Below are positions 1 to 55,340 of a DNA stretch of 55,340 bases, one piece after another. The notes beneath the pieces were generated by a model. The model had not been told where the DNA came from, made no database searches, and saw only the letters and a list, made by a program, of their open reading frames with translations. Source of the stretch: a virus; IMG/VR virus record IMGVR_UViG_3300046371_000029, positions 1-55,340 of that record; one strand, given 5' to 3'. A program made the translations under genes and the position numbers. Positions within the stretch are counted from its first letter, which is position 1. Every line of letters begins with the position of its first letter.

Positions 1-68
1 AGTGGTCGGCAAGAAAAGCCCAGATGTTAGCTTCTCAGTATAAATCAAAGGGTGGTGGTTACAGATGA
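1..68 (+). CDS. 3' end of small basic protein (variant copy of the 54775-55056 gene)
   Basis: The frame starting at base 3 reads WSARKAQMLA and ends with GGGYR and a TGA at 66-68. The full-length copy at 54775-55056 ends the same way (WSARKAQMLA, then GGGYKS), so this is the truncated tail of a strain variant of that gene. The 5' part lies outside the window. Function is unknown. The GQWSARKAQ signature resembles short proteins often labelled DUF5872 in phages and large viruses. Confidence 0.8.
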   Translation, partial: WSARKAQMLASQYKSKGGGYR

Positions 69-69
69 G

Positions 70-261
70 ATGGAACATGTATTTCTGCTTCTTGTATTCG
101 TAGGCATTGGAGAAGACAAAAAACTAGAGAGCAGAGACTTATTTTTTAGGGATTTGCAGGAATGTGTCTGGTACGCACAGACATTACATAAACAAGGGAA
201 TTTAGTTACAGCATACTGCCTTCCTAAGTACGTTAACCCCGGCAACGTAAGGATATATTAA
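70..261 (+). CDS. Small membrane protein (63 aa)
   Basis: A 63-residue protein with one N-terminal hydrophobic segment (residues 4-14, HVFLLLVFVGIG) followed by a charged region containing WYAQTLHKQGN. ATG at 70 is chosen because the second copy at 55058 starts at the aligned codon, there a GTG. The two copies differ at 11 bases, but only two residues change (D to E, R to K). That pattern of synonymous change is good evidence that the frame is translated and selected. The stop TAA shares its last A with the ATG of the next gene. The family is not recognised. Its place upstream of the holin and endolysin genes suggests, but does not prove, a role at the membrane. Confidence 0.75.
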   Translation: MEHVFLLLVFVGIGEDKKLESRDLFFRDLQECVWYAQTLHKQGNLVTAYCLPKYVNPGNVRIY

Positions 262-956
262 TGGACCCGATTAGTGCAATGGCAACCGCTTCTGCGGCGT
301 TTGGTGCTATCAAGAAAGGCTTTCAAATAGGCCGTGACATTGAGTCTATGGCCTCAGACCTGTCTCGTTGGATGGGTGCAATGTCCGACTTGGACATGCT
401 TGAAAAAGAAGCCAAAAACCCACCCATATTTAAAAAACTGTTTGCAGGTAAGTCTGTAGAGCAAGAAGCCATAGAAACATTTGCCGCGAAGCAGAAGGCT
501 CAACAACAAAGGTATGAGTTACAGCAGTGGATTGGCATGACTATGGGCAGGTCCAAGTGGGATGAACTCGTGCGTATGGAAGGCTCCATTCGTAAGCAAC
601 GCCAAGAGACATTGTACAAACAACGGCAACGTAGGCGTAAGTTTGTAGAGATTGTAGCATGGATAGTGATGCTAATACTTGGTGCAGGTTTGCTTGTAGG
701 ATTTGTGATGTTTCTCAAGAGTACAGTGGCCCACGCTGCAGACCCAGAGTATGTAACCTGTAGGCTCAAGGGCTGTACAAAGGTAGACAATCAGCGGGTA
801 TGTATATATCAAGGGGCTAACAATACTGTAGACCAAGTATGGATAGACTTCCACGAGTTCTTCCCCAAAGAGATACAGTGCAAGTATGACCCAAAAAATG
901 AAAAGCCACCTACGATGCAAGAGACATTTGAAGCAATTAAGAAGTCGAGAAAGTAA
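261..956 (+). CDS. Single-pass membrane protein with Cys-containing C-terminal domain
   Basis: A 231-residue protein whose family I do not recognise. Residues 1-120 are helical and charged, residues 121-128 are an Arg-rich block (QRQRRRKF), residues 129-152 form a strong transmembrane segment, and the C-terminal 75 residues contain four cysteines (C167, C172, C181, C207). Directly after the membrane segment is AHAAD, which fits a signal-peptidase I site (A-x-A). The C-terminal domain could therefore sit in, or be released to, the periplasm. It overlaps the previous stop (TAATG) and the next start (TAATG), so it belongs to one translationally coupled row leading to the holin candidates and endolysin. 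A role in lysis or host takeover is inference. Confidence 0.85.
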   Translation: MDPISAMATASAAFGAIKKGFQIGRDIESMASDLSRWMGAMSDLDMLEKEAKNPPIFKKLFAGKSVEQEAIETFAAKQKAQQQRYELQQWIGMTMGRSKWDELVRMEGSIRKQRQETLYKQRQRRRKFVEIVAWIVMLILGAGLLVGFVMFLKSTVAHAADPEYVTCRLKGCTKVDNQRVCIYQGANNTVDQVWIDFHEFFPKEIQCKYDPKNEKPPTMQETFEAIKKSRK

Positions 957-1195
957 TGAAAAAGCCACAGCAGAGCCTTAAAAACTGGACAGCGCAAAAG
1001 TGGCGCACTAAATCAGGAAAGCCATCTGCAAAGACAGGTGAAAGGTATTTGCCTGAAAAAGCAATAAAGTCCTTGACAAGTGCAGAGTATGCTGCTACAA
1101 CTAGGGCTAAGAGAAAAGGCAAAGCAGCAGGTAAACAATTTGTTAAACAGCCGAAAAATATTGCCAAGAAGACTGCACAGTTTCGGAGAGGCTAA
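956..1195 (+). CDS. Small very basic protein, conserved type in marine phages
   Basis: A 79-residue protein rich in Lys and Arg, with an SLTSAEYAATTRAKR core and no membrane segment. I recall similar short KSLSxxEYAATTRAKR proteins from marine phages, without a defined function. It is coupled to both neighbours by overlapping stop/start bases (956 and 1195). The strong positive charge suggests nucleic-acid binding or packing in the virion (inference). Confidence 0.8.
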   Translation: MKKPQQSLKNWTAQKWRTKSGKPSAKTGERYLPEKAIKSLTSAEYAATTRAKRKGKAAGKQFVKQPKNIAKKTAQFRRG

Positions 1196-1578
1196 TGTTA
1201 AACTTACTCATAGGACCAATCTCTCAACTCGCGGGTACGTGGCTTGAAGGAAAGGTTGAAACTAAGAAAGCAGAGACTGCATCTAAAGTCGCAACGGCGA
1301 AGGCTGAAGCGGTTATTATGGAAAAAAAGGCGACCGGGGAAATAGACTGGGATTTGGAGATGGCTAAAGGTAGTCAGTCTTCATGGAAAGACGAATGGCT
1401 TACTATTTTATTTTCAATCCCGCTTATCCTAGCCTTCATTCCCGGCATGGAGGAAGTAGTTGCAAATGGATTTGCACAACTCAATGCGATGCCTGAATGG
1501 TATCAATATAGCCTTGGTGTTATTGTTGCTGCCAGCTTTGGTGTACGCAGTGCTACAAAATTCTTTGGTAAAAGGTAG
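1195..1578 (+). CDS. Probable holin (GTA 3TM holin-like)
   Basis: A 127-residue protein. An N-terminal amphipathic stretch (MLNLLIGPISQLAGTWLEG) is followed by a charged Ala/Lys/Glu helix (about 22-60), a hydrophobic segment at about 68-86 (LTILFSIPLILAFIPG) and a second at about 104-120 (YSLGVIVAASFGV). The order of charged helix, a tryptophan-containing linker and membrane hairpin matches the GTA_holin_3TM type (PF11351), which forms membrane lesions that release endolysin. It is two short genes upstream of the endolysin, as expected for a lysis cassette. The family assignment rests on pattern only. Confidence 0.65.
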   Translation: MLNLLIGPISQLAGTWLEGKVETKKAETASKVATAKAEAVIMEKKATGEIDWDLEMAKGSQSSWKDEWLTILFSIPLILAFIPGMEEVVANGFAQLNAMPEWYQYSLGVIVAASFGVRSATKFFGKR

Positions 1579-1638
1579 TCCTAGTGGCGAAGTGGAGTTT
1601 GCACGAGAGAACTACAGAAGAGCAAGCGAGGATAAATC

Positions 1639-1842
1639 GTGGCAGAAGTAACAATGGAAAGATTTCTACGGTGGAAGATACTTCCCCGTCTGATGATGAT
1701 TGGGATGTCGCTATCGGCTTGGCGGGTAGTGGAGTGGTTTATGTCACTACCGGAACCAACAAGTCAACAAGCAGCACTAGTAAGTGTAGTCACGGGGGCC
1801 ATGACAGGTGCATTTGCGGTTTGGATGGGGCATGAAAAATGA
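1639..1842 (+). CDS. Small two-helix membrane protein, lysis cassette
   Basis: A 67-residue protein starting with GTG at 1639 after a GAGG box; ATG at 1654 is an alternative. Two hydrophobic stretches are seen, about 16-33 (ILPRLMMIGMSLSAW) and about 44-62 (ALVSVVTGAMTGAFAVWMG). It overlaps the endolysin start by four bases (ATGA), so the two are translationally coupled. A second holin or an antiholin is plausible from size and position. A different frame (GTG at 1584 to 1835) is open across the same bases; see findings. Confidence 0.7.
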   Translation: MAEVTMERFLRWKILPRLMMIGMSLSAWRVVEWFMSLPEPTSQQAALVSVVTGAMTGAFAVWMGHEK

Positions 1843-2330
1843 AATATCGTAGAGAAGACTTTATTGAAAAACTAATTAAACACGAAGGTCTACGCCTTGA
1901 AGTTTACAAAGATTCACTAGGAATTGATACCATTGGTATTGGACGTAACCTAGAAGACCGTGGCATTACGCCAGCAGAACTGGAGTGGATGGATATCCCT
2001 AATATGGCAGTTGTTCATACTATGGGTATCTCCGAAGCTGATGCCATGTATCTAGCAGGGAATGACGTGCAGATAGTCGAAGAGGAACTTGTGAGAGCGC
2101 ACCCTTGCGTTGACAAGCTAGACGCTGTACGTCAACTTGTAGTCATGGACATGGCATTTAATATGGGTGTACCAAGACTTTGTAAATTTAAAAAAATGTG
2201 GGCAGCTATCCACGAAGAAAATTATCCTACTGCAGCAAAAGAAATGCTTGACAGCAGGTGGGCAGTTCAGGTAAAATCGCGTAGTACAAAGTTAGCCCAT
2301 GCTATGCATCATGGAGAGTTTAGTGGCTAG
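1839..2330 (+). CDS. Endolysin, T4-type lysozyme (GH24 muramidase)
   Basis: A 163-residue muramidase that would cleave the MurNAc-GlcNAc bond of peptidoglycan to release virions. The catalytic triad has the exact T4 lysozyme spacing: E16 (KHEGLR), D25 (YKDS) and T31 (DTIGIGRNL), that is E-x8-D-x5-T. The length matches T4 lysozyme (164 aa). No signal peptide is visible, so export should depend on the holin candidates upstream. The start ATG overlaps the preceding stop (ATGA), and its 3' end overlaps the TerS start by eight bases. Confidence 0.95.
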   Translation: MKYRREDFIEKLIKHEGLRLEVYKDSLGIDTIGIGRNLEDRGITPAELEWMDIPNMAVVHTMGISEADAMYLAGNDVQIVEEELVRAHPCVDKLDAVRQLVVMDMAFNMGVPRLCKFKKMWAAIHEENYPTAAKEMLDSRWAVQVKSRSTKLAHAMHHGEFSG

Positions 2331-2697
2331 ACAGCTAACAGCAAAACAACAAGTATTTTTGAATGCGCTTTTTGATGAAGCAGGAGGTAGCGTAATCTTA
2401 GCTAAAAAGATTGCAGGTTACTCTGACACAAGTTCTACATCTGAAATTGTAAAAGGATTGAAAGAAGAAATACTAGAAGCTACACAGCTATACATGGCAC
2501 GTAATGCACCACAGGCTGCAGTTGCTATGGCAGGTGCGTTGATGGACCCGACTGAACTTGGCATTCGTGATAAGATGGTTGCCGCCAAAGAACTGCTTGA
2601 CCGCACAGGTCTGGTGAAGACAGAGAAGATGCAGGTAGAAGCAAGCGGCGGTGTTATGCTTATGCCACCTAAAGCTATTATAGAGGAGGATGACTGA
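2323..2697 (+). CDS. Terminase small subunit (TerS)
   Basis: A 124-residue protein. The N-terminus (LTAKQQVFLNALFDEAGG, then LAKKIAGYSD) is the usual TerS DNA-binding helix-turn-helix. It is followed by a helical oligomerisation region (MARNAPQAAVAMAGALMD) and the family-typical IRDKMVAAKELLDRTGL. TerS recognises the packaging site on viral DNA and regulates TerL. GTG at 2323 is preferred because GGAG lies six bases upstream; ATG at 2311 is the alternative and would overlap the endolysin by 20 bases. TerL follows two small genes downstream. Confidence 0.85.
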   Translation: MARQLTAKQQVFLNALFDEAGGSVILAKKIAGYSDTSSTSEIVKGLKEEILEATQLYMARNAPQAAVAMAGALMDPTELGIRDKMVAAKELLDRTGLVKTEKMQVEASGGVMLMPPKAIIEEDD

Positions 2698-2936
2698 TGG
2701 GATTAGGAAAAGCTGTAAGAAAAAACATGGATGCTATCAAGTATCGCCGTACTGCAGAAGGGAAAGAAGAAGCCAAGGCCCGTAAAGCACATAATAAAAA
2801 ATTCTATCCTGATTTGGATAAAAAAACTAAAAGACATCTACGCTTTGCTCGTATAGATGCGGATGCTAAAAAGACACGAATGGGCCATACGGACTATAGA
2901 AGTAGTGGTACTACTCTTTCTACAACTAATAAATAA
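2697..2936 (+). CDS. Small basic protein between TerS and TerL, unknown
   Basis: A 79-residue Lys/Arg-rich protein with no membrane segment; recognisable stretches are DAIKYRRTAEGKEEAKARKA and FYPDLDKKTKRHLRFARID. Its start ATG overlaps the TerS stop (TGATGG), so it is translated with TerS. I do not recognise the family. Its place inside the packaging cluster and its charge suggest DNA binding (inference). Confidence 0.75.
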   Translation: MGLGKAVRKNMDAIKYRRTAEGKEEAKARKAHNKKFYPDLDKKTKRHLRFARIDADAKKTRMGHTDYRSSGTTLSTTNK

Positions 2937-2944
2937 GAAAACAA

Positions 2945-3346
2945 ATGAGTAGAAGCATAGGTAAATGGAAACTACCACAGCCAACAGACATTAAAGAAGA
3001 AAACGAATGGGTGCAGATACCTCGCATTGCAAGGACTGTACCTTTCGGCTATAAGCAGAACGAACAAGACCCCGACATTCTTGACCCAATACCAACAGAA
3101 CTTGACCTGCTAGAAAAAGCTAGGTCGCACGTAAATCAGTATAGTTATCGTGAAGTAGCTAACTGGCTTAGTACAAATACAGGCAGGTCTATCTCACATG
3201 TAGGATTAAGAAAGCGGTTACTAAATGAGCGACAGCGTAAGAACCAAGCTAAAAGCCTCCTCAAGTGGGCAGAATATGCGGAAACGGCAATCGCCAAGGC
3301 GAAAGCCATCGAAGAAGAAAGAACAGGCGCAAAAGCCAACAGTTGA
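2945..3346 (+). CDS. Helix-turn-helix protein of the packaging cluster
   Basis: A 133-residue protein. The N-terminal half is Pro-rich and acidic (WVQIPRIARTVPFGYKQ, DPDILDPIPTELDLL). A likely HTH lies at about 66-95 (YSYREVANWLSTNTGRSISH, then VGLRKRL), and a charged C-terminal helix ends in EEERTGAKANS. The HTH looks like those of recombinase-type DNA-binding proteins. Lying between TerS and TerL it could help define the packaging site. Its last 71 bases overlap the preferred TerL start in another frame. Confidence 0.8.
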   Translation: MSRSIGKWKLPQPTDIKEENEWVQIPRIARTVPFGYKQNEQDPDILDPIPTELDLLEKARSHVNQYSYREVANWLSTNTGRSISHVGLRKRLLNERQRKNQAKSLLKWAEYAETAIAKAKAIEEERTGAKANS

Positions 3347-4784
3347 AATAAAGTCTGTAGAGTACGAGACACAGGCAATTGAAGAGACAGCTAACGTACT
3401 GTTCAAGCCAAACCCCGGACCACAGACGGACTTTCTAGCTGCAGCAGAACGAGAAGTACTATACGGTGGAAGTGCTGGTGGAGGTAAATCCTACGCCATG
3501 CTGTCAGACCCACTACGTTACATGGGGCATCCCGCATTTAGTGGATTGCTCTTGCGACACACCACAGAAGAACTAAGAGAACTGGTATTCAAGTCGCAGG
3601 AGTTGTACCCAAAAATCTGGCCCGGTATTAAGTGGTCAGAGCGAAAGATGCAGTGGACTGCACCATCTGGCGCAAGGTTGTGGATGTCATACCTCGACAG
3701 AGATGATGATGTCTTGCGTTATCAGGGTCTAGCATTTAGCTGGATAGGGTTTGACGAATTGACCCAGTGGGCCACACCATATGCATGGAATTACATGCGG
3801 TCACGTCTACGGTCCACTGCACCCGACTTGCCTATCTTTATGAGAGCCACAACTAACCCCGGAGGAAGAGGTCATCACTGGGTAAAGAAAATGTTCATTG
3901 ACCCATCACCATACAATAGAGCATTCGATGCAACAGACAGTGAAACCGGAGAAGTACTACGATACCCAGCAGGACATGCAAAGGCTGGAAAGTCACTATT
4001 TAAAAGGCGGTTTATCCCAGCAAGACTATCAGACAATCCTTATCTGGCAGAGTCGGGTGACTATGAAGCAATGCTACTCTCCATGCCAGAGCAGCAAAGA
4101 CGACAGCTTCTTGAAGGCGATTGGGATATCAAAGAAGGCGCGGCCTTTACTGAGTTTGACCGCAACATTCATGTTGTTGAGCCTTTCGATGTACCTCATA
4201 ATTGGGTTAAGTTTAGGGCTTGCGATTATGGTTACGGCAGTAAGTCTGGCGTTGTTTGGTTTGCTGTCGCACCTAATGAGCAGCTTGTGGTATATAGAGA
4301 ACTATATGTCTCTAAAGTCCTTGCCGCAGATTTGGCAGATATGATACTTGAATTAGAGGCGGGTGATGGAACTATTAAATATGGTGTGCTGGATAGCAGT
4401 CTTTGGCATAAGCGTGGGGATACTGGACCATCTCTTGCGGAAACTATGATAGCACGAGGATGCCGTTGGCGTCCATCAGATAGAAGCCGTGGCAGTCGTG
4501 TAGCAGGTAAGAACGAAATACACAGACGCTTACAGGTAGATGAGTTTACAGAGGAGCCTAGACTTGTATTCTTTAATAGCTGCACAAATGTCATATCACA
4601 GTTACCAGCCATCCCGCTTGATAAAAAGAATCCAGAAGACATTGATACAAATAGTGAAGACCACTTGTATGATGCGTTAAGGTATGGTATAATGTCCAGA
4701 CCAAGGTTTAGTATATTTGACTACGACCCAATGGGAAGACCTAGCACTGGTATGCGTGTAGCAGACAGTACATTCGGATATTAA
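3276..4784 (+). CDS. Terminase large subunit (TerL)
   Basis: A 502-residue packaging motor that pumps DNA into the prohead with ATP and cuts it. Counting from ATG 3276: Walker A GGSAGGGKS at 64-72, Walker B FSWIGFDE at 154-161, a coupling/adenine-binding region with ATTNPGGRGHHW at about 192-203, and a C-terminal RNase H-like nuclease with D317 (RACDYGYG), D373 (YGVLDSS) and D466 (DHLYDALRYG). Start choice is uncertain: ATG 3225 would add 17 residues and overlap the HTH gene by 122 bases, and neither start has a strong ribosome-binding site. The portal follows ten bases downstream. Confidence 0.95.
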   Translation: MRKRQSPRRKPSKKKEQAQKPTVEIKSVEYETQAIEETANVLFKPNPGPQTDFLAAAEREVLYGGSAGGGKSYAMLSDPLRYMGHPAFSGLLLRHTTEELRELVFKSQELYPKIWPGIKWSERKMQWTAPSGARLWMSYLDRDDDVLRYQGLAFSWIGFDELTQWATPYAWNYMRSRLRSTAPDLPIFMRATTNPGGRGHHWVKKMFIDPSPYNRAFDATDSETGEVLRYPAGHAKAGKSLFKRRFIPARLSDNPYLAESGDYEAMLLSMPEQQRRQLLEGDWDIKEGAAFTEFDRNIHVVEPFDVPHNWVKFRACDYGYGSKSGVVWFAVAPNEQLVVYRELYVSKVLAADLADMILELEAGDGTIKYGVLDSSLWHKRGDTGPSLAETMIARGCRWRPSDRSRGSRVAGKNEIHRRLQVDEFTEEPRLVFFNSCTNVISQLPAIPLDKKNPEDIDTNSEDHLYDALRYGIMSRPRFSIFDYDPMGRPSTGMRVADSTFGY

Positions 4785-4794
4785 GGAAAACATC

Positions 4795-6942
4795 ATGGAT
4801 GAAGATGATATTATGATTGAAGACGATGCAATTGCATTGGAAGACACAGATGACTCTGTTGTTGAGGATGCAGAAATTGCTTCAATTATTCCATTTATTA
4901 ACGAGAAGTATCAGCGTTCAGAAGACTACCGCGAACAAGACGAAGACCGTTGGCTACGTGCTTATCGTAACTACCGTGGCTTGTATGGTCCAGACGTGCA
5001 GTTTACTGAGGCAGAGAAGTCTCGTGTATTTATCAAGGTAACAAAGACAAAGACGCTGGCAGCTTACGGACAGATTGTAGATGTCCTGTTTGCAAATCAG
5101 CGTTTTCCTTTATCTGTAGACCCAACTGAACTGCCAGAAGGTGTAGTTGAGGATGTTAGCTTTGACCCACAAGAGCCAGAGCAACTGCGCGGAGAAACTG
5201 CGTTGTCTACTAGCCCCTATGGTTTTGCTGGTGATGGCAATGATTTGGCACCCGGCGCAACAGCACAGTCTCTGCAAGAGAAGCTGGGTGTAGTACAAAA
5301 TAAACTGGAGCCTGTACAGGAAAAACTTAAAGAAGGTCCGGGTAAGACACCTACAGCAATCACATTCAGTCCTGCACAAATTGCTGCAAAGAAAATGCAA
5401 AAGAAAATACATGACCAGCTTGAGGAGTCCGGTGCCAGCAAGCATATGCGTAACTCTGCATTTGAGATGGCATTGTTTGGCACAGGTGTTATGAAAGGTC
5501 CATTTGCTGTAGACAAAGAGTATCCTAATTGGAATGATGATGGTGAGTATGATCCTAGATTCAAAACCGTTCCGCAAGTACAGCATGTATCTGTTTGGAA
5601 CTTTTATCCTGACCCTGATGCGAATAGCATGGATGAAGCGCAGTACGTAATTGAACGTCATAAGATGTCACGTACACAATTGCGTGGTTTGAAGAAGCGT
5701 CCATACTTTCGTGGACAAGTTATTGATGAGGTAATTCAAATTGGTGAAAACTATACTAAAAAATATTGGGAAGATGATTTATCCGATTATGCTCCTGAGT
5801 CCTCTATTGACCGTTTTGAGGTACTTGAATACTGGGGTACCGTTGATATTGACATGCTTGAAGAGCAAGATATCGAAATACCGGAAGAACTAAAAGACTT
5901 TGATGAACTACAAGCAAACGTGTGGATTTGTAATGATAAACTTATCCGTATGGTTCTGAACCCATTTAAGCCTAGTAAAATTCCATACCATGCTGCGCCA
6001 TACGAACTAAACCCATACTCTTTCTTTGGGGTAGGTATTGCAGAGAACATGGACGACACGCAGACATTGATGAATGGTTTCATGCGTATGGCTGTGGACA
6101 ATGCCGTACTGTCTGGCAACTTGATTATGGAACTGGATGAAACTAATCTTGTTCCGGGCCAAGACCTATCACTGTATCCGGGTAAGGTATTCCGTAGGCA
6201 GGGTGGCGCACCGGGTCAAGCTATCTTTGGAACAAAGTTTCCTAACGTGTCTAGTGAGAACATGATGCTGTTTGACAAGGCACGTCAGCTATCAGATGAA
6301 AGTACAGGCTTGCCTAGTTTTGCTCATGGGCAAACAGGTGTTACAGGTGTAGGGCGTACTGCGTCAGGCATCTCTATGCTTATGGGTGCTGCCAGTGGTA
6401 GCATTAAGACTGTCGTTAAGAACGTAGACGATTATTTGCTGCGTCCTTTGGGTGAAGGTTTCTTCCGTTTTAACATGCAGTTTGACTTTGACCCAGAAAT
6501 CAAGGGAGATTTAGAAGTTAAGGCACGTGGAACAGAAAGCCTGATGGCTAATGAAGTACGCAGCCAACGCCTGATGCAGTTTTTGCAAGTAGCAAGCAGC
6601 CCAGCACTTGCACCTTTTGCTAAGTTCCAGTATGTAATCCGCGAGATTGCATCTTCATTGGACTTGGACCCCGACAAAGTAACCAACAATATGGATGAAG
6701 CTGCTCTGCAAGCAGAGATTATGAAAGGCTTCCAAGCCCCTGCACAGCCAGTAGGACCAGAAGGAGCAGCACCAGCAGGTGCAAACCCAATGGACCCAAC
6801 AGGAGCAGGTGGTGGTAATATAGGTACAGGACAAGTTCCTATGCCGGGTGAACAAGGATTTAGTGCAAATGGACAGACAGCAGATACTCAGCCGCCTCAA
6901 GCCGCTGGTGGGCAACAACCGCCAATGGGAGGCGTTCAATAG
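4795..6942 (+). CDS. Portal protein (head-tail connector)
   Basis: A 715-residue portal forming the ring at one capsid vertex through which DNA enters and leaves. The N-terminus is acidic (MDEDDIMIEDDAIALEDTDD). The core shows portal-type stretches such as SVWNFYPDPDANSMDEAQYV and, near 500-560, SDESTGLPSFAHGQTGVTG with GRTASGISMLMGAASGS. The last 75 residues are a flexible Pro/Gly/Gln/Ala-rich tail. An AAGGAAAA box lies before the ATG at 4795. Position directly after TerL and before scaffold and capsid supports the call. Confidence 0.93.
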   Translation: MDEDDIMIEDDAIALEDTDDSVVEDAEIASIIPFINEKYQRSEDYREQDEDRWLRAYRNYRGLYGPDVQFTEAEKSRVFIKVTKTKTLAAYGQIVDVLFANQRFPLSVDPTELPEGVVEDVSFDPQEPEQLRGETALSTSPYGFAGDGNDLAPGATAQSLQEKLGVVQNKLEPVQEKLKEGPGKTPTAITFSPAQIAAKKMQKKIHDQLEESGASKHMRNSAFEMALFGTGVMKGPFAVDKEYPNWNDDGEYDPRFKTVPQVQHVSVWNFYPDPDANSMDEAQYVIERHKMSRTQLRGLKKRPYFRGQVIDEVIQIGENYTKKYWEDDLSDYAPESSIDRFEVLEYWGTVDIDMLEEQDIEIPEELKDFDELQANVWICNDKLIRMVLNPFKPSKIPYHAAPYELNPYSFFGVGIAENMDDTQTLMNGFMRMAVDNAVLSGNLIMELDETNLVPGQDLSLYPGKVFRRQGGAPGQAIFGTKFPNVSSENMMLFDKARQLSDESTGLPSFAHGQTGVTGVGRTASGISMLMGAASGSIKTVVKNVDDYLLRPLGEGFFRFNMQFDFDPEIKGDLEVKARGTESLMANEVRSQRLMQFLQVASSPALAPFAKFQYVIREIASSLDLDPDKVTNNMDEAALQAEIMKGFQAPAQPVGPEGAAPAGANPMDPTGAGGGNIGTGQVPMPGEQGFSANGQTADTQPPQAAGGQQPPMGGVQ

Positions 6943-7084
6943 TTACTTAGATGATGCAATTATGCAACACCATAAAGTAATGGAACAATCGACAGACACT
7001 GTTATGTTACACAGGCAACAAGGTGCCATAGCAGTTTTACGTAAACTAAAGCAACTTAGGGATGAAGTAGTTGGCAGCAAATAA
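6869..7084 (+). CDS. Small helical protein downstream of portal, unknown
   Basis: A 71-residue helical protein (LKPLVGNNRQWEAFNSYLDD, later RQQGAIAVLRKLKQLRDEV). The preferred start is ATG 6869, after an AAGGA box; GTG 6848 is in frame upstream. It overlaps the portal 3' end by 74 bases in a different frame, and its own 3' end overlaps the TTG start of the next gene. Tight packing between structural genes suggests a minor head or connector protein (inference). Confidence 0.75.
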   Translation: MDRQQILSRLKPLVGNNRQWEAFNSYLDDAIMQHHKVMEQSTDTVMLHRQQGAIAVLRKLKQLRDEVVGSK

Positions 7085-10082
7085 TGAAACAGAAAAACTT
7101 TTAAGTCCAAAACGCAGAAACAAAGGCGCAGAAAGACAAAAAGAAGAAGGTGGCATATCTGCTAAAGACGTAGCTATGTTTGGTGCAGAAATGATACCGG
7201 GCGTAGGTGAGGCTATGGCGGTTAAACGCACCTCTGATGCATTAGATGAAAAAGACTATTTAGGTGCTGGCATTGAAGCAGCAGCAGGTTTAATGGGAAT
7301 TATTCCGGGTGTAGGTGATGCTGCAGGTAGAGGACTGCGTGAAGTTACAAAAGTATTAAGAAAAGATGCAAAATTAAATATAGACAACCCCGGTTTTAAT
7401 GAAATATATCAAGAAACATATGCGGAAACTAAACAAAAATCTGCTGATGCTGCAAAAAAACGTGCTGTAAAAGGGGGGCAGAAAGATACATATGCTGTAA
7501 ATTTAGGTAATGAAGAAGGAGTCACGGGGTATGCTAATAAAGTAACTTTTAAACCAGAAGAATTAAAAGATTTACCCGGTGCTATGGGAGAAGAAAAGTT
7601 TAGGTCTAGTGGTGAAAAACTAAAGAGACTTAAAAAGTCTATAGCAAAAGAAGGCTATAAGCCAGAAAATAATACTATTCTCATACATGTTCGTGAAGAT
7701 GGACAACCTTTTGTTGTAGAAGGTAATACTCGTCTTGCGGAAGCATTAGAATCTGGTCGTGAAACTATAAACGCAGATATTAGATATTTGCGTGGTGCAG
7801 AGGAAAAAACAGGGCCGCTTGACCCAAAAAATATTTTTCCTAATCAAATAAAAGAAGCAGATGCTTTAGAAATAGGTATAAATCCAGCAACAAAAGATGG
7901 TGCATTACTTAAAAAATATAATATTTCTACTTCTAAAAATATAGTTGAAAACAGTAGTGCAGCAACTGCAGGTACAAAAGAAGCAAATAAACTTATTAAT
8001 GCAAAAGTTGCAGATGGAACACAAGTTGGTATTCGTCTCAATCTTAACTCAACTATTCCTAATATGCCTAGAGGTTTGGACAAACTTCAAACTCTTCATC
8101 AAAAAAATTACAACGGTAAGGCTTTGTCGTATCGTCCTTTTGCTACAGTAGAGAATGTTACATTTAATGTAAATCAAAAAGGTAGACAAGGCATTGCTGC
8201 TAAAATAAAAGGTGTAGACGTTCCTGAAGCAAAAAATAAGTTTCCTGCTATGTCGGTTGATGGACAGCTTAATAATAATAGAAATATACTAGATGAAATG
8301 GATGACGATGTAGTAGAGATTGGTTTTAATCCTATGAGTGGCCATCTATTTGTAGATATGTCTACTGGACAAGCGGTACAGTCTGCGGAAGTAGCGACAG
8401 TGATAGGCGATAGAGTGTACGCAAAAGGTGTTACTTATATGAAAAAAGCAGAAGCACCCAATCCGTTGTCTGCATCTGATGGAACACCTCTTCCAAGTGA
8501 AGTAAGGTATAAAATGAAAAAAGGTGGAGTAGTACCAATGGATAGACAAATGAGCATGTTTGATGATGGCGGTCTTATGGACGAAGGCGGCACAGTAGAC
8601 CCTGTATCTGGTAATGACGTGCCACCCGGCTCTACACAAGAAGAAGTGAGAGATGACATTCCTGCACAGCTTAGTGAAGGCGAGTTTGTATTTCCTGCTG
8701 ATGTAGTACGTTATATTGGTCTGGGCAACTTGATGCGTATGCGTCAGGAAGCTAAGATGGGCCTAAAGTTGATGGAGCAAATGGGTCAAATGGGCAATAG
8801 CGAAGAAGCTATTATGCCAGATGATTTGCCATTTGACATTAATGACCTTGACATGGAAGACGAAATAGACGATAATAACGAATTAGAAATGCAGGTAGGT
8901 GGTTTTGTGCAGCCTACACAACAGCAGCAGCAGATGGGTATTAGTGGATATCAGCAAGCTGTAGCACCAACAACGGGCGTAGCAGCAGTGCCACAGCAAG
9001 CTGCATCACAACAATATGTACAACCTGTACAGCCTGTGCAAGCAGCAGTGCCGACAATGCAAGCGTATAAACCAGAGGAAGTACCTACATTTCAGCAAAC
9101 TATAGGTGATGATGCATTTGGTACCTATGATGAATTGCGCCAATATCGCAATGAAGCAGGTAATATTATTAATGTACCATTCCGTAATGGTCAGCCTATT
9201 AGCCCAATTCCAGAAGGTTACACATTCGTAGACCCAGAGGAAACTGCCACAGAAGAGGTAACAACTACACCTACAACGCCACAAACTACACAAGTCCGTG
9301 AAGAAGGTGGAGATGACGAAGCACGTCAACGCCGTGAAGAAGAAATGTATGGTCCGGGCGGTGGACGTTTAGGCATTAAAGGTAAAACATACGGAGTATC
9401 ATTTGATGGAGTTGGTATTCTTGAAGGTAAGGGGCTTCTTGCTGGTTTAGCATTTACTGGTCAAATTCCTGATAAGTATGCTACTAATGTATCTGTAAAT
9501 ATAAAACGTGGGGATGATGAATTTGCAGTTAGAGGTGATGATTATAATGAATTGAAACAAGTAATTGAAGACTCTGGTGCAAATTCTCCGGCTGCTGAAA
9601 ATAAATTGGCTGAGTTGCGTAGGCGATCTAATGCAATTAAAGAAGCAAAACGTAAAGCGCAAGAAGAGTTTGATAGGCTTGCTAAACTAAAAGAAAACGA
9701 AGAAGAACGTAAACGCACAAAAGTACAGCCTTCATCGGATGACCCCGGAGGTAAAGGACCGTTTGGTACCGGATATACTTACGACCCTAAATCCGTAAAA
9801 GAAACCACAGACTATGTAGAATCAGGATACCAAGAAGCCTCTGGAGGTGGAGGAGGTGGTAGCCCATCCTCTAGTTCAAGTTCTTCTAGCAGCAGTTCAT
9901 CAGGTAGTAGTAAATCTTCTGGTTCGGGTTCATCCAGTGGTGGTTCATCTAAATCTAGTGGAGGCAGCTACGGCGCAAAAGACTCAACTGGGGGTTCTAG
10001 ACGATTCGATGAAGGTGGTTTAGCATCTAAACCCAAACCCAAAAAGAAAATGAAGAAGGGTGGACTAGCTTCTAAAAAATAA
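7071..10082 (+). CDS. Large polyvalent-like virion protein with ParB-like segment
   Basis: A 1003-residue multidomain protein. Residues 42-87 hold two IPGVG motifs around a small hydrophobic helix pair. Residues 160-240 resemble the ParB N-terminal fold (KSIAKEGYKPENNTILIHVR, then VEGNTRLAEALESG). Residues 315-460 (VDGQLNNN, EIGFNPMSGHLFVDMSTG, EVATVIGDRVYAKG) recall domains of large phage polyvalent proteins that enter cells with DNA. Residues 480-590 hold KMKKGG, FDDGG and the AQLSEGEFVFPADVVRYIGL stretch. Then come a Gln-rich linker, a charged coiled coil, a Ser/Gly low-complexity stretch and a basic KKKMKKGGLASKK tail. The start is TTG at 7071 with AGGGATGA upstream. The first 1.4 kb is visibly more A/T-rich than the portal. 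Virion location is inferred from its place between portal and scaffold. Confidence 0.8.
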   Translation: MAANNETEKLLSPKRRNKGAERQKEEGGISAKDVAMFGAEMIPGVGEAMAVKRTSDALDEKDYLGAGIEAAAGLMGIIPGVGDAAGRGLREVTKVLRKDAKLNIDNPGFNEIYQETYAETKQKSADAAKKRAVKGGQKDTYAVNLGNEEGVTGYANKVTFKPEELKDLPGAMGEEKFRSSGEKLKRLKKSIAKEGYKPENNTILIHVREDGQPFVVEGNTRLAEALESGRETINADIRYLRGAEEKTGPLDPKNIFPNQIKEADALEIGINPATKDGALLKKYNISTSKNIVENSSAATAGTKEANKLINAKVADGTQVGIRLNLNSTIPNMPRGLDKLQTLHQKNYNGKALSYRPFATVENVTFNVNQKGRQGIAAKIKGVDVPEAKNKFPAMSVDGQLNNNRNILDEMDDDVVEIGFNPMSGHLFVDMSTGQAVQSAEVATVIGDRVYAKGVTYMKKAEAPNPLSASDGTPLPSEVRYKMKKGGVVPMDRQMSMFDDGGLMDEGGTVDPVSGNDVPPGSTQEEVRDDIPAQLSEGEFVFPADVVRYIGLGNLMRMRQEAKMGLKLMEQMGQMGNSEEAIMPDDLPFDINDLDMEDEIDDNNELEMQVGGFVQPTQQQQQMGISGYQQAVAPTTGVAAVPQQAASQQYVQPVQPVQAAVPTMQAYKPEEVPTFQQTIGDDAFGTYDELRQYRNEAGNIINVPFRNGQPISPIPEGYTFVDPEETATEEVTTTPTTPQTTQVREEGGDDEARQRREEEMYGPGGGRLGIKGKTYGVSFDGVGILEGKGLLAGLAFTGQIPDKYATNVSVNIKRGDDEFAVRGDDYNELKQVIEDSGANSPAAENKLAELRRRSNAIKEAKRKAQEEFDRLAKLKENEEERKRTKVQPSSDDPGGKGPFGTGYTYDPKSVKETTDYVESGYQEASGGGGGGSPSSSSSSSSSSSSGSSKSSGSGSSSGGSSKSSGGSYGAKDSTGGSRRFDEGGLASKPKPKKKMKKGGLASKK

Positions 10083-10154
10083 TCCACAATATGTTGGCTA
10101 CTCATCCCCCATCCCCGACAGGTTGGCTACGGTGGCCCCAACAAGGAGAATGAC

Positions 10155-11021
10155 ATGAACGATACAATCATGGCAGAAGAAATGAAGACTACGCCAAAAG
10201 CGGCATTTGTCAACAAACCTTACACGCAAGAAGAAAGAGTAAAGCGCGATGAGGAAGAACTAGAACAGCTAATGAAAGAACGTGATGGTGAGGAAGAAGC
10301 ACCAGAGCAAGAAGCTGAACCTACTAGCGCAGAAGAAAAAACATTTAAAAAGCGTTACTCTGACCTACGCCGACATCAACAGAAACAAGCAGAAGAATTT
10401 AAGTCTGAACTTGCAGAACTAAAGCGTCAGCTTTCAGATGCTACAAAGAAAGAAATGAAACTGCCCAAGTCTGATGAGGACATTGAAGAGTGGGCAAAAG
10501 AATACCCAGACGTAGCAGCTATCGTTGAAACAATTGCAATTAAAAAAGCTAGTGAACAAGCAACCGCACTAGAAGAACGAATCAAAGCAATTGATGAGAT
10601 GCATAATACTGCAACTAAAGAAAAAGCAGAAGCATCTTTGATGCAGATGCATCCAGATTTCGGCGAGATTCGTGACAGCGATGACTTCCACGAGTGGGCC
10701 GAAGAACAACCTAAGTGGGTACAGGACGCACTGTACGAAAATGATAATGACGCACGGTCAGCAGCACGAGCAATTGACCTCTACAAAGCAGATAGAGGCA
10801 TTGGCAAAAAGTCTAAGAGCAAGAATGATAAGGGTGCAGCAGAGGCAGTTGCGCCGAAAGATAAAAGAAGTAAGCCACAAACTGATGAGGCTTCCACGTA
10901 TCTGAAAGAGTCAGATGTAGATAAGATGTCAGCACATGAATACGAGAAACATGCTGATGAGATTATGGATGCAATCCGTAGTGGTAAGTTTATCTATGAT
11001 TTATCTGGTTCTGCACGATAA
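10155..11021 (+). CDS. Capsid scaffolding protein
   Basis: A 288-residue, highly charged, almost entirely helical protein with Glu/Lys-rich coiled coil (about 28-115, ending in ELAELKRQLSDATKKEM), a disordered Lys/Ser/Ala-rich linker (about 215-245) and a short C-terminal helix (SAHEYEKHADEIMDAIRSGK). This layout and its place directly before the major capsid gene are typical of podovirus scaffolds, which guide prohead assembly and then leave. An AAGGAG box precedes the ATG. The 72-base gap before it carries two copies of GTTGGCTAC (10091 and 10121 areas). Confidence 0.9.
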   Translation: MNDTIMAEEMKTTPKAAFVNKPYTQEERVKRDEEELEQLMKERDGEEEAPEQEAEPTSAEEKTFKKRYSDLRRHQQKQAEEFKSELAELKRQLSDATKKEMKLPKSDEDIEEWAKEYPDVAAIVETIAIKKASEQATALEERIKAIDEMHNTATKEKAEASLMQMHPDFGEIRDSDDFHEWAEEQPKWVQDALYENDNDARSAARAIDLYKADRGIGKKSKSKNDKGAAEAVAPKDKRSKPQTDEASTYLKESDVDKMSAHEYEKHADEIMDAIRSGKFIYDLSGSAR

Positions 11022-11028
11022 AAAAGAG

Positions 11029-11056
11029 TTGACAAGTAGTTATTAATAAGTATAAC
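11029..11056 (+). promoter_or_regulatory. Sigma-70-like promoter for the capsid gene
   Basis: TTGACA at 11029-11034, a 16-base spacer and TATAAC at 11051-11056, just after the scaffold stop. It gives the major capsid gene a transcript of its own with a leader of about 200 bases. The -35 is consensus and the -10 matches five of six. Confidence 0.75.
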
Positions 11057-11072
11057 TATAGTCAAGTGTAGT

Positions 11073-11097
11073 GTAAGCAGGGTCGCTCCTTGCTTAC
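11073..11097 (+). other. Stem-loop in the capsid mRNA leader
   Basis: GTAAGCA at 11073-11079 pairs with TGCTTAC at 11091-11097 around a loop that can pair further (GG/CC with one bulge). It begins about 10-15 bases downstream of the expected transcription start, so it would cap the 5' end of the capsid transcript. A role in mRNA stability is inference. The rest of 11098-11263 holds no gene I can support. Confidence 0.55.
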
Positions 11098-11263
11098 CTA
11101 ACAATCCGCAAACGACAAAAATCTTCAAGATTACCTGAATAACATGGCCTACTAAGTATGTCGGCGGCCACTGACTTACAAGGTACACCCTACGTTATAC
11201 AGCCTCTGCAAAGAATTGTACTGTTTGCATCTGTGAAAAATCCAAAACAATAGGAGATGGATT

Positions 11264-12319
11264 ATGGCTTTCCCAAGAGCACCGGGTTATAATAACTTGC
11301 CGAATGGCAATTTTAGCCCAGTAATTTACTCCAAACAGGTGCAGCTTGCATTCCGCAAGGCCGCTGTTTGTGACGCGATTACGAATAACGACTACTTTGG
11401 TGAAATCGCAAACTTTGGTGATTCAGTTAAAATCATCAAGGAACCCGAAATCACTGTTAAGGCTTACGAGCGTGGTACTACCATTACTCCGCAAGACCTT
11501 GACGATGAAGACTTCACACTGACCGTTGACAAAGCAAACTACTTTGCGTTTAAAGTTGACGACATTGAAGAAGCACATTCGCACGTGAACTTTGAGTCTC
11601 TCTCAAGCAACCGTGCTGCATACCGTCTTGCTGACCAGTTTGACCAAGATGTTCTTGGCTACTTGTCAGGTTTCAAGCAGTCTGCAATCAGTGGCACACC
11701 GGACACTGTTAACAACGTAGTTAACGGTACGAAGTCTGTTTCAACTGCTGGTTCTGACGAACTGCTGTCAAGCATGAAGCTGAATGCATCCGACTTCAAT
11801 GCGGGTAATGCTGCTAACTGTGTCGGTCTGAAGCCTCGCGCATCAGAAGCTGTTCCAACTGCTGCTGGTACTACTAACCCACTGACTGTGATTGCACGTA
11901 TGGGTCGTCAACTCGACCTGCAAAACGTGGACTCTCAGGGCCGTTGGTTGGTCATTGACCCAGTGTTCGTTGAACTTCTGAAAGACGAAGACTCACGTCT
12001 GTTTGATTCAGACTTTGGTGGTTCTGGTCTGCAGAATGGTTTGATTCTGAATAACCTGCATGGCTTTAAAGTCCATGTTTCTAACAACCTGCCTAAAGTT
12101 GGTACAGGTCCATCTACTACAGGTGGAACCAATGCTAATAACTTTGGTGTGATTGTTGCTGGTCATTCATCAGCCGTTGCTACTGCTGACCAAATCAACA
12201 AGACTGAAACCTACCGCGACCCGGACAGCTTTGCAGATATCGTCCGTGGTATGCATCTGTATGGCCGCAAGATTCTCCGTCCAGAGGCTCTTGTCAACGC
12301 CAAGTACTGCTTGGTATAA
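11264..12319 (+). CDS. Major capsid protein (HK97 fold)
   Basis: A 351-residue protein, the expected size for a podovirus coat protein without a delta domain. Seen features are an N-terminal arm (AFPRAPGYNNLPNGNFSPVI), an E-loop/P-domain-like region with ERGTTITPQDLDDEDFTLTV, a spine-type helix (RLADQFDQDVLGYLSGF) and the late WLVIDPVFVELLKD, then GFKVHVSNNLPKVG, typical of HK97-fold coats. Position after scaffold, an own promoter and a good GGAG site agree with high expression. No N-terminal protease domain is visible. Confidence 0.92.
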   Translation: MAFPRAPGYNNLPNGNFSPVIYSKQVQLAFRKAAVCDAITNNDYFGEIANFGDSVKIIKEPEITVKAYERGTTITPQDLDDEDFTLTVDKANYFAFKVDDIEEAHSHVNFESLSSNRAAYRLADQFDQDVLGYLSGFKQSAISGTPDTVNNVVNGTKSVSTAGSDELLSSMKLNASDFNAGNAANCVGLKPRASEAVPTAAGTTNPLTVIARMGRQLDLQNVDSQGRWLVIDPVFVELLKDEDSRLFDSDFGGSGLQNGLILNNLHGFKVHVSNNLPKVGTGPSTTGGTNANNFGVIVAGHSSAVATADQINKTETYRDPDSFADIVRGMHLYGRKILRPEALVNAKYCLV

Positions 12320-12331
12320 GGAGAATAGATT

Positions 12332-12811
12332 ATGGCACTAGGTGATAACACTCTCCAAGCCGCACGTGGTAACTCGCAGCGTGGGCGTAATCCATACATG
12401 GTTCAGACCACATTTGACTTTGCAACAGCACTGTCTGACAAAGGTAGCGCACTTGCCGCTGGCGATGTCATTCCAGTAATTGCTGTTAAAAAAGGCATGA
12501 TGGTGATGAATGCAGGTATTGAAGTCGATACTGCCTCTGACGGTTCTACTCTTACTGTAGACCTTGGCATGATTGCAGCCGAAGATTTCGTTGACGGTTT
12601 TGACGGAACTTCTGCAGCAGGTGTTGTAGCACAGAACCCAGCAGCCTATTCTCCACGGATGGCTGTTGCTGATGACAACATCGACCTCAAACTTGTTACC
12701 CTGTCAGGTGGCGCAGTTACTACGGGTAAACTCCGTATCTGGGCTGTCATCATGGATTGCAATGATGAAGGTGACTTGACTGCTCAAGAAGTAGCACGTG
12801 ACGTTATCTAA
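12332..12811 (+). CDS. Putative capsid decoration or head protein
   Basis: A 159-residue protein of mainly beta character (DVIPVIAVKKGMMVMNAGIE, TLTVDLGMIAAEDFVDGFD, GKLRIWAVIMD). It lies 12 bases after the capsid gene with a GGAG box and is cut off downstream by a terminator, so capsid and this gene form one expression unit. Small beta-rich proteins in this place usually cement or decorate the capsid. The exact family is not recognised. Confidence 0.75.
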   Translation: MALGDNTLQAARGNSQRGRNPYMVQTTFDFATALSDKGSALAAGDVIPVIAVKKGMMVMNAGIEVDTASDGSTLTVDLGMIAAEDFVDGFDGTSAAGVVAQNPAAYSPRMAVADDNIDLKLVTLSGGAVTTGKLRIWAVIMDCNDEGDLTAQEVARDVI

Positions 12812-12824
12812 CTAACATAGTATT

Positions 12825-12857
12825 GGGGCAGGGCAACTTGCCCCTTTACTTTCTTTC
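12825..12857 (+). terminator. Rho-independent-type terminator after the capsid unit
   Basis: GGGGCA at 12825-12830 pairs with TGCCCC at 12839-12844 across an eight-base loop, followed by a T-rich tract (TTTACTTTCTTTCTTT). It follows the decoration gene stop by 13 bases. The T-run is interrupted, so termination may be partial, letting some transcripts continue into the tail genes. Confidence 0.75.
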
Positions 12858-12873
12858 TTTATAAGGATGCACG

Positions 12874-13590
12874 ATGGCATATACTTACCTAGACATTACT
12901 AATGAAGTACTTGCTCGTATGAACGAGGTATCTCTTACTGCAGCTAATTTTGCTACAGCTAGGGGTTTTCAGGTACAATGTCAAAACGCTGTCAACGATG
13001 CTATTAACTATATTAATCAACGTGAGTTTGGCTGGCCTTTTACACACGCTACTGAAACTCAGACATTGGTAGCTGGTCAAACACGTTATACTATTCCAAC
13101 GGATACACAGTCAATAGACTATGACACATTTAGAATTAGTAAAGATGATACTCTGGGTGTATCAGGGATTACACTACGTATTTTAGACTACAAAGAATAT
13201 ACACAAAAATATATTGACCAAGAAACTACATCTGATGTAGGTGCAGTTCCTATCTACGTATTTCGCACACCAGATAATAACTACGGCTTGTACCCATATC
13301 CTGATAAAGCCTACGAATTAAAGTACGAATACTATAAAAAGCCTACTCCATTGTCGGCAGCAACAGATGCACCAACTGTACCTGAACAGTACCGACAGGT
13401 AATTGTAGATGGTGCAACCGCATATGCGTATCAATATCGTGGAGAGGCACAGCAGTATGGCATCAACTTTGCACGTTTTGAAGAAGGCATCAAGCAGATG
13501 CAGACAATCTTGCTTAATCGTGCCGACTACATCAGGTCTACGTATATTCCATACTCACAAAGGTACGGTGCTGGCGCGGGTGGATTTTAG
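12874..13590 (+). CDS. Head-tail adaptor / tail tubular protein A-like
   Basis: A 238-residue protein. The N-terminal helices (YLDITNEVLARMNEVSL, CQNAVNDAINYINQREFGWP) and a following beta region (TLVAGQTRYTIPTD) match the T7 gp11/P22 gp4-type adaptor that binds beneath the portal. The later EQYRQVIVDGATAYAYQYRG and the C-terminal helix are typical too. Its place after the capsid and before the nozzle protein supports the role. Confidence 0.8.
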   Translation: MAYTYLDITNEVLARMNEVSLTAANFATARGFQVQCQNAVNDAINYINQREFGWPFTHATETQTLVAGQTRYTIPTDTQSIDYDTFRISKDDTLGVSGITLRILDYKEYTQKYIDQETTSDVGAVPIYVFRTPDNNYGLYPYPDKAYELKYEYYKKPTPLSAATDAPTVPEQYRQVIVDGATAYAYQYRGEAQQYGINFARFEEGIKQMQTILLNRADYIRSTYIPYSQRYGAGAGGF

Positions 13591-13598
13591 AGGTTTAA

Positions 13599-15113
13599 AT
13601 GGCAGATGAATCTGGCCTCAGTCCTTATGTGTTTGCTTGTGAAGGTGGGTTAGTTCTTGACCAGCCAACCTTTAAGATGCAACCCGGCATGGCACTTGAA
13701 CTAGAAAACTTTGAACCTGATGTACGTGGTGGCTACCGCCGTATCAATGGCTACATCAAATGGAACAGCAATATTGTTCCTCAAACATCTAGTTCATCTG
13801 AAGCAGTGCTTATGTCTGCTTTCTTTCCCGGCAACAATAAAGTAATTGCTGCACGTGGAGAAAAAGTATTTGAGGCTGGTACATCAGGTAGCTGGACAGA
13901 GATTGACACAGGACGTACTAATGCAAACAGGTATACGTTCTTTAGATACAATCTAGCTGGCACTGACCATATTATCTGGGCTGATGGTGCAAACCATGCA
14001 ACAAAGTATGATGGCACAACTGTAACAGATATTAATGCAACAGGCGCACCATCTAATCCAAAGTTTGTTGTAGGTTATAAAAATGCTATGTTCTTTGCAG
14101 GGCATAGTGCTAATAAAGAAGAAATTGTATTTACAGCACCTTTTACTGACAATGACTTTAACACAGCCAATGGCGCAGGTGCCATACGGGTAGACAGCAC
14201 AATCACTGGATTGTTTCCGTTTCGTGATGAACTGTACATCTTCTGTGAAGAACGCATCTTTAGACTTGTAGGCAACACTGTCGCAGACTTTCAGATGCAA
14301 CCTGTTACCAGAGACATTGGTTGTCTAAATAACTTTACCATCCAAGAACTAGCTGGTGATATTATTTTTCTTGGACGAGATGGCCTTAGAACAGTAGCCG
14401 CGACTGAACGTATTAATGACGTTGAACTTGGCACAATTACGGCACCCATTAAGGAACTGTTTGATGGTGTCACAGACGTAGATGAGTTTGTAAGCGTAGT
14501 TGTACCCGGCAAGACACAGTATCGTCTGTTCAGGGTCAATAGGTCAGAAGACACACAGGCTACAACAAAAGGTGTTATTGCCGTACGTAAACAACAAGGA
14601 TATGAGTTTGCTACAACTATAGGCATACAGCCAGCTTGTACAGATTATAATACAGTACAGGGTGACATCTTTGTACTCCACGGTGGCTACGATGGTTATA
14701 TCTATCGCCAAGAACAAGGTAACACATTTGATGGCACTACAATTATAGGCCGTTATCGTTCACCTGATATGACTATGGGAGATGCTGGCATACGTAAAAA
14801 CTTTCAGCGAGTAATTATTAACTACGCACCTACAGGCGCACTTAACTCTGACTTGTTTCTACGATATGACTATGAATCTCCAGATGCAGCAAGACCTGAT
14901 GCATACCCGTTTGACAGTTCAACAGTAGTGGCATTATATGGAACGTCAGTATACGGAACAGCAACATACGGTGGTCAGTCAAACCCATTGGTAAGACAGC
15001 CAGTAGAAGGTAGCGGATTTGCTGTAGCAATGCGGGTGGTGGATAATGATATATCACTACCGTACACACTAAAAGGTTTTCAGCTAGAATTTGATGCAGG
15101 AGCAAGAAGGTAA
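13599..15113 (+). CDS. Tail nozzle / stabilisation protein (beta-propeller type)
   Basis: A 504-residue protein rich in repeated beta blades (for example FRYNLAGTDHIIWADGANHA, ELYIFCEERIFRLVGN, GDIIFLGRDGLRTV, GDIFVLHGGYDGYIYRQEQG). It fits the T7 gp12/P22 gp10 class that forms the distal tube of the short tail. The N-terminal QPTFKMQPGMALELENFEPD is typical of that class. It follows the adaptor by nine bases and its stop overlaps the ATG of the first fibre gene (TAATGG). Confidence 0.8.
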   Translation: MADESGLSPYVFACEGGLVLDQPTFKMQPGMALELENFEPDVRGGYRRINGYIKWNSNIVPQTSSSSEAVLMSAFFPGNNKVIAARGEKVFEAGTSGSWTEIDTGRTNANRYTFFRYNLAGTDHIIWADGANHATKYDGTTVTDINATGAPSNPKFVVGYKNAMFFAGHSANKEEIVFTAPFTDNDFNTANGAGAIRVDSTITGLFPFRDELYIFCEERIFRLVGNTVADFQMQPVTRDIGCLNNFTIQELAGDIIFLGRDGLRTVAATERINDVELGTITAPIKELFDGVTDVDEFVSVVVPGKTQYRLFRVNRSEDTQATTKGVIAVRKQQGYEFATTIGIQPACTDYNTVQGDIFVLHGGYDGYIYRQEQGNTFDGTTIIGRYRSPDMTMGDAGIRKNFQRVIINYAPTGALNSDLFLRYDYESPDAARPDAYPFDSSTVVALYGTSVYGTATYGGQSNPLVRQPVEGSGFAVAMRVVDNDISLPYTLKGFQLEFDAGARR

Positions 15114-16906
15114 TGGCAGGTTACGTAAGACAATCCACATATACTGACGGTGACGTTATTACCGCAGCACAAAGTAACAACGAGTTTAATCAGTTACTTG
15201 CTGCTTTTGTAAATACCACTGGTCACAAACATGACGGCACTGCCGCTGAAGGTCCAGTAATCGGATTGATTGGTGACCCCGGTGTTGCCACACCACTTAA
15301 CAAAGTCGTAGTTAGTGATACAAACAATCGCATTGGTGTGTTCGTAGATGTAGGTGGCAGTTCAACAGAACAGATACGCTTTCAAGACGGTGCCATTGTT
15401 CCTGTAACAGACAACGACATTGACTTGGGTGCATCTGGCACAGAGTTCAAAGACCTGTTTATTGATGGCACAGCCAACATTGACGCACTTATAGCTGACA
15501 CTGCCGACATCAACGGTGGTACAATTGATGGTGTCACTATCGGTGGTGCATCAGCGGGTGCAATTACGGCTACCAGCTTGGTGGCTACTACTGCCGATAT
15601 CAACGGTGGTACAGTAGACGGTGCAGTAATTGGTGGGGCATCTGCTGCTGCCATTACAGGCACAACAATCGTAGCTAACACCAGTATTAATATTGCAGGT
15701 GATGGGGCGACTGTCACAGGCATTAAAGATGAAGACGACATGTCTTCCAATAGTGCGACTAAACTCGCCACGCAACAATCCATTAAGGCTTATGTAGATG
15801 CCCAAGTCACAGCGCAAGACCTTGACTTCCAAGCAGATAGCGGTGGTGTTCTCTCTATCGACCTTGACAGCGAGACTTTCACGCTTACAGGTGGTACAGG
15901 GATTGATACTTCTGGTTCAGGTAATACTGTTACTTTTGCTATTGACTCAACTGTAGCCACACTTACTGGAACACAGACACTTACCAACAAGACGCTTACA
16001 ACGCCCGTCATCTCCTCTATCAGTAACTCAGGTACCATTACCCTACCTACAGGCACAGACACGCTTGTAGGCCGTGCTACGACTGATACACTTACCAATA
16101 AAACCCTTACAAGCCCAACTATTACTACTGGCGTACTTAACGGTGCAGTCAGCGGTACGTCTATCAAAGATGAAGATGATATGTCGTCAGACAGCGCAAG
16201 CCATCTGGCTACGCAGCAGTCTATTAAAGCATATGTAGATAGCCAAGTAACTGCACAGGACTTTGACTTTTCTGGTGACAGTGGTGGCGCACAGAGTGTA
16301 GACCTTGATAGTCAGTCAATGACATTCACAGGTGGCACAGGTATTGATACAACAGGGTCATCACAGACAATGACCTTTGCTATTGATAGCACTGTAGCGA
16401 CACTGACAGGCTCACAAACTCTTACAAATAAAACCTTGACAAGTCCTGTGCTGAACAGTACAATAAGTGGAACTTCCATTAAAGATGAAGACGATATGTC
16501 TTCTAACAGTGCCGACCATCTTGCTACACAACAGTCAATCAAAGCCTATGTAGATACACAAGTAGCCACTGTACCTGTCGGTGACATTACATCTGTAGTT
16601 GCTGGTTCTGGTATGACAGGTGGTGGTACATCTGGTGATGTAACACTGAATGTGATTGGTGGTACAGGTATTACTGCTAATGCTGATGAGATTACAATTG
16701 ACAGCACAGTAACAACACTTACAGGCACACAGACACTTACAAATAAAACCCTGACTAGCCCCACTATTAATGGTGGCTCACTGTCAAGCACAGTCACGGG
16801 TACTACGCAATCTGCTGGCACAAGCAATACAACAATTGCTACAACAGCCTTTGCTGTCACAGAAGCTAACAATGCCGCTGTAGCAATGGCGATTGCACTT
16901 GGATAA
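15113..16906 (+). CDS. Tail fibre with internal repeats
   Basis: A 597-residue fibre. The N-terminus (MAGYVRQSTYTDGDVITAAQ, TGHKHDGTAAEG) is a common podovirus tail-attachment module. The shaft is built of repeats: GTSIKDEDDMSS-type blocks followed by LATQQSIKAYVD occur three times (DNA near 15720, 16165 and 16477), and TLTNKTLTSP-type strands at least four times (near 15978, 16090, 16425, 16734). The C-terminus is a short Ala/Thr-rich helix (TTAFAVTEANNAAVAMAIALG-like) with no intramolecular chaperone seen. It is likely the fibre or adaptor that anchors the others. Confidence 0.85.
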   Translation: MAGYVRQSTYTDGDVITAAQSNNEFNQLLAAFVNTTGHKHDGTAAEGPVIGLIGDPGVATPLNKVVVSDTNNRIGVFVDVGGSSTEQIRFQDGAIVPVTDNDIDLGASGTEFKDLFIDGTANIDALIADTADINGGTIDGVTIGGASAGAITATSLVATTADINGGTVDGAVIGGASAAAITGTTIVANTSINIAGDGATVTGIKDEDDMSSNSATKLATQQSIKAYVDAQVTAQDLDFQADSGGVLSIDLDSETFTLTGGTGIDTSGSGNTVTFAIDSTVATLTGTQTLTNKTLTTPVISSISNSGTITLPTGTDTLVGRATTDTLTNKTLTSPTITTGVLNGAVSGTSIKDEDDMSSDSASHLATQQSIKAYVDSQVTAQDFDFSGDSGGAQSVDLDSQSMTFTGGTGIDTTGSSQTMTFAIDSTVATLTGSQTLTNKTLTSPVLNSTISGTSIKDEDDMSSNSADHLATQQSIKAYVDTQVATVPVGDITSVVAGSGMTGGGTSGDVTLNVIGGTGITANADEITIDSTVTTLTGTQTLTNKTLTSPTINGGSLSSTVTGTTQSAGTSNTTIATTAFAVTEANNAAVAMAIALG

Positions 16907-16911
16907 TATGC

Positions 16912-16940
16912 TTGACAAATCAGTATGATTGTGGTATAAT
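16912..16940 (+). promoter_or_regulatory. Full-consensus sigma-70 promoter with extended -10, fibre cassette
   Basis: TTGACA at 16912-16917, a 17-base spacer ending in TGG, and TATAAT at 16935-16940, that is a perfect -35, spacing and -10 plus an extended TGn. The bases around the -10 (TGGTATAATTAT) are shared with the promoter at 51574-51602. It sits in the only gap of the fibre region and would drive 16962 onward. Confidence 0.88.
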
Positions 16941-16961
16941 TATACATAATTGGAGAAATAA

Positions 16962-17291
16962 ATGGCAAACTCATTTAAACTGGTGACAGACACTGGAGTA
17001 GGCACTTCCGCTGCCACGGTTCATACTGGTGCTGGTTCTACCGAAACAACAATCATTGGCATGTCGATTGCGAACATTCACACCTCACAGATTGAGGTAG
17101 ATGTACAGCTTGAGAACAATGACGGTGACAATATCTATATTGTAAAGGATGCACCTATTCCTGTGGGTAGCAGCCTTGTTGTTGTGGGCGGTGAACAGAA
17201 AGTAGTTATGAACGCAAGTGATGTCTTGAAAGTTACGTCAAATGTCGCATCTAGCGCAGACGTTGCTTTGTCTATTCTTGAAATTACGTAA
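16962..17291 (+). CDS. Small beta-rich virion protein
   Basis: A 109-residue protein of beta character (TGAGSTETTIIGMSIAN, IEVDVQLENNDGDNIYIVKD, LVVVGGEQKVVMNASDVLKV). The protein at 54405-54764 has the same kind of layout, so they may be distant paralogues (inference). It is the first gene after the strong promoter, has a GGAGAA box and precedes a fibre. Probably a minor head or fibre-associated virion protein; no family named. Confidence 0.72.
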   Translation: MANSFKLVTDTGVGTSAATVHTGAGSTETTIIGMSIANIHTSQIEVDVQLENNDGDNIYIVKDAPIPVGSSLVVVGGEQKVVMNASDVLKVTSNVASSADVALSILEIT

Positions 17292-17300
17292 GGAATAATC

Positions 17301-19091
17301 ATGGGTTATATCGGCGCAGGTATATCAAGATTTAACACAGCAGATGAACTGACTGTCACTGGCGATGCCACTATTGACACCACTACGCTTGTCGTTGATT
17401 CGACTAACAATCGGGTGGGCATCGGTATTGCGGCACCTTCAGAAGAACTTGAAATTTCTGGAACAGGTGTACAAACATTAAAAGTGGATAGAACAGATGC
17501 AAGCACGGCGGGAGCATTAACTATAAATTCTGCTAACGGCAGTAACTATATTTATAATCTTACGGCGAAAAAGTTAATTTTTGGTACTAATAACACCAGT
17601 GGATTGACTATTGATGAAAACAATAAAATTGGCATCGGCACTACGGCTCCTGCCCATAACGTAGAAATCGTAGCCACTGCCGCTGGTTCTGTGAACGACA
17701 GTCTGCAAATACGAAACAACGCAACGTCAAGCGGCACTGGCTCTCGCATCCGCTTTATCAATTCGACTGATGCAAACTCAGATGCAAACGGTGCGTCAAT
17801 CGCTTCGGTGCGTAACGGCAACGACAACGACCTAGTTTTTGAGACTGAAAATGCCACTCGCATGACAATAGACCACGCTGGCAATGTCGGCATCGGCAGT
17901 GCGTCACCTGCAAAGCCCCTGACTGTGGTCGGTGGTGATTTCAGCACTGTTTTGCTAGATAACTCCAACGCGGCACACGGCACACAAATTCTATTCCAAG
18001 CGAATGGCGCAACAAACTCAGGCTGTGATATTCAGATGTCTGATGCTGGCGGCATGAAGATTAGAACGCTTGCTGTTGAGCCGTTAAGTTTTCACACCTC
18101 TGCTTCTGCTGGTTCGCCATCTGAACGTATGCGCCTCGACAGCAGCGGCAATCTGCTGGTTGGCAAGACTGCCGACAACGTAGCAACGGTTGGCATCGAA
18201 GCCCGTGCTACTGGTCCTTTGATTTCAACACGAGATGGCTCAGACGCACTAAGGTTGAACCGATTGAATAGTGATGGTGAGATTATCCAACTCCGTAAAG
18301 ACGGCACAACGGTTGGCTCAATCGGTGTTGTAAACACCAACAACCCATTTATCTCCAACGATGCCGATAACTCAGGCTTGCAATTCGCATCAACCAGTAT
18401 CTTGCCACATTACGACAGCCTACAGCGTGACAATGCTGTGGACTTAGGAAGCACCAGCGTACGCTTCAAAGACGGTTATTTCAGCAACGGTATAACAGCA
18501 AGATACCATTACAACATTAATGACCCCGATACATACATAGATTTTGCTACTAACAATCTAATCAATTATTATGTTGGCGGTGCGGAGCGTGGGAGGTTTG
18601 TTACTACGGGTTTTGTGGTTGGAAAAACATCATCAGGAGATATTTCAGTCGCTGGTGCTGAAATGAGTACACAAGGGTACGGGATGTTTTCTCACAACAC
18701 CAATATTGCGCTTTACGCTAATCGTGGAGATACAGGCACTCTTGTCTGGTTTGGCAGAGCAGGTGCAAATAAAGGTGATATATCAGTTTCATCAACTGCT
18801 GTAGCTTTTAACACATCATCAGACAGACGCCTTAAATCAAACATTCAAAACGCAGCGTCAGCATCCGACAAGATTGATGCCATTCAGGTGCGCCAGTTTG
18901 ATTGGAAAGCAGACGACAGCCATCAAGATTATGGCCTGATAGCCCAAGAGTTGCAGCCGATTGAACCAATGGCAGTCTCAGGCGATGAGAACAGTGATGA
19001 GATGATGGCAGTTGATTACAGCAAATTGGTTCCAATGCTAATCAAAGAAATTCAGGAATTGCGTAGTCGTGTGGCTGCGCTAGAGGAGTAA
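17301..19091 (+). CDS. Tail fibre with C-terminal S74 (endosialidase-type) chaperone
   Basis: A 596-residue fibre. Beta-helical shaft repeats with NRVGIGIAAPSEELEISG, NKIGIGTTAP and GNVGIGSASPAKPLTVVGG blocks end in the intramolecular chaperone of peptidase family S74. The chaperone begins at SSDRRLKSNIQ, where the family self-cleaves before the Ser, and continues with YGLIAQELQPIEPMAV and VDYSKLVPMLIKEIQELRSR. The chaperone trimerises the fibre and is then cut off. Shaft sequence is G/C-richer than the internal virion genes downstream. Probably receptor binding. Confidence 0.9.
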   Translation: MGYIGAGISRFNTADELTVTGDATIDTTTLVVDSTNNRVGIGIAAPSEELEISGTGVQTLKVDRTDASTAGALTINSANGSNYIYNLTAKKLIFGTNNTSGLTIDENNKIGIGTTAPAHNVEIVATAAGSVNDSLQIRNNATSSGTGSRIRFINSTDANSDANGASIASVRNGNDNDLVFETENATRMTIDHAGNVGIGSASPAKPLTVVGGDFSTVLLDNSNAAHGTQILFQANGATNSGCDIQMSDAGGMKIRTLAVEPLSFHTSASAGSPSERMRLDSSGNLLVGKTADNVATVGIEARATGPLISTRDGSDALRLNRLNSDGEIIQLRKDGTTVGSIGVVNTNNPFISNDADNSGLQFASTSILPHYDSLQRDNAVDLGSTSVRFKDGYFSNGITARYHYNINDPDTYIDFATNNLINYYVGGAERGRFVTTGFVVGKTSSGDISVAGAEMSTQGYGMFSHNTNIALYANRGDTGTLVWFGRAGANKGDISVSSTAVAFNTSSDRRLKSNIQNAASASDKIDAIQVRQFDWKADDSHQDYGLIAQELQPIEPMAVSGDENSDEMMAVDYSKLVPMLIKEIQELRSRVAALEE

Positions 19092-19094
19092 ACA

Positions 19095-19442
19095 ATGGCA
19101 AACACATACACGTGGTCATATCCACAACTAGACACAGCACCCACGGAAGGTGACTTGTCAGACGTAATCAAGACAATCCACTGGCGCATTACTGCTGTCA
19201 GTGACAGTGAGCAAGACGCTGATGACAATTACCTGTCAGCAACTATGTACGGCACCACTGGTGTTGAGGTAGATGACGGCGTAGACTTCATTGAATTTAA
19301 CAGTGTGACACAAGACTGGTGCAAGGCAAAGGTCTTGGCTGACATGGCACAGACTGAAGAAGAAGTACAGGCATCACTGGATGCACAGATTGCTGAAATG
19401 GCAAGCCCATCTATCGTAGGCAAAGTACCATCAAGCTGGTAA
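19095..19442 (+). CDS. Fibre companion protein, unknown
   Basis: A 115-residue acidic protein (TYTWSYPQLDTAPTEGDLSD, IKTIHWRITAVSDSEQDADD, and a C-terminal QTEEEVQASLDAQIAEM helix). It follows the first S74 fibre by three bases. Proteins beginning this way are common beside marine phage fibres, but I know of no proven function. Fibre assembly factor or minor fibre subunit is inference. Confidence 0.75.
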   Translation: MANTYTWSYPQLDTAPTEGDLSDVIKTIHWRITAVSDSEQDADDNYLSATMYGTTGVEVDDGVDFIEFNSVTQDWCKAKVLADMAQTEEEVQASLDAQIAEMASPSIVGKVPSSW

Positions 19443-19460
19443 TTTTAGGAGAACGTAGCC

Positions 19461-21416
19461 GTGACTAGAGCAAGAGACTTAGCAGATGCAGCCGATAAGG
19501 ACTTCAGTGGCACCGTTACTGTAGACAATATAACTATTGGCGGTAACATCTCGCAGGATAGCGGCACGATTAAGCTAGACGGTAACTATCCTACTGGTAC
19601 AAACAACGTGGCTCTAGGTAATGCGGCATTAGACGATGCTTCTTTGTCTGGTGCAAGTAACGTAGCCATAGGCTTCAATGCTCTTACCGTAAATACTTCT
19701 GGTGCATCCAATACTTCTGTAGGAACTTTAACCTTAGATGCAAACACTACAGGCGGTTCAAATGTAGCTTTGGGTTATGGTGCATTAACAGAAAATACTA
19801 CTGCATCTAACAATACTGCAATAGGTACAAATGCACTGACCGCGAACACCACTGGCGCATCTAATACTGCTGTGGGTGCAAACGCCCTAGACTCAGTGAC
19901 AACGGGTGCGTTTATGACAGCAGTGGGTCATAACGCTGGGCAAGCAATGACAACAAATGGTGACAGCGTGTTTGTTGGATATGCGGCTGGTAATTCAGCA
20001 ACAGGTAATAGAAGCACATTTGTTGGCTATCAATCAGGTTACAATACTACAGGTGGAAACAATGTAGGTCTTGGCTATAACGCTCTTCTCGCAAACACCA
20101 CTGGGTCAGAAAATGTCGCAGTTGGTATGCAGTCACTTGACGCTAATACATCAGGTAGTAGCAACACAGGTATAGGTGTTAACGCTTTGGGGGAAAACTC
20201 TTCTGCCTCAAACAATACGGCGGTGGGTGTTAATTCTCTTGATGCAAACACTACTGGCGCATCTAATGTTGCTGTGGGCGTAAACTCACTTGGCGCAAAC
20301 ACAACGGCTAGTGGCAACAATGCTGTTGGCGTAAACGCTCTGTTAAATAACACCACGGGTGCTAACAATACTGGTATGGGCTATGCCGCACTGCAAGCCA
20401 ACACCACCGCCAGTAACAACACTGCTTATGGGTATTCCGCACTTGTCGCAAACACCACTGGACAGCTTAATACAGCAGTAGGTACTAACGCACTTGATGC
20501 GAATACAACAGGCACTAACAATGAGGCTTTCGGGTTCAATTCGTTAAGCACGAACACCACGGGAGTTTATAATAGTGCTTTTGGCGACCATTCTTTGTTC
20601 TCCCTAACAACGGGCAATTACAATACAGGGTTAGGCCATAACGCAGGGGGCAACTTAACGACAACTACATTTAACGTGGCGGTTGGTCACGGTTGTATGA
20701 ATACTGGCACTACGGGTAGTGAAAACACAGCCATTGGTGGTCAAGCACTGTATTACAATACCACTGGGCAAAACAATGTTGCTGTGGGGCGTTACGCTTT
20801 AGGCGGCTCAAGCTCAAGTGCATACTCTTTCAATACAGCGGTTGGGAGTCAATCTGGAAACTCTATTACAACCGGATATAATAATGTTTTTGTTGGATAC
20901 CTAGCTGGAGAAACACTTACAACTGGTACAAACTGCACTTTAATCGGCGTTGATGTTGAACCAAGTGCAGTGGGTGGTGACTCACAAATTGTTATTGGCA
21001 CAGCGGGAACTACTGGTAAAGGAAATTCAACTGGCTATATCAGTCCTGCTGGCGGCGGTGTGTATCAAGGTAACAACTCATCGTCTTGGTCAACTACATC
21101 GGATGAGCGGCTGAAGAAAAACATTGTTGATAACAATGACGGACTGTCAATCATTGACCAAGTGCGTGTTCGTAACTTTGAGTACCGTACACCAGATGAA
21201 ATCACAGAACTGCAAGCATCTGATGCGGTAGAGCGTTCAGGAACACAGCTTGGCGTCATTGCACAAGAACTAGAAACAGTTGCGCCCAGATGCGTAAAGA
21301 CAGAAACCACGGGCGTAAAGTCTGTGGATAGTGATGAATTGTTTTGGCACATGCTCAATTCAATCAAAGAACTCTCAGCAAAAGTAGCTGAGTTAGAATC
21401 CAAATTAGGAGAATAA
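19461..21416 (+). CDS. Tail fibre with about 26 YadA-head-like repeats and S74 chaperone
   Basis: A 651-residue fibre starting at GTG 19461 after AGGAGA. The head (MTRARDLADAADKDFSGTVT) is an attachment module. Residues about 48-500 are tandem 17-residue units of the form NNTAVGVNSLDANTTGA, resembling the left-handed beta-roll of YadA-like heads. The C-terminus is an S74 chaperone: TSDERLKKNIVDNNDG with the cleavage Ser, LGVIAQELETVAP, and a final coiled coil (LNSIKELSAKVAELESKLGE). Repeat number could change by recombination, altering fibre length. Confidence 0.9.
   Translation: MTRARDLADAADKDFSGTVTVDNITIGGNISQDSGTIKLDGNYPTGTNNVALGNAALDDASLSGASNVAIGFNALTVNTSGASNTSVGTLTLDANTTGGSNVALGYGALTENTTASNNTAIGTNALTANTTGASNTAVGANALDSVTTGAFMTAVGHNAGQAMTTNGDSVFVGYAAGNSATGNRSTFVGYQSGYNTTGGNNVGLGYNALLANTTGSENVAVGMQSLDANTSGSSNTGIGVNALGENSSASNNTAVGVNSLDANTTGASNVAVGVNSLGANTTASGNNAVGVNALLNNTTGANNTGMGYAALQANTTASNNTAYGYSALVANTTGQLNTAVGTNALDANTTGTNNEAFGFNSLSTNTTGVYNSAFGDHSLFSLTTGNYNTGLGHNAGGNLTTTTFNVAVGHGCMNTGTTGSENTAIGGQALYYNTTGQNNVAVGRYALGGSSSSAYSFNTAVGSQSGNSITTGYNNVFVGYLAGETLTTGTNCTLIGVDVEPSAVGGDSQIVIGTAGTTGKGNSTGYISPAGGGVYQGNNSSSWSTTSDERLKKNIVDNNDGLSIIDQVRVRNFEYRTPDEITELQASDAVERSGTQLGVIAQELETVAPRCVKTETTGVKSVDSDELFWHMLNSIKELSAKVAELESKLGE
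19605..20960 (+). repeat. Tandem 51-bp degenerate repeats inside the fibre gene
   Basis: About 26 consecutive units of 51 bases, each encoding 17 residues with the core N-x-A-V/I-G-x-N-A/S-L. The units are degenerate at DNA level, though neighbouring units share stretches such as the ACTACTGGCGCATCTAAT region (near 19850 and 20250). This supports growth by duplication followed by divergence. Confidence 0.85.
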
Positions 21417-21417
21417 A

Positions 21418-21663
21418 ATGGACGAACTAACAACAGAACAAATCGCACAGAACTACACCGCAATGGGTCATTCCGTGCAACTCATCACAGACGTGATTGC
21501 AGGTGATGCAATGGCAGACGATGATGCAGAAGAGCGTCAGGGTTGCGTAGACCGCAATGTTGAACATCTTCAACTGATGGTAGCTAAAGACTACTGGACT
21601 TCAGAAAACATGACAGCAGTCAACGCTGCAATCACAGCAGGTCAAGACTACACTGCCGAATAA
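21418..21663 (+). CDS. Small acidic fibre companion protein, unknown
   Basis: An 81-residue acidic helical protein (LTTEQIAQNYTAMGHSVQLI, AMADDDAEERQGCVDRNVEH). It lies directly after the second S74 fibre, in the same relative place as 19095-19442, so each fibre appears to travel with a small partner. Function unknown; a fibre folding or capping factor is possible. Confidence 0.72.
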   Translation: MDELTTEQIAQNYTAMGHSVQLITDVIAGDAMADDDAEERQGCVDRNVEHLQLMVAKDYWTSENMTAVNAAITAGQDYTAE

Positions 21664-21681
21664 TAAACCGGAGAACCGTTA

Positions 21682-23670
21682 ATGGCTTACTTAGGCAAAT
21701 CACCATCACAGGGTGTACGTAATCGTTACTACTTCACTGCATCAGGCGGTGAGACATCAATCAGCGGTGCGCTGACAGGTGGCACCCTGACATTCACTGA
21801 CGGCAACTATGTTGACGTGAACTTGAATGGTGTGACTCTAGTGGCTGGTACGGACTACAACACAAGCACAGCGAACACCATTGCTGGCTTGTCGGCATTG
21901 ACTGCAAGCGATGTAGTTGAGATTGTAGTGTATGACGTATTTAGTGTGTTCAGTGGTAATGTGAACAGCGACTTCAGTGTGGGTGGTAATCTAAGTGTTA
22001 CTGGCACAACTGCATTTACAGGCGCGACAACTATTACTGGACTGACGACAACTGGTGACATTAACTTTGGCGACAACGACAAAGCTATTTTTGGTGCTGG
22101 GTCTGACTTACAGATTTATCACGATGGTAGCAATAGCTATATTGATGATGCTGGTGCTGGTGACTTATTTATACGAGCATCTAACAACCATTATCTGCGG
22201 TTTATGAATGGTGACTACGCCATTACCACAAGCGAAAATGGTGATGTTGGTTTACGCTACGATAATTCTCAAAAGTTGGTGACCACCTCATCTGGCGTTT
22301 CTGTGACGGGCGGAATCTCCGCAACTGACAGTTCTACAATCACGACTGCCGATAACTCCACCCAGCTTACACTGGTATCCACAGATGCTGACGCTTCTAA
22401 TGGCCCCAGATTAGACTTAAAACGAGACAGTGCCAGCCCTGCTGACGGCGACACAATCGGGCGTATTCGTTTCCTGTTTGACAATGACGCAGCGGAGCAA
22501 ATTGAAGGCGTAAGAATTGATGGTCATATAACAGATGCCTCTGATGGTACAGAAGATACCTCGTTTAATATAAGCACTGTAAAAGCAGGAAGTTTGCAAC
22601 AAAGCGTTAAGTTTGGTGCTACTGAAACTGTATTTAACGAAAGTTCATTAGACCTAGACTTCCGTGTTGAGTCAGACAATACAACCCACGCATTATTCGT
22701 TCAAGGTTCATCAGGCAATGTCGGAATTGGCACTTCATCGCCGGGCAAATTAATGCACCTGTATGCTGCAAGCGATGCGGCCTCGCTGCGTTTGGAAAAT
22801 ACAGCCAACAGTAAAGTTTGGGAAATCGCCCCTGCAAATCCGGGCGTGGCTAACTCAGGCCTGAGTATTTATAACGTGACAGATAACGCTGTTGCAATGC
22901 ACGTTGACAATAGCGGCAATGTGATGATTGGTAAAACTGCATTAGGCACAGCAAATACAGGCGTTGAAATAGGCGGTTCCAGCGCATCAGGCGGTGGTTT
23001 TCTTTCTGCAACTAGAAATAATGCTGGTGTGCTTTTCGTTAACAGAGGCGACTCTGACGGAACAGTAGTTAACATCATGCAAGACAACAATTCAGAAGGC
23101 AGCATTAGTGTCAGTGGCTCAACTGTATCATACAACGGTGGGCATCTTGCTCGTTGGTCACAAGCTACAGACGGCAACCGTATTGACGGCCTACTAAAAG
23201 GCACCGTGATGACTAACCTCGACCAGATGGCTGAGTGGTCACATGCTGCTGTGGCTGCAACCTATTACACGGCTGATGATGAATTGCCTGACGGTGTATC
23301 TGTGGGCGATGAAAAGACACAGGCTGTTGCTGCATATGATGAAGACAACGAACAGCTTAACTGTATGGCTGTATCTTCAGTAGAAGGTGACCCAAATGTT
23401 GCTGGCGTGTTCGTTAACTGGGATGATGATGACGAGGACTACACCGCCGACATGAATGTCGCAATGACAGGCGACATGATTATCCGCATTGCACAAGGCA
23501 CAACTGTCGCACGGGGTGACTTGCTAATGAGTGCTGGCGATGGCACGGCAAAGCCGCAAGGTGACGACATTGTTCGCAGCAAAACAATCGCAAAAGTAAC
23601 ATCAACTAATGTATCGCACACCTATGACGATGGGTCATACTGTGTGCCTTGTGTGTTGATGGCTTGTTAG
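21682..23670 (+). CDS. Fourth fibre or spike, cyanophage-type N-terminus
   Basis: A 662-residue protein. The N-terminus (AYLGKSPSQGVRNRYYFTAS, then GTLTFTDGNYVDVNLNGVTL) is a module I know from cyanophage fibres. The shaft has IYHDGSNSYIDDAGAGDLFI and SGNVGIGTSSPGKLMHLYA blocks. The C-terminal 170 residues (GLLKGTVMTNLDQMAEWSHA, MTGDMIIRIAQGTTVARGDL, VSHTYDDGSYCVPC) are not S74 and recall the Peptidase_G2-like autoproteolytic fibre ends (tentative). The final CVPCVLMAC is unusually Cys-rich. Confidence 0.83.
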   Translation: MAYLGKSPSQGVRNRYYFTASGGETSISGALTGGTLTFTDGNYVDVNLNGVTLVAGTDYNTSTANTIAGLSALTASDVVEIVVYDVFSVFSGNVNSDFSVGGNLSVTGTTAFTGATTITGLTTTGDINFGDNDKAIFGAGSDLQIYHDGSNSYIDDAGAGDLFIRASNNHYLRFMNGDYAITTSENGDVGLRYDNSQKLVTTSSGVSVTGGISATDSSTITTADNSTQLTLVSTDADASNGPRLDLKRDSASPADGDTIGRIRFLFDNDAAEQIEGVRIDGHITDASDGTEDTSFNISTVKAGSLQQSVKFGATETVFNESSLDLDFRVESDNTTHALFVQGSSGNVGIGTSSPGKLMHLYAASDAASLRLENTANSKVWEIAPANPGVANSGLSIYNVTDNAVAMHVDNSGNVMIGKTALGTANTGVEIGGSSASGGGFLSATRNNAGVLFVNRGDSDGTVVNIMQDNNSEGSISVSGSTVSYNGGHLARWSQATDGNRIDGLLKGTVMTNLDQMAEWSHAAVAATYYTADDELPDGVSVGDEKTQAVAAYDEDNEQLNCMAVSSVEGDPNVAGVFVNWDDDDEDYTADMNVAMTGDMIIRIAQGTTVARGDLLMSAGDGTAKPQGDDIVRSKTIAKVTSTNVSHTYDDGSYCVPCVLMAC

Positions 23671-23671
23671 T

Positions 23672-23878
23672 ATGAAAATGACCCAGCAAGTAGAGCCAGC
23701 ACTCAAGGTACAGATGGAACTAGACGCACATGAAAAAGAGTGCGCCATGTTTCGTGAGTTGGTAAACGGCAAGCTGGATAACTTGGATAAGCGCATGTGG
23801 CGTTTAGAAGCAATGATAATGGGTAGCACCGTAATGGTGGTAGCAATGGTAGTTACAGTATTTATGGGAATGAATTAG
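23672..23878 (+). CDS. Small coiled-coil plus membrane-anchor protein
   Basis: A 68-residue protein with a coiled coil at about 8-45 (VQMELDAHEKECAMFRELV, KLDNLDKRMWRLEAM) and one hydrophobic segment at 48-66 (IMGSTVMVVAMVVTVFMG). This is the layout of XhlA-like haemolysin/holin accessory proteins. One base separates it from the fibre stop and one from the next gene. Membrane disruption at entry or lysis is inference. Confidence 0.72.
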   Translation: MKMTQQVEPALKVQMELDAHEKECAMFRELVNGKLDNLDKRMWRLEAMIMGSTVMVVAMVVTVFMGMN

Positions 23879-23879
23879 T

Positions 23880-25952
23880 ATGGCGATGTTCAAAGCATTT
23901 AAACCTGAAGCAATGAATAAGATTGCAAAGGCTATGGGCTACTCTGGTGACATGGGCCAGTTCCAACAATACATTGAAGATGACCCAGCACGTAAGGCAC
24001 GAATGAATGGCTTTGTCCAAGCTGCACAGCAGATGGCTAAAGGTGGTGTAGTACGTAAGATGCAGCAGGGTGGTATATTGTCTCAAGGTCCATCTTTTTA
24101 TACTCCTACATCTGGAGAAACGCTCGTTCAAAATGACCCTACGCCTACAGCCATTAGGTCAGCAGTAATGCCTCAAACTGGAGGTATGTTTGCATTTAAA
24201 CCAGATGGCACACGTGTAACTGTTCCACAGGGATATTTTGACCCACGCACAGCACAACAAGACGCACCACCTGCTGCACCTACACCCCAAAGTGATGTAA
24301 AGAACGTAGCTATTGGTGATGTAACTACACAGCGTATGTATGCACCCGGTCTACCGCAAGGTGGTGTAACTACTGCTGCTATGACGCCAACAGGTCCGGG
24401 TCAAGAAGTGCAGCAAGGTACTGGCGCACTTACAGGTGCAGTTGCAGTGCCTACAGCAATGGCACAGACAGCTATGGCCTCTCCACAGCAAGAGTCACAA
24501 GCTAATGTAATGGAAGCCGCTACAGCCGCACCAGCAGTCGATGCAGCTATGAATGCTACACAGGCAGCACAGGCTACCGTAGACCCCCGCGCACAGGTCA
24601 CAGCGGCCCAGCAAACAGCATCTAGCGTGGGCAATCTATCTGCTGCACAGGGCAATGCCACGCTTATCAACAATCCTGTACAACGTCAGATTCAGGCAGG
24701 TGAACTTATCTCTGGTGCTGCTGATGCACAGACTGCTGCTACCTTTACTGAACAGGTACAAGCTGCAGAAGCTACACCATCTACGCAAGCTACTGTACAG
24801 GGCCAGCTTGCTTCTCTAACAGCTAACTTTGATGCTGCCAATCCACCTGCATGGGCCGCTGGTGCTATGCGTAATGCTACACAAGCAATGGCTGCACGTG
24901 GATTAGGCGCAAGTAGCCTCGCTGGTCAAGCAATTGTACAGGCCACGCTTGAGGCTGCTCTCCCCATTGCACAGGCTGATGCAGCAGTAACTGCACAGTT
25001 TGAGGCACAGAACCTATCTAATCGCCAGCAACGTGCTATGCTTTCTGCACAGCAACGTGCCACATTCATGGGTCAAGAGTTTGACCAAGCCTTTCAATCA
25101 CGTGTTCAGAACTCTGCACGTATTGCTGATATAGCGAACATGAACTTTACTGCTGAACAGCAGGTACAGCTAGAGAACTCTCGTGCTGCTAATACAATGA
25201 ACCTTAACAACCTGTCTAACTCACAGGCAATGACAATGGCAGAGGCATCTGCACTGGCACAGATGGATGCATCTAATCTTAACAATCGTCAACAGGCTGC
25301 AGTAAATAATGCACAGGCATTCCTGCAGACTGACATGGCTAACTTGTCTAATCAACAACAGACAGAGTTGTTTAAGGCACAACAGCGTACACAATCAATG
25401 TTCACTGACCAAGCAGCTACCAATGCAGCACGGCAGTTCAATGCGTCTAGTCAAAACCAAGTTGACCAGTTCTTTGCCAATCTGGCGCAGCAGACATCAC
25501 AGTTCAATGCCACACAGCAAAATGCACAGGCACAGTTTAATGCGGGTCAGGCTAATACAGTAGAACGCTTCAATGCTGAGATGAACAACCAGCGTGACCA
25601 GTTCAATGCACAGAACCAGATTGTGATTGCACAGTCAAATGCTCAGTGGCGTAGGCAGATTGCTACAGCAGATACTGCTGCAGTTAATCGTGCTAATGAA
25701 ATTAATGCTGCTGCTGTTCTTGATATTAGTAAGACCGCTTATGATAATCTGTGGCAGTACTATGCAGATAGCATGGAGTTTGCTTGGGAAGCTGCAGACA
25801 ATGAACTAGACCGCTTGAATAACTTGGCTGTAGCACAACTTAGTGCAGAGGCACAAGCAGCAGCAACAAAAGCAGCAAGCAGTTCTGCGGCTGGTAGCGC
25901 ATTAGGCGGTTTGATTGGCACACTTGGTAGTGCATTTATACAGTTTGGATAA
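23880..25952 (+). CDS. Internal virion protein, Ala/Gln/Asn-rich (probable ejection protein)
   Basis: A 690-residue protein. The N-terminus carries MAKGGVVRKMQQGGILSQG (two copies of the K-x-x-GG motif seen in other late proteins). The middle is Pro/Thr-rich and the C-terminal two thirds is a long helical Ala/Gln/Asn repeat region (TQQNAQAQFNAGQAN, NNQRDQFNAQNQ). The C-terminal end is small and hydrophobic (SALGGLIGTLGSAFIQFG). Composition and place among structural genes fit a podovirus core/ejection protein that helps form the DNA channel across the envelope. No lytic transglycosylase motif seen. Confidence 0.75.
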   Translation: MAMFKAFKPEAMNKIAKAMGYSGDMGQFQQYIEDDPARKARMNGFVQAAQQMAKGGVVRKMQQGGILSQGPSFYTPTSGETLVQNDPTPTAIRSAVMPQTGGMFAFKPDGTRVTVPQGYFDPRTAQQDAPPAAPTPQSDVKNVAIGDVTTQRMYAPGLPQGGVTTAAMTPTGPGQEVQQGTGALTGAVAVPTAMAQTAMASPQQESQANVMEAATAAPAVDAAMNATQAAQATVDPRAQVTAAQQTASSVGNLSAAQGNATLINNPVQRQIQAGELISGAADAQTAATFTEQVQAAEATPSTQATVQGQLASLTANFDAANPPAWAAGAMRNATQAMAARGLGASSLAGQAIVQATLEAALPIAQADAAVTAQFEAQNLSNRQQRAMLSAQQRATFMGQEFDQAFQSRVQNSARIADIANMNFTAEQQVQLENSRAANTMNLNNLSNSQAMTMAEASALAQMDASNLNNRQQAAVNNAQAFLQTDMANLSNQQQTELFKAQQRTQSMFTDQAATNAARQFNASSQNQVDQFFANLAQQTSQFNATQQNAQAQFNAGQANTVERFNAEMNNQRDQFNAQNQIVIAQSNAQWRRQIATADTAAVNRANEINAAAVLDISKTAYDNLWQYYADSMEFAWEAADNELDRLNNLAVAQLSAEAQAAATKAASSSAAGSALGGLIGTLGSAFIQFG

Positions 25953-25957
25953 AAATT

Positions 25958-26173
25958 ATGTTAAATAACCCTGCACCCATACTATATCAAAATTTAACAA
26001 TGGCTATGAAAACTATGCCAGAAGAAACACCTATGAATAAAAATACTTTGATGGGTCCACCTAAAAAACAGATGACAAAAGCTAAAGAAGATGATATACT
26101 AAGCCCATCAAGACGTGCTGCATCTTATATTGAGATGCTTAAAAAGAAACGTGAGGAAATTATAAATGCGTGA
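25958..26173 (+). CDS. Small protein between internal virion genes, unknown
   Basis: A 71-residue protein rich in Met, Pro and Lys (AMKTMPEETPMNKNTLMGPP, then SPSRRAASYIEMLKKKREEI). It starts five bases after the preceding stop and overlaps the next ATG by eight bases, so it is coupled to it. No family recognised. Likely a minor virion component by context. Confidence 0.7.
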   Translation: MLNNPAPILYQNLTMAMKTMPEETPMNKNTLMGPPKKQMTKAKEDDILSPSRRAASYIEMLKKKREEIINA

Positions 26174-26642
26174 TGCCCCCATGCTTGATGGACCAATTCC
26201 CGGTCAATCTTTAACACATGAACTAGGTGCAAGACCTTGGCAGCAACCTGCACAGTATACTACTGTAGAGGATGCTTTGGACTATTATATTCCTCGTTTG
26301 GATTCTGATGAAGTAAGTGAGCAGCTTATCAATGTGCTTGAGATGGGTATTCCTGTAACAACTATTGCTAATACTATGCAACTAGGTGGCGTGATGGAAG
26401 GTAAGCACAGTGTTGATGTAGGTATGCTTATATTACCTGTGTTAGTAGAACTTATCATGTTAATTGGTGATGCAGCCAAAGTAGATTATGTCAGCGGTTT
26501 AGAAAAAGAAAAGAAACTGGATAGTTCTTTGATTGACTTGGCAGTAACCCAATTTAATGAACAACAAGACAAAGAAGTTGAAGAAAAAGTAGAAGAACCT
26601 GTTGAAGAACGCACAGGTGGTTTAATGTCTAGGAGTCTATAA
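26166..26642 (+). CDS. Virion-associated protein, unknown
   Basis: A 158-residue protein. After a Pro-rich start (DAPMLDGPIPGQSLTHELGA) comes a helical domain (DALDYYIPRLDSDEVSEQLI, NVLEMGIPVTTIANTM), a hydrophobic helix at about 84-100 (VGMLILPVLVELIMLIGDA) and an acidic Glu/Val tail. Proteins of this kind sit beside internal virion proteins in related marine phages; the function is not known. Coupled to the downstream 737-aa protein (stop and start separated by no bases). Confidence 0.75.
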   Translation: MRDAPMLDGPIPGQSLTHELGARPWQQPAQYTTVEDALDYYIPRLDSDEVSEQLINVLEMGIPVTTIANTMQLGGVMEGKHSVDVGMLILPVLVELIMLIGDAAKVDYVSGLEKEKKLDSSLIDLAVTQFNEQQDKEVEEKVEEPVEERTGGLMSRSL

Positions 26643-28856
26643 ATGGCATTTTTAGGTTTAGGCAGTTTTGGTGAAGGTTTTGTAACAGGTTTTGCAGAGT
26701 CTGCTAATGAAGCGTTGAAAAAAGATATTGAACGCATCAATACTCGTATTGACCGTGTAGCAATAGCTAAAGCTGAACGTGCCATGAAAGACCAAGACAA
26801 ACGCAGAAATGAAAAAGATACTATTGTAGATGCACTTAAAAGAGGCGCAGCTATTTATGGTGATCCCGATAGTCAGGATGCTATTTCATTTGCTGCAGGT
26901 GTACTTAAAGAAGAAGGTAATCTACAAGCATACGAGGCTTTTATGAATGAATTAGGTAATCGCAAAGCTAGTGAGCCTAACTTTCAAACCAAAATTCGGT
27001 CTCTTGTTACACGCCCCGAAGGTACAACTGCAAAACAAATACTAACCTACGACAATATTGCTGATGGTTTCTTGGGAACAAAGTACCAAACAGACCTTAC
27101 TGGAACTGGTGCAGTTTCCCTTGATGATACAATGGTTGGTAAATTCTTTGGTGGCGATAAACTAAACCAACAAGTAGAAAAACGCATTACCACAGAACTA
27201 ACATCTCGTGGTCTTATCGTAGATCAAACTACTGGTGTTGAATTACCTGAAAGTTATTTTGATAGAGATGCTTACATTATCTATAAAATGACTCCTGAAC
27301 AAAGAGTTGCACACTATCAAGGTGTATTAAATGATCCTAATGTTACTGATGGCAAAGTAAGAGATGACGCTGAAGCTAAAGTAAAAGAGAATCAAGCTAT
27401 TATAGATAAACTTGAGTTTGAACAAGCTGATGCATCAGGGCGAATCAATATTCTTACAAGCAGATATCAAATAAATAGAATTAAAGCAACCAATGCAGAG
27501 TTACCTATGGAAGAACGTGTAGCTGCAGGTAAACAAGCGAAAGCAGAACTAAAGCTATTGGGTAAATATCAACAGGGTAAAGACATTATTACTGGTGAAC
27601 TTGGAGATATAGACCAGCAACTTGGCGTATTGCGTAGACAATATATAGATGCATCTGATGTGGCAATGCCCGGACAAACCATATCTCCTAAAGCACAGTT
27701 ACGTGAAGCTATAGAACAGTTAGAAGCTACAAAAAGAGAACTTGCTTCTTTTGCTGGCACTATGTCAGAACAAACTGCTTATGCTATTGATGAAGCTATA
27801 CGTAACGGTGATTCAGCGGGTCTAGAACAAGCATTAGCAACTGCACGAAATATTGACGCTGTTAATGACGCAACCAAAAATATTAAACCTGCAGAACATG
27901 CTGCAGCTAACAGTGCTATTACTAATCTTGCACTCACTAAACTTAAACTTAATCCTGAGTTTGGTGTAGGTATATTTGAGAGAATGCCTAGTGGAGAGAT
28001 ACAGTTTATTGGTCCAGATGATATGAAAGAAAGAGCAGCAGCAGAACTTAAAAAGATTATTTCTGAAGTTACTAACGATGCCATTGCTGTAGCTAGGACC
28101 GAAAGAGATAAAAACATATTTACCGAAACTGCTCGTATTCTTGGCGTACAGATTACACAAAGCACTGCTACTCCCGGTTCTGCCGCAGACCAAACTGCTC
28201 AAATGCTGGGTGCCGGAGATACGGCAACTGTTCCTGCCGCTGATATTGGTGTAACAGATTCTTCTGCAGAATCACCAGTTTTATCTAGTGATAAAAAGCA
28301 AGAAGCAACAACACAGTTATCTAATAAATATGCACCTGATGGTCAAGCTACAGATATAACTGCAGTTCAATGGATTACAGATGTAAAAAATGATAATAAA
28401 CGTGGCAACGCTACAGATGAACAAATTGTAGCAGCAGCTAATCGTGTTAATCCTACCCTTGGTACTATGGTTGAAGCACAACTTAGTAACTTTTATAAAA
28501 ATAAATATGAAACTGCTTCTGATTATGGTGACTTTCTTGCTAGTCAAGTCGTTACTCGTAATGGTAAAGACGTGCCTATTTTTGATATGCAGACAACTAA
28601 TGGTAGACAAAAAGTTTATGAAAAATTAATGACGATGTATGGTGCAGATGAATCAGAAGCAGCCGCCATTGTCACTAGACTTCAGACACAAGCACAAGAA
28701 AAAGCTAAAAAAGCTGCTGAAGAGACGCCAGAAACATTTGAAGAAAGGCAAAAAAGAATAGATGCTGAAGAGCAGTTTAGACAAACATATGGAGTTGATC
28801 CAACTGCAGGTGTAGGTCAGTTTGACACATCTGTTTCTACTGCCATAGGTGGATAA
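26643..28856 (+). CDS. Internal virion protein, helical (probable ejection protein)
   Basis: A 737-residue charged helical protein. The N-terminus (AFLGLGSFGEGFVTGFAESA) is small and hydrophobic like a membrane-inserting helix, followed by coiled coil (KDIERINTRIDRVAIAKAER) and long helical stretches (about 245-480). A low-complexity region at about 500-560 precedes a compact C-terminal domain (TDEQIVAAANRVNPTLGTMV). Size, composition and neighbours match a podovirus core protein ejected with DNA. The genes from 25958 to 32300 are clearly more A/T-rich than the fibres. Confidence 0.75.
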   Translation: MAFLGLGSFGEGFVTGFAESANEALKKDIERINTRIDRVAIAKAERAMKDQDKRRNEKDTIVDALKRGAAIYGDPDSQDAISFAAGVLKEEGNLQAYEAFMNELGNRKASEPNFQTKIRSLVTRPEGTTAKQILTYDNIADGFLGTKYQTDLTGTGAVSLDDTMVGKFFGGDKLNQQVEKRITTELTSRGLIVDQTTGVELPESYFDRDAYIIYKMTPEQRVAHYQGVLNDPNVTDGKVRDDAEAKVKENQAIIDKLEFEQADASGRINILTSRYQINRIKATNAELPMEERVAAGKQAKAELKLLGKYQQGKDIITGELGDIDQQLGVLRRQYIDASDVAMPGQTISPKAQLREAIEQLEATKRELASFAGTMSEQTAYAIDEAIRNGDSAGLEQALATARNIDAVNDATKNIKPAEHAAANSAITNLALTKLKLNPEFGVGIFERMPSGEIQFIGPDDMKERAAAELKKIISEVTNDAIAVARTERDKNIFTETARILGVQITQSTATPGSAADQTAQMLGAGDTATVPAADIGVTDSSAESPVLSSDKKQEATTQLSNKYAPDGQATDITAVQWITDVKNDNKRGNATDEQIVAAANRVNPTLGTMVEAQLSNFYKNKYETASDYGDFLASQVVTRNGKDVPIFDMQTTNGRQKVYEKLMTMYGADESEAAAIVTRLQTQAQEKAKKAAEETPETFEERQKRIDAEEQFRQTYGVDPTAGVGQFDTSVSTAIGG

Positions 28857-31800
28857 ATGGCCGAACAATATTCTATATTTGACTCTGTGTTTGATGACGA
28901 AGAAACACAAGACTCTGTTACTTCTTCTATAACTACAAGTGTAGTACCCACAGAAAACACTTCCATTTTTGACTCTGTGTTTGATGATGTAGCAATACCA
29001 TCTCCCACTCCTCGCGTAACTTTGGACTCTCCAGAGGATGATGATGAACTAGGACTAATTGTTGATGTAGACAATATACGTTCCTATGAAGACATTAGAC
29101 GCAATCCAAACATACAAGTAATAGCCCAGCGATTTGCTAAAGAGCATTTAGGTGAAGATGACCTAAGTGGACAGGAAGCTATTGACGAATTTATTTCCCA
29201 TTTCCGTGACTTCAACGTAAACGAACTGACTGCTGGTGGCGATTTTAATTACGTGTCTGGTCTTAGAGCAGATGCTGAAAAAGGTGCATCGTACTCACCA
29301 GAAGCTAAAAGAAAGCTAGACGATTACAGAACATTGTATACAGCATTTAATGCAATGCCAGACTTCTATGAATCTGATGGTGCGCCTGATGCACTTGGAG
29401 ATTATGCAGCAGGTATCTTTACAGCACCATCTACTTATGTAGGTTTAGTATTACCCGGATTTGGTAAAGGTGCAGGTATGGCTGCAAGTATGGCAGCTAA
29501 AACAGGAGTATCACGAGTGCTGGCAGGTCTAGCGTCTCGCCCTGTGCTTACAACTATGGGAGTGGAAGGTGGTGCAGGTGTATTACAAGACGTAGCTGCA
29601 CAAAATGTTGAACAAGAAATTGACGTAAGAGACGAGTATAGTCTAGGTAGAACTGCTGCTGTTGGAGCAATTAGTGCTGCACTACCCGGTGGACTTGCGC
29701 TTAATGCTGCTAAGAAAGCTGCAGTAACAGCGGCTGAAGCAGGTACGCCTGATATCATTGCTAAAGCTGTAGCTGCACAGACCGCCAAGAATGTAGAAGC
29801 AGGTAAAAAAGCTGCAGAAACATTAAAGAAAAATAAAGAATTGGGTGATAAAGTACGTAGTGGACTAGATGCACTTGATCCAGAAAAGGTTGCAGCGGGT
29901 AAAGAAAAGACAGCAGGTATTGCGGATGATGCAGGTATAGGTGGAGATTTTGCTCTTGCTATTATTCCTGAAAAACGTGATGCTGTAATTGCTTCAATCG
30001 TAGAGTTTGCTAATGAAGCAAAAATAAAAATGGAACCTAGAGAACGAGTATCTGCGTTTCTTGCACGTGCCGCTAGTTCTATGGAAGCAGATAAACTAAG
30101 TAAAACTGCAGAAGATATAATGAATAAGTATAATCTTACACAAGATGACTTTTCTAATGTTCTTCTTGCTGACTTTTCAGAAGCAGGTAGAACTCTACAA
30201 TCAGCCAGTCAATTACGTAAGATACTTACTGCCGCTAATGAACCTATCTTTGCTGTGGATAAAGAAGCAAAAGATATACTTGAAAAGACGGTAAAGGCTG
30301 CTGAAGAAGGCAATGGCAGAAACGCACTAGAAAAAGTAACAGATGGTGTGCGTTCTCTTGACCAGCTACGTTTAGCACTTATGACTTCACAGGCTGCTAC
30401 AACGTATCGTAATACTGCAGGTGGTGGTATACGATTGGGTGTAGACTTTGCTACAAAAGTGTTAGATCGTTCTATATCAACAGGCTTCAAAGCATTAGGC
30501 CGTAAAGATGTAGTTGGCTTTACTGATTATGTACCTAATAATGATGCTTTTTCAATGGTAGCTGCATTTTCAAATCGTAAAAGAACCAATGCCATCATTG
30601 AATTGTTTAAAGCTAACTATCCAAAACAATCAGGAAGGTTGTTTAGAGAACTTGCTGATATTGAAAGGACAGGGCAAACTGGTCCTGTGTCACAGGGTCT
30701 ACAGCGTATAGGTAGAGAGTTTAATACTCTTAATACTATATCAGATAACATGTTTAAAAGCGTTGCCTTTGTAGGCGAACTTGAAAGAGCATTGAACGAA
30801 GCATTTGTACGGGCTAGAGCAGCAGGTAAAAAAGTTAACCCTGATGATTATAATCTAACAAAGATTGCAGAAGAAGGTAACTTAAATAAACTGTTTCAAG
30901 GTGGAGACAAGTATGGCAAAAAGCTATTAGATGATGTTATAAAAAGAACACTAGCATTCACCTATCAAAGACCCCCGGATCGTGGTAGTTTTGGTGAATT
31001 GCTTGTTAAGTCTATGAATAAAGCACCATTCTTGACTACATCTCTTATGCCTTTCCCACGGTTTGTAGCTAACGCTATGCGATTTACTTATGAATATTCT
31101 CCTGCCTATTTACTTAGTAAACCGTCACGTGATGCTATCTTTGGAAAAAGTGCAAACTACGAAGATGTGGCAAAAGGTCTAGTAGGATTAGGCATGTACA
31201 ATGGTGCAGTTGCTTTTAGAGAAAGTGAGTACGCTGGAGAAAAATGGTACGAAGGTAAAACTGTTGACGGCAAGACTTATGATTTGCGACCATTCTTTCC
31301 TGCAGCACCCTTCTTATTTTTTGCTGATCTTTACGTAAAAGCAAAGAGTGATGAATTTGAACCAATGGACAAGGACATTTTCATTGGTGCTGTACAAGCG
31401 TTGACAGGCACACAAATGAGAGCAGGTTTTGGCTTATACGCTATGGACAAAGCATTTGAAGACTTTGTAAATGCTACTGCTGATCCTGATGCAGATAATT
31501 ATGAAGCTATACGAAAGATTGGTGCAAACTTTGTAGGTAATGTTGCTGCTACCTATATGATGCCAATGACAATGATACAAGATGTTGACAATACTTTTTT
31601 TGCACCAGACGATGCAAGACTAGCCAGACAAACAGACAGCAGTGATCTGCAAAGTTTGATTGTTGCAAAATCTGTAGCACGTTTGCCGCGAAACTATATG
31701 ATTGAAGAATTTCTTGCAGAAGAGTTAGGTACACGTCCATCAGAAGTTTATGAGTCTCCAACAAAAGCTGCACCTATCCGGCGTGTTGCGCCTATCCGTA

Positions 31801-32300
31801 GACAAGTAACTGGTATGCTTGTAGGAGAAAGAAAGAATAAACTTGAAAGTGAAATGGACCGACTTAAAATTAGAAGAAGTGAGATGTACAAAAAGACACG
31901 TGTACCAGAAGCAAATCAGTATATATCTATGTTTATGGGTGAGTATGCAACTGACTATCTTGTACCAAAAGTAATTGAAAGTGATTACTATAAATCACTA
32001 GATAATGAAGGACAAAGAAAGTATCTCAAGTTTCATATAAGCCAGTGGCGTGAAGACATTATGGAAGCTGTGCGTGAGTACTCTCGTGAAAAAGGCCCAG
32101 CTAAATATGGATTTGATCCTATGACAATGGCAGAGTTTAAAGCACTTGATCCATATTATCGTAAGATGGCTATACGTCAGTATGAACAGGCATATGGTCC
32201 TATAGATAAAAACAATCCTGCTGACCTTGACTTAATAATCAAAGCAGCAAAGTTTTTCAAAAACAATAAGTATTTTTCACCAGAAGGTGCAATAAAATAA
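28857..32300 (+). CDS. Large internal virion protein (probable DNA-ejectosome component)
   Basis: A 1147-residue protein, the largest encoded, at the end of the late operon like T7 gp16. Its acidic N-terminus repeats the motif SIFDSVFDD at residues 6-14 and 36-44. Residues about 185-300 hold Ala/Gly-rich hydrophobic stretches (YVGLVLPGFGKGAGMAASMA, AVGAISAALPGGLALNAAKK) able to enter membranes. A helical rod follows, and the C-terminal half has conserved-looking stretches (QRPPDRGSFGELLVKSMNKA, APFLTTSLMPFPRFVANAM). No peptidoglycan-hydrolase motif is visible. The start ATG directly follows the preceding stop. Confidence 0.78.
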   Translation: MAEQYSIFDSVFDDEETQDSVTSSITTSVVPTENTSIFDSVFDDVAIPSPTPRVTLDSPEDDDELGLIVDVDNIRSYEDIRRNPNIQVIAQRFAKEHLGEDDLSGQEAIDEFISHFRDFNVNELTAGGDFNYVSGLRADAEKGASYSPEAKRKLDDYRTLYTAFNAMPDFYESDGAPDALGDYAAGIFTAPSTYVGLVLPGFGKGAGMAASMAAKTGVSRVLAGLASRPVLTTMGVEGGAGVLQDVAAQNVEQEIDVRDEYSLGRTAAVGAISAALPGGLALNAAKKAAVTAAEAGTPDIIAKAVAAQTAKNVEAGKKAAETLKKNKELGDKVRSGLDALDPEKVAAGKEKTAGIADDAGIGGDFALAIIPEKRDAVIASIVEFANEAKIKMEPRERVSAFLARAASSMEADKLSKTAEDIMNKYNLTQDDFSNVLLADFSEAGRTLQSASQLRKILTAANEPIFAVDKEAKDILEKTVKAAEEGNGRNALEKVTDGVRSLDQLRLALMTSQAATTYRNTAGGGIRLGVDFATKVLDRSISTGFKALGRKDVVGFTDYVPNNDAFSMVAAFSNRKRTNAIIELFKANYPKQSGRLFRELADIERTGQTGPVSQGLQRIGREFNTLNTISDNMFKSVAFVGELERALNEAFVRARAAGKKVNPDDYNLTKIAEEGNLNKLFQGGDKYGKKLLDDVIKRTLAFTYQRPPDRGSFGELLVKSMNKAPFLTTSLMPFPRFVANAMRFTYEYSPAYLLSKPSRDAIFGKSANYEDVAKGLVGLGMYNGAVAFRESEYAGEKWYEGKTVDGKTYDLRPFFPAAPFLFFADLYVKAKSDEFEPMDKDIFIGAVQALTGTQMRAGFGLYAMDKAFEDFVNATADPDADNYEAIRKIGANFVGNVAATYMMPMTMIQDVDNTFFAPDDARLARQTDSSDLQSLIVAKSVARLPRNYMIEEFLAEELGTRPSEVYESPTKAAPIRRVAPIRRQVTGMLVGERKNKLESEMDRLKIRRSEMYKKTRVPEANQYISMFMGEYATDYLVPKVIESDYYKSLDNEGQRKYLKFHISQWREDIMEAVREYSREKGPAKYGFDPMTMAEFKALDPYYRKMAIRQYEQAYGPIDKNNPADLDLIIKAAKFFKNNKYFSPEGAIK

Positions 32301-32301
32301 A

Positions 32302-32329
32302 AAGGGGCAATTAAGCCCCTTCTTTTTTT
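32302..32329. terminator. Bidirectional terminator between the two operons
   Basis: AAGGGGC at 32302-32308 pairs with GCCCCTT at 32315-32321 around a six-base loop, with seven T after it on the plus strand and an A/T-rich tract on the other side. It ends the late plus-strand operon two bases after the last stop. It also serves the minus-strand operon, whose last codons lie inside the stem. Confidence 0.92.
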
Positions 32330-32529
32330 GTCCAGTATTGTAACTCCCACCAACCATTAAAGTCTCTGACACAATCACATATAGTATTAGTTAGTGCCAT
32401 GCCTATGATATATACTAACCACAGACATATAGCACCACCTAGAACATACTTAGCGATTGTCACCAGAGCCAGACAGAGTACCCCTAGCTTTGCGGTCAGC
32501 CAATTTACGCAGGTTGTTTTCCATAACAT
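32311..32529 (-). CDS. Small membrane protein at the end of the early operon
   Basis: A 72-residue protein with hydrophobic stretches at about 15-26 (LGVLCLALVTIA) and 29-48 (VLGGAICLWLVYIIGMALTN), three Trp near the C-terminus, and a stop inside the terminator stem. The start is uncertain: ATG 32529 overlaps mazG by 80 bases, GTG 32463 would give about 50 residues with a short overlap. No family recognised. Confidence 0.55.
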   Translation of the reverse strand: MLWKTTCVNWLTAKLGVLCLALVTIAKYVLGGAICLWLVYIIGMALTNTICDCVRDFNGWWELQYWTKKEGA

Positions 32530-32788
32530 GTCCTAAGTCCATCCCCATCTCTGCTGCAAGCACAGCGCAGTACCACATGACATCACCAATCTCATAAGCA
32601 ATCTCAATCTTCTTGGCTTCATACTCATCCTGTGCAGCACCATCTCTAATAAATTTCTTCACCTTATTTGCAATCTCTCCCGCTTCCCCAGTCAGGCCCA
32701 GAGTCAAATACTCTGTGGCCTTTTCTTTTGGGAAGATGGCAGTGCTACACGCCTGTTCTTGGTATGCTGTTCCTGTAATATCACTCAT
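32450..32788 (-). CDS. mazG: MazG-like nucleotide pyrophosphohydrolase
   Basis: A 112-residue all-helical NTP pyrophosphohydrolase with the metal-binding motif ExxE...ExxD: E35 and E38 (TGEAGEIANK), E66 and D69 (AYEIGDVMWY). The family cleaves (d)NTPs to NMPs; in phages it has been proposed to trim nucleotide pools or lower (p)ppGpp-like alarmones. ATG 32788 is chosen because AAGGAG lies seven bases upstream; a longer frame lacks this. Close to the RNR and nuclease genes, consistent with recycling of host nucleotides. Confidence 0.88.
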   Translation of the reverse strand: MSDITGTAYQEQACSTAIFPKEKATEYLTLGLTGEAGEIANKVKKFIRDGAAQDEYEAKKIEIAYEIGDVMWYCAVLAAEMGMDLGHVMENNLRKLADRKARGTLSGSGDNR

Positions 32789-32810
32789 CCTATTCTCCTT
32801 TATCCACTGT

Positions 32811-33050
32811 CTAGCTTCTTGCTCTAGCTTGTTCATCCCGTTGCACTCTCTTCAAGTTGGCGTAGTAGGCATCATTGTACCCACGTAGCCACTCACGATG
32901 CTGCATTGTATTATGGTCAATGCCGCTATCCCCAAGGAAGAACTTGCCTTTGTTCCCCTTGGTCATCTTGCCATTCATAAAGGCATCGAAGCCCCACTGG
33001 TACTGAATCTTTAGTGGTGCATCGTACTTGCTTAGTCCATTACGCCTCAT
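32811..33050 (-). CDS. Small early protein, unknown
   Basis: A 79-residue basic protein with aromatic-rich motifs (PLKIQYQWGFDAFMNGKMTK, TMQHREWLRGYNDAYYANLK). AAGGAG lies seven bases before the ATG, and the start overlaps the end of the upstream gene by 11 bases. The WxxGYNDAYYxNL pattern looks like a small conserved fold, but I cannot name it. Confidence 0.75.
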   Translation of the reverse strand: MRRNGLSKYDAPLKIQYQWGFDAFMNGKMTKGNKGKFFLGDSGIDHNTMQHREWLRGYNDAYYANLKRVQRDEQARARS

Positions 33051-33567
33051 TCATGTTCTCCTTTGCCTGTAAATTGAAAAGTTTTATAGCTGTGAGTTTG
33101 TCAATATTAAACCACTCATTCCTACGTTCTTTTGAAAAGTGTTCAAAGATTTCATGCATCTCTTGTTCTTTACGGGAGCGATTATCTGAGTACACTGTAG
33201 CAATTACCTCGTAGTCACGAAATGGAGAAGATGTTTGATAACCATGACATCTATTCTGTGCATCCATAGCTTTTCCTACTTTAATCCATTCGGGCCATGC
33301 AGGATTTATGATAGCATACACATCTCCTGATTCTTCTTTATCATATAGATTACGAATCAGTTCATTGTAGTCTTGTGCTTTCACACTTTTGAATACAATC
33401 TTATTCATGCTACCACCTTGTTGTAGATAGCTTTCAAGAGTGCGATGTTTACGCTTGTAGAATATTAATCCATCCGCATTCATATGATGGTTGATACCTG
33501 TTTTGCGCCAAGTTGTACCATCGAAACGGCGTCCATCTTTTCTAACATCTCCATTCTGCGGCTTCAT
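33040..33567 (-). CDS. GIY-YIG-like (T5orf172/MUG113-type) protein
   Basis: A 175-residue protein. Residues about 80-160 match the T5orf172 branch of the GIY-YIG nuclease superfamily: VYAIINPAWPEWIKVGKA, then R and YQTSSPFRDYEVIATV, then KEQEMHEIF and EWFNI. The N-terminal 50 residues hold a short basic module (DGRRFDGTTWRKTGINHH) that may bind DNA. Such proteins may be mobile endonucleases or repair/exclusion nucleases; which one is open. An AGAGGAG site precedes the ATG. Confidence 0.75.
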   Translation of the reverse strand: MKPQNGDVRKDGRRFDGTTWRKTGINHHMNADGLIFYKRKHRTLESYLQQGGSMNKIVFKSVKAQDYNELIRNLYDKEESGDVYAIINPAWPEWIKVGKAMDAQNRCHGYQTSSPFRDYEVIATVYSDNRSRKEQEMHEIFEHFSKERRNEWFNIDKLTAIKLFNLQAKENMNEA

Positions 33568-33579
33568 AGCTAATCTCCT

Positions 33580-33801
33580 CTACTGTTCAGTTGGGGCTTC
33601 TTCTTCTACTTGCTCTACAGATGCAATCAGTGCCTTACTGAAAGCGTCCTCTGCTGCAACAAGCTGGTCAATATTGAACCGCGCCTCTGCAATGCGACCT
33701 TTCAGATTACGCACCTGATTCACAAAGTACTGCGACTGCTCACCAAGGTCAGCGAAGTCGTACTCCGTTTCGTTAATCGTGATTTTGTTTTGTTCTGTCA
33801 T
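33580..33801 (-). CDS. DUF6447-like small protein
   Basis: A 73-residue acidic protein (MTEQNKITINETEYDFADLG, then a coiled coil VNQVRNLKGRIAEARFNIDQ). The start pattern KITINxxEYDxxDL is that of short phage/bacterial proteins I know as DUF6447, function unknown. ATG 33801 is chosen for the AAGGAG box. It overlaps the 3' end of the small gene 33773-33907 in another frame. Confidence 0.75.
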   Translation of the reverse strand: MTEQNKITINETEYDFADLGEQSQYFVNQVRNLKGRIAEARFNIDQLVAAEDAFSKALIASVEQVEEEAPTEQ

Positions 33802-33907
33802 CGTGCTTCTCCTTTTCTTTTGTCCACTCTTTGTATTGCTCAGACTTGCGGGGTGGATTAGCAATCAACCAATCCTTACCCCGTTTCCAAATCAGTTTAC
33901 TACTCAT
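33773..33907 (-). CDS. Tiny basic protein (44 aa)
   Basis: A 44-codon frame (begins MSSKLIWKRGKDWLIANPPR) with ATG at 33907 overlapping the upstream gene's stop (ATGAGTAG) and its 3' end overlapping the next start by 29 bases. The overlaps on both sides fit the translationally coupled style of this operon, and no other gene fills the space. No family recognised. Confidence 0.6.
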   Translation of the reverse strand: MSSKLIWKRGKDWLIANPPRKSEQYKEWTKEKEKHDDRTKQNHD

Positions 33908-34103
33908 TGAAATAGTCTGTCAAGATGTCCATCCTATCAGAGTGCATTGCAATCTTATCCAACTCACCCTGTATAGCTTCCATAATATCAGAGTGTTCTC
34001 CGATACCTGCTGGATTCTTGAGGTATGTCTCAATGTTCATTACATGCAGATTGATATTTGCCTCTGCATGACTTCTCAGTACTTCTAACATTCTCTCTCT
34101 CAT
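33900..34103 (-). CDS. Small early protein, unknown
   Basis: A 67-residue helical protein (RMLEVLRSHAEANINLHVMN, EAIQGELDKIAMHSDRMDIL). Its ATG overlaps the stop of the tiny membrane gene (ATGA) after a GGAG box. No function known. Composition is that of a soluble helical bundle. Confidence 0.75.
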   Translation of the reverse strand: MRERMLEVLRSHAEANINLHVMNIETYLKNPAGIGEHSDIMEAIQGELDKIAMHSDRMDILTDYFNE

Positions 34104-34210
34104 TTGTCAACTCCTTTCTGTTTAAACCTATGCTTGAAGAATACAATCAAATTGATTGTGGTGTTGACAGTGATAGCTAGTATCAGCCACCACTGCCACC
34201 ATGTAGGCAT
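34100..34210 (-). CDS. Tiny membrane protein (36 aa) behind the RNR gene
   Basis: A 36-residue protein, MPTWWQWWLILAITVNTT then a basic tail (FFKHRFKQKG): one Trp-rich transmembrane helix with a positive C-terminus. GGAG lies six bases before the ATG at 34210. The stop TGA overlaps the next ATG. The RNR stop is 14 bases upstream. It fills an otherwise empty 121-base gap. Role unknown. Confidence 0.7.
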   Translation of the reverse strand: MPTWWQWWLILAITVNTTINLIVFFKHRFKQKGVDK

Positions 34211-34224
34211 GTCTACTCCTTCAA

Positions 34225-36165
34225 TCATGCTGCGTTCAAGTCTACAATCTCACACGCATCTGCAGTACACGCTAACTCACGTCCACCTGATGTTGTGTCT
34301 TCTTTCTCAAACTCCTGCAGCTTTGACCAATCGACACTCTTAGGCATCTGCACTAACATAGCATCATATTCATCTTCTGTACAGTCCTGATATGGTGCTT
34401 GCTTGTATGTATGGTCACTGAATGGCAGGAAGCTAATGCCTGACACTTCATCAAAGTGTTTGTACACCCAAGCACCTACGTCCATCCACTCGTTCTCTTT
34501 CACAGAGATTGTCACTGACGGTTTGTGTTCACACCAGTAACGCTGGTAGGTAAGCCACAACTCAAGCTGTTCAATAGCCGACAGGATTGTGCGTGTAACC
34601 GCCCCACGTGGTGATGCCATCGGGAAGCTGAACACTGTCGTGGACTCAGGCTTCATAACATCTGGCTCTGCTGGGATACCTTCTGACATAAGGAACTGTG
34701 TGAGTGGGTCTTTGTTATCGCCACGTACAGTCCGAATGTAGTGTGGGTTGTGCCGTGCATGAATGCCACTAGCACTGTCAACAAGCTGCGACACTGTGCC
34801 ACTAGGCTTGACACATGTGATAGCTGTTGACTGTGGAATACCAAGCTGTTCAGCCATAGCAGCGTTAGTCTCTACTGCCGTATCACGCAATGTCTCCAGT
34901 GTCTGCCCAATGTTCTTGCCAAGATGGGCTGATGTACCACTGAGCAAGTCATTGTCCATGATGCCTGTCAGTGACACGCCCAACAAACGCTCTTCCTCTG
35001 TGTTCTTCTGCCATACCTTACGCAGATATTTGAAGTCAGTCAGTGTTGACTGGAATGTACCCAAGATTGTAGCCAAGCGTACCTTCTCTCGCAGTGTCTG
35101 CTGTGTATCACCAGCACGGGCAACTACCTCTGACAGATTGCAGAACTGGTATGGACGTAAGATAATTTCACTGCAGGGATTGCATCCGAAATCATGTTGC
35201 GTATCACGTCTGCCATTCTTGGCTGCTTGTGTCTGTGCTGCTGCACGGTTGAAGATACCACGCTCACCTGACTTAGATTCGTACAGAGATACCCACTCAC
35301 GCATGAATGTACCCATCTCTGGCTTACCCTTGTAGGCTACGCTGTTGTTAGCCAGCGCACGTTGGCCTTCATTCTCCCACCACATACCTGACTTGGCATG
35401 TGCCATCTGGTCATCGTTCAAGTTAGACAGACTGATGAGTGCGCTGCGGCGTACACCACCGACAACTACAACCTCTCCAATCTTACACATGATATCGTGA
35501 CATTCGATTGGGAATAGCTTACGACCTGCTGCGTTCTTGAACTTAGCAATGACAAACTCAAACAGTTCCTCTAGTGGTGCTGGGCCACTGGCACGACCAC
35601 CGAATGTCTTGAGCCTTGCACCTGCAGGACGCACCTCTGATACATCCCACTTGGGAATCTGACCTGCATACAACAAAGAGATAAGTTCACGCAGAGACTT
35701 TGCCCAACCGGGGCGGCTGTCACCAACCTTGATTACAGTATCTGTATTGTGCATGGCTTCATTAATGACAGGCAGCTTGTCCACGTTTTCACGCTCCACA
35801 GAGAAGCCTACACCCGTGCCACACATGAGGATGTACATAGTCTCATCGAATGCCCGTGGGCTGTCTATAGGCACGTAGGAACAGTTGTATGCACCCACGT
35901 GGCAGCGGTCTAGTGCTGGGCCAGATGTCATCAAGGCTCTCATGCTAGGCATGATGTCTTGGTTCAGTACGGCCTCTTCTAGTTCGCTACGCAGTTCATC
36001 GGACAGCACGTAATTGCATGTACTGTACAGGTGGTTCTTCATGTAGTCAAAGTAGCGTTCTACTGTCTCAACCCATGTCTCACGGCGTTGTTCATCTTCT
36101 TTCCATCGGGCATACCGTGATAGCGCGATGAAGTTTTGGTAGTCTGTGGGTAGATAATTATTCAT
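34225..36165 (-). CDS. nrdJ: Ribonucleotide reductase, class II (adenosylcobalamin-dependent)
   Basis: A 646-residue monomeric-type reductase that makes deoxynucleotides from ribonucleotides using coenzyme B12. Features: the N-terminal substrate region with C (GPALDRCHVGAYNCSYVP), the central active-site stretch GCNPCSEIILR and the nearby FCNLSEVV, the loop PSGTVSQLVDSASG, and a C-terminal Cx4C redox pair (ELACTADACEIV). The last matches the shuttle cysteines of the Lactobacillus leichmannii enzyme. It is about 90 residues shorter than that enzyme. A CGGAG site precedes the ATG. No small subunit is needed. Implies B12 in the host (inference). Confidence 0.92.
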   Translation of the reverse strand: MNNYLPTDYQNFIALSRYARWKEDEQRRETWVETVERYFDYMKNHLYSTCNYVLSDELRSELEEAVLNQDIMPSMRALMTSGPALDRCHVGAYNCSYVPIDSPRAFDETMYILMCGTGVGFSVERENVDKLPVINEAMHNTDTVIKVGDSRPGWAKSLRELISLLYAGQIPKWDVSEVRPAGARLKTFGGRASGPAPLEELFEFVIAKFKNAAGRKLFPIECHDIMCKIGEVVVVGGVRRSALISLSNLNDDQMAHAKSGMWWENEGQRALANNSVAYKGKPEMGTFMREWVSLYESKSGERGIFNRAAAQTQAAKNGRRDTQHDFGCNPCSEIILRPYQFCNLSEVVARAGDTQQTLREKVRLATILGTFQSTLTDFKYLRKVWQKNTEEERLLGVSLTGIMDNDLLSGTSAHLGKNIGQTLETLRDTAVETNAAMAEQLGIPQSTAITCVKPSGTVSQLVDSASGIHARHNPHYIRTVRGDNKDPLTQFLMSEGIPAEPDVMKPESTTVFSFPMASPRGAVTRTILSAIEQLELWLTYQRYWCEHKPSVTISVKENEWMDVGAWVYKHFDEVSGISFLPFSDHTYKQAPYQDCTEDEYDAMLVQMPKSVDWSKLQEFEKEDTTSGGRELACTADACEIVDLNAA

Positions 36166-36168
36166 CTG

Positions 36169-36327
36169 TCACTCCGTTATCGTTCTCATTGTTCTAATTT
36201 CAGCACCTTCTACATCATATAAGTATTCTCGTATGCCGTCTTCTATTTCCTCCCCAACCTGCCCGTCTGCAGGTATGGGGTACTCTTCTTCATCTATGTC
36301 CAGTGTAATAAACATTTTAACTCTCAT
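36169..36327 (-). CDS. Small acidic protein upstream of RNR
   Basis: A 52-residue acidic protein (FITLDIDEEEYPIPADGQ, then EDGIREYLYDVEGAEIR). ATG 36327 is preferred since it gives a typical beta-strand start (MRVKMFITLDID); ATG 36315 is in frame. It overlaps the end of the DUF3310 gene and ends three bases before the RNR ATG. I recall similar DxDxxEYPxPADG proteins in marine phages without a known function. Confidence 0.7.
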   Translation of the reverse strand: MRVKMFITLDIDEEEYPIPADGQVGEEIEDGIREYLYDVEGAEIRTMRTITE

Positions 36328-36613
36328 CACTAGCCACCGTATCTTCAAGTAGAGTATTAAGATACCACTGTGCCTTTTGCAAATCTTCTAGTGGTTTACC
36401 TTTGTAGTCAAACCTCCACAGGTATTTCATAATGTTGCCTTGTAAATAGTATTTGAAATTGGGGCCAAGAGCGGCCTGAATAGCAGCAATGCATTCTATA
36501 CCAGACTGATTATAATGGGAAGGACTATTCACCATATCGACATTACCATAGGCTTCCTTACTTGCTTGCTCCGCTTCCTCCATCATCTGTTTCATGTATG
36601 CCTCATGTCTCAT
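36317..36613 (-). CDS. DUF3310 (SaV-like) protein
   Basis: A 98-residue protein with the clear DUF3310 signature: NSPSHYNQSGIECIAAIQ, then GNIMKYLWRFDYKGKPLEDL and KAQWYLNTLL. The family is widespread in phages, often next to nucleotide metabolism genes; its function is unproven. Here it is two genes from RNR. AGGAGG lies six bases before the ATG, and the start overlaps the preceding stop. Confidence 0.88.
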   Translation of the reverse strand: MRHEAYMKQMMEEAEQASKEAYGNVDMVNSPSHYNQSGIECIAAIQAALGPNFKYYLQGNIMKYLWRFDYKGKPLEDLQKAQWYLNTLLEDTVASDES

Positions 36614-36978
36614 GCATTACCTCCTGTCTTTGTGCTGAATGTTAAATGGACTACGTTTCCATCATACTCTTTCTCTACGCCCATTTCATTTTCTAGTTCT
36701 ACATCAACTTCCATATCATTGTCAACAACTTTCAAAACATATTCGTTTATTAAGTTTCTGATACTTTCTTCTTGTTCCATAACAGGAACACTAGAACACA
36801 TCATTTTAACAAAATGCATGAGATTTCCATAGTCATCATCACTGAGAGGATTATTAGGAAAAGCCATAATTGATATATCAATCTCGCCATTCCACTCCCC
36901 ATCATCATCAGCAAACGGGCGTATTCTTATGACAAAATCCTCATCGTTTATATTGTCTATCATATCCTCTTTGCTCAC
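36610..36978 (-). CDS. Acidic early protein, unknown
   Basis: A 122-residue acidic protein (MSKEDMIDNINDEDFVIRIR, ADDDGEWNGEIDISIMAF, VVDNDMEVDVELENEMG) starting at GTG 36978 with GGAGG eight bases upstream. Alternating beta strands and a helix suggest a small globular domain. Strong negative charge could mimic DNA, but nothing proves it. Overlaps both neighbours by four bases. Confidence 0.75.
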   Translation of the reverse strand: MSKEDMIDNINDEDFVIRIRPFADDDGEWNGEIDISIMAFPNNPLSDDDYGNLMHFVKMMCSSVPVMEQEESIRNLINEYVLKVVDNDMEVDVELENEMGVEKEYDGNVVHLTFSTKTGGNA

Positions 36979-37436
36979 TTTTTAATCCTCCTTTTTACTG
37001 TAGAGTTTGGATGACATATAAAGCTAGGATGTTTATCTTTGCCTTTTTCTTTCAACCAATCTTCAGGTATAATACGATCATAGTATCTGAATCCATTCTT
37101 AATACACCAATCTCCGTATGTTGTTTTTGCTCCTTTACGTATTTTATTCCTGCTATTCTCAAATACAAATCGTATATCTAGTTCTGGGTGTTGTTTTTTA
37201 ATCTCTAGGTGTTTGCGTCTATCCGCCGTTACAAACCTACCTTTTACCTCAACTATAATACCATTCTTGAGAATGTAATCAGGAGTATAGGTACGATAGG
37301 CTAGGTCTTCCCATTCAATCTTGATGGCCTCGTATCTAAATGATACTTTATCTGCCTTCAACTTTTCCGCAATGGTTAGTTCTAGCCCACTACGATACCC
37401 ATACTTACGTGCCGCTCTCCATGCTTTATGGTACAA
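36975..37436 (-). CDS. Endonuclease I, Holliday junction resolvase (T7 gp3-like)
   Basis: A 153-residue resolvase that cuts four-way junctions and branched DNA during replication, recombination and packaging. All T7 catalytic residues align: E19 (YRSGLELTIA), D53 (TYTPDYIL), E63 and K65 (IIVEVKGRF). RKHLEIKKQHPELDIRFVFE is near-identical in pattern to T7, as is YGDWCIKNG. The start is TTG at 37436 with GGAG six bases upstream, overlapping the end of the Cas4-like gene. Length agrees with T7 gp3 (149 aa). Confidence 0.93.
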   Translation of the reverse strand: MYHKAWRAARKYGYRSGLELTIAEKLKADKVSFRYEAIKIEWEDLAYRTYTPDYILKNGIIVEVKGRFVTADRRKHLEIKKQHPELDIRFVFENSRNKIRKGAKTTYGDWCIKNGFRYYDRIIPEDWLKEKGKDKHPSFICHPNSTVKRRIKK

Positions 37437-38280
37437 CTACATCTCCAATATAGTTAACTGTCGGTGGCGTTTTAGCCTTTGACATCACTGCTGGAAGTTC
37501 TGTTAAATCAGACCAACAATCAAGACGATAAGAACAAAACTTGCAACCATCATTGAGTACTTGATTACCTGTCTCCTTACCTCTAAACTTCTCTGGTACT
37601 GGTTGAAAACACCTTTCAAATTTATTCTCCTTTACTGTGTCTGCTGTCTTTTGTATCTTAGCAATCTCTTTATCTAAGTCAAGACCTGACGCTGGCACGT
37701 ATTTAAATTGTCCATTTGCCTTGTTCACAACCCACCAGCCACCAACATCTTTACCAGATGCTTTGGCATAACCCGCTAGTTGACCTATGTAACCAAAGCC
37801 ATCTCCAGCAGCCAGCGTTTCATATGAATCAAACTTGTTACGATATGACCAATCGGATGCTGACTTAACATCGTCAACAGCACCATTGACAACAATATCA
37901 TATGTTCCATTAATGGATGCGCCATCCAATTCAAGAACGACATTATCAGGCTCTTCATACTTTACTCCTGCTTCTTTTAGTAGACCTTTGAAGACAGCTT
38001 CAACGATGTCTCCAAGCATCATATTCATTACGAATGTAGTAGGCAATGGCAATGCTGCCTCTGGTTTATTCTTTTCGTACCAGAGTTGGCAAGTGGGGCG
38101 ACCTACGTTTGACATCCGTAGTTTAAAGTCGCCCCGCTTTTTACCACTGCCGAACTGCTTCTTCAGTGCTTCAGCGATATCAGAAGACACCTGTTCAATA
38201 GTCTCCTCTGACATTTCTGTTTTGCCTTGCACTGCGTCTTCCATGTATTGATGGAGTGCTAGTTCAGCAGGGTGATGCAT
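37426..38280 (-). CDS. Cas4/RecB-like PD-(D/E)XK exonuclease with four cysteines
   Basis: A 284-residue nuclease. Motifs: GTYDIVVNGAVDDVKSAS with D128 and the D137-x-K139 core, and QLAGY (Q167, Y171), the PD-(D/E)XK/Cas4 order. One Cys early (C64, GRPTCQLWYEK) and three late (C246, C249, C255; DGCKFCSYRLDC) match the 4Fe-4S cluster layout of Cas4/AddB-type nucleases. It may degrade host DNA or make recombinogenic ends, taking the place of T7 gp6 exonuclease (inference). Starts one base into the preceding gene's stop codon region. Confidence 0.85.
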   Translation of the reverse strand: MHHPAELALHQYMEDAVQGKTEMSEETIEQVSSDIAEALKKQFGSGKKRGDFKLRMSNVGRPTCQLWYEKNKPEAALPLPTTFVMNMMLGDIVEAVFKGLLKEAGVKYEEPDNVVLELDGASINGTYDIVVNGAVDDVKSASDWSYRNKFDSYETLAAGDGFGYIGQLAGYAKASGKDVGGWWVVNKANGQFKYVPASGLDLDKEIAKIQKTADTVKENKFERCFQPVPEKFRGKETGNQVLNDGCKFCSYRLDCWSDLTELPAVMSKAKTPPTVNYIGDVVVP

Positions 38281-39149
38281 TACGCTACCTCTTCTTCAAT
38301 TTCAATATCAACTAGGCCATCGACCACATCAATATCGTCATCTTCCATTTTAGAGTTGGCCTTCTCTGCCCATGCATTGATAATGTAGTTATTGTAATTA
38401 TCAATCCATGACATGAAGTCACCAAACAAAGCCTGATCTTGCTCTGTCAACTCAATGGTATTTGAGACATCCAGCGATGCCACTGGCACATAATATGATG
38501 CACCTGTAGGAATCTTACGCTCACTGGTATTAGCAGTGATGATATGCTGTATTGGCAAGCGTTGCATCTTTGCCAAAGTAGTGAAGCTGACACCGATCTC
38601 CTTAAATGCGTCACGGTTATCAATCTCCCAGATAAATGGTGTAGGCTCTACCTTCACAGTATCACCTTGCTCATTCTTGGGGTCAATCAACTCCACCTCA
38701 CCAAAGACGACACGTACACGCTTGATCTGCTTTAGCAGGTCTTGCTGTGACTGCGGGAGTGCTTTGAAGTCTTTGATGTATCCTGCGGGTTTACCACAGT
38801 TAAACCCACCGTCATTATCTTTGAGGTCAATGTCCAGTGTATCTGCCATCACGCTCTTGATGTAACGATTGGGATTCTTTGCATCACCTTGAACAAAACG
38901 CTTGTGCATGAAGCGTTGCATAAAAGGACGCATCTTGATGCTGTTAGCATAATGAGTAGGACCATCAGGTATCTCCAGCTTGTATGCACCACCTTTAACC
39001 AACACCTTATCTGAACCGATAATTGGTGAGTGATTAATGCGTAGACGTGCAAGTGAACTAGAAGATGCTGTTGTCTTCTCATGTGCAATACCCATAGCTT
39101 TCGCCATAGCAGCATAATTATTCGTATCTACTGTAGTCAATTGTGTCAT
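38280..39149 (-). CDS. Probable ssDNA-binding protein
   Basis: A 289-residue protein with a mixed alpha/beta core (GGAYKLEIPDG, VRVVFGEVELIDPKNEQGD, PFIWEIDNRDAFKEIG) and a strongly acidic C-terminal tail (MEDDDIDVVDGLVDIEIEEE). Acidic tails of this kind are typical of phage ssDNA-binding proteins such as T7 gp2.5. The gene order, next to exonuclease, endonuclease I and polymerase, also parallels T7. Direct sequence similarity to gp2.5 is not evident, so the call is by architecture. Transcription likely starts at the promoter just upstream. Confidence 0.6.
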   Translation of the reverse strand: MTQLTTVDTNNYAAMAKAMGIAHEKTTASSSSLARLRINHSPIIGSDKVLVKGGAYKLEIPDGPTHYANSIKMRPFMQRFMHKRFVQGDAKNPNRYIKSVMADTLDIDLKDNDGGFNCGKPAGYIKDFKALPQSQQDLLKQIKRVRVVFGEVELIDPKNEQGDTVKVEPTPFIWEIDNRDAFKEIGVSFTTLAKMQRLPIQHIITANTSERKIPTGASYYVPVASLDVSNTIELTEQDQALFGDFMSWIDNYNNYIINAWAEKANSKMEDDDIDVVDGLVDIEIEEEVA

Positions 39150-39181
39150 TTACTTTCCTTTCTTCAGAGTTTAGAACCGTA

Positions 39182-39210
39182 GTTATATCAAATTACATCT
39201 TTAGTGTCAA
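39182..39210 (-). promoter_or_regulatory. Sigma-70-like promoter at the 3' end of the polymerase gene
   Basis: On the minus strand TTGACA (39210-39205), a 17-base spacer and TATAAC (39187-39182). The -35 lies in the last polymerase codons. It would drive the ssDNA-binding, nuclease, endonuclease and RNR genes separately from helicase and polymerase. The -10 hexamer equals those at 11051 and 45706. Confidence 0.75.
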
Positions 39211-41230
39211 GCCAATTCGGGCCGATTTTTGATTCTAATAGAAGAGGCACATTAAAAGTTATCCCCCACCTAAGAGTAATCAAATTTGGTAAGTCTTCGT
39301 TAGTCTGGTTAATTATGTCAACAACTTGTTTCTCCTCATCTGGGTGTATGTCAATTACAATCGAATCGTGTACTGTATTTACTACACATGACTGCATGTT
39401 GTCAAGCAGTTTATCAATGTGTAGCAAAGCAATGGGTACGATATCTGCAGTTGCAAATGATTGCACGGGATAGTTTTTTATCTGTGTGAAGTATGACACA
39501 CGTCCACTAGGCTTCCGAACTACATCAGGGAACGAGAACTCCCGACCAGATGGGGTGACTATTTTCTGCGTTGTGATAGCTTCTTTAGCCAATTTGGAAT
39601 GCCAAGTGGCAACCCCCGTGTACTTGTCGTTGAAGTGTTCGTAGTAGGCTGCTTCTGCTTGTGTGCGTCCGAACCCCGTTGCCCCGTAAAGGGGCGCAAA
39701 GGTGTGGGCTTTTGCATCCTGTCTACTCGTAGGCTGACCAGCTTTACTAATAACTTCAGCGGTGTATGCATGTACATCAAATCCAGTAGATACTTCTTCA
39801 ATTGCAACTCCATCCTGTGATAAAAATGCGGCAGCACGAAACTCTAGCTGTGCAAAGTCAGCCTCAAGTATCTTACCACCATCCCATCGTGACACAAATA
39901 CTTTCTTTACAGGGAACGTGCCGCCACGAGGCATGTTCTGCATGTTTGGATTAGCACCAGACAGACGACCTGTCGCAGTGCGATGTTGTAGTAGGCTGAC
40001 ATGCAGCATACCATCTTGCTTGGTGTAGTTCTTAATGCCATCAACAAATGATGACAGGTAAGTGTCAACAGCACTGAGCCGTTTGACTTTGGACAAGAAC
40101 TCAACAGCATCATCCATACCTTTTGACTTAGCACCTGCTTCAAGCAACTGCAAATTACTCTTGCTGGTACTGAAGCCATTGGCTGACGCCCACTTAGCAG
40201 AAGGTGGCTTGAACTTAAAGCCAGCCAGTGTGTCTGTTGGTATGAACAGATAACCTGCTGTATGACACTCAGGACACTTACTTGGTTTAGCAAATGGCTG
40301 ACCATTCTTCTTGATCTTACGTATATATCCTGTGCCTCTACACTCATTACACTGTACAGCTTTTGTGCGATACAGACGCTGTGTGCGTGTGGCTACCATC
40401 TGCCTAAACTCATCGTCAGGCATATACGGGTCAACAAGCGTAGCCCAATCATTCTTGTCGATAACTTTGCGACCATAGATAACCCAAGACAATTGCTCTG
40501 GGCTATTCAGATTGATAGGCGTATCACCCATGACTTTGCGAACATGAACCTGTAGTGCGTCAATTAATTGACTCTTCTCCTGTTCAAATTCTTGACGAAC
40601 CTCCTCCAGCACTTCCATGTCAACCTTGAAGCCACGCTGGTAGATACGTGCCAGCGTTACACATACCTGATTTGTCAGTGTGACTGTATCCATCAGGCTA
40701 GAACTGTCTGTCATTAGCTTTCGCATTAGCTTGTCAGATAACTCTTGCGTAGCATGTAGGTCATGTGACAGATATGATGCAAGCAAGTCATATGGTATAT
40801 CACGTGTGCTGTATCCTTTTGCAAAGTACTCCTTGAGTGTGTCTTGCTTACGTGTGTCAAGTAGGTACCTGTCTGCACATGCCTCAAGAGATAGTGGTTC
40901 CTTCTGTCCACGCTGCAGGACATACTCGCCAAGCATCGTATCAAAGACAGGCCCATCATACTTGAAGCCAGACTCCCACAGCCAAAGCAGATCATAAGCA
41001 GCATTGTGTGCAATGATGATAGTAGCTTTGTCAAGATATGACTGGACAAGCAGATGAGACTGTACGTCTGGCGGTGAACATTCAGAATGGTCAAATGAAA
41101 CTATAGCTTCATCGCCCCTGTCTGTAAGTAGACCAACCATAACCAAAGAATTGTCTGGCTCAAATGGGTCAAGGTGTAGCTTACCGTTACGCTTTGTTGT
41201 TGTATTCTCTACGTCTAGTGTTAGCTTCAT
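39188..41230 (-). CDS. DNA polymerase A with DnaJ-like zinc module (HMO-2011 type)
   Basis: A 680-residue replicative polymerase. The 3'-5' exonuclease has D6/E8 (LTLDVEN), N76..D80 (AHNAAYD) and Y153..D157 (YLSHD). Residues 294-326 are an inserted zinc-binding module, CNECRGTGYI and CPECHTAGYL (C294, C297, C319, C322), like the DnaJ cysteine-rich repeat. The polymerase has motif A EADFAQLEFR (D458), motif B RQDAKAHTFAPLYGATGFG (K507) and motif C NTVHDSIVID (H621, D622). No 5'-3' exonuclease domain. The DnaJ-like insert is the hallmark reported for the HMO-2011 phage group. ATG overlaps the helicase stop (ATGA). Confidence 0.95.
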   Translation of the reverse strand: MKLTLDVENTTTKRNGKLHLDPFEPDNSLVMVGLLTDRGDEAIVSFDHSECSPPDVQSHLLVQSYLDKATIIIAHNAAYDLLWLWESGFKYDGPVFDTMLGEYVLQRGQKEPLSLEACADRYLLDTRKQDTLKEYFAKGYSTRDIPYDLLASYLSHDLHATQELSDKLMRKLMTDSSSLMDTVTLTNQVCVTLARIYQRGFKVDMEVLEEVRQEFEQEKSQLIDALQVHVRKVMGDTPINLNSPEQLSWVIYGRKVIDKNDWATLVDPYMPDDEFRQMVATRTQRLYRTKAVQCNECRGTGYIRKIKKNGQPFAKPSKCPECHTAGYLFIPTDTLAGFKFKPPSAKWASANGFSTSKSNLQLLEAGAKSKGMDDAVEFLSKVKRLSAVDTYLSSFVDGIKNYTKQDGMLHVSLLQHRTATGRLSGANPNMQNMPRGGTFPVKKVFVSRWDGGKILEADFAQLEFRAAAFLSQDGVAIEEVSTGFDVHAYTAEVISKAGQPTSRQDAKAHTFAPLYGATGFGRTQAEAAYYEHFNDKYTGVATWHSKLAKEAITTQKIVTPSGREFSFPDVVRKPSGRVSYFTQIKNYPVQSFATADIVPIALLHIDKLLDNMQSCVVNTVHDSIVIDIHPDEEKQVVDIINQTNEDLPNLITLRWGITFNVPLLLESKIGPNWLDTKDVI

Positions 41231-42450
41231 GCTGTATACCTCGCTGTCTGATACTCTAGCTGACAGTGTACACTACCATGCCATCCTGTCAACTTGTTTT
41301 TTACAATGTTGAGGTGACGCTCAATGTCCTCCTCGTCTTGTCCTTGCACTGGTGGGTTCTTGGCAATCAGTATCATCAAGTCGGCCTCTGCTGCTTTACC
41401 TGTACGACTGCCTTCCATCATACTCTGGTTCAATACAATCTTTCCTTCTGCCTCTGCTGATAGCTGTGACATGTAGAAGACAGCACAGTCATGCTGCTTT
41501 GCAATCATACGTGCATGTACTGCATTGGCCTTGAGAGCCTCATCATTACGTGCAAAGCCTCCTGTTCTGGCAAACTTGTCACCCATGTCCAGTAGCACCA
41601 CGTCAGGCTTATACGCCTTGCAGATGCTCTCTACCCATGCCATATCACGGCCTGTGGCATCCTTGATCTTGATGCGTTCCTTGACAGGTGCATATAAATC
41701 ACGTGCCTTGGCAGGATTATCTTTAATCTCACGCATTGTCATTCCTGTAGCCGCTGTCAAATATCTAGCACCTACGCGATGATAGCCTTCCTCATTACAC
41801 AAGATAATGCAGTTGGCACCTTGGTGGGCAAAGCCGCCGGGAGATGCAATAAGTGAGGCGTGAAATGATGTCTTGCCTGTATTCGGTCTTGCACCAACCT
41901 CAATCAAGTGACCACCATTGACACCTTCTACTTTGCGAACCAAACTAGGAATGTTGAATGTCCAACGTGCCTCAAGATCATTACGTGCAAGTAGTGTCTC
42001 AATGTCAATGTCATCCCACTCTACATTGAGATTAGGAGTAAAGTCATCACCATACTGCTCAAGTATCTGACGCAGTGGCTCAAGACTTGACTTGTCACCT
42101 ACTACATACTCAACACCAAGATTGGCAATGTCCTCACCAATAACCTGCTGAAACAATTTAGACAATACTTCCTGTGCTACGTCTGTACCCATTGGCTGCT
42201 CACGCTTGATTGTATTGAACAGTGATGAATACGCTTGCTTCTGTGCTGTAGTCATAGTTGGATTGTTCGCCATGAACAATGCCTCAATCTCATCGGGCGT
42301 AACACTACGCTCGTATCTATCCATAGCAGCATCTATAGACTGCTTGATCTTCTTTACATCTTTGCTGAACAAACGATCTGGGCAACGTGCGCCTCTGTGT
42401 TCTTCATAGAACTCTTTGTCCATCAAACTTCTAATCAGTGATAATTCCAT
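41227..42450 (-). CDS. Replicative DNA helicase (RecA/DnaB-type)
   Basis: A 407-residue ring helicase. The N-terminal 160 residues are a helical domain for interaction with primase or loader. The ATPase core follows: Walker A GARPNTGKTS at 186-195, CNEEG (219-222 region, catalytic Glu), Walker B VVLLDMGD at 284-291, FYMSQLSAEAEGKI (sensor-like, near 325), and KNKLTGWHGSVHCQLEY with the late basic stretch. In T7 primase and helicase are one protein; here the primase is a separate gene overlapping by 20 bases. Confidence 0.92.
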   Translation of the reverse strand: MELSLIRSLMDKEFYEEHRGARCPDRLFSKDVKKIKQSIDAAMDRYERSVTPDEIEALFMANNPTMTTAQKQAYSSLFNTIKREQPMGTDVAQEVLSKLFQQVIGEDIANLGVEYVVGDKSSLEPLRQILEQYGDDFTPNLNVEWDDIDIETLLARNDLEARWTFNIPSLVRKVEGVNGGHLIEVGARPNTGKTSFHASLIASPGGFAHQGANCIILCNEEGYHRVGARYLTAATGMTMREIKDNPAKARDLYAPVKERIKIKDATGRDMAWVESICKAYKPDVVLLDMGDKFARTGGFARNDEALKANAVHARMIAKQHDCAVFYMSQLSAEAEGKIVLNQSMMEGSRTGKAAEADLMILIAKNPPVQGQDEEDIERHLNIVKNKLTGWHGSVHCQLEYQTARYTA

Positions 42451-43189
42451 CTAACTTCTCCATATCTGTCGGGTTGCGATACTTTATATCATCCTTCAAC
42501 TTTATTATACGAACATCATTCACATGTCCACGTAATTCTTTTGCCATCTGTATTGACTTAGTTAGCGCATCGGGGTCTAACGCTATGATGGCTGTTGAGA
42601 ACTGTGCAAGATACCTTCTATGCGTATCTTGGAGAGATGTACCAAGAAGCGCAACCCCGACAAAGGAACCATAACCAACAATGGCTGCACTCACACAGTC
42701 CTCAACAACTACGGCGACTTTACCACGTCCTGACACGTATGGCAAGCCACTATTTCCATATCTTTTCCACTTAGGTATTCTTTTTCCAAGTGTTCTGCCT
42801 GTTGCATCAACAATTTTGTCATCATGTATGACAGGAAACACTACTCTGTCTTCCTTGACATCATACAACAAGCCCAACTCTTCTGCGTCCAATCCCCATC
42901 TGGCACACCATCTATCCATGTAGACGCCACCACTACGAGACACGATGCACTGCGGCAATACAAATTCTTCCTGCGGTTTTTCTTCACCGCCATGAAATCT
43001 TTTCTGTATGTCATCAATAGTCAGAGGTACACGTGTGCCACCACTGACAGTGCAACTTACTTTATAACAATTCCACACAAGATCACCCATGTTGTTAGTC
43101 ACAGTGAAAGTCTTGATGCCACCACACTCAGGACAATTCATACGTTTAGTCTCGCCATTGGCTACATCAAAGTCACTAGCATATATCAT
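42431..43189 (-). CDS. DNA primase (zinc ribbon plus TOPRIM)
   Basis: A 252-residue primase that makes RNA primers for lagging-strand synthesis. A zinc-binding ribbon at the N-terminus (C19, C22, C41, C46) is followed by a TOPRIM domain with E163 (VVVEDCVSAA) and D205/D207 (IIALDPDAL). The layout equals the primase half of T7 gp4, here unlinked from the helicase. AAAGGA precedes the ATG. The 70-base gap upstream contains a perfect palindrome. Confidence 0.9.
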   Translation of the reverse strand: MIYASDFDVANGETKRMNCPECGGIKTFTVTNNMGDLVWNCYKVSCTVSGGTRVPLTIDDIQKRFHGGEEKPQEEFVLPQCIVSRSGGVYMDRWCARWGLDAEELGLLYDVKEDRVVFPVIHDDKIVDATGRTLGKRIPKWKRYGNSGLPYVSGRGKVAVVVEDCVSAAIVGYGSFVGVALLGTSLQDTHRRYLAQFSTAIIALDPDALTKSIQMAKELRGHVNDVRIIKLKDDIKYRNPTDMEKLDGIITD

Positions 43190-43213
43190 TTATATGTCCT
43201 TTCTATATGTATA

Positions 43214-43232
43214 TATACTATAATATAGTATA
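43214..43232. promoter_or_regulatory. Perfect 19-bp palindrome between integrase and primase genes
   Basis: TATACTATA at 43214-43222 and TATAGTATA at 43224-43232 mirror each other around A43223. It lies 25 bases before the primase start in the only gap between 43189 and 43260. It could be an operator, or part of an A/T-rich promoter; no clear -35 is seen. Confidence 0.5.
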
Positions 43233-43259
43233 GTTCGTTGCGGCAGTTGAATGCTTATA

Positions 43260-44147
43260 TCATACATTCTTACGTGCTGTCAAGGCATTATTTGCACTGA
43301 CGAAAGTATTTTTCAGGTATGGCTTCACTGATTGTGGGTTAGCATGTCCTGTAACCGACATAATCTGTCCTATTCCTACCTCTGCATCCACCATCTCTGT
43401 CACACCTGTGCGGCGCAGATCAGACAGGCGTAATTCTTTCGACAGTCCAGCGTCATCCATTAGCTTACGCGCATGTAATGGCAATTTGTACTGTGAATAT
43501 GGTGCATACACGCCGTGTCTAGGCACTGGACGTGGTGCTACATACTCTTGAAAGCCAAAGTCTTTCTCCTGTTGTACTAACATATCATACAAATCGTCAT
43601 CAATAGGCAGTTCAACCATTGCATTACGCTTAGATTGCAGGATGATAACACGCCTCTTTTCAAAGTCAATGGCATTCCATTTTAATAGACGCATATCACC
43701 TACACGCTGACACCATTCATATGCCATGTGAGCAATCAAACCTATGTTACGTGTGCTAAAATCGCTGTAGGCGGCGTCTAGCAGTCTCTGCACATCCTCT
43801 CTACACCAAACAACCTTGCGGGGCTGTGTGGTCCTTCTACGCACTGTAGCGAAAGGATTGACAAAACAATGTTCCATTCGCAGTGCATAATTATACAGTA
43901 ATCTAGCTATTGCTAGAATGTGATTCGCAGTAGAAATACCACGATCACACCACTGGTCATAGGCTAACTTGGATTGCTTGGTGGACAGCTTACTGCAATC
44001 CACCTCACCAACTACTGCGCCATCAATATTGGTAGCCAATACAGCACCAAGGCAGTACCGATAATGTACTTTAGTTGCATCACGTAACTCCTTGAAATCA
44101 TGGGATAAGTAGTAATCATCTACCAATGTACATAGAGTAATGCTCAT
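43260..44147 (-). CDS. int: Tyrosine recombinase / integrase
   Basis: A 295-residue site-specific recombinase. The N-terminal half is a SAM-like DNA-binding domain (LVDDYYLSHDFKELRDATKV). The catalytic half shows R148 (WCQRVGDMRLL), K173 (LQSKRNAM), S242-x-x-R245 (LSDLRRTGVTEM, where the usual first His is Ser), H268 (VTGHANPQS) and the nucleophile Y277 (VKPYLKNT). Would integrate and excise the phage or resolve multimers. It sits within the replication operon. No repressor gene or attachment core is recognised nearby. GAAAGGAA lies before the ATG. Confidence 0.88.
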   Translation of the reverse strand: MSITLCTLVDDYYLSHDFKELRDATKVHYRYCLGAVLATNIDGAVVGEVDCSKLSTKQSKLAYDQWCDRGISTANHILAIARLLYNYALRMEHCFVNPFATVRRRTTQPRKVVWCREDVQRLLDAAYSDFSTRNIGLIAHMAYEWCQRVGDMRLLKWNAIDFEKRRVIILQSKRNAMVELPIDDDLYDMLVQQEKDFGFQEYVAPRPVPRHGVYAPYSQYKLPLHARKLMDDAGLSKELRLSDLRRTGVTEMVDAEVGIGQIMSVTGHANPQSVKPYLKNTFVSANNALTARKNV

Positions 44148-44623
44148 TAGTATTTCCTTTCATATAAGGACCAACCAAACTCATGGCAGAACTCTTCCAC
44201 TGTGTCTAGTTTAGGTTTAAGGCCATTTTCAATTCTGATATTCTTCTTCCAATATGCTAGTGCATCCTCTTTTGTTTCAAACTCCATATAACAATCTTCA
44301 GTGTAAAAGTAGTCTCCTCCACCATCATAGTTAAAACCTTTTACATCACTCCAGTATTTCCATATGTATCTTTCTGTAACTTCATATGGATTAAGATAAG
44401 GGCTAACACCTCTTGGAGACTTTAACCATTTTAGATAGTCTCTAATATGCCAAGACCAAACAGTAAACTTGTATGGGCAACCTTTCAAGGATTCATCGCA
44501 CATAAACTCTAGCAGTACAGGAAGCCACCGTTTCGGTGACTCCCACTTGTTTGTATACGGATCAATGAATATGTCACGCAATGTATACATTTCAACATCA
44601 CCATCTTTATCACGAATAGCCAT
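44147..44623 (-). CDS. Early protein, unknown
   Basis: A 158-residue protein rich in Trp and Tyr (TNKWESPKRWLPVLLEFM, FTVWSWHIRDYLKWLKSP, TERYIWKYWSDVKGFNYDGG). The N-terminus has an acidic start (AIRDKDGDVEMYTLRDIF). ATG 44623 is chosen over GTG 44626 because a GAGGTGA box fits it. It overlaps the upstream stop and the integrase ATG (TAATG). Family not recognised; the many aromatics suggest a compact globular fold. Confidence 0.75.
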   Translation of the reverse strand: MAIRDKDGDVEMYTLRDIFIDPYTNKWESPKRWLPVLLEFMCDESLKGCPYKFTVWSWHIRDYLKWLKSPRGVSPYLNPYEVTERYIWKYWSDVKGFNYDGGGDYFYTEDCYMEFETKEDALAYWKKNIRIENGLKPKLDTVEEFCHEFGWSLYERKY

Positions 44624-44835
44624 CACTTCACCTCATATACCATGTTAACAGTAAATCCTAGAACTTTCACTATCTCTTCTCCTTCTTTATCTAAAAAGAG
44701 ACTTTTCTTAGTGTTATGAACACAAGCATCACCATACCAATTAACAGCAGCTTTAGTTATTTCTTTTCTTAACTGCTCATCTATAGCAATACTTTCTTCT
44801 TTAAGTGAACTTCCTATCCAATTAGACTGTTTCAC
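44623..44835 (-). CDS. Small early protein, unknown
   Basis: A 70-residue protein starting at GTG 44835, where GTG overlaps the upstream TGA (GTGA), with AAGGTGG upstream. Sequence (SLKEESIAIDEQLRKEITKA, then LFLDKEGEEIVKVLGFTVNM) suggests an alpha/beta fold. No family recognised. Coupled to DUF932 and the next gene. Confidence 0.7.
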   Translation of the reverse strand: MKQSNWIGSSLKEESIAIDEQLRKEITKAAVNWYGDACVHNTKKSLFLDKEGEEIVKVLGFTVNMVYEVK

Positions 44836-45671
44836 GCCGCCACCTTAACATCCAGTGACTTGAAAGCAGGTGTACCAATCCAGTTGGCTACCTCTACCTC
44901 ACGCTTGAACATGGACACTGCTTGTGTGTCATTGCCTGTGTTACGTAGGTTAAAACCATTACGCTCATCTGCATATGTAGCGTAGTTAGTAAATGCAGAA
45001 TAGAGAGCAAACAAATTACGTCCACGATTTGCAACCTCTTGATTATACAAGATATTCATCTTCTCTGCTTTACGCTCCGACTTCATAATAGTATCGAGTA
45101 GAGCCTTAACATCTACATGAGCAATGCTCGTATTAGCCCACCTCTGTAGCTGTTGTGCTGTTGCATTGAAGTCCTGTTGCGACTTCTCCAACTCAACAAT
45201 GAACCTGTCAAGGCTAAAGTTGCTGGTGTTCTTACGCATAACCTTGTTGTGATCCCCGATGATCTGACCATTGGTGCAGAAGAAATCAATGGCACCAAAG
45301 ATAGCAATGTTGGAGCAAGTACCATTGACACCATGCAATGCAATCACACGCTTCATCAAAGATGTTTCGTGTACATCATTAGCAATAGTAGTCTTCATGT
45401 TAGGAAGCACGATGTCCAGCATAGCCCAGCCATCTTTATAAGCAGACTTCCAACGTGCCTCTGCACCTTCTAACTGGTGTGGCCTTAGTGTATCTGTTGT
45501 TGATGTAATAACATCACGAAAAAAATCACCATGTGATACACACTTGAAGTCTTTACCAACGATACCAATGTATTCGTTAGTGTCAGCATTGATGACATAC
45601 TTCTTGTCATCCATCTTGGTAGGCTCAAACTCCACCTCAAAATCTAGGTGTTCTGGGATATATTCTAGCAT
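44832..45671 (-). CDS. DUF932 phage/plasmid-like protein
   Basis: A 279-residue protein with the DUF932 pattern: N-terminal beta region (YVINADTNEYIGIVGKDFKC, VSHGDFFRDVI), middle VLPNMKTTIANDVHE and IFGAIDFFCTNGQI, and a C-terminal helical part (LFALYSAFTNYATYADERNG). The family occurs in phages and plasmids with replication or recombination genes; biochemical role unproven. Expressed from the promoter at 45701-45729, with a strong AAGGAG box, so it may be abundant. Confidence 0.85.
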   Translation of the reverse strand: MLEYIPEHLDFEVEFEPTKMDDKKYVINADTNEYIGIVGKDFKCVSHGDFFRDVITSTTDTLRPHQLEGAEARWKSAYKDGWAMLDIVLPNMKTTIANDVHETSLMKRVIALHGVNGTCSNIAIFGAIDFFCTNGQIIGDHNKVMRKNTSNFSLDRFIVELEKSQQDFNATAQQLQRWANTSIAHVDVKALLDTIMKSERKAEKMNILYNQEVANRGRNLFALYSAFTNYATYADERNGFNLRNTGNDTQAVSMFKREVEVANWIGTPAFKSLDVKVAA

Positions 45672-45700
45672 TGTATTCTCCTTTCGTTAATTGATCTCAT

Positions 45701-45729
45701 GTTATACTATATATTTTACCTATAGTCAA
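45701..45729 (-). promoter_or_regulatory. Sigma-70-like promoter before DUF932
   Basis: On the minus strand TTGACT (45729-45724), a 17-base spacer and TATAAC (45706-45701), 30 bases before the DUF932 start. Only one base in each hexamer differs from consensus. It begins right after the SleB gene stop. Confidence 0.8.
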
Positions 45730-45733
45730 TACA

Positions 45734-46153
45734 CTAATCCCACCGATAAAATATGTGTTCACCTATCTGCACGATAGGCGTCTTGCTTTCTGCCCACTCA
45801 GGCAGAACGTAGGTGGCGTGGTAATGTGTCGCACCTTCCACAAAGTCATCTAGGTTGCCATAGTATACACCATGAGCAATCATCAAAGCCTTTTCATAGG
45901 CTTCTGTATCTGGTGTACTGTCTGACTTACCATCACAGTACCAGCTAAACTGGCAACGATGGCGCACAGGGAAGTCAGTACGCCATGAGTATGTTGGACC
46001 CTGCATGACTACCTCACAGGCTGTGTCAGGATACCTGTCATCAGCCACACGGTTCATCACCACTTGGGCTACCGCAACCTGCCCAATGAAGGGCTGGTCA
46101 CGGGCCTCATGGTACACGTTGAGTGCTAGGCAAACAAGTGCTTCAGCAATCAT
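45734..46153 (-). CDS. SleB-type cell wall hydrolase
   Basis: A 139-residue peptidoglycan hydrolase of the SleB/CwlJ (Hydrolase_2, PF07486) type, a lysozyme-like fold that cuts glycan strands. Signature: ALNVYHEARDQPFIGQVAVA with catalytic E16, VVMNRVADDRYPDTACEVVM, and CQFSWYCDGKSD, then ATHYHATYVLPEWA. No signal peptide. It lies in the early operon, not in the lysis cassette, which already has a T4-type lysozyme. A role in entry, remodelling or a second lysis enzyme is open. Confidence 0.88.
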   Translation of the reverse strand: MIAEALVCLALNVYHEARDQPFIGQVAVAQVVMNRVADDRYPDTACEVVMQGPTYSWRTDFPVRHRCQFSWYCDGKSDSTPDTEAYEKALMIAHGVYYGNLDDFVEGATHYHATYVLPEWAESKTPIVQIGEHIFYRWD

Positions 46154-46400
46154 CCTTTACATCCTCATTCCACTGATAATCTGCATACCAGCTTGTGCCA
46201 AAATCTGGGTGGAAAGGCTGAACCAAACCGAAATGCCTAGCAAGAAAATCATCAGCACCATCTAGTTCACGAATGGTATCGTAATCAATACATGCCTTAT
46301 CCGATGTAGCTACGTTTAAGTCTTTAATAGCATTGATGATGCTACGCATACGTTGAATCTGATGGCCTTCTAGTTTTATATTACACTTTTTACTTTTCAT
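46143..46400 (-). CDS. Small early protein, unknown
   Basis: An 85-residue protein (NIKLEGHQIQRMRSIINAIK, DYDTIRELDGADDFLARHFG, then FHPDFGTSWYADYQWNED). AGAGGAG precedes the ATG and the end overlaps the SleB ATG. Family not recognised. Confidence 0.72.
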   Translation of the reverse strand: MKSKKCNIKLEGHQIQRMRSIINAIKDLNVATSDKACIDYDTIRELDGADDFLARHFGLVQPFHPDFGTSWYADYQWNEDVKDDC

Positions 46401-46401
46401 A

Positions 46402-46503
46402 TCACTTCTCCTCTAACTCATAACCTTCGTTGAAGTATTCTTCCCATGTTTTGTCTGACAAGAACCAATCCAGTTCGTTATCTATTTTTTCATCTTCATT
46501 CAT
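46402..46503 (-). CDS. Tiny acidic protein (33 aa)
   Basis: A 33-residue acidic peptide (MNEDEKIDNELDWFLSDKTW) from ATG 46503, with a GGGGGTGA box before it and eight bases of overlap with the upstream gene. The longer upstream extension is only the shadow of the membrane protein gene. No function known. Confidence 0.5.
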   Translation of the reverse strand: MNEDEKIDNELDWFLSDKTWEEYFNEGYELEEK

Positions 46504-46777
46504 GCTCACCCCCATTACCCCTGCCAAGTCCACCGAAATAGTTAGGCTTGCGTCTGGCTGTTTCAAATACACCTGCCGTGATAAACACGCCAGCAATCAG
46601 CAGGGCATGGGCTATGGCACTGATGCCAAACACCACGATGCTACCCATCCACATACTGAATATAATACACCACATCCACGCCAATATCTGCATAACTAGA
46701 TGCCGTGTGTTGTTGTCAGGTATGTGGTGCAGTGGATTATACCTACTGTCCATGATTAGGTTGTATGTGTCACGCAT
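46496..46777 (-). CDS. Small membrane protein
   Basis: A 93-residue protein with two hydrophobic segments at about 29-48 (QILAWMWCIIFSMWMGSIVV) and 50-68 (GISAIAHALLIAGVFITAGV) and a Gly-rich tail (YFGGLGRGNGGEHE). ATG 46777 fits an AAGGAG seven bases upstream. It starts two bases after the preceding stop. Role unknown; early membrane proteins of phages often act on host physiology or superinfection (general knowledge). Confidence 0.75.
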   Translation of the reverse strand: MRDTYNLIMDSRYNPLHHIPDNNTRHLVMQILAWMWCIIFSMWMGSIVVFGISAIAHALLIAGVFITAGVFETARRKPNYFGGLGRGNGGEHE

Positions 46778-46779
46778 AA

Positions 46780-47307
46780 TCATTCTCCTTTCATCCATGT
46801 AGGCATGTCACGGCCCTTGTTGTACCTAGCAAAACTCATCTTGTCAACAATATAAAACTTACGATAGGCAGTGATAGGCCAATTCTCATCTGTCTTGCAG
46901 TCATCGTGTCCACTGAAACATTGTGGGTGTGGTGTTACAAAGTTTGTCTCATCTGGTATGTACTGCTCTGCCTCAACCAGCGCGTCATAATGACGCATGG
47001 ATGCATGGCCTGTGTTTTTACTACCATCACCCCGCACAGGATAACGCCACACATATTCATCATTCATGGCCTTGAGTAGACGCACTGCATATCTGTAATT
47101 CATGCGTGTTTCTCTCGCCCACTGTGTGCATGGGTGATTGAGATAGGCTGTCTTGTATATGTCAGCTTCCTCTGCAAACTCTGGCGCATGGACACGCACA
47201 GCAGTGCATAGCATCTGCGCTTCTTCCAATGGCATCTTGACAATGTGCTGGTCACATAGCTGTTTGGCTATGGCAGTTGGGTGGTGGTCAATTATGAACC
47301 TATTCAT
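46780..47307 (-). CDS. Conserved phage protein of the DxHIVKM type, unknown
   Basis: A 175-residue protein with a strong conserved-family look: MNRFIIDHHPTAIAKQLCDQ, HIVKMPLEEAQMLCTA, YKTAYLNHPCTQWARETRMN, and a C-terminal WPITAYRKFYIVDKMSFARY. Many phages carry such a protein near small early genes. It is sometimes labelled as DNA repair-related, but I do not know a proven activity. Paired His, Cys and Asp in the first 60 residues could bind metal (inference). GGGAG six bases before ATG 47307. Confidence 0.78.
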   Translation of the reverse strand: MNRFIIDHHPTAIAKQLCDQHIVKMPLEEAQMLCTAVRVHAPEFAEEADIYKTAYLNHPCTQWARETRMNYRYAVRLLKAMNDEYVWRYPVRGDGSKNTGHASMRHYDALVEAEQYIPDETNFVTPHPQCFSGHDDCKTDENWPITAYRKFYIVDKMSFARYNKGRDMPTWMKGE

Positions 47308-47533
47308 CCTCGTCTCCCATGATGTCATCTAGTGTGTGTGTGGCTGTACTCATGCACTTCTCATGTTCATCCTGTTCAAGACGAAACTTGATTGCTTCCC
47401 ACTGGTCAACAATGGTATGCCACAGTTCTGGGTTTTCATCACGCAGTTCAGTCTTGGTGTGGAAAATCTCTATGTATTCCTCACGCATCTGGTGCATCTG
47501 CATCCGCTCATCTTTGGTAAGCCAATCATTCAT
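47300..47533 (-). CDS. Small acidic early protein, unknown
   Basis: A 77-residue helical acidic protein (DERMQMHQMREEYIEIFHTK, NPELWHTIVDQWEAIKFRL). ATG 47533 is preferred for its AGGAT box; ATG 47539 is in frame. Overlaps both neighbours by eight bases. No family recognised. Confidence 0.7.
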   Translation of the reverse strand: MNDWLTKDERMQMHQMREEYIEIFHTKTELRDENPELWHTIVDQWEAIKFRLEQDEHEKCMSTATHTLDDIMGDEDE

Positions 47534-47837
47534 TAGCATCCTCCTCTATCAAACAAAGCATAGTTGTATATACGCGATAATTACCACCAGTGCCATGCCA
47601 CTTAGACTGTGACTTGGCAATTACCTTGTCACCGAACCAAGTGCCACCCACTTTGGGTGCATACACATGATTACCTCCACGCTTCCTGTCTCTGCGACTG
47701 TGGTGGTATATGTGAGTATCCCACGTGTAGCCATCTGGTGCTTCATACGTGTGGCGGTTGGCTGGGAAGGCCGCAAAGAAATCTTGTATGACATCCTCAT
47801 GGCCTTCTATGTTTGGTACTGTGCTTCTTTTGGGCAT
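47526..47837 (-). CDS. Small basic early protein, unknown
   Basis: A 103-residue protein (EDVIQDFFAAFPANRHTYEA, HIYHHSRRDRKRGGNHVYAP, WFGDKVIAKSQSKWHGTGGN). An AGGAG box precedes ATG 47837. Alternating aromatic and basic residues suggest a nucleic-acid-binding beta domain, but no family is named. Confidence 0.72.
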   Translation of the reverse strand: MPKRSTVPNIEGHEDVIQDFFAAFPANRHTYEAPDGYTWDTHIYHHSRRDRKRGGNHVYAPKVGGTWFGDKVIAKSQSKWHGTGGNYRVYTTMLCLIEEDANE

Positions 47838-47845
47838 AATAACTC

Positions 47846-48022
47846 CTATGGATAACGTCTGCCTCTGTGTATGGCTACTGCCTCATCATCTGTTTCTGCC
47901 AGATCAAATGAGCGATTGATAATGGTAACACGCAGCGACTGATCTTTTACCCGCTGTTGTTTCCACGCTGGTGCTTTCTTACTCACCCTTTTTATACGCA
48001 TCCTCTTGATGTTTGAACGCAT
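47846..48022 (-). CDS. Tiny basic protein (58 aa)
   Basis: A 58-residue frame (RVSKKAPAWKQQRVKDQSLR, then AETDDEAVAIHRGRRYP) from ATG 48022 after GAGGAC. It overlaps the upstream tiny gene by 44 bases; GTG 47986 would remove most of the overlap. The stop is eight bases before the next ATG. Basic and probably nucleic-acid-binding (inference). Confidence 0.6.
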   Translation of the reverse strand: MRSNIKRMRIKRVSKKAPAWKQQRVKDQSLRVTIINRSFDLAETDDEAVAIHRGRRYP

Positions 48023-48143
48023 CTCTTTTGTCCTCTTTACGTTTGTCTGGTGTACCTTTACCTTTGTGGCTGGGTACGACTTGGGTTACACGCCGCCTGT
48101 TTGCTGCGGCGATTGGATTATGTATAGTCTTTCTTGTTCTCAT
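47979..48143 (-). CDS. Tiny basic protein (54 aa), common phage type
   Basis: A 54-residue Lys/Arg-rich protein (MRTRKTIHNPIAAANRRRVT, then VVPSHKGKGTPDKRKED). The arrangement KTxHNPxA... then QRVVxxKKGKG is one I know from small, otherwise unnamed proteins of many phages. No function established. The 97 bases upstream (48144-48240) hold nothing I can assign. Confidence 0.68.
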   Translation of the reverse strand: MRTRKTIHNPIAAANRRRVTQVVPSHKGKGTPDKRKEDKRDAFKHQEDAYKKGE

Positions 48144-48240
48144 AGTCAACCTCATTTATATCGTGCAATGGGTAGACAGGCTCTAGCCCATCAGACCCAT
48201 CACACTAGCACCTAACTTTCATTCTTCGCAGACCTACTTG

Positions 48241-48417
48241 CTAGGCGATCTCATACAGCATCATCTGCAATTCATCTTGATATTCATGGTATCTTGACCA
48301 GTCATCATCCGATAGTTTGTCCACCTGTCCTTCATTTAGCAGGTGATGGATTGAGTACAAGTCCACGATGTCACCATTCTGGTATCTGTCTAGTCTGTTA
48401 AAGTCTTTATGTTTCAT
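48241..48417 (-). CDS. Tiny acidic protein (58 aa)
   Basis: A 58-residue protein (KDFNRLDRYQNGDIVDLYSI, then VDKLSDDDWSRYHEYQDELQ). ATG 48417 follows the preceding stop by one base (TGATATG), indicating coupling. Helical and acidic; function unknown. Confidence 0.65.
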   Translation of the reverse strand: MKHKDFNRLDRYQNGDIVDLYSIHHLLNEGQVDKLSDDDWSRYHEYQDELQMMLYEIA

Positions 48418-48418
48418 A

Positions 48419-48604
48419 TCAAAACTCCACTGTACGTTTTACGTTGACGATAAACCCGCCCACTATCTTTAGTTGTTTTACCTGTGTTGCGTTAAGGCAC
48501 TTCTGCCTCATTAAATTAGTTACAATGCACCTGCTCTTTCTGTTGTCAGGATAATATCTGGCTACACCGTAAACATCTCTCACGATAAAGTCAAGAGTTT
48601 CCAT
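48419..48604 (-). CDS. Small early protein, unknown
   Basis: A 61-residue protein (METLDFIVRDVYGVARYYPD, then CLNATQVKQLKIVGGFIVNV). ATG 48604 has GGAG seven bases upstream and overlaps the end of the upstream membrane gene by 14 bases. The VRDVYGxxRYYPxN pattern is of a kind seen in phage small proteins; role unknown. Confidence 0.72.
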   Translation of the reverse strand: METLDFIVRDVYGVARYYPDNRKSRCIVTNLMRQKCLNATQVKQLKIVGGFIVNVKRTVEF

Positions 48605-48833
48605 CTTCAATCTCCACAAATTGTCTAGCAATTTCAATCCAGCCACCTACGAAACACGCCACACTTCCAGCGATAGCGTAGCCCCAGAATGGCGCACCTG
48701 TTATGTGTAGCTGTAAGACTGCAAACAATCCACAGACTGCACCTGATACAATCATAAACAATAAACCGTGTAGATACATGATACAATTTCCCTGTATTGA
48801 TAACGATAAAAGTTGAGCAGTTTCATCGGTCAT
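48591..48833 (-). CDS. Small membrane protein
   Basis: An 80-residue protein with two hydrophobic segments, about 20-41 (YLHGLLFMIVSGAVCGLFAV) and 49-67 (FWGYAIAGSVACFVGGWIEI). ATG 48833 is preferred; a GTG ten codons upstream is in frame. It is the first gene downstream of the tRNA on this strand. Role unknown. Confidence 0.7.
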   Translation of the reverse strand: MTDETAQLLSLSIQGNCIMYLHGLLFMIVSGAVCGLFAVLQLHITGAPFWGYAIAGSVACFVGGWIEIARQFVEIEDGNS

Positions 48834-49064
48834 GCTCAGGACTTTATAAGGCAGTTTATCCACGTGCCAAGGTGGTAGTCTCCATTGTTAAGCGCAGCAC
48901 TGTTGCCACTTGTCACATTTAAGGCTATGACCAGACCTATGAGTAGTTTAACGTCATTACTCAGGACGCACCAGTTTTCTTGTGAAGGCGCACTGATCGT
49001 TACCTACCTGCGTTCTGTTTATAGTCGTCTACAGGCTTGACCGTGTTTATACTCACTCGACTAT

Positions 49065-49138
49065 TGGCAGACGTGCAAGGAATTGAACCCTGTCCTAGTG
49101 GGTTGGAACCACTTGTGCTACCGTAACACTTCACGTCT
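49065..49138 (-). tRNA. tRNA-Trp (anticodon CCA)
   Basis: The minus strand folds as a cloverleaf: acceptor AGACGTG/CACGTCT (seven perfect pairs), D stem GTG/CAC with a TTACGGTAG loop, anticodon stem AGTGG/CCACT with loop TTCCAAC (anticodon CCA at 49106-49104), T stem CAGGG/CCTTG (one G-U) with loop TTCAATT. The discriminator is G, as in bacterial tRNA-Trp, and the 3' CCA is encoded (49067-49065). Position 8 is A rather than the usual U, so modification or function could be unusual. The bases at 48834-49064 hold no gene I can support. Confidence 0.88.
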
Positions 49139-49161
49139 ATAAATTCAATAATAAATAAAGT

Positions 49162-49197
49162 GGGGTGCTTTTTCTTCAACCCATACCGTCACACCCC
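49162..49197. other. GGGGTG/CACCCC inverted repeat downstream of 49275 gene
   Basis: GGGGTG at 49162-49167 and CACCCC at 49192-49197 face each other 24 bases apart. On the minus strand the right arm continues as GTGACGGTATG, which also occurs beside the inverted repeat at 50242-50292. It lies between the early gene and the tRNA and could be an RNA processing or regulatory structure. Confidence 0.45.
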
Positions 49198-49274
49198 TTG
49201 AACAGTATGAGCCTACACCTATGTCATGGCATGTCTTACAACGCCTATCGTTTCGCATAGGTACTCCACGAAAC

Positions 49275-49874
49275 TTATTTGATATTATGGATACGTCTCC
49301 ACGTTACCCATGTAATCGCTTGCAATTCAAATGCTTTCAGCGCACGTCCATTGACACGGGTACGCTTGGCAGCGGCTACGTAGTCTGCCTGTAGTGTCCT
49401 GTATTCCTTGACACCTATATTGGTTTTGTCATCTGTCAAGCCTACACGCTCACCATAGGCGATGTTTCGCGCATGTCCATCAATGGTACAGGTATCATCA
49501 CCCATGATGTTACGATAGAATGACACTATCTTTTGACCATTGAGGATAGCAATCACACCATCATGGTCTGGCATTGCCTCAAGTATGGACCATGCTTTTT
49601 GTTTCATCTTGTGATATGTGGACACCTTGACACTATCTATGCCATCACCATTGACACATGCCGCGCATAGATCACGAGCATTGATAATGTTCCTATCCCA
49701 TTTATTGTTGGGCGATAGTGCCGCACAAACACCTGTCACAATGTGAACAGGCAGATCAAGATCAATGGCAATGCGGGTGCAGTCACGCAATGCGTCTGCA
49801 TACCAGACAATGCCATCACGCTTTTCTTCTGGCGTTGCCATCTTGTAAATGGCAAGGATATTTTCTACAGACAT
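49275..49874 (-). CDS. Conserved early protein, DUF7178-like (tentative)
   Basis: A 199-residue protein with family-like blocks: VCAALSPNNKWDRNIINARD, VSTYHKMKQKAWSILEAM, KIVSFYRNIMGDDTCTIDGH followed by ARNIAYGERVG, and a C-terminal AFELQAITWVTWRR. The order of SPNNxWxxNI, KxxNFYxNI and TIDxHA recalls phage proteins with a helix-hairpin-helix glycosylase-like look; activity unproven. ATG 49874 has AGAGGTG upstream. Second gene of the early operon. Confidence 0.75.
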   Translation of the reverse strand: MSVENILAIYKMATPEEKRDGIVWYADALRDCTRIAIDLDLPVHIVTGVCAALSPNNKWDRNIINARDLCAACVNGDGIDSVKVSTYHKMKQKAWSILEAMPDHDGVIAILNGQKIVSFYRNIMGDDTCTIDGHARNIAYGERVGLTDDKTNIGVKEYRTLQADYVAAAKRTRVNGRALKAFELQAITWVTWRRIHNIK

Positions 49875-49910
49875 AGTGTCACCTCTATGTTGGTTGGTTG
49901 GTGTAGTTAT

Positions 49911-49942
49911 GGGGTGCAATGCACTATAAAGCACATTGCATC
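49911..49942. other. Stem-loop between the first two early genes
   Basis: GGTGCAATG at 49913-49921 pairs with CATTGCATC at 49934-49942 region (one G-U) around an A/T-rich loop. It includes a GGGGTG motif (49911-49916). In the 74 bases between the early genes it may act as attenuator or processing site. Confidence 0.5.
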
Positions 49943-49948
49943 CAAGTG

Positions 49949-50164
49949 TTACGCAGTGATAGCCTTGGGGCTAACAAAGCGACCAGTAACAGGATCACGA
50001 CCCAAAAGCAAGTAGCTTTGGTGACGTGCCATTGATCCTACCTGTTTGCCGTAACGTGTCTTGCCGTTCTTAGAGTTTTTCTCAGAGCGTTGGAAGAACA
50101 CATTGCCAGCGTAGGCAGGGTTGATGTTTTTCACGTTAGTGGTGAGGATTTTCTTGACATTCAT
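49949..50164 (-). CDS. First early gene, small basic protein
   Basis: A 71-residue basic protein (NVKKILTTNVKNINPAYAGN, VFFQRSEKNSKNGKTRYGKQ, LLLGRDPVTGRFVSPKAI). It is the first gene of the leftward operon, with a strong AAAGGAG box before ATG 50164. As the first product made it could be a host-takeover or regulatory protein (inference). No family recognised. Confidence 0.78.
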   Translation of the reverse strand: MNVKKILTTNVKNINPAYAGNVFFQRSEKNSKNGKTRYGKQVGSMARHQSYLLLGRDPVTGRFVSPKAITA

Positions 50165-50203
50165 TTTGCATCTCCTTTGATGTTGGTTGTTGAATGTGGG
50201 TAT

Positions 50204-50232
50204 ACATTACACCCCATAATCACACCAGTCAA
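50204..50232 (-). promoter_or_regulatory. Possible early promoter with embedded GGGGTG motif
   Basis: On the minus strand TTGACT (50232-50227), a 17-base spacer and TAATGT (50209-50204). The -10 is weak. The GGGGTG motif (50215-50210) sits inside the spacer right next to the -10, a place where a bound protein would control initiation. The next gene begins 40 bases downstream. Confidence 0.5.
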
Positions 50233-50241
50233 CAATAAAAT

Positions 50242-50292
50242 ATGGGGTGACAATAAATATCTGGCACGTTGCCTAGCATACCGTCACCCCAT
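50242..50292. repeat. Inverted repeat ATGGGGTGAC / GTCACCCCAT
   Basis: A perfect ten-base arm at 50242-50251 and its complement at 50283-50292, 31 bases apart. The loop contains CGTTGCCTAGCATAC. The arms carry the same GGGGTG core found at 50210-50215, 49911-49916, 49162-49167 and 49192-49197. Upstream of the early promoter, it looks like an operator pair or an RNA stem. Confidence 0.6.
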
Positions 50293-50430
50293 TGTTTTAT
50301 GTTTTACTCTCAATTTTCACCCGACTTGCTATCGTCAGTTTTTCACACCTGTTGCGTCAACGGCATATCCAAGGATAGCTAGGGCATCCGCGCTTTGTGT
50401 AGTTACTTATTGAGCCTGTAAAGTAGATTT

Positions 50431-50478
50431 TTGTTTGTGATGCTCACATGTTACCATGACATGGTACACCACAAACAA
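50431..50478. repeat. Nested inverted repeats in the control region
   Basis: Outer arms TTGTTTGTG (50431-50439) and CACAAACAA (50470-50478) enclose a perfect inner palindrome TACCATG-A-CATGGTA (50452-50466). The inner 15-mer looks like a dimeric repressor operator; the whole could also form one long RNA or cruciform. Confidence 0.6.
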
Positions 50479-51391
50479 CCTCGTCAGCACTGTGACGCAT
50501 GGCTAGACAACTTACAAGACTAGCCTGTTTACATTACGCCCCTGATACATTTGGAGTTGGGATTTCCCTTGTCGGCCTTGTCGATCATACACTATCTGCC
50601 TTGGTAGCTAGTGCTGTAATCCGACTGGTTGCGTCAAGTTATGACCACCCTTCGCCCGTGCATAGTCCGCACATGGTATCGGTTCGCTAGGCTACACGGG
50701 ATTGACCGCATCTTTGCCCTGTTTTTGGTCAGTGTCTCGCACTGGCAGGTTTTTATTGGAAAACCTCGTAAACCGTCTTTTCAGTCTCATTACTCTAATT
50801 CACTTCAATTCGGTAGTCAACTCTTTTTTATTCGGTAGGCGTATTCTGTTTTATTCTTTATGCCTAGCTGAATGTTGCACGTGGCGATTATCAGTTATCT
50901 AGCGTTTACTTTTGCGAGCCATGTTGAACCTTGCGGTTGGTCTGGTTGTTCGCTTCAGTCTCTAAATCCTGCCTGAATAAATAGGTAAAGTATACAGCTA
51001 ATTTCATTAATGTTTTCAGTAGGTTACTGATTAACGTATTGTTTTTGTTGGATATTTTATTTCAATTATTTTTGAATTATTTTTGGTTATGTAATGTTTT
51101 CAATGACTTAGCTATGAAATTAATTTGAATATGTAATGAAAACAAAGGGATAGGGGGTATGGTCTGAAAAATCGTTTTTTATATATAATAAGTGTAGATG
51201 GTTTTTTATGTGCTTCGCCGCAGTAAAGTGTTGCCAAAATGCCACAAAATTGTATTTTTGCCACACATTTTGATCGTCAATAGATAGAGTATCAATAGCC
51301 TAAAGCAGATAATCGTTTATTTTCAGCGGTTTAGAGCGATTGACCATCAAAAATGTCCAGATTGCGCCACTACTGGTGAATTTTTGACCAT

Positions 51392-51424
51392 GGGGCAGGG
51401 GCCACGGGCGGGGTATACGTATAC
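51392..51424. other. G-rich tract (possible quadruplex) followed by palindrome
   Basis: Four G runs (51392-51395, 51398-51401, 51406-51408, 51410-51413) separated by one to four bases could form a G-quadruplex. The last G begins the perfect 12-bp palindrome GTATACGTATAC (51413-51424). Both stand out in an A/T-rich surrounding. Confidence 0.6.
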
Positions 51425-51573
51425 GTACTTGTAGAAATACACAGATCAGGAAAATGAACTGTTAACCACAAAGGCAACTGTAGTATATACACCTACAAGC
51501 ACACACTATTGTGCAAATATTTTGCGTGAAAACACCATATATGAAATATATTTCTAATACCTAAATTAACCTG

Positions 51574-51602
51574 TTGACACGATCCCCTGATTCTGGTATA
51601 AT
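51574..51602 (+). promoter_or_regulatory. Full-consensus sigma-70 promoter of the rightward operon
   Basis: TTGACA (51574-51579), 17-base spacer ending TGG, TATAAT (51597-51602): consensus at both hexamers, spacing and extended -10. TGGTATAATTAT and the following A/T pattern are shared with the fibre promoter at 16912. It points into the late operon, about 160 bases before its first gene. Confidence 0.9.
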
Positions 51603-51623
51603 TATGTATAACTAGGAATCATA

Positions 51624-51731
51624 TAAGTGTTACACTTAACTGTCCTTAGTTAAATCTATAAAAACACTTAGCTACAACACTTAAATGATTTAAAGTTTCT
51701 TTGTTAATACACTTAACTGAACACATAAGTG
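51624..51731. repeat. ACACTTA motif array downstream of the main promoter
   Basis: Direct copies at 51632, 51664, 51677 and 51709 and inverted copies at 51624 (TAAGTGT) and 51726 (TAAGTGA, one mismatch). The first two face each other as a palindrome. Copies 51632/51664 and 51677/51709 are both spaced exactly 32 bases, about three helical turns. TACACTTAACTG occurs exactly twice (51631 and 51708). Likely protein-binding sites in the leader of the rightward transcript. Confidence 0.75.
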
Positions 51732-51762
51732 ATATTATCCGTGATAAAGAAAGTTCTTGACA

Positions 51763-51975
51763 ATGGCGAAGAAATCTGTAAAACTATACACAGACAATGT
51801 ACTTGATGCATTCTACAATGCCATCCGTACAAACACATTAGACAAACTCCACATACCTCATAGCGATGTTTTCTACGTGCGTACTGCTGTAGAGGCATAC
51901 TATGGGCGTTCCTTTACTCTGAAACACGTAGAAGATGCTATGAGAGCAGAAGGGTGGACAGAGAGGAACGAATGA
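51763..51975 (+). CDS. First gene of the rightward operon, small conserved type
   Basis: A 70-residue protein (KLYTDNVLDAFYNAIRTNTL, DKLHIPHSDVFYVRTAVEAY, LKHVEDAMRAEGW). I recall the LDKLxIPYSDVFYxRxAIE pattern from marine phages; it is helical and could be a small winged or helix-turn-helix DNA binder. ATG 51763 is preferred over TTG 51757; the ribosome site is weak. Its place behind the strong promoter and the ACACTTA array makes it a candidate regulator (inference). Confidence 0.75.
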   Translation: MAKKSVKLYTDNVLDAFYNAIRTNTLDKLHIPHSDVFYVRTAVEAYYGRSFTLKHVEDAMRAEGWTERNE

Positions 51976-51976
51976 T

Positions 51977-52174
51977 ATGTTTGAAGCATGGATAATGGTC
52001 TGTGTTATGTACCAGACAGGTGCGTGTTTTCCTGCACAAGACACTCGTGGTCCGTATAAGACGCATGACGAGTGCTATGAGCGTACCGTAGAAATGAGTG
52101 CAGATATTATTGAGAACATTCCGCTACACGTACCTGTAAGCTGGAAGTGTACATCACCGGGAACTCCAACATAA
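51977..52174 (+). CDS. Small Cys-containing protein with hydrophobic N-terminus
   Basis: A 65-residue protein (MFEAWIMVCVMYQTGACFPA, DTRGPYKTHDECYERTVEMS). The hydrophobic start is weak as a signal peptide; C9, C17, C33 and C58 could form disulfides outside the cytoplasm. The RGPYKTxxECxxRxxEM pattern is one I associate with marine phages. Its stop TAA overlaps the next ATG. Confidence 0.72.
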   Translation: MFEAWIMVCVMYQTGACFPAQDTRGPYKTHDECYERTVEMSADIIENIPLHVPVSWKCTSPGTPT

Positions 52175-52467
52175 TGGCTATACCAGAGAGAGTACGTAAT
52201 AAAATGAAGGAGGAAGGTCTTAAAGGCGTGAACAAGCCTAAGAGAACTCCTAACCACCCAACTAAGTCTCACTGTGTGATGGCATCAGAAGGTGGTAAGT
52301 ATAAGTTCATACGCTTTGGTCAGCAGGGTGTATCAGGTGCTGGTAAGAATCCTAAGTCAGCGAAGGATAAAGCACGTAAGAAGTCCTACTATGCACGTCA
52401 CAATGCACAGGGCAAGCCAACTACTAAGCTGTCTGCGAAGTATTGGTCACATAAGGTTAAATGGTAA
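52174..52467 (+). CDS. Basic DUF6321-like protein
   Basis: A 97-residue basic protein. The C-terminal half (FGQQGVSGAGKNPKSAKDKA, RKKSYYARHNAQGK, LSAKYWSHKVKW) matches the short DUF6321-type signature seen in phages and large viruses. Start ATG 52174 overlaps the preceding stop. Function unknown; DNA binding or a virion role is possible. Confidence 0.8.
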   Translation: MAIPERVRNKMKEEGLKGVNKPKRTPNHPTKSHCVMASEGGKYKFIRFGQQGVSGAGKNPKSAKDKARKKSYYARHNAQGKPTTKLSAKYWSHKVKW

Positions 52468-52477
52468 AGGATTAGTT

Positions 52478-52945
52478 ATGGCTGGAGTAGATAGTGTAGT
52501 AAGTCTTGCTTACAAATTAACAGGACCGATTAGAAGGAAAGCGATGAATGCTTTGGGTATTAACCCTGCAGGTAAACCGGGTCGTTCTGGAGATGGTATT
52601 GTAGTAGGACGTGATAGGGTAAGGATTGAAAATAAAATCAATCAGCTAAAAGGTGGCGGTAAAGCATTAGGTGCTGCTGCTATTATTCACGAGTTGCTAG
52701 GTATTAACACTGTAGCAGATGGTTCTATTAAAAAGGACGGTGCTAACTATAAGTTTGTACCTGTAACACCTAAACCTAAAACAAAAGCTAAAACAAAGCC
52801 TGACCCACGCAAAGACAAACAGATAGCACTTCCTAAACGCAAACCTAAAAAACCTAAATCAAAAGTAACACCACCAAAGCCCAAGCCCAAGAAGAAACAG
52901 AATGGTGTGAAGTTCGTATTTGAAACAAAGAAGAAGGGTAAGTAA
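52478..52945 (+). CDS. Lys/Pro-rich basic protein, unknown
   Basis: A 155-residue protein. A small N-terminal domain (LAYKLTGPIRRKAMNALGIN, GGGKALGAAAIIHELLGINT) is followed from about residue 95 by a Lys/Pro tail (KPKTKAKTKPDPRKDKQIAL, KRKPKKPKSKVTPPKPKPKK) like histone H1 tails. ATG 52478 has AAGGAT upstream. Could condense DNA in the virion (inference). Confidence 0.75.
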   Translation: MAGVDSVVSLAYKLTGPIRRKAMNALGINPAGKPGRSGDGIVVGRDRVRIENKINQLKGGGKALGAAAIIHELLGINTVADGSIKKDGANYKFVPVTPKPKTKAKTKPDPRKDKQIALPKRKPKKPKSKVTPPKPKPKKKQNGVKFVFETKKKGK

Positions 52946-52946
52946 G

Positions 52947-53279
52947 ATGGCTAAGAAAACTTTTACGGAAGTACAAAAAGAAGTTATGGATATTGCAAGA
53001 CGCAACGAACTTGATGAGTCTCAAGCAGAATCTTTGCTGAGACGTAGACTGCGCCAAGAAGGTATCCCTTTACCAGATTACATGGCTAAAAAGCAAGAAT
53101 TTAAAAAGGGTGGTACGCCTAAGAAGAAAAAAGTTCAGATGATGCGTGGCGGTATGGCTAATGGCAAGGTACACATGTATGCTGCAGGTGGTTCTGTCAC
53201 AGAGAACCCCGGATTGAAAGCACTTAAAGCTAGTGGACCAAAGGGCATGGAAGCCTACAACAAAATTACAGGTAAGTAA
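52947..53279 (+). CDS. Small protein with GG motifs, unknown
   Basis: A 110-residue protein. The first 45 residues are helical (TEVQKEVMDIARRNELDESQ), followed by a basic segment with FKKGGTPKKKKVQMMRGGMA and HMYAAGGSV, and a short C-terminal helix. The QMMRGG and KKGG elements recur in the proteins at 54049, 7071 and 23880. ATG 52947 comes two bases after the previous stop. Confidence 0.75.
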   Translation: MAKKTFTEVQKEVMDIARRNELDESQAESLLRRRLRQEGIPLPDYMAKKQEFKKGGTPKKKKVQMMRGGMANGKVHMYAAGGSVTENPGLKALKASGPKGMEAYNKITGK

Positions 53280-53539
53280 TGGCACCTCGTCCACGTAATT
53301 ATAAGAAAGAGTATGCCAACTATCAAAGCAAGCCACAGCAGAAGGTAAACCGTGCTGCACGTAATCAGGCTCGTAGGACGGTTAAAAAGGCTGGTATAAA
53401 CACTGCAGGTAAAGATGTAGCGCACAAGAATGGCAATCCTCGTGATAACAGGCGGGGTAACCTTACTCTTCAAAGACCTTCTCAAAACAGGTCTTTTGCT
53501 AGAACTAAGACAGCAGGTAAGCGGAACAGACGTGCATAG
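53279..53539 (+). CDS. Small HNH-like basic protein
   Basis: An 86-residue very basic protein. Residues 46-71, DVAHKNGNPRDNRRGNLTLQ and on to SQNR, follow the HNH pattern (D-x-x-H-x-N-G-x-x-x-D-N-R-x-x-N-L) with H49, N61 and N70, but no zinc cysteines. HNH nucleases often sit near terminases and help packaging. Whether this one still cuts is uncertain. ATG overlaps the previous stop (TAATGG). Confidence 0.7.
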   Translation: MAPRPRNYKKEYANYQSKPQQKVNRAARNQARRTVKKAGINTAGKDVAHKNGNPRDNRRGNLTLQRPSQNRSFARTKTAGKRNRRA

Positions 53540-54056
53540 AGTTGAACAGGACATACGTACTTGGTCTAAGAACTTTCTTGAGATACCAAATGTAAAGTTG
53601 AATGGCTTGCCACCATGCCCCTACGCAAAACAAGCATGGGCAGAGAATAAAGTAACCTTCAGTATCAATACAGGTATCACGGGTCTTGTGAACTCTGTAC
53701 GTTACTTTGATACACACGACTACGACATTGTTGTGTGGGCTAGTGAATACATGCCAGACATGGAGTACCTAGATGGTCTGTGTGATGGCATGAATGAATT
53801 GATGCCCATTGCTGGCATTGATATGCACCTGATGGTGTTTCACCCAGACTATGACGCTGAGAAGGCTGGTCTGGACTTTCTCATTGAAGATGGGGTAGTT
53901 GATGATTCCCTGACATACTGCATGGTATTTGTGCAGAGATTATCAGTGTTGGATGATGCAGCATTGAGTTTAGAAAAGAGTGGCTACTACTTGAAGTTTC
54001 CTGTAGAAGTATTTCACTCGTTAGTTATAGACAGACGGAGATTAAGAAATGGCTGA
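53532..54056 (+). CDS. Conserved phage protein, unknown
   Basis: A 174-residue protein from GTG 53532, overlapping the preceding stop by eight bases. Motifs: DIRTWSKNFLEIPNVKLNGL, PPCPYAKQAWAENKV, THDYDIVVWASEYMPDMEYL, DMHLMVFHPDYDAEKAGLDF. I have seen IPxxxLNGxPPCPYAKxAW proteins in marine phages without a known function. CPYA is a possible redox or metal site. Alpha/beta fold likely. Confidence 0.75.
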   Translation: MHRVEQDIRTWSKNFLEIPNVKLNGLPPCPYAKQAWAENKVTFSINTGITGLVNSVRYFDTHDYDIVVWASEYMPDMEYLDGLCDGMNELMPIAGIDMHLMVFHPDYDAEKAGLDFLIEDGVVDDSLTYCMVFVQRLSVLDDAALSLEKSGYYLKFPVEVFHSLVIDRRRLRNG

Positions 54057-54405
54057 GAAAAAAGATCCAGTTGCTGGTATGAGTAAGGCACAAATTCTCA
54101 AAGAATTTAGTCCTAAAATTATAAGACAATTTGGTGAAGATGAACTTAAATTTATAAAGGATGAATCTAGTGGTCCGGGTGGTGTTGACAGGCTACGCAG
54201 TTATGTCCGTGATTATTTTTATGCTAAAGGCGGTTCTGTTACAAAGAAGAAAATGATGCGTGGTGGTGGTATGCTTAAGGCCGCTGGCAAAAAGAAAATG
54301 ATGCGTGGTGGAGTTGCCAAGAAGAAAATGCGTGGCGGTGGCATGGCTAAGATGGCAGCTAAGAAAAAAATGATGCGCGGTGGAATGGCTAAGAAGAAGA
54401 AGTAA
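54049..54405 (+). CDS. Basic protein with tandem KKMMRGG repeats
   Basis: A 118-residue protein. Residues 1-58 form a small helical domain (GMSKAQILKEFSPKIIRQFG, DRLRSYVRDYFYAKGG). Residues 59-118 contain five or so copies of KKKMMRGG or KKKMRGGG separated by Ala/Lys linkers. At DNA level the units (AAGAAAATGATGCGTGGTGG-type) are near-identical, so recent duplication is likely. A flexible basic tail for nucleic acid or capsid contact is inference. ATG overlaps the previous gene by eight bases. Confidence 0.78.
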   Translation: MAEKKDPVAGMSKAQILKEFSPKIIRQFGEDELKFIKDESSGPGGVDRLRSYVRDYFYAKGGSVTKKKMMRGGGMLKAAGKKKMMRGGVAKKKMRGGGMAKMAAKKKMMRGGMAKKKK

Positions 54406-54764
54406 TGCCAGTACTACAATCAGGTTCAAAGTTCCGTACCGAAGTCGTGTCGTTGTCCACAACGAACAAGACGAATGTGTACACCGTACCTGCAAACTTT
54501 TCTTCACACTTGGAGAACTTGTTTGTAAGTAATAACCACACAGGTAACGTGACTTTGAGCCTACATTTTTTTCATGCAGATGATAATACAGAGTATGACT
54601 TGTTGACTGCTCACAATATTTCAGGTGGTTCCTATGAGTCTATCTTTACTGTAGACAGACCACTGTATCTACATGCAGGTGATATTATCAAATGCACAGC
54701 AGGTACAGCTAGTAAGCTAGTTGTTACTACTGCATGTGAAGAATTTTTTGACCCAGCGAGATAG
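54405..54764 (+). CDS. Small beta-rich virion protein
   Basis: A 119-residue protein of beta character (TEVVSLSTTNKTNVYTVPAN, NVTLSLHFFHADDNTEYDLL, LYLHAGDIIKCTAGTASKLV). The layout resembles 16962-17291 and of similar cyanophage structural proteins. Its ATG overlaps the preceding stop (TAATG). Minor virion protein by context. Confidence 0.7.
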   Translation: MPVLQSGSKFRTEVVSLSTTNKTNVYTVPANFSSHLENLFVSNNHTGNVTLSLHFFHADDNTEYDLLTAHNISGGSYESIFTVDRPLYLHAGDIIKCTAGTASKLVVTTACEEFFDPAR

Positions 54765-54774
54765 GAGACAGGAG

Positions 54775-55056
54775 ATGCCACGTGTCACTAAAAAACCAGC
54801 CGCTAAAAAGAAAGCCACACCGACTTCAGCGAAAGCGAAACAGACTAGAACGGTTAAACTTGCGGCGGGTGGTGCGCCAAAGAGCAAAAGCAGAGTTAAT
54901 GAAGCTGGCAACTATACTAAGCCCGGAATGAGGAAGCAACAGTTTAATCGCATTAAGGCTGGTGGCAAAGGTGGCGCACCCGGTCAGTGGTCAGCACGTA
55001 AAGCCCAGATGCTTGCCAAGGCTTACAAGTCAGCAGGTGGAGGTTACAAGTCGTGA
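54775..55056 (+). CDS. Small basic protein with GQWSARKAQ signature (DUF5872-like)
   Basis: A 93-residue basic protein. The Lys/Ala N-terminus (RVTKKPAAKKKATPTSAKAK) is followed by KLAAGGAPKSKSRVNEAGN and the conserved C-terminal part FNRIKAGGKGGAPGQWSARK, ending GGGYKS. The signature is that of short DUF5872-type proteins. AGGAG is seven bases before ATG 54775. A diverged version of its 3' end is at 1-68. Confidence 0.78.
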   Translation: MPRVTKKPAAKKKATPTSAKAKQTRTVKLAAGGAPKSKSRVNEAGNYTKPGMRKQQFNRIKAGGKGGAPGQWSARKAQMLAKAYKSAGGGYKS

Positions 55057-55057
55057 A

Positions 55058-55249
55058 GTGGAACATGTATTTTTACTTCTTGTATTTGTAGGCATTGGAG
55101 AAGAAAAGAAACTAGAGAGCAAAGACTTATTCTTTAGGGATTTGCAAGAGTGTGTCTGGTACGCACAGACATTACATAAACAAGGGAATTTAGTTACAGC
55201 ATACTGCCTTCCTAAATACGTTAACCCCGGCAACGTAAGGATATATTAA
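55058..55249 (+). CDS. Small membrane protein (63 aa), second copy
   Basis: The same 63-residue protein as at 70-261 with D to E and R to K changes and a GTG start. It begins one base after the preceding stop and its own stop overlaps the ATG of the next gene. Real duplicate or strain variant at the junction cannot be decided from sequence alone; the latter is more likely. Confidence 0.75.
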   Translation: MEHVFLLLVFVGIGEEKKLESKDLFFRDLQECVWYAQTLHKQGNLVTAYCLPKYVNPGNVRIY

Positions 55250-55340
55250 TGGACCCGATTAGTGCAATGGCAACCGCTTCTGCGGCGTTTGGTGCTATCA
55301 AGAAAGGCTTTCAAATAGGCCGTGACATTGAGTCTATGGC
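55249..55340 (+). CDS. 5' end of single-pass membrane protein (second copy, truncated by window end)
   Basis: The first 30 codons of the gene at 261-956, identical in sequence to 261-352. The frame stays open to the window edge. It shows that the rightward operon runs on across the junction. Confidence 0.85.
   Translation, partial: MDPISAMATASAAFGAIKKGFQIGRDIESM

Follow-up and report, generated by a model that had tools for sequence, protein, structure and literature searches.

Organisation of the 1.6-kb intergenic region

The stretch of DNA analysed here (the window; 55,340 nt, IMG/VR record IMGVR_UViG_3300046371_000029) belongs to a podovirus of the HMO-2011 type, as judged by its family A DNA polymerase with a DnaJ-type motif, its integrase, its B12-type ribonucleotide reductase and its gene order. 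Phages of this type are described as dominant and widespread in the ocean (PMC9038755). The DNA polymerase is 75% identical to the enzyme of Puniceispirillum phage HMO-2011, an identity from which the host is probably SAR116, and the window also encodes a tyrosine integrase (43263-44147), a DnaB-type helicase and one tRNA-Trp. Its last ~277 bases repeat bases ~75-352, and from this repeated contig end the assembled unit is judged to be probably circular. Between the two contig ends (1-352 and 54989-55340) the first ~75 bases do not agree, reflecting either an imperfect circular overlap or a local assembly error.

Two gene sets diverge from positions 50164 (minus strand) and 51763 (plus strand), as the initial annotation described, with the right-hand border better set at the ATG at 51763. 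No open reading frame in the gap between them (50165-51762) belongs to a known family or is conserved in translation, and the relatives contain no conserved translated gene there. The view that the gap holds no supported gene is therefore correct for protein genes but not for RNA: its left half probably encodes a conserved structured RNA that had been overlooked. The contrast with the rest of the genome is weaker than claimed, because other gaps do not nearly all fall below 100 bases; there are further ones of ~580 nt (47838-48418) and ~410 nt (48864-49274, with the tRNA-Trp inside).

The gap is not a single control region but consists of three parts (Table 1), namely the RNA gene, a conserved DNA element, and promoter P3 with a cluster of short sites (51574-51735). 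It is a divergent control region in the sense that P2 and P3 are conserved promoters directed outward, and a switch operating at these two promoters is possible. The very A/T-rich stretch singled out previously does contain the most AT-rich 150-nt windows of the record (starting at 50976-50988; 21% GC), and the G-rich tract is likewise present, at ~51392-51415. The several repeat families mostly reduce to short two-copy matches at the level expected by chance, leaving the CACTTA/TAAGTG half-sites at 51630-51720, while the nested inverted repeats are real where they form part of the RNA (50231-50303). When the gap is aligned with cultured HMO-2011-type relatives, a comparison that the initial annotation had proposed, only ~51390-51762 can be matched.

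Table 1. Features of the intergenic region and the genes that border it (window coordinates)
Feature	Position	Strand	Basis and remarks
First leftward gene, 71 aa	49949..50164	-	Open reading frame; no family
Promoter P2, leftward genes	50198..50232	-	TTGACT - 17 nt - TAATGT; TTGAC-17-TAATG-like in homologues
Structured RNA (type A), ~550 nt	50236..50785	-	Ends predicted from P1 and 3' hairpin; covariance model R1, 196 bits
RNA 3' terminal hairpin	50242..50292	-	Conserved internal GCUAG / CAG-UUAAG-type motif, then U-rich AUAUUUUAUUGUU in the window
Promoter P1 (predicted), 5' of the RNA	50792..50820	-	TTGACT - 17 nt - TAGAGT; position and spacing kept in homologues
AT-rich stretch (highest A/T content in the record)	50976..51137		GC scan
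Conserved DNA element	51392..51472	+	GGGGCAGGGGCCAC - G/C-rich - TACGTATAC-like - AAATACACAGATCAGGAAAATGAACTGTTAACCACA; core 51435-51470
Promoter P3	51574..51602	+	TTGACA - 17 nt - TATAAT with TG extension
CACTTA/TAAGTG half-site cluster, possible operators	51620..51735		Repeat search
First rightward gene, 70 aa	51763..51972	+	Open reading frame; conserved in HMO-2011-type phages

The conserved DNA element and the rightward promoter

The consensus promoter already recognised in the gap, P3, is a 12/12 sigma-70 match with an extended -10 region. A 12/12 promoter match is found in 67 of 105 relatives and in none of the 105 shuffled sequences. Across the same number of relatives, the half-sites occur at 8.6 per kb in the interval and at 0.24 per kb elsewhere, a 36-fold difference. 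Judged from these sequences, P3 is probably a strong promoter of the rightward genes and is probably regulated.

Upstream of P3 lies the DNA element. Scanning with its conserved core (TACACAGATYAGG...TGTTAACCAC) returned at least 120 contigs, and scanning with the 70-aa gene returned 572 relatives, 80 of which were kept; the G-rich tract of the window, used as an exact pattern, gave no match, because that segment varies. The core is present as one copy in 207 of 210 sequences (a set that includes repeated fetches of some contigs), 233 to ~420 nt (in one case 843 nt) upstream of the same 70-aa gene, and carries ~2 bits at most positions among 144 distinct copies. No column pair covaries among these 144 copies, so the element is regarded as conserved as a DNA sequence and was not treated as an RNA. 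Its G-rich segment (51392-51437) is C-rich in about one quarter of the relatives, as if strand-swapped, with the flanking boxes fixed. The nearest relatives of the window by right-hand genes, L131 and L066, are 99% identical to it over 514 columns of the tree alignment and match it by blastn at 94% over 51435-52481. This homology begins abruptly at 51435, inside the element, and the genes to the left are unrelated; the element therefore marks the border between an exchangeable left module and a stable right module.

A probable structured RNA gene in the left half of the gap

Homologues of positions 50182-50900 have low identity but extend over the full length. An HMM search yielded 25 distinct homologues of the RNA, here termed type A, all of them on metagenomic phage contigs. 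Along the minus strand the homologues are all arranged alike: P1 is followed by structured sequence (~500-560 nt) and then by a long terminal hairpin, after which come P2 and the leftward genes. P1 is sigma-70-like throughout (TTGAC-17/18-TANNNT). In four loci (L007, L008, L181 and L182) P1- and P2-like sequences lie only ~320-360 nt apart, presumably framing a shortened or otherwise reduced version of the RNA. The homologues have no coding sequence in common: their longest sense reading frames average 40 aa, against 51 (sd 18) in shuffled sequences, and differ in position from one homologue to another.

No Rfam family matches the type A RNA, even when the RNA alone was searched at E<=10; blastn against 50,697 phage records found no relative of it, and the RNA search pattern had no match in bacterial and archaeal genomes. 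Nor is any RNA described for HMO-2011-type phages in the literature searched, subscription papers and preprints lying outside that search. The tRNA-Trp(CCA) gene (49065-49138) is 1.1 kb from the RNA; several further type A loci also have this tRNA gene downstream, others do not, and it is absent from all 14 loci without the RNA that were scanned.

Evidence for a conserved secondary structure

Folding of single sequences gives z values of only -2.6 to -2.9 for the RNA, and in 350-nt windows the type A loci have a mean of about -0.6 to -1.2, which is not distinct, whereas the alternative content of the same site (type B, below) is strongly distinct. Covariation was therefore relied on for type A. 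In a structure of 80 pairs and 18 helices, 91.2% of cells are paired and 45 of the 80 pairs show two-sided change, with values as high in none of 500 shuffles; the two-sided changes amount to 234 cells where shuffled alignments give 73 (sd 8). Shuffling lowers the covariation score from 0.369 to 0.186 (sd 0.007). Such statistics can be inflated by recombination, and this family is a mosaic. Controls in which partners were slid by 1-3 columns gave 31-41% paired cells and covariation of 0.05-0.07, a comparison that favours the structure because it was partly derived from the same sequences on which it is scored. RNAalifold prefers the minus strand (-38.8 kcal/mol, covariation -7.08) to the opposite strand (-17.4 and -1.51). 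An R-scape-like tree test, home-made rather than the published R-scape and based on redistributing substitutions on the tree, gave three pairs at E<0.05, all of them canonical against a background of 13%.

The exchanges are also seen directly in individual helices, as in CUCAA/UUGAG replaced by CCCGA/UCGGG and GGCUAG/CUAGCC by GACCAG/CUGGUC. The 3' hairpin (helices 16-18) is 92-100% paired, and its stem sequence is exchanged between groups; in the terminal stem, AUGGGGUGAC/GUCACCCCAU gives way to CCGGCGAC/GUCGCCGG and to GAGGGGC/GCCCCUC. A covariance model of the 3' domain detects loci outside its training set, L187 (E 4e-9), L195 (2e-6) and L232 (1e-17), recovering the hairpin in each, and these matches are independent, model-based support for the structure.

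Proposed expression of the RNA and alternative roles for the gap

The left half of the gap is likely to be the gene of a large non-coding RNA, structured and produced from the minus strand as a discrete molecule that acts in trans. Host RNA polymerase would start at P1 (~50785); the transcript of ~550 nt would fold into several domains with long-range pairings and would end at the terminal hairpin (~50236), just ahead of P2, from which the leftward gene set would then be started. A separate transcript is suggested because P1 and P2 flank the RNA. In part of the family (L206, for example) the terminal hairpin has no U-tract, so that termination is less sure there. During infection the RNA would most likely act in trans, the mode assumed for GOLLD and ROOL.

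A different role, that of a replication origin occupying most of the gap and made up of an AT-rich unwinding stretch, the conserved DNA element and replication-priming promoters, seems on balance unlikely, but it fares best among the alternatives. The cumulative GC skew of the circular unit, proposed earlier as a check, does turn here, with its minimum at ~51.0 kb and its maximum at 32.2 kb, and this turn coincides with the most AT-rich stretch and the single conserved element. The coding strand switches at the same place, however, and the skew follows that switch as well, so the turn by itself says little. DnaA-like 9-mers barely exceed chance (6 against 3.3 expected), the gap contains no iteron array, and an origin would leave the covarying RNA unexplained. 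An origin confined to 50976-51480 could be compatible with the RNA.

The RNA might instead serve the leftward operon in cis, as a long 5' leader with the role of, say, an attenuator or a switch. It always lies immediately upstream of the leftward genes, and helix 13, in which 50387-50381 pairs with 50215-50209 (93% paired), crosses the presumed 3' end of the RNA and links it to the P2 stretch. In addition, the -10 box of P2 is embedded in a palindrome (50198-50216) whose arms change together between phages (GGGTGT..ACACCC, GGAAGT..ACTTCC, GGATG..CATCC) and which may be either an operator of changing specificity or a leader hairpin. As a switch, GGGGUGU (50215-50209) would alternate between two pairing partners, GAUGCCCU upstream and the ACACCC-type arm downstream. 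It is because of helix 13, this palindrome and the lack of a U-tract in part of the family that a leader deserves consideration. Yet P2 (TTGAC-17-TAATGT) is kept between the RNA and the first gene, so that the genes need no leader; the large size and many independent domains would be unusual for one; and helix 13 has two-sided changes in just two of its seven pairs. A cis-acting leader is accordingly improbable, and the switch just described equally so; a discrete RNA is preferred.

For the conserved element to be a packaging (cos/pac) site is more doubtful still. The element is single-copy and of fixed orientation, with a variable G- or C-rich segment, as might suit such a site, but the contig ends near it, an indirect measure in place of reads, lie anywhere between 137 and ~3900 nt upstream of the 70-aa gene, show no peak and so lend no support to a packaging end. 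That the gap is the attP of the encoded tyrosine integrase is highly improbable: an attP must lie somewhere in a phage with an integrase, but the gap has no sequence resembling a tRNA 3' end or T-arm, while CRP-3, of the HMO-2011-type group, integrates at a tRNA 3' end (PMC6918029), and subgroups IV-X, in which the element probably also occurs given its wide spread, are reported to have no integrases (PMC9038755).

A different structured sequence at the same site

The cultured phages HMO-2011, CRP-1 and CRP-345 have a genome plan in common with the window, with DNA polymerases 66-75% identical, and share its DNA element and 70-aa gene, but they lack the type A RNA; their slot is occupied by an unrelated, hairpin-rich stretch, type B. 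This folds strongly in HMO-2011 and CRP-1 (z of -5.6 and -4.2), and its 46 homologues, CRP-345 included, give seven significant column pairs, six of them canonical. RNAalifold leaves the strand undecided (-51 against -54 on the two strands), and type B is for that reason not called a defined RNA. The 111 non-redundant loci comprise 22 of type A, 43 of type B, 11 that are partial and 35 that are neither; none has both, where about eight would be expected by chance. Mapped on a tree built from the right-hand genes, the type A label must change at least 13 times on well-supported branches, from which it follows that the content of the slot has been exchanged often.

The type B structure continues into the first leftward gene. 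In HMO-2011 this coding sequence (phage1322_74, ADW08446; L002:498-1115, record positions 54168-54785) contains 16 perfect hairpins with a stem of at least 5 and a loop of 3-6, against 2.0 (sd 1.3) in synonymous shuffles, and gp01 of CRP-1 and gp01 of CRP-345 show the same excess. Over 49 type B loci, which contain near-copies and are not 49 independent events, the first leftward genes have 707 perfect hairpins against 141 expected from synonymous shuffling, and each locus lies above expectation. On the sense strand, purines prevail in the loops (AAA 111 against TTT 37, GAA 80 against TTC 14). No such excess is found in the DNA polymerase, the terminase or the window's own leftward gene.

It is tempting, if speculative, to suggest that HMO-2011-type phages reserve this slot for structured RNA at the head of the leftward genes, and that the unrelated types A and B interchange in serving a single function, such as that of a decoy or shield against an RNA-targeting factor of the host. 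Type A would then be a large, ornate RNA, and type B an early transcript saturated through its protein gene with short purine-loop hairpins; both statements are as tentative as the suggestion itself. Since the hairpin-saturated gene occurs in cultured phages, a need for dense structure in early transcripts is a directly testable idea.

Comparison with known large phage RNAs

With its compensatory changes and its lack of shared coding sequence, the type A RNA probably belongs to the general kind of large structured phage RNAs. A family that Rfam does not contain, and that moves between phages as a module, enlarges the small set of such RNAs known and offers a defined object for work on structure and function. 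GOLLD and ROOL are of this kind: phage-borne, often near tRNAs, and of unknown function (PMC12286853). The type A RNA is like them in kind but is not a member of either Rfam family. It resembles GOLLD in being a large structured phage RNA in which the 3' region is conserved and the 5' region varies more; GOLLD sometimes lies near a tRNA (PMC12286853), as the window's RNA does. It differs in having no Rfam match at E<=10, in its length (~550 nt, where GOLLD often exceeds 800 nt), and in having its own promoter pair and a fixed place before the leftward genes. ROOL likewise differs from it in sequence and helices, and no Rfam match connects the two; what they share is a phage-borne location, which in ROOL is often near tRNAs, a length of ~600 nt in ROOL, and an architecture of multiple helices with long-range pairs (PMC12286853).

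Follow-up and report, generated by a model that had tools for sequence, protein, structure and literature searches.

Paired dyads with lineage-specific half-sites form a putative multi-site operator between tandem promoters in an HMO-2011-type marine podovirus

Operators built from several binding sites are already a known kind of control element, and Arc and MetJ are small dimeric repressors with multi-dimer operators. The L5-type stoperators of Cluster A mycobacteriophages are Rep sites in transcribed DNA, described in the available part of PMC6550527 as 13 bp long, asymmetric, distributed genome-wide, and mostly in one orientation. The lambdoid promoter PR', which serves the late operon, is a strong sigma-70 promoter combined with an initially transcribed -10-like element (PMC4604602 and PMC7171158, in the portions accessible). 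Phages of the HMO-2011 type are dominant and widespread in the sea (PMC9038755), and an integrase is found in some of them, with integration shown for CRP-3 (PMC6918029), according to the accessible sections of these papers. In those sections, neither promoters nor repressors are mentioned in PMC9038755 or PMC8528129, and repressors are not mentioned in PMC6918029. Within the accessible literature, from which subscription journals are mostly missing so that the absence is weak, no description was found for the HMO-2011 group of a paired array with shifting letters between two promoters heading the structural operon. Here we describe such an array.

The array was identified in IMGVR_UViG_3300046371_000029, a virus record of 55,340 bases that was analysed at its full length and is called the window below. 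By its sequence, the window is an HMO-2011-type marine podovirus, with a PolA that carries a DnaJ-type insert and with homologous terminase, portal, and coat genes. The gene at 39188-41230 matches DNA_pol_A and an exonuclease domain, with a DnaJ_CXXCXGXG match below the cut-off, and identity to HMO-2011 is 95% for TerL and 92% for the portal protein. Rightward genes run from 51763 across the record end to 32300 and encode packaging, portal, coat, and tail functions, whereas leftward genes run from 50164 down to about 32310 and encode replication and metabolism. The rightward operon is thus one of packaging and morphogenesis, not an early operon, and its gene content suggests that it is expressed late. 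A tRNA gene at 49068-49138 (- strand) in the leftward operon is the sole Rfam match across 49000-53000. The record ends (1-330 and 55000-55340) are imperfect copies of each other, probably because a circular genome was closed over population variants.

The following features were annotated at the head of the rightward operon.

51574..51602, + strand: P1, promoter of the rightward operon, TTGACA-17-TGgTATAAT, with 12/12 consensus bases plus the TG extension.
51607..51614, + strand: TATAACTA, a -10-like element of the initially transcribed region, at about -2 to +6.
51620..51629, - strand: putative operator site 1, CATATAAGTG on the + strand, weight-matrix score 12.8 bits.
51633..51642, + strand: putative operator site 2, CACTTAACTG, 15.0 bits, 13 bp from site 1.
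51665..51674, + strand: putative operator site 3, the weakest, CACTTAGCTA, 11 bits (under the cut-off of the scan that scored the other five), 32 bp from site 2.
51678..51687, + strand: putative operator site 4, CACTTAAATG, 14.5 bits, 13 bp from site 3.
51710..51719, + strand: putative operator site 5, CACTTAACTG, 14.3 bits, 32 bp from site 4.
51722..51731, - strand: putative operator site 6, CACATAAGTG on the + strand, 14.4 bits, 12 bp from site 5.
51757..51786, + strand: P2, a promoter-like sequence whose TTGACA abuts the start codon, with a 16-nt spacer and TAAAAC(TA) inside the first gene.
51763..51975, + strand: P0001, first gene of the rightward operon, encoding a 70-aa orphan protein.

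P1 is a perfect extended sigma-70 promoter, the leader (51603-51762) lies directly downstream of it, and all six sites fall downstream of the predicted transcription start and ahead of the first gene. A preliminary description had counted six copies of ACACTTA in 51624-51731. Six CACTTA cores are indeed present, but the 7-mer is exact in five only, within 51624-51715 (at 51624 on the - strand and at 51632, 51664, 51677, and 51709 on the + strand); the sixth copy, at 51726-51732 on the - strand, reads TCACTTA and is exact only as the hexamer. The palindrome formed by the first two copies (TAAGTGTTACACTTA at 51624-51638) and the 12-mer TACACTTAACTG, which recurs 77 bp apart at 51631 and 51708, were found as described. 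That the regularity exceeds chance was borne out by 5000 dinucleotide shuffles of 51603-51762, none of which gave five exact copies (5 observed versus a shuffle mean of 0.13 and a maximum of 2; 0/5000 with at least 5). When up to one mismatch was allowed, 8 copies were found against a mean of 1.73, and 1/5000 shuffles reached 8. Across the whole window, ACACTTA is not enriched (16 copies versus 12.4 expected), and the unusual feature is its clustering, not its total. Five further exact copies, some evenly spaced (18 bp), occur at 15959-16739 inside the gene at 15113-16906; they probably represent coding repeats internal to that gene, with no relation to the operator array.

Read as dyads of the form CACT-TA-A(A/C/G)TG, the copies resolve into six near-palindromic sites (CACT-N2/3-AGTG) whose starts lie 13, 32, 13, 32, and 12 bp apart, forming three pairs. 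The 32-base periodicity proposed earlier must accordingly be revised: the 32-bp spacings are real (51632-51664 and 51677-51709), but they measure how far neighbouring pairs lie apart, and the true period of the array is 44-45 bp. The weight matrix gave nine hits of at least 11 bits in the window, four of them outside the leader.

Leaders of related genomes were collected from IMG/VR by recruitment with P0001, which gave 504 confirmed loci and from which the 80 best were retained; further scans, keeping the best 80 of 593, of 483, and of 163, yielded lineages B (CRP-2-like) and C (CRP-13-like), so the sample leans toward genomes with the P0001 gene. For lineage A, the 85 leaders whose promoter scored 10.5 or more were dereplicated to 47. 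Removal of L085, L086, and L089, which belong to other lineages, left 44 leaders for dyad-spacing counts and site geometry, and further removal of L021 and L045, in which the promoter was mis-picked, left 42 for chains, folding, the -10-like element, and palindrome counts. For lineage C, 32 dereplicated leaders minus L327, L328, L330, and L332 gave 28. A held-out set comprised 16 leaders, five other candidates having been left out for lacking a promoter or sufficient length.

In the relatives, too, the array lies downstream of a promoter of comparable quality, and a weight-matrix motif search showed that both the array and its spacing are conserved in their leaders. The lineage-A leaders diverge overall, yet dyads with a spacer of 2 or 3 bp are enriched about 65-fold: the 44 leaders contain 60 CAYT-N2-ARTG and 51 CAYT-N3-ARTG dyads, compared with shuffle values of 0.9 and 0.75, and dyads of any other spacing stay close to background. 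When gapped palindromes were counted without bias, CACT-N3-AGTG was recovered 38 times in 23/42 leaders (0.3 in shuffles). Sites of at least 10 bits occur at 22.2/kb in leaders versus 0.32 in upstream and 0.35 in coding DNA, with a matrix trained on the same leaders; for this reason the 16 held-out leaders were scored, and they contained 40 sites against 1.6 in shuffles. Adjacent sites in lineage A are most often 12-14 bp apart, and + and - orientations are mixed. Chains of three pairs were found in 17/42 leaders and chains of two pairs in 26/42, whereas random placement gave 0.00 and 0.53. In the held-out leaders, two-pair chains occur in 6/16 and three-pair chains in 0/16, which indicates that the full geometry is common but not universal. 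In the lineage-A records scanned, the array-like clusters inspected away from P1 are coding DNA, and in G011 and G018 matches resembling CACTTATAGTG close to the primase gene look coding and were set aside. Six loci were located in MAG contigs of 24-63 kb, two pairs of which look like duplicate deposits; none of the six is a clear prophage, and they may be mis-binned phage DNA.

The second promoter-like sequence is also widespread. Its -10 element, TAAAACTA or TACAACTA, is embedded in the first-gene codons V-K/Q-L-Y, and the pattern is present in 91/91 distinct lineage-A loci and 55/55 distinct lineage-B loci. In lineage A, the codons GTA AAA CTA are fixed at this position (91/91), whereas CTA accounts for 52/469 of the other Leu codons in the same genes. 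Lineage C has a P2-like sequence in 33/46 loci, often about 50 bp upstream of the recruited start. Since P2 overlaps the start of the first gene, the lineage-A array sits between two promoter-like sequences, and since transcripts from P2 would begin inside the gene, P0001 would be made only from P1. Upstream of P1, a block at 51439-51470 (ACACAGATYAGG...GTGTTAACCACA) is strongly conserved in lineage A and is perhaps involved in an origin or in leftward control.

The letters of the half-sites change among the relatives. The lineage-A leaders L011, L013, L081, and L163 carry CATT alone or CATT together with TATT. In lineage C, the unbiased palindrome count returned TACT-N3-AGTA (69 copies in 23/28 leaders; 1.7 in shuffles), with adjacent centres most often 12-13 bp apart, 9-bp neighbours, and variable gaps between pairs. 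A site lies inside the P2 spacer in 8/28 dereplicated lineage-C leaders. Lineage B appears less clear, as a site falls inside the P1 -35/-10 spacer in 10/19 leaders and the promoter-overlap pattern fits only these. A second TACT-N3-AGTA array was found in lineage C in CRP-13 and G030 (L335:3400-3545 and L379:2640-2790), placed behind a promoter-like sequence in the opposite operon, where small genes and a tRNA-like sequence come after it. FZCC0023 is the isolation strain for CRP-1, CRP-2, CRP-9, and CRP-13, whose leaders differ, with CACT sites in CRP-1 and TACT sites in CRP-9 and CRP-13; different leaders in phages of one strain argue against a host factor as the binder. A change of letters with retention of spacing fits operators read by a phage-encoded DNA-binding protein. 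Some lineage-B leaders, for example L173 upstream of position 578, contain a long inverted repeat (ACGTGCTGC...GCGGCACGT and similar) that encloses the pyrimidine tract TCTCCTCTCC; the repeat lies between P1 and the gene and may be an RNA element.

Regularly spaced dyads around a promoter, as in known multi-site operators, are therefore present at this locus, and the proposal that the array is an operator for the rightward operon is supported by the conserved leaders and spacing. Judging from what can be read in the DNA, namely the sites, their geometry and conservation, their position between P1 and P2, and the lineage-specific change of letters, we consider it probable that the array is a multi-site operator at which cooperative pairs of a phage protein control the tandem promoters. 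We infer that a sequence-specific protein encoded by the phage would bind short dyads with the half-site CACT and a spacer of 2-3 bp. Neighbouring dyads about 12-14 bp apart would be bound cooperatively side by side as pairs, and the pairs would be held about three helical turns from each other. The spacing of about 12 bp would suit small dimers. The bound array would control P1 (upstream) and P2 (downstream) of the packaging and morphogenesis operon, and mainly by repression: the very strong P1 would most likely be kept off until late in infection or during lysogeny. Occupancy of the DNA just behind the start site would be the first choice of mechanism; in an alternative form, little transcription would be allowed past +10 to +120, and there may be a switch from P1 to P2. 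That the half-sites may be separated by either 2 or 3 bp is uncommon for a dimer of rigid build and counts against the operator model.

Set against the known systems, the array shares with Arc and MetJ operators short dyads about one turn apart that suit small dimers lying side by side, but no RHH_1 (ribbon-helix-helix) match was found in 13 group records. As with stoperators (PMC6550527, available part), several short sites lie in transcribed DNA and their letters drift by lineage, there in step with repressor specificity. In contrast to stoperators, the dyads here have mixed orientations with no prevailing one relative to transcription, are ordered in pairs, and are packed at one promoter (two in lineage C), with no genome-wide scatter in the lineage-A records scanned; stoperators have a cognate repressor, and for the dyads no such candidate was found with RHH_1, HTH_3, or MarR_2.

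Proteins that might bind the array were sought among the products of the phages themselves. In each of the array-bearing genomes that were compared, the P0001 gene comes first in the operon, and it is present in all 12 other genomes of the comparison. The preliminary suggestion that its product is the binder was not upheld, as the protein stays nearly identical while half-sites go from CACT to CATT: between L049 (8/8 CACT) and L081 (4/4 CATT), P0001 differs at three positions. AlphaFold2 models of P0001 (pLDDT 62 with 47 rows and 74 with 112 rows) contain three helices; for the two models, Foldseek returned nothing significant and the best VIA-align Z was 2.0, a missing match that does not prove a new fold. 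No convincing family match was obtained for P0001, and its weak Pfam/PHROG hits are inconsistent and were read as chance. The other product put forward earlier, P0002 (49949-50164), occurs in only 4 other distinct contigs among all those fetched and so cannot be a general binder. The remark that such phages have no annotated repressor held to the extent that none was recognisable with RHH_1, HTH_3, and MarR_2: in 13 records of the array-bearing group, RHH_1 and MarR_2 each matched 0/13 and HTH_3 gave one sub-cut-off match (1/13). A protein encoded at 2945-3346 that looks HTH-like by eye was rejected, being 95% identical in the CATT-type L011 with no tracking of the half-sites, and it also occurs in CRP-3, where no array was seen in the stretch inspected. 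The lack of a recognisable regulator in these family searches counts against the operator model, as does the failure of this protein and of P0001 to track the half-site change. CRP-13 gp06 (L335:1991-2323) has the look of a winged helix, with HTH_34 at E = 0.027, below the cut-off, and was likewise set aside; none of the other sequences searched, G030 among them, has a homologue of it among its ORFs.

The -10-like TATAACTA, present in 33/42 dereplicated leaders, resembles the lambda PR' pause element, and a pausing model therefore stays as a rival, although we regard it as unlikely. Under this model P1 would be constitutive, TATAACTA would pause polymerase immediately after initiation, and the protein at the array would load onto, or release, the paused enzyme. 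The late-type gene content of the operon, a TAWAAC element 3-6 nt past the -10 in 38/42 leaders, at about -2 to +4 and so near the position of the lambda PR' element at +1 to +6 (PMC4604602, accessible portion), and the start of site 1 directly after the -10-like element are consistent with it, and the strong sigma-70 promoter is a further likeness to PR' (PMC4604602 and PMC7171158, accessible portions). Unlike PR', however, the leader (51603-51762) contains no terminator-like site on the + strand, Phage_antitermQ matched 0/13 records (in a search whose control exceeded the cut-off in only 1/14 genomes), and there are six paired sites, more than one loading site needs, where Q has a single site. 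In lineage B, moreover, the sites fall in the P1 spacer instead.

Two other explanations are improbable, to about the same degree. The repeats could act in the leader mRNA as hairpins for translation control or attenuation, since the leaders, with their inverted repeats, fold at low energy (z about -2.5) and some adjacent sites could pair (TAAGTG-TTA-CACTTA). RNA structure is disfavoured by equal folding of both strands (z of -2.46 for sense versus -2.63 for antisense; n=42, p=0.43) and by the commonest dyad, CACT..AATG (38 occurrences), which places a C-A mismatch in RNA, the wobble form CATT..AGTG occurring only 4 times; in lineages B and C, the sites also overlap core promoters. The repeats could instead be replication-origin iterons at the GC-skew minimum, as the sign of the skew flips near 51 kb and a long, partly AT-rich region separates the divergent operons, but the skew tracks gene direction too. 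The iteron reading, also raised in the preliminary description, is not supported because the sites have mixed orientation and the array goes with the packaging and morphogenesis operon, not the replication module. Iterons would be direct repeats tied to a replication initiator, but arrays remain where the replication module differs: CRP-13 and G030 have arrays with no match to the polymerase, helicase, primase, or integrase of the window, and in both the array type occurs twice.

A pac site for the small subunit of terminase, as the position at the head of a terminase-bearing operon might suggest, is very improbable, given that about 6 kb separate the array from the TerS-like gene (2299-2697) downstream of it across the record ends, the site letters vary among phages with conserved TerS homologues, and sites of other lineages overlap -35/-10 spacers. 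Arm-type repeats of an attachment site can be dismissed almost entirely despite a tyrosine recombinase in the window and in relatives: the two CRP-3 attachment-site primers that were found map to 2829-2849 and 3642-3662, beside the primase gene and not where the structural operon begins, although arm sites should adjoin the recombination site; and CRP-13 and G030 carry arrays with no match to the recombinase of the window, although arm sites should depend on an integrase.

The operator model can be extended, more tentatively and with considerable doubt, to a late-gene switch not yet described in an abundant marine phage group, in which a new kind of phage regulator without a recognised fold family, acting between tandem promoters, would shut P1 and favour P2, whose -10 is hidden in codons of the first gene, and would repeatedly evolve new letters (CACT, CATT, TACT, and others) while keeping the paired geometry. 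If this is true, changing the operator letters would insulate co-infecting relatives within one host. The array provides short bait DNA whose lineage specificity is known and with which the regulator of the structural operon should be recoverable, and the half-site letters form a readable code from which cross-regulation or mutual exclusion among relatives should be predictable. For a group in which some members carry an integrase, CRP-3 is known to integrate, and the accessible parts of the papers name no repressor, the array thus offers a testable entry point.
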